This document shows positions 1-20,799 of a stretch of DNA of 20,799 bases, one piece after another; positions within the stretch are counted from its first letter, which is position 1; the number at the start of each line of letters is the position of its first letter. Origin of the DNA: a virus; IMG/VR virus record IMGVR_UViG_3300037070_000906, positions 1 to 20,799 of that record; one strand, written 5' to 3'. The translations under genes were made by a program, and so were the position numbers. Below the pieces are notes generated by a model. The model had not been told where the DNA came from. It saw only the letters and a program-made list of their open reading frames with translations, and did not search any database.

Positions 1-23
1 GGTACAGTTGGGCACAATTAACT
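1..23. repeat. Left inverted terminal repeat
   Basis: The first 23 bases are the exact reverse complement of 20773-20795. Inverted terminal repeats at both ends of a linear sequence, together with a protein-primed polymerase and a probable terminal protein, indicate a genome whose 5' ends are covalently capped by terminal protein and serve as replication origins. The right end carries four further bases (CTTC) with no counterpart here, so the left end may lack about four terminal bases or the ends may differ slightly. Confidence 0.9.
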
Positions 24-100
24 AAAGTTCCCCATTAAATCTTACGGTGCCGTTAAGTTCTTGATAACTTACCAATATGCTATTCCGTGCATGTACGTTA

Positions 101-138
101 AACGGCCCACACCATGCATGGTAGTGGTGTGGGCCGTT
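101..138 (-). terminator. Terminator hairpin ending the leftmost operon
   Basis: Bases 101-114 and 125-138 form a perfect 14-bp inverted repeat (AACGGCCCACACCA and its complement) around a 10-base loop. On the minus strand it lies 24 bases past the last stop codon of the left operon and is followed by GTTTAACG, a weak T-rich tail. It is probably a rho-independent terminator that stops transcription before the genome end. Apart from it and the terminal repeat, nothing else is recognisable in 1-162. Confidence 0.75.
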
Positions 139-162
139 AGGTGGTGTGCTATGTAGTTGTGT

Positions 163-393
163 TCATACCAGTACTGCGTAGCGCATGTATGTGAGCCGCC
201 GATACAGTGTTTGTCTGGTGGAGTCGTATATAACCCTTGACTCATCGATGCCCAGCTGCCGTGCGATAGCTAGTCCAATCACCTTAGGGTTCATGGTTTC
301 AGTGGTGAGTGTGAATAGCCGTTCATCATCTGTCTGTATGAGTAGGTCTACGCGTCCTTCATTCCATCGCATGACTGCTACTAGCCACTCCAT
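163..393 (-). CDS. Hypothetical protein, 76 aa
   Basis: I do not recognise this protein. The start chosen is the ATG at 393, which shares its A with the TGA of the gene before it (TGATG). This is a typical translational-coupling junction, and the longer reading upstream of it is just another frame of that gene. The product begins MEWLVAVMRWNEGR, has an acidic middle and a basic C-terminal third (TRQTLYRRLTYMRYAVLV), with no membrane segment or cysteine motif. It is the last gene of the left operon and is followed by the hairpin at 101-138. Its place in a block of small unknown genes at a genome end suggests an accessory, host-interaction role, which is inference only. Confidence 0.65.
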   Translation of the reverse strand: MEWLVAVMRWNEGRVDLLIQTDDERLFTLTTETMNPKVIGLAIARQLGIDESRVIYDSTRQTLYRRLTYMRYAVLV

Positions 394-707
394 CAGAAGG
401 GCCACGCGGGGAAAACGACACCCGCGATTGTCTGGGGCTGCGAGAGGTCCGCCTGGGCCTGTCCTACAAATTCCACGTTGATGATGTGGCGTCCGTGAAT
501 CCATGAACAGATGATGAATTCGACTGCATCCGAACCGCTGCGCCTAGCTGTGTGGCGATTCCTGTCGCCTACTCCATAGTCGTATGTGATGTTGACGGGT
601 TTCAGGCTCTTGGCTGGCTTGTCGCCGTTCCAGACTGTTGCGACGTTGCTAGGCGTTACTGTCACGTCGTAGCCGTTGCCGATTGTGATGGTGGTGTATT
701 CGTTCAT
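393..707 (-). CDS. Hypothetical protein, 104 aa
   Basis: Unknown function. The ATG at 707 is preceded by AAGAAAG about 8 bases upstream, and the stop overlaps the next start by one base. The sequence begins MNEYTTITIGNGYDVTVTP, a pattern of alternating hydrophobic and polar residues that suggests a beta-rich fold. It contains a WIHGRHIINVEF segment and a hydrophobic C-terminus (VVFPAWPF). There is no signal peptide, membrane helix or metal motif. It lies in the left operon between two other unknown small genes. Confidence 0.7.
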   Translation of the reverse strand: MNEYTTITIGNGYDVTVTPSNVATVWNGDKPAKSLKPVNITYDYGVGDRNRHTARRSGSDAVEFIICSWIHGRHIINVEFVGQAQADLSQPQTIAGVVFPAWPF

Positions 708-737
708 GATGTCGTCTTTCTTGTCGTGTTGCTGGCT

Positions 738-986
738 TTAGATTTCGTCGTCGGCGTAATTGCCCTGTTCAACGTAGAGTGCTCGCTCTACGTCGGCGTA
801 GTTGGTGGTTGAGAACCAGTGAACGAGCCCTACTGATTCGTGGCATGCCGCCATGATGAATACACCCTCATGCTGTGTGGACTCGTATACCTGATATTCC
901 ATACCTGTGCTGTAGTTTGTTCCAGTTTCGATTGGATGTTCGGCACGATCGCTGGGCGCGTGTAGTCCGATTGAGTGAAGAGTCAT
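738..986 (-). CDS. Hypothetical protein, 82 aa
   Basis: Unknown function. The ATG at 986 has a good ribosome-binding site (AAGTAAGG, about 7 bases before the start), and this site overlaps the stop of the 29-aa gene upstream. The product is acidic, with several His residues in its middle (QHEGVFIMAACHESVGLVHW) and an acidic C-terminus (YVEQGNYADDEI). No known domain or membrane segment is visible. It belongs to the left operon. Confidence 0.65.
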   Translation of the reverse strand: MTLHSIGLHAPSDRAEHPIETGTNYSTGMEYQVYESTQHEGVFIMAACHESVGLVHWFSTTNYADVERALYVEQGNYADDEI

Positions 987-994
987 GATGTGCC

Positions 995-1084
995 TTACTT
1001 CCAGTAGATGCGGGTGAGTGTGGTTTTGCGGTAGATGGGGATGAGCCCGAACAGACGGTAGACGTAGACGGTGCGCTGAATCAT
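995..1084 (-). CDS. Small basic peptide gene, 29 aa
   Basis: A 29-codon reading frame starts at ATG 1084 and ends at TAA 995-997. Its ribosome-binding site is among the strongest in the window: GGGGGAG five bases before the ATG, overlapping the end of the 125-aa gene. The peptide is strongly basic and aromatic (MIQRTVYVYRLFGLIPIYRK at its start), with several Arg/Lys residues and five Tyr/Trp. It fills the gap between two operon genes with exact spacing, which favours a real gene over chance. Its function is unknown; a membrane-active or nucleic-acid-binding peptide is possible. Confidence 0.55.
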   Translation of the reverse strand: MIQRTVYVYRLFGLIPIYRKTTLTRIYWK

Positions 1085-1086
1085 GA

Positions 1087-1464
1087 TTACTCCCCCATCA
1101 ACTGATCGAACGAGCGGTAGCCAAAACGGGAGTACAGAACGGATTCCATCGTTTCCAGTGAGGTCCCGTTGATGCTTGTAATCAGGATGAGTGATTCCTC
1201 AGATACGCCCGCTTCAATGAGGTAGTCCCATGCGGACTCCCAATCGATGATGGGCTGCGCTTCTTCTTCCTCCGCCTCAGCCTCAGCCTCAGCCGTTACA
1301 GCGCCACAGCGCGGGCACCTGGGCTGAATCTCGCCATCAATGACCCACTCTGCGTGTCCATTAGTTGCGCAGTAGTCAACGTGGCCCTGCTGGACAACAG
1401 TGTCTGTCCAGTGAGCGTCAGCGGGAGCGGCTACGGGGAATGAGTTTGCGAACGGGTTAGTCAT
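1087..1464 (-). CDS. Hypothetical acidic zinc-ribbon-like protein, 125 aa
   Basis: The ATG at 1464 has AGGACAAG just upstream and gives the start MTNPFANSF. A longer frame upstream lacks a ribosome-binding site and overlaps the gene before. Residues of about 30-55 contain a Cys/His set: YCATNGHAEW, then a CPRCG knuckle about 15 residues later, as in zinc-ribbon proteins that bind nucleic acids or partners. It is followed by a run of alternating Ala and Glu (AEAEAEAEEEEA), a likely flexible acidic linker, and then a C-terminal domain of about 50 residues (DWESAWDYLIEAG onward) that looks helical. The metal ligands are seen; the function is unknown. Confidence 0.7.
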   Translation of the reverse strand: MTNPFANSFPVAAPADAHWTDTVVQQGHVDYCATNGHAEWVIDGEIQPRCPRCGAVTAEAEAEAEEEEAQPIIDWESAWDYLIEAGVSEESLILITSINGTSLETMESVLYSRFGYRSFDQLMGE

Positions 1465-1490
1465 GATCTTGTCCTGTCTAGTGGTGTGGG

Positions 1491-1625
1491 TTAGCGGGTT
1501 GCAGTGGGCCGTGCGGGGATCGCAGTTAGCTGTGCGGGGCACCACTGCCTAGCGGTGTTGTTAACGTGCGAGCAGTTGCGGTTGTGGATTCCGTGGGCTG
1601 TGCGGGTGGGGGTTGCAGTGTTCAT
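1491..1625 (-). CDS. Small hypothetical protein, 44 aa
   Basis: The ATG at 1625 overlaps the TGA of the 92-aa gene by four bases (ATGA) and has GGAG seven bases upstream, so the start is well supported. The peptide begins MNTATPTRTAHGIHNRNCSH, is rich in Thr, Ala, Arg and Asn, and has two Cys and several His (NCSH and QWCPAQ), perhaps a minimal metal site. The DNA shows runs of related GTGCGGG-like words, so a short low-complexity product is possible. Function unknown. Confidence 0.5.
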   Translation of the reverse strand: MNTATPTRTAHGIHNRNCSHVNNTARQWCPAQLTAIPARPTATR

Positions 1626-1900
1626 ATCGTGTCTCCTGTGTATGTAGTGCGCACTAGCGCGATTTCGTAGGGCAAGCGCCCTAGCTTCAAGCATCGGGCC
1701 TGTAGTGATTTAGCGGACTTCTGTGTAGCTACGGGGAAAATCTCGCCTGTGTAGTGATCCTGCAACTCCCACCCATAGGTGGAATCATGCGAGATAACTA
1801 GGTTTGCGAGAATCTCCCACGGGGCAGTGTGCCCGTAGACCCCGATAGCGGGGAGTGATGCGCGGTAGGTTTCCTGCGCTTCGATGTCTGACCATTCCAT
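1622..1900 (-). CDS. Hypothetical protein, 92 aa, first gene of left operon
   Basis: This is the first gene downstream of the DnaA-box array on the minus strand. The ATG at 1900 is preceded by AAGGG seven bases upstream. The product starts MEWSDIEAQETYRASLPAIG, contains WEILANLVISHDSTYGWELQ and ends RTTYTGDTI. It has a mixed alpha/beta look, no membrane helix and one Cys. I do not recognise a family. As the leading gene of the left operon, it would be the first product controlled by any promoter within 1901-2320. Confidence 0.7.
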   Translation of the reverse strand: MEWSDIEAQETYRASLPAIGVYGHTAPWEILANLVISHDSTYGWELQDHYTGEIFPVATQKSAKSLQARCLKLGRLPYEIALVRTTYTGDTI

Positions 1901-2041
1901 GGTTAGACCCTTCTGTTAGTGGGTTGACTGTGACTGCGTGGAATGTGGATTCGATTTTCAATGTGCCTGTGCGGGCCGGTTTCACCTGAACCAGTTCCGA
2001 CCGCCGTTCGGATGCTACGCAGTAAGCATAACAAACGGGGG
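1901..2041. other. Probable leader and promoter region of the left operon
   Basis: This stretch lies between the DnaA-box array and the first left-operon gene. No frame across it has a credible start and ribosome-binding site; a GTG-started frame at 1985 has no Shine-Dalgarno and runs into the 92-aa gene. On the minus strand TTGTTATGCTTAC (near 2025-2035) contains a TATGCT that could serve as a -10, but no good -35 lies 16-18 bases upstream. If a promoter is here, it would abut the DnaA boxes. Confidence 0.35.
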
Positions 2042-2314
2042 TTATCCACAGGGTTATCCACCGTTTTGGCCTAGTTATCCACAGTTTCGCGTGAGTTATC
2101 CACAGTTTGGCCTAAGTTATCCACAGCTGCGGGCGAGTTATCCACAGTTTTGGCCTAGTTATCCACAGGTTTTGGGAGTTATCCACAGGCTTGAACCTGA
2201 GCGTAAGCTGATGGTTAGGTAACGGTAATGTAACGAAGTTATCCACAGGGTTATCCACAGGGTTATCCACAGGGTATAGTTATCCACAGGGTTATCCACA
2301 GGGTTGTGGATAAC
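2042..2314. repeat. DnaA-box array (13 perfect TTATCCACA boxes)
   Basis: Perfect TTATCCACA sequences begin at 2042, 2075, 2096, 2117, 2138, 2159, 2179, 2239, 2251, 2263, 2280 and 2292 on the plus strand. One further perfect box on the minus strand spans 2305-2313. TTATCCACC at 2054 is a one-base variant. Spacing is regular: six boxes from 2054 to 2159 are exactly 21 bp apart (two helical turns), and several others are 12 bp apart with a GGG spacer. The last pair forms a 10-bp inverted repeat (2291-2300 and 2305-2314). TTATCCACA is the bacterial DnaA-box consensus. The spacers partly repeat (GTTTTGGCCTAG and variants). No protein-coding frame is credible here. Confidence 0.9.
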
Positions 2315-2324
2315 TAGCTAGGCA

Positions 2325-2511
2325 GCCGAGATAGTTGTTTGGCGAGTAGTTCACCCGGTAAGTAGTTCACTTGGTGAGATACCAAATATTTAAGAAACTC
2401 GGCGAGCTACCGAAAATCCGGGATTTTCCTATAATGCCTCAAAATTTCAAAGTTGAGTCCAAAGTTTGAAAATCACTCCTTTTGAAAACCTGAAGCTCGC
2501 TGCAACGCAAA
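2325..2511. other. AT-rich non-coding stretch beside the DnaA boxes
   Basis: This non-coding region is richer in A and T than the surroundings (for example CCAAATATTTAAG and CCTCAAAATTTCAAAG). It starts next to the outermost DnaA boxes. A 10-bp direct repeat, AGTAGTTCAC, occurs at 2345-2354 and 2361-2370. An AT-rich element next to clustered DnaA boxes is the arrangement of a bacterial origin with an unwinding element. It could equally be an AT-rich promoter region. A TATAAT at 2430-2435 on the plus strand has no matching -35. Confidence 0.45.
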
Positions 2512-2541
2512 AGTGTGGGGCCGATTTCTCGACCCCACACT
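2512..2541 (-). terminator. Terminator hairpin after the 80-aa gene
   Basis: AGTGTGGGG at 2512-2520 pairs perfectly with CCCCACACT at 2533-2541. The 12-base loop can add a short CGA/TCG pairing. On the minus strand the stem is followed by TTTTGCG. It lies about 95 bases beyond the stop at 2636, fits a rho-independent terminator, and would insulate the DnaA-box region from late transcription. Confidence 0.75.
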
Positions 2542-2635
2542 ATTGATTTTCAATTTTCTGTTTTCCCCATTCAGTACCACGTTGTTCTAATGTGGTTCTG
2601 AAATGGCGACTGCATGTGCCCGTAGAACACTGCCT

Positions 2636-2878
2636 TCATCCATCCTGCCTGTCTGTCTTGTGTGGGCTCTTCATCCCGTGCTGCGCTCGGTACTGAGCTT
2701 CCCATTCGTCTAGGCTCTGACGCAAAGTTGCCTGGGTCTTGCCAGTAGGCAAGTGCTCTGTCTGCTGTGGCTCTGCCTGAGGGCGTGTCGTCGTGCATGC
2801 TACTACCAATGTTATGATGCTGAGGAATACTACTATGACTGTTGTGTAGAAGATTACTAGGCTAAGCCACTGTGGCAT
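2636..2878 (-). CDS. Small membrane or lipoprotein-like protein, 80 aa
   Basis: The ATG at 2878 is chosen because AAAGGGTG lies about 5 bases before it; the longer upstream frame runs through a terminator hairpin. Residues of about 4-27 form one hydrophobic segment (WLSLVIFYTTVIVVFLSIIT), followed by VVAC, which fits a lipobox, and then a polar, Gln- and Thr-rich C-terminal part that contains DEWEAQYRAQHG. It could be a lipoprotein or a type I/II anchored membrane protein. In a phage this suggests a role in lysis (holin or spanin-like) or in superinfection exclusion, but nothing in the sequence decides. It is a single-gene unit between two hairpins and carries the TAATCGGGC leader motif. Confidence 0.65.
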   Translation of the reverse strand: MPQWLSLVIFYTTVIVVFLSIITLVVACTTTRPQAEPQQTEHLPTGKTQATLRQSLDEWEAQYRAQHGMKSPHKTDRQDG

Positions 2879-2893
2879 GTTCACCCTTTCGTT

Positions 2894-2905
2894 TGCCCGA
2901 TTAGC
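2894..2905 (-). promoter_or_regulatory. Leader motif copy (GCTAATCGGGCA)
   Basis: This is one copy of an AATCGGGC element found in front of several genes on the minus strand. Here it lies about 16 bases before the ATG of the 80-aa gene. The strongest pair of copies, at 16140-16152 and 20211-20223, shares 13 identical bases. Confidence 0.4.
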
Positions 2906-2914
2906 TAAACGATA

Positions 2915-2951
2915 ACACACCCGCAACCTAAACTGCAAGTTGCGGGTGTGT
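2915..2951 (-). terminator. Late-operon terminator hairpin
   Basis: ACACACCCGCAAC at 2915-2927 and its exact complement at 2939-2951 make a 13-bp stem with an 11-base loop, 15 bases past the tail-fibre stop codon. There is no clear T-run on either side (GTTATCG follows on the minus strand). It may stop transcription only partly, or stabilise the 3' end of the late message. Confidence 0.7.
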
Positions 2952-2965
2952 ACTATCTGCGTTCG

Positions 2966-4993
2966 TTAGTACAGGTCGACCCAGGCGTAGGCCTCGGTGG
3001 CGTCCTTGCGACAGAACACGACCCGGTCCGCCGTACCCGCACCGGCTTGCACAAAAGCGACCACGCCGCGGTACGTTGACGAGGCAGCGGGCAATGCTCC
3101 CGAGTCGTACAGGCGGATGCCTTTGACACCGCTGCTGATGGTGCCGAAGAGGTTCGCGAGTGCGATGGTGCGCACTGTTAGCGAGTCAGCGGTGAGGTAC
3201 GCGGCGGCGGCGATCGCCTGGATGCGGGTGCCGCTGGTGCCCATTCCGACTACACCGTTAGCAGGCGTGGCAGGGTCGGAGAATCTCACGCCGCCCTGAC
3301 CCCACTGCCCTCCGGGGATATCTATCGTGAGGGCCGTTGCCCCCTGGTTGATGATCTGCGCCGGGCGCTTCTGCGTGTTCAAGTGTCGGTCAATAAGCGT
3401 GTTCGTTGTCAGACCCGAATTGTCGATAAAGGCAGGATCCGACGACGATGCCACCGAACCGTGGAGCTCGCAGTAGCAGTTGCCAACACCGGATGCAAGA
3501 ATGACGTTTGTACCCCGGTAACCCTTTACACCGATAACGCTATTACGCGATTGCTGCATATCAACGCCAGCGTCAAGGTCTGTCAGGTTTGTACCTTTTC
3601 CTGGAATAATGCCGGTGAACAGGTTGCCGCCAATCTGTTGTGCAGTTCCTGATGGGTTGGTATAGCGAACATGTGACGTGCCCGTTGCCCCCGACACTTT
3701 ACCGGTGTCAAACATCTGAAGATCGGAAAGAACTATCCCATTCCCTGCAATTGCGAAAATAGTTCCGTTTGTAGGTGCGTGCAAATATTCTACAAGCGGC
3801 GCACCAATGTAGTTGTCATGGGGCGCTTGTAGACCGTTGTCACGAATAATTACTGCCCCTGAGGCACCGACACTAGCCCCAGCACTAGACCCCTGTAGTT
3901 GTAGTCCTGTAATTCGGTTGCCATTAAACGCTCCCTGGGCAATCAAATACGGCACATTGTTTGCTGCCGCGCTCGCTGGCTCCATAGCTATCAGCGCATC
4001 AAAGTCGCTCATTTCTGAGCAACCTAGATCAAATGCAGCTCCACCAGTATTCGATACCGTGATGTGGTGTACCCACCCGCGCGTATACGATGTGGTCGGA
4101 TCAAACGCTAGACCCTTGTTAGCCCCTGTGGCATCGGGTGCCCCGCTTCCGACAAGTCTAAACATGCCAAACTCGCTCGCTTCCAAATTATACCCGACAC
4201 CTGTCAGGTCAAGAACTGGCCCTGACTGTGAGGTTGCAACGAGTCTAGAGTTAGCCGGGCCTTGACCAACCATTCCGCACTTAGCGGTGGCTGGCCATTT
4301 AAAGCCTGCTCCTACGGAAATGTCGCCGTTGTCTAGAACAATCTTTCCGGGGCTGGCACCCATAATTGCGTGCGCTGCTGCGAGTGTTGCCACCGCGCCC
4401 GACATTGTGGTTCCGGTGTTTGTGTCATTGCCGTTAGGCGAGACATACACAATCTTTGCCGCGCCTGATTCAAACGTTTCTTCGATGCGCGCAATGTCTT
4501 CTTCAAGATAAGTGGGATCGAAACTTCCTACATCACCCTTGTCACCTTTATCACCCTTGTCACCTTTAGGACCCTTGTCGCCCTTTTCACCTTTATCACC
4601 CTTGGGGCCTTGATTGATGGTGATAATGCCGCCACTTTCATCAACGGGTGTGACTAGTGTGAGATCTACTGTTGAGCCTTGTGGGAGTTGGAAGTTGAAG
4701 CTCTTGAATGGGACGTACTGCCCGTTGTCGTAGAGACTGAAGCTTGCTTTCCAGGTCCAGTCAACAGGGCTGCCGTCGGGGTCATTCGTTGCGTACAGTG
4801 TGGTCTTAACGGTGCCGTCTGCATTCAGCTTGGCTATTACCGGGTCTGGCAGAAGCGTTGTTGGAGGAAGTTCTGAGGAAAGCTGAATGCTACTAGGTGC
4901 TGGCTCGAAACTGACTGTTCCAGTGAGTGGGTGTTCTGGCATGCCGGTGATGTAGCGGCCAACTACGATACCGTGTCCGAGTGTTTTCTGCAT
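2966..4993 (-). CDS. Tail fibre/spike with collagen-like stalk, 675 aa
   Basis: This is a probable host-range tail fibre. The start is ATG 4993, with AAAGG six bases upstream overlapping the stop of the lysin gene; a longer frame reads back into that gene. Residues 1-128 resemble the N-terminal domain of many actinophage minor tail proteins (TGTVSFEP, LNADGTVKTTLYATNDPDG, VDWTWKASFSLYD). Residues 129-156 are nine Gly-X-Y triplets (GPKGDKGEKGDKG and on), a collagen-like trimeric stalk. From about 175, KIVYVSPNGNDTNTG and later Gly/Val-rich repeats suggest a right-handed beta-helix for receptor or glycan binding. The C-terminus (about 600-675, including TYRGVVAFVQAG) looks like a tip domain. 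DNA encoding the C-terminal part (2966-3330) is clearly richer in GC than the middle of the gene, suggesting domain exchange. It is the last gene of the late operon. Confidence 0.85.
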   Translation of the reverse strand: MQKTLGHGIVVGRYITGMPEHPLTGTVSFEPAPSSIQLSSELPPTTLLPDPVIAKLNADGTVKTTLYATNDPDGSPVDWTWKASFSLYDNGQYVPFKSFNFQLPQGSTVDLTLVTPVDESGGIITINQGPKGDKGEKGDKGPKGDKGDKGDKGDVGSFDPTYLEEDIARIEETFESGAAKIVYVSPNGNDTNTGTTMSGAVATLAAAHAIMGASPGKIVLDNGDISVGAGFKWPATAKCGMVGQGPANSRLVATSQSGPVLDLTGVGYNLEASEFGMFRLVGSGAPDATGANKGLAFDPTTSYTRGWVHHITVSNTGGAAFDLGCSEMSDFDALIAMEPASAAANNVPYLIAQGAFNGNRITGLQLQGSSAGASVGASGAVIIRDNGLQAPHDNYIGAPLVEYLHAPTNGTIFAIAGNGIVLSDLQMFDTGKVSGATGTSHVRYTNPSGTAQQIGGNLFTGIIPGKGTNLTDLDAGVDMQQSRNSVIGVKGYRGTNVILASGVGNCYCELHGSVASSSDPAFIDNSGLTTNTLIDRHLNTQKRPAQIINQGATALTIDIPGGQWGQGGVRFSDPATPANGVVGMGTSGTRIQAIAAAAYLTADSLTVRTIALANLFGTISSGVKGIRLYDSGALPAASSTYRGVVAFVQAGAGTADRVVFCRKDATEAYAWVDLY

Positions 4994-4995
4994 GA

Positions 4996-5331
4996 CTAAC
5001 CTTTCGCAACCAAAATGCCAAGAAGAACCAAATTCACCAATGTAACCAACCCCGCCACACCATATGCCCACCGGTTCACAGTGCTAACCGACTCAACATC
5101 GTTACGAATAGCACCAATCTGCGCGTTCGTTGATGCCGCAAACCCCTGCGCATCAAACGTCACAGGCTTGCCGTTGCCGTCGTAGATGGGGTTTCCGTCC
5201 TCATCCTGTGCCGGTAGCGGAGCCTTCCACACTGCCTGTTGAATGAATGGCCAGTCAGGGTGACCTGGCGGAAAGGTGTTCACGTCACGGTAAAACTCGA
5301 ACATGGCATCTTTAACGTCTTGCTTACTCAT
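4996..5331 (-). CDS. Possible internal-start holin-like product, 111 aa
   Basis: Codon 139 of the lysin gene is an ATG (5331-5329) preceded by AAGAGGA at a spacing of about 4-6 bases. Starting there gives MSKQDVKDAMFEFYRDV... with a soluble N-terminal part and a single C-terminal membrane segment, the size and topology of small phage holins or anti-holins. The acidic stretch EEDD that encodes the Shine-Dalgarno is at the domain boundary, so it may exist to place the internal site. This is inference; the same DNA is fully explained as part of the longer protein. Confidence 0.35.
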   Translation of the reverse strand: MSKQDVKDAMFEFYRDVNTFPPGHPDWPFIQQAVWKAPLPAQDEDGNPIYDGNGKPVTFDAQGFAASTNAQIGAIRNDVESVSTVNRWAYGVAGLVTLVNLVLLGILVAKG

Positions 5332-5745
5332 GTCGTCCTCTTCATCTAGATAAAGCTCGAAATTGAGTGTGTCTCTGAATGGTTTACTAACATCAGCCCT
5401 CAGGGTTACATGGACGTGAGGGCCATAATAATATTCCTCACCCCACCCTGACGCACCACTAATGAATATGCCTGTTTGTCCGCGACTTACTCGCTGCCCA
5501 GCATTGCCGTGAATCCAGTAGCCGTGGATATAGTCGATGACTCTGCCGTCATCCATGTATAGCTGTAGTCGTCTGCCTTCAGCACCGCCAGGGTTGTTGT
5601 CAGCTAGGGCAATCATGCCGTCACCTGGCATTCGACAGTCTGTGCCAAACGCTGTCATATAGTCCGTGCCAGGCTCCGCACTGCCACGGTCGATGTGATC
5701 CTGCCAGTCATCAGACACGCCTACATCTGCGGGTGTGACATACAT
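4996..5745 (-). CDS. Endolysin: M23 peptidase with C-terminal membrane segment, 249 aa
   Basis: Probable lysis peptidase. The N-terminal ~115 residues have an M23 (zinc endopeptidase) pattern: DHIDRGSAEPGTDY (H17 and D28 as likely ligands), DYIHGYWIHG, and GPHVHVTLR with H110-x-H112. This variant motif is familiar from actinophage lysins. Residues 116-222 are a linker with acidic and Pro-rich parts, and residues of about 225-247 form one hydrophobic segment (WAYGVAGLVTLVNLVLLGIL), ending in AKG. The start ATG at 5745 shares a base with the TGA of the preceding gene. An in-frame ATG at 5331 with AAGAGGA upstream could yield a separate 111-aa membrane protein from the same gene. A soluble M23 domain fused to a membrane anchor is unusual for a lysin. 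Confidence 0.8.
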   Translation of the reverse strand: MYVTPADVGVSDDWQDHIDRGSAEPGTDYMTAFGTDCRMPGDGMIALADNNPGGAEGRRLQLYMDDGRVIDYIHGYWIHGNAGQRVSRGQTGIFISGASGWGEEYYYGPHVHVTLRADVSKPFRDTLNFELYLDEEDDMSKQDVKDAMFEFYRDVNTFPPGHPDWPFIQQAVWKAPLPAQDEDGNPIYDGNGKPVTFDAQGFAASTNAQIGAIRNDVESVSTVNRWAYGVAGLVTLVNLVLLGILVAKG

Positions 5746-6029
5746 CAGACTATGCGCTCTCTGATTTCATCCATGCCGAACATGGGTGTCTGTTCCATTG
5801 GTGGCCGCTTCAGAAGCCACACCTTAATCTTTGTCCTGTCACCCACGCGCCAGGTAAGAAGAATGCCACCCTCTTTGGTGACAAAGTTTGTGCCGCGCGT
5901 ATTAACGTGCAGCACTGCAACCTTGCCTTCCATTGAATACATAATGCCCAAGTCATCCGGGTGCATTACCGAAATGGTGTCACCTACGACGATGAGTGAC
6001 GGATCGATGATTCTTGGAAGGTTTTGCAT
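5745..6029 (-). CDS. Hypothetical protein, 94 aa
   Basis: Unknown function. The ATG at 6029 follows AGGAG by five bases, a strong site. The product starts MQNLPRIIDPSLIVVGDTIS and reads like a small beta-barrel: DTISVMHPDDLGIMYSMEGKVAVLHV, then TWRVGDRTKIKVWLLKR. There is no membrane segment. It lies in the lysis region between the 43-aa membrane protein and the endolysin, and overlaps both neighbours (50 bases with the former, one base with the latter). The position suggests a lysis-related or assembly-accessory role, without direct evidence. Confidence 0.7.
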   Translation of the reverse strand: MQNLPRIIDPSLIVVGDTISVMHPDDLGIMYSMEGKVAVLHVNTRGTNFVTKEGGILLTWRVGDRTKIKVWLLKRPPMEQTPMFGMDEIRERIV

Positions 6030-6111
6030 GTGTACTCCTGTACCAGAGAATGAGCCCGATTAGTGGATATGCGACACTGAGAATGTATTTAACTGTTCGT
6101 CCGATTGTCAT
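5980..6111 (-). CDS. Small single-span membrane protein, holin-like, 43 aa
   Basis: The frame starts at ATG 6111, overlaps the TGA of the packaging ATPase by four bases (ATGA), and ends at TGA 5980-5982 inside the next gene. The peptide begins MTIGRTVKYILSVAYPLIGL. It has one hydrophobic span (YILSVAYPLIGLILWY) and a strongly basic C-terminal tail (HAKPSKNHRSVTHRRR). One transmembrane helix and a positive tail is a common holin layout. Its position just before the lysin genes matches where phi29 keeps lysis genes. No sequence similarity can be claimed. Confidence 0.55.
   Translation of the reverse strand: MTIGRTVKYILSVAYPLIGLILWYRSTHAKPSKNHRSVTHRRR
6053..6063 (-). promoter_or_regulatory. Leader motif copy (CTAATCGGGCT)
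   Basis: This is another copy of the AATCGGGC element, about 23 bases upstream of the ATG at 6029. It lies inside the coding frame of the 43-aa membrane protein, so it could be coincidental here. Confidence 0.25.
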
Positions 6112-7163
6112 CGTTTGAAAACCTCCATGAAGGCGTTTCGTGTTGCCGGATGATCGAACCTAGTTCTGTCCTTACGGAATGCTGTACGCAACATCTGCAA
6201 TGGCTTGTCCTGTGGTGTGAAGAGAATTCTACCCTCACGCATTCGCTCAGGCGTGAGCACGTAGATATGTTCATCACTCACACCCTTCTTCTGCACATAG
6301 TAGAAATTAGTAACTATGTCATACCAAAGACTGAACTTTCCTCCCTCAACATCGAGTGAGAAAAGGTACCTAGCCCTGCTGGGTTTAGCACCAATAAGGA
6401 ACTTATGGTTATCCCTGAACTGGTTACCAACTGCATAGTCTGCGTATTCAGTGCCCTTGATGAAGCCGCCAAACTTTGTGGTGTAAACCTCAGACGTGAA
6501 CGCTGCATCATCAATGAAGTGTGCAACAACAAATCCGCCATACAGCTTTGTGAACCCTTCTTCGTCGGCTTCATCCGGGTCAAGCTTGTACTCGATAAAG
6601 TAGGGGTTTTCAATCCTCACACTGTTGGCGAGGAACAACACCCTAGTCTTATCTTTGTACCTGTCTACCGTGCTGAAGAAGTTGTTAAAGATCTGTGCTT
6701 CATTCGGCAGATAGTGAGTTGCAGACTTCTCAAGAATGAACTCATCAAAGGTGATCTTCTTCACCCTAGGGAATGCTACAGACTTATAGCTCTGTGCAAC
6801 CGACAGCGCGAGGAAGTAGCCAATGGTGAACCATTTGCGGCCCTTCTGGTCGCGCGTTTCGATTGGTGCCATTTGGGCTTCATGGCCCATATGCCTGAAA
6901 TCCCATTCTGGGAATTCGTGCTGCACGTCGGCAAAGTATGTGTCTCTTGAAAGCTTTAGCTCTTCCTTGTACCGTCTGAGATAAATGAATTGGTCGCACA
7001 TATCCGGGTTTTCCAGGTGTGTGCGAATAGCCATTTTAAGGTCAAGCTTCTTTGAGCCATATGTCTTACCGATGCCTCGCCCGCCAATAGCGAAGTTGTA
7101 TACGGCGTTGTACGACAACAGTTTGTTGAAGTTGTAGTATGACGTGATCTTTGGCGCACTCAC
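6108..7163 (-). CDS. DNA packaging ATPase (phi29 gp16-like), 351 aa
   Basis: This motor protein drives genome translocation into the prohead and forms a ring on the portal. The Walker A motif is seen at residues 27-34 (GGRGIGKT) and Walker B at about 136-141 (KKITFDE). Around these lie the phi29 gp16 signatures QFIYLRRYKEEL, HYLPNEAQ, ANSVRIENPYF and GTEYADYAVGNQF. Length 351 compares with 332 for phi29 gp16. The start is GTG 7163, overlapping the TGA of the tail peptidase gene by four bases (GTGA). In phi29 this ATPase needs a packaging RNA; candidates are discussed for 20236-20325 and 15585-15714. Confidence 0.95.
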   Translation of the reverse strand: MSAPKITSYYNFNKLLSYNAVYNFAIGGRGIGKTYGSKKLDLKMAIRTHLENPDMCDQFIYLRRYKEELKLSRDTYFADVQHEFPEWDFRHMGHEAQMAPIETRDQKGRKWFTIGYFLALSVAQSYKSVAFPRVKKITFDEFILEKSATHYLPNEAQIFNNFFSTVDRYKDKTRVLFLANSVRIENPYFIEYKLDPDEADEEGFTKLYGGFVVAHFIDDAAFTSEVYTTKFGGFIKGTEYADYAVGNQFRDNHKFLIGAKPSRARYLFSLDVEGGKFSLWYDIVTNFYYVQKKGVSDEHIYVLTPERMREGRILFTPQDKPLQMLRTAFRKDRTRFDHPATRNAFMEVFKR

Positions 7164-7756
7164 GGCACTACCACATTCTCATACGTAGCCATAAAGGTAC
7201 GAGGGTTAATGTGTGTTCCTGGATTACTCCATGTTGGCCCGCCACCCGGATTGGCAATATGCGTTTCCCAGTGAAGGTGGTTACCCTGACTAGATCCAGT
7301 GTTGTTCACCTGGCCAACAATGTTGCCCTTTTCAATGTCCTGGCCTTGAGTCCATGATGCCGGTGACACCATATGCGCATACAGTGTATAAAGCTGCCTA
7401 CCACCAATCACCCCGTGATTGATGATTACGTGATTACCAAACCCTGAATGAAACACTGACGGATCATTGTAAATAGTGCCGCCCGCGCTGGCAGGAATGT
7501 CCACACCCAGAGCAATGCCAAAGTCTATGCCCTGATGGATTTTACCGTTACGTGGCCCGTACTCACTCGTTACCGTAGTGGTTGGGAATGGCCAGTCGAA
7601 CGTCTGATCCGTAGGGCCTGGCCCTGGCCCGGGGCCAGGGCCAGGTTCAGCACCGCTCAGAATCCACACTTCAGCACTCGTAGGGTTGGCAGTGTATCTC
7701 TCGCCGTTAAGCGTGAGCCAGAGTTGATCCCCAACCTTGTGAATGTAGGAAGTCAC
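7160..7756 (-). CDS. Tail-associated M23 peptidoglycan hydrolase (gp13-like), 198 aa
   Basis: This is a zinc endopeptidase that probably cuts the cell wall during DNA entry, as the M23 domain of phi29 gp13 does at the tail tip. Residues 1-36 are a short N-terminal module (SYIHKVGDQLWLTLNGERY), 37-49 a Gly-Pro repeat linker, and 60-190 the M23 domain with the ligands H74 and D78 (HQGIDFG), YAH at 126-128 and HLH at 160-162. The start is GTG 7756, four bases beyond the stop of the appendage gene. The ATG at 7894 would add 46 Cys/Arg-rich residues that are only another frame of the appendage gene. The lysozyme-like N-terminal domain of phi29 gp13 is absent. Confidence 0.88.
   Translation of the reverse strand: MTSYIHKVGDQLWLTLNGERYTANPTSAEVWILSGAEPGPGPGPGPGPTDQTFDWPFPTTTVTSEYGPRNGKIHQGIDFGIALGVDIPASAGGTIYNDPSVFHSGFGNHVIINHGVIGGRQLYTLYAHMVSPASWTQGQDIEKGNIVGQVNNTGSSQGNHLHWETHIANPGGGPTWSNPGTHINPRTFMATYENVVVP
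7617..7645. repeat. Perfect GC-rich palindrome encoding the Gly-Pro linker
   Basis: CCTGGCCCTGGCCC at 7617-7630 and its exact complement at 7632-7645 are separated by one base. The palindrome lies inside the tail-peptidase gene and encodes the Gly-Pro repeat between its N-terminal module and the M23 domain. In RNA it would form a very stable hairpin. Confidence 0.8.
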
Positions 7757-7760
7757 ACTA

Positions 7761-9608
7761 TTACACCGTGATCCAGGTTCCAGGCGTGCCCGCAACGCTG
7801 CACACAAACATCGTGTGACCGGCGCTAGGTGCGTCTGCCCAGAAAACGTGACCCTTACGCCAGGTGCCCGTCGTCGGCACACTGGTACGCACAAGCCGAC
7901 CCATCTGCCAGGTAGGATACTGTGACGTGCGAAGCTGGTTACCAGAGTCGCTAATCACACCTTCCGAGAGCTCCAGGTTTGCCTGTGTGAATGGCCCGTC
8001 AGCGGCTGCGGCTGAATAGCCTGTGCCGAAGAAGATTACATCGTGAGGCGTGATGTAGTCCTGATCCAAGAACTCCACTTTCAGGGAGCGGATGAATGAC
8101 TTGTAGGTGAAAGCGTCCCGAATCCTGAAGTAGAACGGGTTAGTTGTGGTGATTCCGTTGAAGATCACCTTGATGTTGAACACTCCAAAGTTGATACCTT
8201 TTGCAGCGTCAAATCTCATCAGTGACCGTTCAGAGCCGGTGAATGTTGCCGTGAGCGTGACGGTTACGTCGAAGGTGTCAATGGTGAGATACTGCACATC
8301 ACCCTTGTCACGCTGCACTGACGCAATGTGCGCATCAATAAGCGTACCCTTGACAGAGCCAATGTTGATGCGACCCGCGTCAGCATCGTCTACCGCGAGA
8401 ATGGGTGCGTACACTCCACGCGCCACAATTTCACCGATGGTGATATTGCCGCAGTCGCCAAAGAAAACGACTGGGCCTGTAGCCCCAGACTTACCAATGT
8501 GGATGATCTTACCGATAGAAGCGTAAGAGCCATGCCGGAAGCCTGCTGAGCTATTGGTGCCCTCATAGATGATTTCGCCAACGCTGCAATTGCCGGCTGC
8601 GACAACGTATAGTCCGTTGTCTTTGCCGTTCGTGGCGAGAATCTTACCGATGATGTTTGAGCCGATAGAGTTGTCTACGACTGTTGACGTGACATTGTTG
8701 CTGATGACTGCATCAATGACGTTGCGGGTTGCCGAACCGCTGAGTACGAAAGGTTGCGGCATTGAGTCGTTCGCGGTGTTGCCATTGTTCACAAAGTCGT
8801 CAGCGACAACTTCGGAAATAACGTTGTCGGTGCCGGTGATGTAGACGCCTCTGGTCAGCCATGCCAGGTCAGTACCGCTGAGCATGTTCTTGACAGTGAT
8901 CTTACCGAAGCGGTTACCGTTACCAGAAATCACAAAGCCGTCATGGGGCGACCTGTTCGCAAAGTCAATGGAAATGTCACCAGAGTCAACGTTCGATGCC
9001 GAGCATGTAAGGAAATTGGCCTGCGGGATGCCGTTGTACACAAGCGTTGCGGCAGCGTCCATGTTCCATGCTGACGTGAGCGTCAACACTGTTGCCGGGT
9101 ATCGACCTCCTGGGAAGTAGACGCCCTGTTTTGTGCTTGCGGCGTAGGTGTCTGCTGCCTGAATTGCGTTCGTGTCATCCGTGATACCGTCACCAATGGC
9201 ACCAAAAGATTTGACGTTGACGTATCCGCCATAGAGTTTGTCTGTGACTTCGCGGGTGAGACTGTCGTTGTCATCAAAGATTCCGGCAACGATGGGATCG
9301 TTCACGCCTGATGCGGAGTTGAGAATCTCATCGATGATTGCATTCATCTCGTCAATGAGTCTGTTAATCTCACTAACGAAAATGTCTGACACATCATCAA
9401 ACCCGTTGTTGACTGCTGGAACAAGTGTGTTGTTGATGTAGTACCGCATCCCCTGAAGAATCTGAAGATACGTCATGCCGTCACGATAAGTGAACGGTGT
9501 GATGTTGGGCGTAGGCCCGTATGCGGGGACGTATGGCGGGATCAGCGCGATACCGTCCTCAACGGGAGGGACTGGTGGAATCGTTGTGCTCATTTTATTT
9601 ATACCCAT
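7761..9608 (-). CDS. Pre-neck appendage protein (gp12-like, pectate-lyase fold), 615 aa
   Basis: This is the appendage that binds and trims cell-surface polymer. After an N-terminal ~120 residues that probably attach to the neck (PPYVPAYGPTPNITPFTYRD, then a helical stretch), the segment VNVKSFGAIGDGITDDTNAI followed by GVYFPGGRY is the signature of the pectate-lyase-like superhelix (Pectate_lyase_3). Many short beta repeats with ISNN, IGKI and IGEI words follow up to about residue 480, then a C-terminal domain ending RKGHVFWADAPSAGHTMFVC. The first ATG at 9608 overlaps the lower-collar gene by ten bases. A second ATG at 9593 (MSTTIPPVPP) is about equally likely as the start, with GGATGGG 11 bases upstream. 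Confidence 0.9.
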   Translation of the reverse strand: MGINKMSTTIPPVPPVEDGIALIPPYVPAYGPTPNITPFTYRDGMTYLQILQGMRYYINNTLVPAVNNGFDDVSDIFVSEINRLIDEMNAIIDEILNSASGVNDPIVAGIFDDNDSLTREVTDKLYGGYVNVKSFGAIGDGITDDTNAIQAADTYAASTKQGVYFPGGRYPATVLTLTSAWNMDAAATLVYNGIPQANFLTCSASNVDSGDISIDFANRSPHDGFVISGNGNRFGKITVKNMLSGTDLAWLTRGVYITGTDNVISEVVADDFVNNGNTANDSMPQPFVLSGSATRNVIDAVISNNVTSTVVDNSIGSNIIGKILATNGKDNGLYVVAAGNCSVGEIIYEGTNSSAGFRHGSYASIGKIIHIGKSGATGPVVFFGDCGNITIGEIVARGVYAPILAVDDADAGRINIGSVKGTLIDAHIASVQRDKGDVQYLTIDTFDVTVTLTATFTGSERSLMRFDAAKGINFGVFNIKVIFNGITTTNPFYFRIRDAFTYKSFIRSLKVEFLDQDYITPHDVIFFGTGYSAAAADGPFTQANLELSEGVISDSGNQLRTSQYPTWQMGRLVRTSVPTTGTWRKGHVFWADAPSAGHTMFVCSVAGTPGTWITV

Positions 9609-10372
9609 CCGTAGGCGTAGGGGTTGTTCTGGACGTATGCGTCACCATTGTTGTGCAACATCATGAAGCAGTCTTTGATTTCATCGATCACCATAGTGTC
9701 AATGTTTAGAAGACTATTGCGGTAGACCATCAACAGGTTTGCCGGGATGCCTTGGTAGCCCGTAACGTGTGATGTTGTGTCACTCTCCGTGTTTGACTTT
9801 GAATCACTTTCCTGTGTGGAAGATGCGTCAACGTCACTGTCAGAGTTTGAATCGACTGCTGATGTTGCGTAATCAGCATTACCGGCAAGTGCTGTCTGCG
9901 GAAAGTTGAGATTGGTTGCGCGTGACCCTGCTGCCGTTTTCGTTTCCGCCACGTTGTTGGCGTTTACTTCTTCAGTGCCTTCAACAGTGGTGCTACCCAC
10001 ACTTGTAATGTCCATTGTCAAGAGCGGGTCAAACTCAAGCTCTTGTGACAAATACAACTGATTGTAGTACGGCATGATCTGATCCATTTTCTTGCGAAGA
10101 ATCAGAGTGAAGTTGTCGATTGTTTCAGTGCCGATTTCCTGATTGTAATATTCGTCAATGATCTTTCCATTGAGAATCTTACGGTAATCGTTGTTGAACA
10201 GTGGGTAGTATGCCAGTCCAATTTCGTTGTAGTTGGGAAGGGTGGGGAGCTTCCCGTACACAACTTCCTTATACTTAAGCTCGCCATACGTCTGTTCGTA
10301 ATCGCCAGGGTCCGGCGTGGTGCCGTAAAGCTGTGCAATCACATCTTTAAGCTGAATAGTGAATGTCGCCAT
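9599..10372 (-). CDS. Lower collar protein (gp11-like), 257 aa
   Basis: This forms the tail tube just below the portal. The N-terminal 120 residues match the phi29 gp11 type (FTIQLKDVIAQLYG, NDYRKILNGKIIDEYYNQEIG, TETIDNFTLILRKKM), and the C-terminus (IPANLLMVYRNSLLNIDTMV) also fits. Residues of about 171-203 are a Ser/Asp-rich low-complexity stretch (SNSDSDVDASSTQESDS) that probably forms an exposed loop. ATG 10372 shares its A with the TAA of the portal gene. Confidence 0.92.
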   Translation of the reverse strand: MATFTIQLKDVIAQLYGTTPDPGDYEQTYGELKYKEVVYGKLPTLPNYNEIGLAYYPLFNNDYRKILNGKIIDEYYNQEIGTETIDNFTLILRKKMDQIMPYYNQLYLSQELEFDPLLTMDITSVGSTTVEGTEEVNANNVAETKTAAGSRATNLNFPQTALAGNADYATSAVDSNSDSDVDASSTQESDSKSNTESDTTSHVTGYQGIPANLLMVYRNSLLNIDTMVIDEIKDCFMMLHNNGDAYVQNNPYAYGWV

Positions 10373-11403
10373 TAGTCCGCTTCCTTTCCCTGGTCACTGT
10401 CACTGGCTTCGTCGTTTGAGTCGATGCCGTTCTGCGCTGCTACGGCTTCAGCCATTGCCTCAACCTCAGTGTTGTAGTCAACAGTGATGTTCAGCCCGAA
10501 TGTTTTATTGATGTGTTCTAGGCCCTGCTGACGTGCCTGTAGGGCTACGAAACGCAACGAGTCTGTCTGTGCATCGTTGGCCCCGACTTCAGCCTCTACA
10601 AGCCTTTCCTTCTTGTCTTGATTGGCGTTGTCGATTCCGAGTAGCCCCATGCATTCATTCCACCAACGAGTACGCATGATGCTGAGCTTGTCGAAAAGGT
10701 CTGGATTAATGCCAAGATCAATTGCCGTGATGTTGTCCATCATTGCAGCATCTTTTGGCTGAATGACGTTTACGCCTTCATCCATCTGCCTAGCAAGGTT
10801 CACCATTGACAGTTGCGTGTTAGTGGTTGACGATACGACTTTGTTCTGCCTTGCGTTGCGGGTGTTGATTTCAAGAGTCATATCTGTCGTTGCCAGGCGT
10901 GAAGCGTAAAGTCTCACAGTGTCAAGCTCTGACTGCCGGAAGTAGTTAGGCCAAATGGGGAAGCCCTGCCGTTTAGCATCTTCCTGCTTAGCTTCAACGA
11001 ACGGGATAAATCCGCTTAGCTGCTTGGGCATGAATGTTGTCTGCCCTGCAATATCATTGATCCGTGATCCTGGGCCAATAATTGTGTAAGCAACGGGCCA
11101 ATCCATGAAGTTAACGTAGCCTGTTGCACTTGCTTTCACTGCAAGGAGTTTATCATATTCGTCATCCCAATAGAAAATGACAAGCCCGTTCAGAAGCATG
11201 GTAACTTCAATGAAGCGAGGGTCGATTGACTCTGGCAACCCTTCCCACTTGAAGCGGTTTACTGCAAGCTCTGAAATGTTACGTTCAAGATTGCGCTGAA
11301 TGATCTGTTCACGCTGAAGCGTGGGGCTACTTGCGAAGGGTGACGGTGCCCCGAACAATGCTGCATTGTAGAAGTAGTCAAGACCGCTTACACGCCTGGC
11401 CAT
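10372..11403 (-). CDS. Portal / upper collar connector (gp10-like), 343 aa
   Basis: This is the dodecameric head-tail connector through which DNA is packaged and ejected. The C-terminal half closely follows phi29 gp10: RTRWWNECMGLLGIDNANQD, KKERLVEAEVGANDAQTDS, and INKTFGLNITVDY. Residues RFKWEGLPESIDPRFIE near 48-64 match the FEWENLPPTINPSFLE region. The protein is about 34 residues longer than phi29 gp10 and has an acidic tail (SNDEASDSDQGKEAD). It starts at ATG 11403, overlapping the tail-knob stop by one base. Confidence 0.95.
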   Translation of the reverse strand: MARRVSGLDYFYNAALFGAPSPFASSPTLQREQIIQRNLERNISELAVNRFKWEGLPESIDPRFIEVTMLLNGLVIFYWDDEYDKLLAVKASATGYVNFMDWPVAYTIIGPGSRINDIAGQTTFMPKQLSGFIPFVEAKQEDAKRQGFPIWPNYFRQSELDTVRLYASRLATTDMTLEINTRNARQNKVVSSTTNTQLSMVNLARQMDEGVNVIQPKDAAMMDNITAIDLGINPDLFDKLSIMRTRWWNECMGLLGIDNANQDKKERLVEAEVGANDAQTDSLRFVALQARQQGLEHINKTFGLNITVDYNTEVEAMAEAVAAQNGIDSNDEASDSDQGKEAD

Positions 11404-13652
11404 TAGTAGCTCACCCCTGGGAGTGGTGCGTTGTCTGCAAAGTCAACAACGCCAATGTCTGCTGGATTTACCCAGACTGTGAAACCCTTCTCCATGATTC
11501 CTCTCAACACTTGCTTGTGACCTTCTGGAACCATAGATGAAGAAATATAGGCTTCCGTCATCTTCCAATAGGTGAATTTGGTCATCACCATAAGCGACTG
11601 CGGTGGCTTGATGAACGAGCGAATAGCGTACCCAAACCTGAGCCAATAGTCGCCAATAACTCGCATTGCAGCGGCGTCAATGAATTTCCAGCGAATACTG
11701 AACTCCATTGTGCCGTTAGCAATGTTTGTGGCATCCCCGCCGAACTGCCCACTCATGCTGGGCTGAATCATTTCAGCATCCTGCACCATTGCATTGATGC
11801 CTGCAATCGTGTTGGCGTAGTCACCCTTTGAAGCGAACTGTGCCAGGTCTCGGTTCGTGTCACGCGACATTGCAGACTGCTGATTCTGCAAACTATTTGT
11901 CTGGCCTAGGCCAAGATTAGAAATGGCCGCAGCTTCAGAGTTGTGCTGTGCCTGCACGCCTGCGTTAATGATTGAGGTTACGCCATTTGCGGTTGCGCTC
12001 AATCCACCTGCCGTTGCGCCTACCGGCCCACCTGGCACTCCTCCAATTGTCCCTGAAGCAAAGCCGCCAAGTGCCCCAATCGATGCCTGGCCAACAATGT
12101 TGGCATTCTGACTTACAGCCTGATTACGCGCGGTCTGCTGTGCAACCTGTGTCACGTTTTCAGATGTTGCAATGCCGCTTGTCGCAATATTGTATGACGC
12201 GCTCGCAGAGCCCAGTGCCCGCTGCTGAGTCCATCCGGCACTATTACGCTGATGCTGAATGCCGCTTGCGTTAGACGCGAGGTAGCTCAGTGCCATGCTG
12301 TTAACGACGGGGAGCGCGGGAAATCCTGCAATTTGTGTCATCATATCGAGATAGTCACCGAAGTCATCTCCGGTACTACTCTGTAGGTCATAAAGAAATG
12401 TCTTGAGCTCTGGCGTCATTCCCGGAATACCGTCAAGGAACGTTGAGTATTCAGCGTTGCTCATCCCTGAAATTGCTTCAGGCTCACGCCCGTCTGAATT
12501 ATACGACCTTGGAGTGAGTTGCACACGCTGATTGGGTGGCATGTAATTAACGCGCTCAAGCACGTCAGCATCGGCGCTGTTCCACACTTCAGGGCGAAGA
12601 ATTACCGGCGTTGCAGACCATGTTGTAGCTTCAAGCACCATGTATGGTGTGGTAAAGAACTTCTTCAGATGACGATACTTAGGGTCAATCCAATTGATGA
12701 TTTCACTACTGTTACGCCAATTAGGAAGCATTTTATGCTTCTTCGGGTATGCCTGAAGAGTCATAAGAAACTGTGGCAATGACGAATCAGCGTCGTACTC
12801 AAATACTGGGTTATATCGAGTAATCTTAGGAAGAATTGAAATGGAGATAATCCCCTGCGTAATCCAAGGGTAGTCACTCATTTGACTAAGCCAAAACGTA
12901 AAGTCGTTGACTGTTGGGAATACGTAGAACGCGGCCCCTGATGGCAACCCTTGAATGTTTGACCCGTGTGGTGTTTTCAGTGACGGGTCAACAATTGTTC
13001 CTGGATCTGCGAGCAAATCCGTTGACGACACCACAATTACGTCATGCTCATATTGCAGAGTTGTCGTGCTGAGCGAAACGATTTCCTCAGTACGCTTTGC
13101 AATAATGCGATACTCGTTGCCAATGTCCAATCCTTCAGGCACCGTGAGATAATCGCGGCCGTAATTGTTGAATTGATTTGTGTTGGCAATTCCGATATGG
13201 CCACGCTCAACATAGCAGTTGCCTATTGTCACATCGTAAACGTAGGTCTGCCACACATCAAGCTGCACCCTGAGTCGGGTTGTCTGCGGGTTGATGTATT
13301 CACAGTCGAGAATGAAGTAGTAGAAGTCTTTCTGCAAATCATTCGGAATGGGCATCAGCGGATTGGATGCCCGCAGATAATTGTACCTATTCACCCTGTT
13401 GTACGGGATTGGGAGGAATACGTCTTGGTTTGGCTTGGCATACGTGGTGTTGGTCAGCCTAATTCCTGCTGACTGCAACGAGTTAATGTATGTGTTGAGT
13501 GCTGTCTTATCAGCGAACTTAACTACGTCCCTGTAGTCATTGTTCCAATTGACATTGACAAGATCGATCTGTGTTCCCGCGGTCCACACGGAATAGTCAA
13601 AATCTGACCCTGCCGTATAGACATTCGGCGGACCATCAATTCCGGTTCCCAT
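11403..13652 (-). CDS. Tail knob protein (gp9-like), 749 aa
   Basis: This forms the distal tail knob and DNA-exit channel. The N-terminal ~200 residues match the phi29 gp9 pattern (NWNNDYRDVVKFADK, FYYFILDCEYINPQTTRLRV, QLDVWQTYVYDVTIGNCYVE, VPEGLDIGNEYRI). Residues of about 515-560 are a Gly/Ala-rich hydrophobic run (ASIGALGGFASGTIGGVPGG), the counterpart of the gp9 loops that enter the host membrane. A Gln/Asn-rich helical region flanks it. The C-terminus (GFTVWVNPADIGVVDFADNA) is conserved in style. The ATG at 13652 has AAAGGATC upstream, within a hairpin (13656-13679). Length 749 exceeds the ~600 of phi29 gp9. Confidence 0.92.
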   Translation of the reverse strand: MGTGIDGPPNVYTAGSDFDYSVWTAGTQIDLVNVNWNNDYRDVVKFADKTALNTYINSLQSAGIRLTNTTYAKPNQDVFLPIPYNRVNRYNYLRASNPLMPIPNDLQKDFYYFILDCEYINPQTTRLRVQLDVWQTYVYDVTIGNCYVERGHIGIANTNQFNNYGRDYLTVPEGLDIGNEYRIIAKRTEEIVSLSTTTLQYEHDVIVVSSTDLLADPGTIVDPSLKTPHGSNIQGLPSGAAFYVFPTVNDFTFWLSQMSDYPWITQGIISISILPKITRYNPVFEYDADSSLPQFLMTLQAYPKKHKMLPNWRNSSEIINWIDPKYRHLKKFFTTPYMVLEATTWSATPVILRPEVWNSADADVLERVNYMPPNQRVQLTPRSYNSDGREPEAISGMSNAEYSTFLDGIPGMTPELKTFLYDLQSSTGDDFGDYLDMMTQIAGFPALPVVNSMALSYLASNASGIQHQRNSAGWTQQRALGSASASYNIATSGIATSENVTQVAQQTARNQAVSQNANIVGQASIGALGGFASGTIGGVPGGPVGATAGGLSATANGVTSIINAGVQAQHNSEAAAISNLGLGQTNSLQNQQSAMSRDTNRDLAQFASKGDYANTIAGINAMVQDAEMIQPSMSGQFGGDATNIANGTMEFSIRWKFIDAAAMRVIGDYWLRFGYAIRSFIKPPQSLMVMTKFTYWKMTEAYISSSMVPEGHKQVLRGIMEKGFTVWVNPADIGVVDFADNAPLPGVSY

Positions 13653-13655
13653 TTA

Positions 13656-13679
13656 TATAGATCCTTTCAGGACTCTATA
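13656..13679 (-). promoter_or_regulatory. Hairpin over the tail-knob ribosome-binding site
   Basis: TATAGA/TCTATA plus TCC/GGA form a nine-pair stem with one bulged base just upstream of the ATG at 13652. The GGA of the Shine-Dalgarno sequence (AAAGGA) is part of the stem. It may lower tail-knob translation relative to the capsid gene before it, which would fit the low copy number needed, but the hairpin is short. Confidence 0.4.
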
Positions 13680-13684
13680 CGAAA

Positions 13685-13717
13685 GTGGGGAGTGCTCCGT
13701 TCGGACACACTCCCCAC
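13685..13717 (-). terminator. Hairpin after the major capsid gene
   Basis: GTGGGGAGTG at 13685-13694 pairs with CACTCCCCAC at 13708-13717, and the loop adds TCCG/CGGA. On the minus strand it follows the capsid stop (13730) by 12 bases and is followed by TTTC. It is probably a partial terminator or mRNA-stabilising structure that lets capsid outnumber the downstream tail proteins. Confidence 0.65.
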
Positions 13718-13729
13718 CGTCACATCGGT

Positions 13730-15190
13730 CTACTTCTTGTCGTCGGCCTTGGACGCCTTGGAGGCATCGTCAGCGGCCACAGGCGGGTCAGGAGTGACCT
13801 CCGGGTTGGGCCACGGCTGGATGATGTCACCCGCCACTCCGAAGCTCTTGGTGACCGGTGTGGGGGTTCCGTCGAGGGCCAGCACGTTGATGGTCACGTT
13901 CGCTGCGGTCTCGTCTGGGCCGATGAAGAGCGACCCCTCATTCCTCACGTAGCTGAAGTCCGAGAGGGCTCCCACGAGGTCCAGGTCGAGCGCTGAGACC
14001 CCGCCAGCGGGTGTGGTGACACCCTCCACCGACACGTCATACAGCACACCACGGAGAATGTTGGTGGTAGCAACATTTCCAGCCTTGTCCTTCACCGTAA
14101 TCGCGCCAATTGCCGTGGTAGGCGTAGGCGTTTCGGTAATGACCGTGGTGGGTCGGGTGCTGCTGAACATGACAAGAGGCACAAAGCGGGATGCGCTCAT
14201 AACCTGCCAGTGATGCAGCCAATAGTTCGTAGTGAGCTTTGCCGGGTTGAACTGAGAAGTGGTCTCAATCAGGTTATCCGCAACCACAAAGAAGTCAGAC
14301 GTGGTGAGGATCGCCTGAAGCCCGTCAATACCAAAGTAGCGCTCCGGAACAACAATCTTACGGTTGTTGACCTGAGCCTTATCGATATTGAAAGCGCCCG
14401 CGAGAGCTTCAACATCCATTGCCGCATCAGCGGTGGCCGTGGTGATAAGGATGAGCTTATCCGGGTTAGCCGCTACCGGCATACCTGCCGGGTTGTACAG
14501 ACGCGAAATGAACGGGAGGGTGTTGTTGAATTCACGAATCCGTCGCAGAAGTTCGCGGGACTCAACTTCGCCAGAAGCGGGGTCACCAACATCCGGGACA
14601 TTCTGAATGTGGTAAGCCTCAGCCTTGTCGAATTCCTTGAAGAGGTTCATCATCAGAAGGAATTCGTCGTTCTGGTCAGAAGTCTGCGGCATGCTCATGA
14701 CGTTGGCGAGGAAAGATCCAAGCTCGTTGTTGAGAAGCGCCATGCGAAGGCCAGGCTGATTGACCGTGAAAGCGTAACGGTCACGACGGTTGATCTTGTG
14801 GAAGGAAGTCTGAGTCTCGAACGGGTGGTGCCCGAAGATTTCCTTTTCAAGCTCATCACGGTCAAAGTCGTAATCAACGGCTTCCAGAAGGCCGTTCATC
14901 ACTTCTTCAATCGTGTCACCATTCTGAAGCGCACCAATCTTGAACGCTGCAAGCGGGTTAGTCCAAATGGTGTTCTTGAAAAGCACAAGCCCAATGCGGT
15001 TGACAAGAGCGTCAACAACCTGATTACGCCCAGCCTGGTAATCCCAAAGCTGAGCGATAGTTTCTGCGACATTGGCCTGAGTAGCCTCAGGGATGCGGGC
15101 CTGATACTCACTGCCAAGAGAGTTGCGAATGGCGTTAAGCCAATCGACGTTACTCGCCTTGTCAATAAGCGGTCGAATGTTCTTGACCAC
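13730..15190 (-). CDS. Major capsid protein (gp8-like) with C-terminal Ig-like domain, 486 aa
   Basis: This is the shell subunit, of the HK97 fold in phi29-like phages. Segments typical of this family include LGSEYQARIPEATQANVAET, GLVLFKNTIWTNPLAAFKIG, GHHPFETQTSFHKINRRDRY and RIREFNNTLPFISRLYNPAG. Residues of about 360-455 (ITVKDKAGNVATTNI to VTKSFGVAGD) look like an Ig/BIG2-type domain, also seen at the C-terminus of phi29 gp8. The last 30 residues are Pro/Ala/Lys-rich (SKASKADDKK). The start is GTG 15190, with GAAAGG seven bases upstream. The DNA for the C-terminal domain (13730-14050) is visibly more GC-rich than the rest of the gene. Confidence 0.93.
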   Translation of the reverse strand: MVKNIRPLIDKASNVDWLNAIRNSLGSEYQARIPEATQANVAETIAQLWDYQAGRNQVVDALVNRIGLVLFKNTIWTNPLAAFKIGALQNGDTIEEVMNGLLEAVDYDFDRDELEKEIFGHHPFETQTSFHKINRRDRYAFTVNQPGLRMALLNNELGSFLANVMSMPQTSDQNDEFLLMMNLFKEFDKAEAYHIQNVPDVGDPASGEVESRELLRRIREFNNTLPFISRLYNPAGMPVAANPDKLILITTATADAAMDVEALAGAFNIDKAQVNNRKIVVPERYFGIDGLQAILTTSDFFVVADNLIETTSQFNPAKLTTNYWLHHWQVMSASRFVPLVMFSSTRPTTVITETPTPTTAIGAITVKDKAGNVATTNILRGVLYDVSVEGVTTPAGGVSALDLDLVGALSDFSYVRNEGSLFIGPDETAANVTINVLALDGTPTPVTKSFGVAGDIIQPWPNPEVTPDPPVAADDASKASKADDKK

Positions 15191-15201
15191 GATGAACCTT
15201 T

Positions 15202-15522
15202 CTATGCAAACATATCGTCAAGTGTAATTGACGATGAATCGGGGAGTCCTGTTTCCGCATCAATCTGCGGTTCTGTCTTTTCTGCGGTTCCAGGAAGCCT
15301 GTTCACAAGGTCCCAATTGGCTGCCTTCGTGTCACGGATTGTGCTATCCCTTTCGGCAATAGCGGCATCTTTGTCACTAAGCTGTGTTTCCAGCTGACCA
15401 ATTTTGGCTGTGCCCGTACTGATTTCCTGATTGTGAAGTTTCAGGATTTCCCCGACAACTTCGGGAAGGTCAAGGTTTTCCTGACCTTCCAATCCGTTAA
15501 TGTAATCCTCAACAATGCCCAT
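15202..15522 (-). CDS. Scaffolding protein (gp7-like), 106 aa
   Basis: This is an internal assembly scaffold. It lies directly upstream of the capsid gene, has the size of phi29 gp7 (98 aa), and is a small acidic protein with a central coiled coil (EILKLHNQEI to KAANWDLVNRL) and an acidic C-terminus, ITLDDMFA, resembling the gp7 ending. The ATG at 15522 has AAAGAGGG a few bases upstream. The assignment rests on context and shape rather than strong sequence identity. Confidence 0.85.
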   Translation of the reverse strand: MGIVEDYINGLEGQENLDLPEVVGEILKLHNQEISTGTAKIGQLETQLSDKDAAIAERDSTIRDTKAANWDLVNRLPGTAEKTEPQIDAETGLPDSSSITLDDMFA

Positions 15523-15555
15523 TGTTCCCTCTTTAACTTTCCATATAACGAGAGC

Positions 15556-15583
15556 GAGGGGAGGCCATTGCTGACCTCCCCTC
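15556..15583 (-). terminator. Hairpin between early and late blocks
   Basis: GAGGGGAGG at 15556-15564 pairs with CCTCCCCTC at 15575-15583 around a 10-base loop. It lies about 35 bases before the scaffold ATG and has no T-run after it (GCTCTCG). It could be a weak terminator, a processing site or a 5'-end stabiliser of the late message. Confidence 0.45.
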
Positions 15584-15584
15584 T

Positions 15585-15714
15585 AATCGGGCATCCGGTG
15601 AGTGACCTCAACAGGTTGCAGCCCCATGTTACCACAGGCACGACTCAACGTGTGCGAATCCCGGGTAAGTCGTGACACCCATTCCGGCACCCTCTAAAGG
15701 ATGACTGCCCGATT
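15585..15714 (-). ncRNA. Structured intergenic region bounded by a 9-bp inverted repeat
   Basis: The non-coding stretch between the 131-aa gene and the scaffold gene is bounded by AATCGGGCA (15585-15593) and TGCCCGATT (15706-15714), perfect complements. Inside, CACGACT (15640-15646) and AGTCGTG (15665-15671) pair, and GGGTG can pair with CACTC on the minus-strand RNA. The length (~130 nt) and closed ends resemble a packaging-RNA-sized structured RNA. It could also be a processing or regulatory element between early and late genes. No coding frame is credible here, and no tRNA fold can be made. Confidence 0.35.
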
Positions 15715-15723
15715 TTATTGATG

Positions 15724-16119
15724 CTACTTCTTCGCAGAAGTAGCCGTTTCGGTTGCCTCTTCAGCTTCCGCTGCGTCGGCAATGGCGGCAGAGCCACCCT
15801 TGATGCCCTTGCCCTCCTTGTGCTTCGCCGTCAGCGTATACGTGAGAATGACCGTACCCGACTTGATATCGCGGCCCTTCTCCGTCTGACCCGTAATGGT
15901 TACACCGGAGTTATCCACCTTGCGCAGACGTGCCGTGCGGTCAACGAGGTGCGCAGCCTTGCGCACCCACGTTTCATGCTTGGCCTGCTGATTGGCCGGC
16001 ACGTCCACCGCGAACGCGGGGGTGTAGTCCTCACCATTCTCTGCCGCGAATTCTGCCACATCGTTGATGTAGGGGTTGGCCTCTTCTGCGACTACGAAAT
16101 CGACCTTCTGAAATCCCAT
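15724..16119 (-). CDS. Hypothetical protein between polymerase and scaffold, 131 aa
   Basis: Unknown function. The ATG at 16119 is chosen because AAGAAAGAG lies just upstream; a longer frame reads back into a hairpin leader. The product starts MGFQKVDFVVAEEANPY and has a mixed domain (VDRTARLRKVDNSGVTITGQ, GRDIKSGTVILTYTLTAKHK) with many Lys and Arg, and a C-terminal Ala/Glu-rich tail (AAIADAAEAEEATETATS). Its leader shares a 13-base motif with that of the ssDNA-binding protein, and both have similar ribosome-binding sites, suggesting shared control and high expression. A double-stranded-DNA-binding role like phi29 p6 would fit its position, but this is a guess. Confidence 0.75.
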   Translation of the reverse strand: MGFQKVDFVVAEEANPYINDVAEFAAENGEDYTPAFAVDVPANQQAKHETWVRKAAHLVDRTARLRKVDNSGVTITGQTEKGRDIKSGTVILTYTLTAKHKEGKGIKGGSAAIADAAEAEEATETATSAKK

Positions 16120-16139
16120 GATGTTTCTCTTTCTTGTGG

Positions 16140-16152
16140 TGCCCGATTGGCG
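16140..16152 (-). promoter_or_regulatory. Leader motif copy (CGCCAATCGGGCA)
   Basis: These 13 bases are identical to 20211-20223, which precede the ssDNA-binding protein gene. Both copies lie about 20-30 bases upstream of an ATG and are followed by CAC or CACCAC and then AAGAA. They may mark a transcription start, a regulator site or an RNA element. Confidence 0.5.
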
Positions 16153-16159
16153 ATGTGGG

Positions 16160-16186
16160 GAGGGAGGCCCAATGTGGACCTCCCTC
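16160..16186 (-). terminator. Hairpin after the DNA polymerase gene
   Basis: GAGGGAGG at 16160-16167 pairs with CCTCCCTC at 16179-16186 with an 11-base loop. It lies 25 bases past the polymerase stop on the minus strand and before the 131-aa gene. There is no U-run after it. It may attenuate read-through or protect the 3' end of the early message. Confidence 0.5.
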
Positions 16187-16210
16187 GTATGACCTAAGAG
16201 TATCACACTC

Positions 16211-18040
16211 TCAATGCAGCTTCAACTCAAACGGCTTATCTCTCAGGATCACGCCACCCGGCACGGTCATGGGTTCCAGCTTTCCATGCAGCACCGTGCC
16301 ATGTACGAGGTCATCAAACGTGAGTGATCCTGAGATTGCTGTGGGAAGTCCGGCAATACGATTTTCGTAATGCCCATCAGCTTTCAATTCGAGATACGCT
16401 TTGGGCCGAATGTAGTAGGCGTTCTGGAAGTTGTATTCCAACTTCCACGCCCCTAGGTCTGAGGGGTGGACCGTGATATTACTGGGAGGCTCATCCTGAA
16501 GTAGATGTAGCGAGTCTGTGTCTGCGTACGCAAAGTTTTCATAGTTGGCCTGTGCAGCCCTAATGGTGATATCACGCGCATAAGCCGTAATGAAAACACC
16601 CGCTGCCGTGTATACAGGTGGGCGCTGCTCTGGTACACCCCGAACAAGTTTGACGATTCCGTCTTGGAGAACAGGAATCTTTGATGTGACGTTTGGGTTT
16701 GAAGCGAACTTCCCATATAGAGAGTTAAGATGCAGCTTTGCAATCTCACGCTTACCACCTGTCTCGGACACTTTAATTGCTGTCCACTTGTCAATGTATT
16801 CATCGAACATACCTTGGTTGGCCCGGAACTTTAAGCCACCCTCATAAGCCAACACTTCAATGTCGTAATGGTCGTTATACAGTTTCCAGTCAACATTTGT
16901 GACTGTCATTGTCGTAGGCTCTTTAATCTCCCGCAGATACTCTGTACCCATGAAGAGGTTGTTACCCTTGATCTGAATGCAAGGAATGTGATTAGGCTTC
17001 AATTTCGCAAGAAATGTTACCGTGAAAATCACAAGCGGTCGCTGCTCTGTCGGCAACACTTCACCACGGCTGAAGTCAGGTCTGCCAAACGGGATGGGAA
17101 CCATCTTCATCACTGACGGATACAGACTGTTCACGTCCAAGACAAGCCCGCTGCCCAACAAGCGACCTTGAAAGCGTGGGTCGGCGTAGGTGAATCCGCC
17201 ACGGTAGGCGTGTCGAATAACTCGGTCAAGCTCGAAACTGAGTGTTGGAAAGATGTTGTTGAACTTTCCTAATCCGCTGAGTTTCTTATATTCGGCCATA
17301 GCATCACTCGCAACAGTGAGCTTACGCATTCCACTATCAAGCACAACTTTCATTGCTTGACCAAGAATCGCCACGTCACGACGGAGGTAGTCCTCTTCCT
17401 CTTCTGTAAGTGGCTGCCCTGGGGCGCGATAAAGCTCATAGTCAATATCACCCTTAGCCATTTCCAAATGGAAGCTTGTAGCAATGCGCCTCAGTGGCAT
17501 GGGAAGCTTCTTCAACGAATCACGAAACTCTGTTTCATTACCATTAGACCATTTCACGGTCATGGCAAAGAACTTACCCTGATCCGAAATGAGAGTCTTA
17601 AAGGTGTTTTCTAAAAGTGATTCTTCTGTTGTGTGCGTGTATCCGTTGTTCATCAGATAGTCCAAGATGAACATTGCATCGAACTTCAGGTTGTGGAAGT
17701 AGCACGTTCCGGGCTGCTTAGACACTCGCTCAATGAATGTGTCAATCGTTAAACCGATTTCCACATTCTCATAGCAAGCTGAATCCACTGCTAGAAAGCC
17801 CCAAGCCCACACTCTTGTCCGACCTTCAATTGACGGGTCTGTGAGCGTTTCAAAGTCAGCACAGAAATCTATCTTGGCGCGTGGTCGATCATTTCTTACC
17901 CTTGATCTTTTCGGCCTAGCTGGTAAAACCTCGGATGACTTCGCTGGCTTCCTGATAGGGACGCTTGTTAACTGTTTTAGACTCTCCCCGGGGGAGGCCT
18001 TCAGCCCATGTAATATACTCTCCCAAGTCCTCTGCTGCAC
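16211..18040 (-). CDS. Protein-primed family B DNA polymerase (phi29 type), ~609 aa
   Basis: This replicates the genome from the terminal-protein-capped ends. With the start at 18040, the motifs are: Exo I DFE at 62-64, Exo II HNLKFD near 116-121, Exo III Y218-x3-D222, YRGG at 279-282 (terminal-protein/template contact), motif A DVNSLYP from 302, motif B KLHLNSLYGKF near 435-445, motif C YADTDS from 505 and the KAY motif at 547-549. All catalytic residues are present and the core length matches phi29 (about 570). The start is uncertain: the catalytic core begins about 55 codons downstream of the GTG at 18040 (TTG 18100 is the outer limit), so the gene overlaps the terminal-protein gene. No in-frame ATG exists nearby. 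Confidence 0.97.
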   Translation of the reverse strand: MQQRTWESILHGLKASPGESLKQLTSVPIRKPAKSSEVLPARPKRSRVRNDRPRAKIDFCADFETLTDPSIEGRTRVWAWGFLAVDSACYENVEIGLTIDTFIERVSKQPGTCYFHNLKFDAMFILDYLMNNGYTHTTEESLLENTFKTLISDQGKFFAMTVKWSNGNETEFRDSLKKLPMPLRRIATSFHLEMAKGDIDYELYRAPGQPLTEEEEDYLRRDVAILGQAMKVVLDSGMRKLTVASDAMAEYKKLSGLGKFNNIFPTLSFELDRVIRHAYRGGFTYADPRFQGRLLGSGLVLDVNSLYPSVMKMVPIPFGRPDFSRGEVLPTEQRPLVIFTVTFLAKLKPNHIPCIQIKGNNLFMGTEYLREIKEPTTMTVTNVDWKLYNDHYDIEVLAYEGGLKFRANQGMFDEYIDKWTAIKVSETGGKREIAKLHLNSLYGKFASNPNVTSKIPVLQDGIVKLVRGVPEQRPPVYTAAGVFITAYARDITIRAAQANYENFAYADTDSLHLLQDEPPSNITVHPSDLGAWKLEYNFQNAYYIRPKAYLELKADGHYENRIAGLPTAISGSLTFDDLVHGTVLHGKLEPMTVPGGVILRDKPFELKLH

Positions 18041-18770
18041 CTGCAATTGCCCTATCCTGCCATCTCTCTTTACGAGAACCGTCACTATTATTGTGTTCAA
18101 GGTTGTACTTCATAAACACTGCTTCACCAATGTTTGTACCGAACCAGAACGCATCAAACTGCGCATCACTGAGATAGGTGAGACGTGCCATTTCGTCATC
18201 GTCACCCATAATCTCTAACGCCTTATACAGATTCTCCCTACCTTGGCCAATCTTGCCTGCAAGATAGTTCGGCTTAATCTGATTAAGCAAATTCTCACTA
18301 AGAGACTTCAGTGCGCTACGTGAAGCCACGTCACTAGGGCTTCTATCAATCGTTCGATACGGCCCTTGCACAATGGCATTAGGACCCTCCGTAGCGTTCT
18401 GCTTGTTCTGAAGCGCTGTATACCCGGAAGGTGTGTCAATCTTGGCCTGTACGGCTTGGTATGCTTCCCTCGCCGCTGCCTGTGCCTGTTCACGCCTCTT
18501 ATAGACGTACCACTCACCCTTAGTCGCTGGCGCGCCACCTGACAGCGCTACGAACTGATTACCCCTACGCATGAAGTCTTTAAGCTCGCTCAGATGCGAT
18601 TGCAGCTGTTTGGCGTTGTACTGGTTTTCGATGCCAGCCCTGCGTCGTGGGTCGAATTCTGATCCGCCAACTTTTGCGCCTGTGCTTTTCTGTACTCGGT
18701 TGATTTTGTTGGTGACGGCTTGGCGGGCTTTCTTGAGCTCTGCTCTGAGCCGTTCAACCTCACTGGCCAT
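17916..18770 (-). CDS. Probable terminal protein (gp3-like), 284 aa
   Basis: This is the probable primer for replication and the covalent cap of the DNA 5' ends. The assignment rests on its place directly before the protein-primed polymerase, its size (phi29 TP is 266 aa) and its build: a basic, coiled-coil N-terminus (EVERLRAELKKARQAVTNKI), a middle domain with Arg/Gln-rich helices, and a C-terminal helical priming-type domain (ERWQDRAIAGAAEDLGEYIT, WAEGLPRGESKTV, ending EVIRGFTS). The priming Ser, Thr or Tyr cannot be picked with confidence. ATG 18770 shares its A with the stop of the 45-aa gene. Confidence 0.78.
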   Translation of the reverse strand: MASEVERLRAELKKARQAVTNKINRVQKSTGAKVGGSEFDPRRRAGIENQYNAKQLQSHLSELKDFMRRGNQFVALSGGAPATKGEWYVYKRREQAQAAAREAYQAVQAKIDTPSGYTALQNKQNATEGPNAIVQGPYRTIDRSPSDVASRSALKSLSENLLNQIKPNYLAGKIGQGRENLYKALEIMGDDDEMARLTYLSDAQFDAFWFGTNIGEAVFMKYNLEHNNSDGSRKERWQDRAIAGAAEDLGEYITWAEGLPRGESKTVNKRPYQEASEVIRGFTS

Positions 18771-18907
18771 TAGCTTGACTCTACAGCCATGTACTTGTCT
18801 GTATGAATATAGAACAACTCTTCAGTGTCAGGCCTGTAGCCGCAAGAGCATTCAGTCCATGAAGCATAGCTGAATTGCACATAGCGCCATTCGTGATCCG
18901 TAGCCAT
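18770..18907 (-). CDS. Small CxCG zinc-finger-like protein, 45 aa
   Basis: The frame begins at ATG 18907, overlapping the TAA of the preceding gene by one base, and ends at TAA 18770-18772, overlapping the terminal-protein ATG. The peptide starts MATDHEWRYVQFSYASWTEC and continues SCGYRPDTEELFYIHTDKY, giving a CSCG knuckle and one or two His residues further on, typical of the tiny zinc-binding proteins of actinophages. TAATG junctions at both ends support it as a real gene. Function unknown; DNA or protein binding is a reasonable guess. Confidence 0.7.
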   Translation of the reverse strand: MATDHEWRYVQFSYASWTECSCGYRPDTEELFYIHTDKYMAVESS

Positions 18908-19164
18908 TAGTTCACGTCAATGTCACTACGAAGCATTGCGTCGATCAGTACAGCTTTAAGTACTTCATCGGTAATGTCGTATCTTGTACCGCGCTCAAAG
19001 CCGAAGATTGTGGCGAAAATGTCGTCCATGACAAGTTTCACCATGACACCAATTAGCGCGTAATCGTTCGCTTCACCAGTGATGGTGATGGTGTGAACCT
19101 TGTCACACTTTGCGCCACATATCCATTCGATATCGTAGCGGTCGAATCCTTCTATTCCGTCCAA
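18907..19164 (-). CDS. Hypothetical early protein, 85 aa
   Basis: Unknown function. No ATG is available. The TTG at 19164 is preferred because GAAAGGG ends nine bases before it; an earlier TTG at 19173 touches the Shine-Dalgarno directly. After the start, FDRYDIEWICGAKCDKVHTI holds two Cys and a His in a short span, then an alpha/beta pattern (GEANDYALIGVMVKLVMDDI) and an acidic C-terminus (AMLRSDIDVN). It sits in the early operon just before the 45-aa and terminal-protein genes. Confidence 0.65.
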   Translation of the reverse strand: MDGIEGFDRYDIEWICGAKCDKVHTITITGEANDYALIGVMVKLVMDDIFATIFGFERGTRYDITDEVLKAVLIDAMLRSDIDVN

Positions 19165-19188
19165 TGGCTGCAACCCTTTCTTATTTAG

Positions 19189-19350
19189 TTAGTCCCAAGC
19201 GTCGATTTGGTGAATGACTCTTAGGTGGTGGTTATAATCCGAATCGTTATCAAAGATTCGGTTACAGAATTCACAGGCAATTCGCTTAGCCATCTCGGGT
19301 GTCATGCGCTTTTCGATTTCAGCACGTATCCCATCGAACGGCCTGTCCAT
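19189..19350 (-). CDS. Small C2H2 zinc-finger protein, 53 aa
   Basis: ATG 19350 shares its A with the TAA of the Acb2-like gene, and TAA ends it at 19189-19191. After a helical N-terminus (EIEKRMTPEMAKRIA), residues 26-47 form a near-classical C2H2 zinc finger: CEFC at 26-29, F33, then H41/H42, L43 and H47. Such a finger in a 53-aa phage protein suggests a DNA-binding regulator of early or late transcription, or a host-takeover factor. Phi29 uses p4 for transcription switching and no p4 homologue is recognisable here, so this is a candidate only. Confidence 0.75.
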   Translation of the reverse strand: MDRPFDGIRAEIEKRMTPEMAKRIACEFCNRIFDNDSDYNHHLRVIHQIDAWD

Positions 19351-19550
19351 TATGGCTGGTCACCTTCGTGACCGGCGATTTTGTCTGTGATGTGTGGTGG
19401 CACAATTCCGCCTGTGTTGGGTCTTGCAGCCTTCAGCCACATAATGCATTCTTCAAGCTTCGTAATCGCTAGTGCCAATTCGCGCGACTTAGGCATATTC
19501 TGCAAGATTTCAAGATGAAGCTCTAGCTCCATAATTGCACCGTCAAACAT
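19350..19550 (-). CDS. Acb2/Tad1-hairpin-like anti-defence protein, 66 aa
   Basis: The ATG at 19550 overlaps the end of the 47-aa gene by eight bases. Residues of about 20-42, containing PKSRELALAITKLEECIMWL and then KAARPN, match the recurrent SRE..LA.TKLEEA.MW..KA signature I associate with the Acb2/Tad1 hairpin family. These small phage proteins sequester cyclic oligonucleotide or cyclic ADPR signals and so block CBASS and Thoeris defence. The N-terminal half (MFDGAIMELELHLEILQNMP) is a helix, as expected for the helical hairpin, and 66 aa is within the usual range. The assignment rests on recall of the motif, not an alignment. Its early position fits a protein needed soon after infection. 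Confidence 0.65.
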   Translation of the reverse strand: MFDGAIMELELHLEILQNMPKSRELALAITKLEECIMWLKAARPNTGGIVPPHITDKIAGHEGDQP

Positions 19551-19686
19551 TAGACTCCCATTCGCTCGGTTGGGTGCCGTCGTAGTGGTGCTGTCGCATC
19601 CGGCGCGCCTCGCGGTGAGTGATCGCCTCGTATCGCCAGCCGCAGGTACAGACGAGCACGTAGCCGAGCTTCGTGACGGTGTGCAT
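19543..19686 (-). CDS. Small CxCGW zinc-finger-like protein, 47 aa
   Basis: ATG 19686 has GGGAG seven bases upstream and the frame ends at TGA 19543-19545, overlapping the next gene by eight bases. The peptide begins MHTVTKLGYVLVCTCGWRYE and continues with AITHREARRMRQHH. The CTCGW knuckle plus a helix with H and HH is the common layout of tiny zinc-finger proteins in actinophages. The DNA of this gene is distinctly more GC-rich than its neighbours, suggesting recent acquisition. It is the first gene after the terminator at 19721-19754, so it may need its own promoter or read-through. Confidence 0.7.
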   Translation of the reverse strand: MHTVTKLGYVLVCTCGWRYEAITHREARRMRQHHYDGTQPSEWESNV

Positions 19687-19720
19687 CACTGGCTCCCATT
19701 CGTCGTGGTTTGTAGCCAAA

Positions 19721-19754
19721 ACGGACCAGCCTAGAACAAACTAGACTGGCCCGT
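19721..19754 (-). terminator. Terminator after the ssDNA-binding protein gene
   Basis: Bases 19721-19734 and 19741-19754 form a 14-bp stem around a six-base loop. Two positions differ but become G-U wobble pairs only in the minus-strand RNA, which shows the structure acts there. It lies 16 bases after the stop at 19771 and is followed by TTTTGG. It is a good rho-independent terminator, probably leaky because early genes lie beyond it. Confidence 0.78.
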
Positions 19755-19770
19755 CAGGCGTGCCGATGAC

Positions 19771-20193
19771 TCAGAACTTGAGGGTGAGGTATCGGAACTT
19801 ACCCCGGTTGCCCTGTTCGACCGTCACGACAAGGGGCTCTTCCCACGTTGTGGGATCGCCCAGCACCTTGAATGCCTGCTGAAGAGAAATGGCGATACCC
19901 TTGGAAGCTGCGTGGTAGGCGTTGCCGTCAGCATCGATCAGCGTCGTGCGCACCGTGTCCTCAATGAGGCCCGTCTCATCGTTGGGGAACGAGACTGCCT
20001 GAAGCACCACGTCCACAACGGCGATTTCCTCGCCAACCTTGTCCAGAAGCGGGAGGGAGTTGTTGACAGCCTTGAGCATGGCCATTTTCTCGGCCCGCGT
20101 GTTGAGCTGAAGAGAGGTGTAGAATCCAGCATCCTCTTCAGTGATCTTGGTGACCTCGTTGGACGGGGCCTGTGTTGCTACTGCATCAGTCAT
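19771..20193 (-). CDS. Single-stranded-DNA-binding protein, 140 aa
   Basis: This probably coats displaced single strands during protein-primed strand-displacement replication. ATG 20193 follows AAAAGGAAAAC; the longer upstream frame reads through the leader. The pattern is familiar from the phage ssDNA-binding proteins of small podoviruses: GFYTSLQLNTRAEKMAMLKA, a VVDVVLQAVSF strand, NDETGLIEDTVRTTLIDADG, AYHAASKGIAISLQQAFKVL, and the C-terminal NRGKFRYLTLKF. It is the first gene from the right end, with the longest leader in the genome, and probably the most strongly expressed early gene. The specific family assignment is from memory of such sequences. Confidence 0.75.
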   Translation of the reverse strand: MTDAVATQAPSNEVTKITEEDAGFYTSLQLNTRAEKMAMLKAVNNSLPLLDKVGEEIAVVDVVLQAVSFPNDETGLIEDTVRTTLIDADGNAYHAASKGIAISLQQAFKVLGDPTTWEEPLVVTVEQGNRGKFRYLTLKF

Positions 20194-20210
20194 TTGTTTT
20201 CCTTTTCTTG

Positions 20211-20223
20211 TGCCCGATTGGCG
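20211..20223 (-). promoter_or_regulatory. Leader motif copy (CGCCAATCGGGCA)
   Basis: This 13-base element is identical to 16140-16152 and lies 18 bases upstream of the ssDNA-binding protein ATG, just downstream of the structured RNA candidate. Shorter AATCGGGC copies occur at 2894, 6053 and 15706 on the same strand, and one inverted copy at 15583. Confidence 0.5.
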
Positions 20224-20235
20224 TATTGGATTGTT

Positions 20236-20325
20236 GATGTGGTGGCAGCGCACGAAGGACTCTACGGGGTTAACTGGGAGTTACCCTTTCAGTGCGAAAG
20301 CTCTTACCTAGTCCTAGACCACATC
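20236..20325 (-). ncRNA. Three-way-junction RNA candidate (packaging RNA or leader)
   Basis: On the minus strand, 90 bases fold compactly. The outer stem pairs 20318-20325 with 20236-20243 (GATGTGGT/ACCACATC, 8 bp). A second stem pairs 20310-20315 with 20256-20261 (AGGACT/AGTCCT, 6 bp). Within it are two hairpins: CTTTC-GCACT-GAAAG (20286-20300) and GGGTAACT-CCC-AGTTAACCC (20267-20286, one bulge). The loop CGCAC (20292-20296) is complementary to GTGCG (20249-20253) in the junction strand, allowing a pseudoknot or intermolecular kissing contact. Phi29 packaging RNA likewise lies near a genome end, has paired ends, a three-way junction and interacting loops. A cis-acting leader for the downstream gene is the alternative. 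Confidence 0.5.
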
Positions 20326-20455
20326 TACCGTAAGTAACCCCCTCACCTACGGTACAGGTAGGAGCTACAGTCAGCCAAATCAACATTTTAATAAGTGATG
20401 AACTCGTACATTGAGTTCCAGCGTTGAAGTTTGTTTGAATTGGCCCTAGCGTGTC

Positions 20456-20487
20456 CTGCCCTGCCGAACCAGTCTAGCACAGGGCAG
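20456..20487 (-). other. Hairpin in the right-end non-coding region
   Basis: CTGCCCTG at 20456-20463 pairs with CAGGGCAG at 20480-20487 around a 16-base loop. It lies in the long leader upstream of the RNA candidate. There is no T-run, so it is probably a structural or regulatory element rather than a terminator. Confidence 0.4.
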
Positions 20488-20520
20488 CCCGGGAATGTGG
20501 GCCTGACCGGGGGTTTGTTT

Positions 20521-20555
20521 AGCGCACTTCTGCGCTTATACTCCTAAAGTATAAG
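20521..20555. other. Twin hairpins in the right-end region
   Basis: Two perfect stems touch each other: AGCGCA/TGCGCT with a four-base loop (20521-20536) and CTTATACT/AGTATAAG with a five-base loop (20535-20555). They share two bases, so only one can form fully at a time. This looks like a switch or a pair of protein sites. They lie just inside the palindromic operator-like region. Confidence 0.4.
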
Positions 20556-20557
20556 TT

Positions 20558-20592
20558 ACCGAACGGTCGGTCAGGAACGATCGTATACGATC
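20558..20592. promoter_or_regulatory. Operator-like palindromes near the right end
   Basis: ACCGA/TCGGT arms (20558-20571) are followed by a perfect 14-bp palindrome, GATCGTATACGATC (20579-20592). Two dyad-symmetric sites side by side in a non-coding early region suggest binding by a dimeric regulator, of host or phage. TATGAT just beside the second (minus strand) could be a -10 element, but no convincing -35 was found. Confidence 0.45.
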
Positions 20593-20640
20593 ATAACTGT
20601 ACTACCCAGACGGTTAACTATGGGGTATGAATTAATTTTC

Positions 20641-20674
20641 CACTAAACGGTTATATGCTCAAATGTGCGTTAAT
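20641..20674. repeat. 34-bp direct repeat, inner copy
   Basis: This copy matches 20746-20779 at 28 of 34 positions, offset by 105 bp, with the 12 bases TTATATGCTCAA identical. The outer copy runs into the terminal repeat. Two phased copies next to an end are candidate binding sites for an origin-organising protein or early promoters. Confidence 0.7.
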
Positions 20675-20679
20675 AAATG

Positions 20680-20691
20680 GTGAACGTTCAC
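20680..20691. promoter_or_regulatory. Perfect 12-bp palindrome
   Basis: GTGAACGTTCAC is perfectly dyad-symmetric and sits between the two copies of the 34-bp direct repeat, next to an AT-rich stretch (CTTTTTACTAAAAATTTTTC). It may be an operator or part of the replication origin. Confidence 0.4.
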
Positions 20692-20745
20692 TTTTTACTA
20701 AAAATTTTTCGCCTGAAATGGGACTTAATGTGCTGCTATGGACTC

Positions 20746-20779
20746 CACTTAACGTTTATATGCTCAATTCTAAGTTAAT
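20746..20779. repeat. 34-bp direct repeat, outer copy
   Basis: This is the second copy of the element at 20641-20674. Its last seven bases overlap the inverted terminal repeat, so it lies within the right replication origin. Confidence 0.7.
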
Positions 20780-20795
20780 TGTGCCCAACTGTACC
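20773..20795. repeat. Right inverted terminal repeat
   Basis: This is the exact reverse complement of 1-23. Four further bases (CTTC) follow to the end of the sequence. Read from the end inward, the right terminus is GAAGGGTACAG, against GGTACAG at the left. Confidence 0.9.
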
Positions 20796-20799
20796 CTTC

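Follow-up and report, generated by a model that had tools for sequence, protein, structure and literature searches.

Clustered DnaA boxes at the head of the right-end operon in a clade of phi29-like phages

We analysed a 20,799-nucleotide virus record from IMG/VR (IMGVR_UViG_3300037070_000906; this whole stretch is called the window below). It carries 13 exact copies of the canonical DnaA box TTATCCACA and one TTATCCACC within positions 2042–2313. Comparison with relatives indicates that this cluster of host-type DnaA boxes in a protein-primed phi29-like phage is real and apparently under selection. Our leading explanation, which we rate a little below an even chance, is that the array is a predicted platform for host DnaA that acts in cis at the head of the right-end operon of one clade of phi29-like phages and controls that operon. 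Replication independent of the host initiator has its textbook case in protein-primed phages. Conserved perfect boxes in such a clade probably mean that host DnaA is used for regulation, takeover or entry. With a single discrete array in 20 kb, the phage makes a simple test system.

DnaA boxes in phages are already known, for example from the injection-stop region of T5 (PMC13250531). For phi29-like phages we found no account of them in the literature searched, a scope that left most subscription journals outside, and DnaA is absent from a 2024 review of these phages. An earlier reading of the window, made from its letters and here called the sequence-only reading, had likewise known of no such array in phi29-like phages.

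Genome and box array

The window covers nearly all of a linear phi29-like genome, as a 23-bp repeat, GGTACAGTTGGGCACAATTAACT, lies inverted at both ends (1–23 on the plus strand at the phage right end; 20773–20795 on the minus strand at the phage left end, with four more bases beyond). Four other carriers of the array have inverted terminal repeats of their own. The window encodes a protein-primed family B DNA polymerase (PolB; 16211–18100), a DNA terminal protein (17916–18770; PHROG match with E = 5e-4, 31–32% identity to the terminal proteins of relatives), a phi29-type single-strand DNA-binding protein (SSB; 19771–20253) and a phi29 gp16-type packaging ATPase (6108–7163), which served as the query for relatives, together with capsid, tail, portal and lower collar proteins. 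All of these genes are on the minus strand, so low window coordinates correspond to the phi29 right end. The protein-primed replication genes, short inverted terminal repeats, packaging ATPase, head and tail proteins, genome order and small right-end genes are all of the phi29 (Salasmaviridae) type. The right-end operon of phi29 itself runs inward from promoter C2, whereas that of the window runs towards the genome end.

Three other genes of the window deserve mention. A 66-aa protein in the left-end region (19350–19550, minus strand) matches Pfam Acb2_Tad1_hairpin above the cut-off (E = 2e-8), and from this match it is likely to be a sponge of cyclic-nucleotide defence signals (anti-CBASS or anti-Thoeris). 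Two M23-peptidase-like genes occur in this one small phage (4996–5745 and 7160–7894, minus strand); the match at 4996–5745 falls under Pfam's cut-off, and a collagen-repeat protein (2966–5071) adjoins that gene.

Matches to the canonical box are far above chance in the window. Twelve exact copies lie on the plus strand, starting at 2042, 2075, 2096, 2117, 2138, 2159, 2179, 2239, 2251, 2263, 2280 and 2292. The thirteenth is on the minus strand at 2305, inverted so that it faces the box at 2292, and TTATCCACC is at 2054. Composition predicts 0.14 exact boxes for the whole window, and a scan of the rest of the window found no exact copy outside the array. When up to one mismatch is allowed, the count for the window rises to 18 sites; shuffled sequences have 4.5 ± 2.1, and none of 100 shuffles reached 18.

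The start-to-start spacings are, in order, 12 bp (to TTATCCACC), five of 21, then 20, 60, 12, 12, 17, 12 and 13 bp. They divide the array into two blocks. The phased block (2075–2187, plus strand) holds six exact boxes at 21, 21, 21, 21 and 20 bp; the core block (2239–2313) has tandem boxes at 12 or 17 bp and is closed by the head-to-head pair at 2292 (plus) and 2305 (minus). Between them lies an element of about 50 bp (2188–2238, minus strand; CGTTACnnnACCGTTACCTA...CTCAGGTTCAA) in common with one relative, L178. A coding repeat is ruled out by frame-breaking spacings and divergence. A plus-strand open frame at 1938–2222 runs through the boxes and was dropped as a gene candidate, because spacings in the window and its relatives include 11, 13, 17 and 20 bp and no frame is kept. 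A known RNA element was also considered and rejected, with no Rfam match within the window.

From the array to the late-gene terminator extends a non-coding stretch (2314–2511). Its GC content is 40–44% in 100-bp steps, against 51% for the genome, and 30% in the lowest 60 bp. Across carriers, a 60-bp stretch of 18–35% GC adjoins the boxes. The right ends of many array-less relatives have 60-bp stretches that are equally AT-rich, so the stretch, considered as an unwinding element, is not specific to array carriers. No DnaA-trio run (at least 4) was found beside the core in the window; among carriers, a possible one (AAATAATAAAAG) occurs only in L181 and L184. The scan of window proteins recognised no dnaA or dnaN product, initiator of the phage's own, helicase, loader or primase.

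Much of the sequence-only reading holds on this evidence. The polymerase, terminal protein, SSB and terminal repeats bear out its protein-primed phi29-type genome, and its 13 perfect boxes and one near match, 12 of the perfect ones in one orientation, were all found again. Its "strict" 21- and 12-bp registers were slightly overstated: most spacings are 21 or 12 bp, and 13, 17, 20 and 60 bp also occur. The AT-rich non-coding stretch that it placed alongside is present, although only moderately AT-rich and not specific to carriers.

In phage orientation, the array follows a hairpin resembling an intrinsic terminator (2512–2541, minus strand) after the late genes and precedes small ORFs (163–1900) directed to the genome end. 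A similar GTGTGGGG hairpin recurs in relatives. The first right-end gene (1622–1900, minus strand; 92 aa) begins 142 bp past the last box; it has a weak SopB-type HTH match, under the Pfam cut-off, and a partial homologue at the same place in L235. Beyond it, all on the minus strand, are a gene at 1087–1465 (about 125 aa from its ATG, with a ribosome-binding site), one at 738–986 (82 aa) and an ORF at 163–504 (113 aa), which has homologues of 76 aa, about 60% identical, at the right ends of L181 and L184. No right-end gene common to all carriers was found.

No sigma-70 promoter is recognisable beyond the array in the window. A promoter-like TTGACA is present 15–45 bp past the last box in six of the 13 carriers (L179, L181, L184, L334, L340 and L375, the window not among them), which are not six independent cases because they group in a few related sets. 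In L179 and L340 the motif is paired with CATTAT at 17 bp. The TTGACA of array-less L335 was dropped as promoter evidence, as it sits within a hairpin.

Conservation among relatives

Nearer relatives were gathered by ATPase and PolB profile scans of IMG/VR. Only the best 80 loci were kept, so the sampling favours close relatives; the nearest is 73% identical in PolB. Clusters at the same site were found in L177, L178, L179, L181, L184, L216, L235, L242, L248, L257/L334, L261/L340 and L375. The window's array is therefore no one-off: there are 13 carriers in all, with 2–8 exact boxes in the 12 metagenomic relatives and 13 in the window. Position is constant in the 13 genomes, between the late genes or terminator and right-end ORFs running towards the genome end; carriers whose right ends are long have the array 1.4–3.0 kb from that end.

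Nor is the array a general phi29-like trait, as it is missing from phi29, the cultured relatives and most metagenomic ones. Among 50 whole records, nine have at least two boxes, all clustered at the right-end site, two have one isolated box and 39 have none. The 12 cultured relatives have 0–1 scattered exact boxes, phi29 has none, and Cp-1 has a single isolated one. The hosts of the cultured relatives are Curtobacterium, Microbacterium, Arthrobacter, Actinomyces and Glutamicibacter, with one 'Rhizobium' phage that is actinobacterial in the view of a review. Judged from these relatives, the host of the window phage is likely actinobacterial. Host assignment through similar oriC sequences in genomes gave five scattered matches in other phyla and was uninformative.

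A PolB tree of 58 genomes included 10 of the carriers. All 10 fall in one 12-genome clade (SH-aLRT 95), with 2 label changes against 9.3 after shuffling. On this tree the simplest history that fits would be one gain and one loss (L265/L267). The comparison with related phages that the sequence-only reading had proposed thus came out divided: the nearest clade keeps boxes at the same site, and distant relatives are without them. A search of array-less relatives for another repeated 9-mer in place of the boxes found nothing comparable, most repeats seen looking coding, and degenerate boxes at the site were not above shuffles in 12 of 13. The exception, the right end of L345 (relative L281), which has no exact boxes, shows a weak one-strand cluster at 4496–4557 (TTATCCAGA, TTATCCCCA, TTATTCACA), which may be a decayed form of the array, an early form or chance.

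Carriers also share architecture. In phage orientation the core reads as a box followed by an inverted box 12–13 bp on, and in most carriers by a third box about 12 bp beyond, which is also inverted and may be exact or degenerate; the head-to-head pair is kept in most carriers. The window and L178 both have a 21-bp-phased block and the element between blocks. The counterpart of the phased block in L178 holds four exact boxes at 21 bp. Between the phased blocks of the two genomes the spacers have diverged to 45% identity, and the boxes are all identical with the register kept.

Some flanking sequence recurs as well. L178 has a diverged counterpart (14440–14490) of the window's 2188–2238 element, and CTCAGGTT is likewise present close to the L235 and L248 arrays. 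A conserved TGTTGRTACAAAG immediately precedes the first box in L178, L242 and L375.

Candidate binder and competing explanations

The same design recurs in other phages. In 98 distinct arrays from viral contigs other than these, spacings of 11, 12, 21–23 or 32–34 bp account for 233 of the 309 between same-strand boxes (26% expected), and most boxes have G on both flanks. Clustered boxes occur among the phages that infect Enterobacteria, Lactococcus and others, and smaller groups of boxes in those of Microbacterium, Arthrobacter and Streptomyces. The core triad was found in 11 contigs with no phi29-like protein in the stretch examined. The 49 array-bearing contigs from pattern scans were rejected as PolB phages: none scored over the PF03175 curated cut-off, so their arrays belong to other phage kinds. 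To our knowledge, DnaA is the one known protein common to such hosts that reads TTATCCACA. Because the same phased boxes recur in unrelated phages, host DnaA likely binds the array.

DnaA is a transcription factor in bacteria. At the right-end operon, the head-to-head core and the helically phased boxes would both be bound by host DnaA, which would assemble cooperatively in the interval from the late-operon terminator to the first right-end gene. The complex would turn transcription of the small right-end genes up or down. While phage genomes are few, the boxes would be filled; once there are many, DnaA would be spread thin and the switch would flip. DnaA being limited, the setting should follow the host DnaA level and phage copy number. 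We favour a cis-regulatory complex because of the constant place, the kept orientation and phasing, the low box numbers in some carriers and the TTGACA in six. Counting against it, 13 boxes exceed the needs of a simple promoter switch, and the window is without a recognisable promoter at this place. The sequence-only reading had suggested three roles, namely a second replication mode, a sponge for host DnaA and DnaA-responsive operon control; the last fits the comparative anatomy best, with the missing promoter as its weak point.

Box arrays that titrate DnaA, such as datA and related loci, delay initiation, and the window's array could similarly deplete free DnaA, stopping host replication and turning resources to the phage with an effect that grows with copy number. 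This sponge function seems somewhat unlikely to us. The window's 13 perfect boxes do exceed those of any of 120 IMG/VR arrays sampled (the largest has 11 in 400 bp), and datA-type loci also carry many boxes without origin function. However, a sponge requires neither a fixed position nor a conserved head-to-head core, and the array is fixed at an operon head; several carriers have only 2–4 exact boxes, which would titrate little early in infection and fit a regulator better. Position bears equally on an entry checkpoint, in which DnaA on an array near the first-entering end anchors, pauses or ratchets the incoming DNA. In phi29 the right end is the first to enter, by a two-step push-pull process, and the array lies close to the right end. 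We still consider a checkpoint unlikely, as most phi29-like phages enter without an array. A role of this kind has been proposed for the injection-stop region of T5, in which repeats and DnaA boxes are described (PMC13250531). Other viral arrays are likewise enriched near contig ends, with 12 of 44 within 5% of an end against 4.4 expected (p = 0.001; IMG/VR contigs of at least 15 kb, from the first 120 matches listed and a second scan), although a contig end is not always a genome end.

A second, DnaA-dependent origin, with DnaA opening the adjacent AT-rich DNA and loading the host replisome onto the phage genome, is improbable. Dense, canonical, helically phased boxes, a mixed-orientation core with head-to-head boxes and an AT-rich neighbour do resemble bacterial origins. 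However, the genome is linear, the window and other carriers have the protein-primed apparatus of PolB, terminal protein and inverted terminal repeats, and the window has neither a dnaA/dnaN context nor a recognised helicase, loader, primase or trio run; the AT-rich stretches are as strong in array-less relatives. The "oriC-like" label of the sequence-only reading is therefore not supported as a description of a working origin. The repeats might instead be sites of a phage protein that reads the same nine bases by chance. Confinement of the boxes to one clade would suit this, and the uncharacterised small genes at the right and left ends could bind DNA. We find it decidedly improbable: the nine-base word matches the canonical DnaA box exactly, no right-end gene is present in all carriers, and the phased word with its G flanks recurs in unrelated phages (of Enterobacteria, Lactococcus, Streptomyces, Arthrobacter and Microbacterium), among which we know of no shared phage protein. 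Least credible is passive, functionless expansion of short repeats. Direct 12- and 21-bp repeats of variable copy number are what it would produce; perfect boxes among spacers that differ within and between genomes, mixed core orientation and one site kept over large PolB divergence argue against it.

Known systems and the wider pattern

Boxes of this kind are also found at the ends of phages with unrelated replication systems. In T5-type phages, which are lytic, clustered TTATCCACA lies outside coding sequence in the pre-early terminal-repeat region, the part that enters first; DT571/2 has four boxes at 5487–5568, between divergent pre-early genes. T5 is an unrelated phage with its own replication system, no terminal protein, fewer boxes and no shown sequence homology. 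Among T7-like phages, also unrelated in replication, Shigella phage A7 (22–135) and Enterobacter phage phiEap-1 (71–174) have 4–5 boxes at the extreme genome end, fewer than the window; their spacing is partly helical, and in A7 they lie within the terminal repeat. Scans for the 12-bp direct triple gave 21 viral contigs, and 5 stretches in 257 Gb of genomes, counts that are only roughly comparable because the genome scan used a slightly longer pattern.

That phased arrays recur in phages with no relation to one another suggests a cis-acting use of DnaA that has been overlooked, since the arrays are non-coding and skipped by annotation. A broader account, speculative and on balance doubtful in our judgement, would have the clade take up host DnaA as a titratable signal: the array would read free DnaA against phage copy number, time the right-end operon and disarm host initiation. 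Phased and head-to-head architectures would then have evolved independently close to genome ends in unrelated phages, which would make DnaA capture at first-entering DNA a general and largely unnoticed strategy.

Two further groups of arrays were seen in passing. Virus contigs of about 32–34 kb (L168 13081–13147, L174 157–222, L160 and L169) share a near-identical array of TTATCCACAGGG repeats followed by a box 21–22 bp on; close to the L168 array is a gene that by eye resembles a RusA-type resolvase. L151, a 4.6-kb ssDNA phage of the Microviridae, has three exact boxes at 20–21 bp and near-boxes at 972–1053, in a gap between annotated features.
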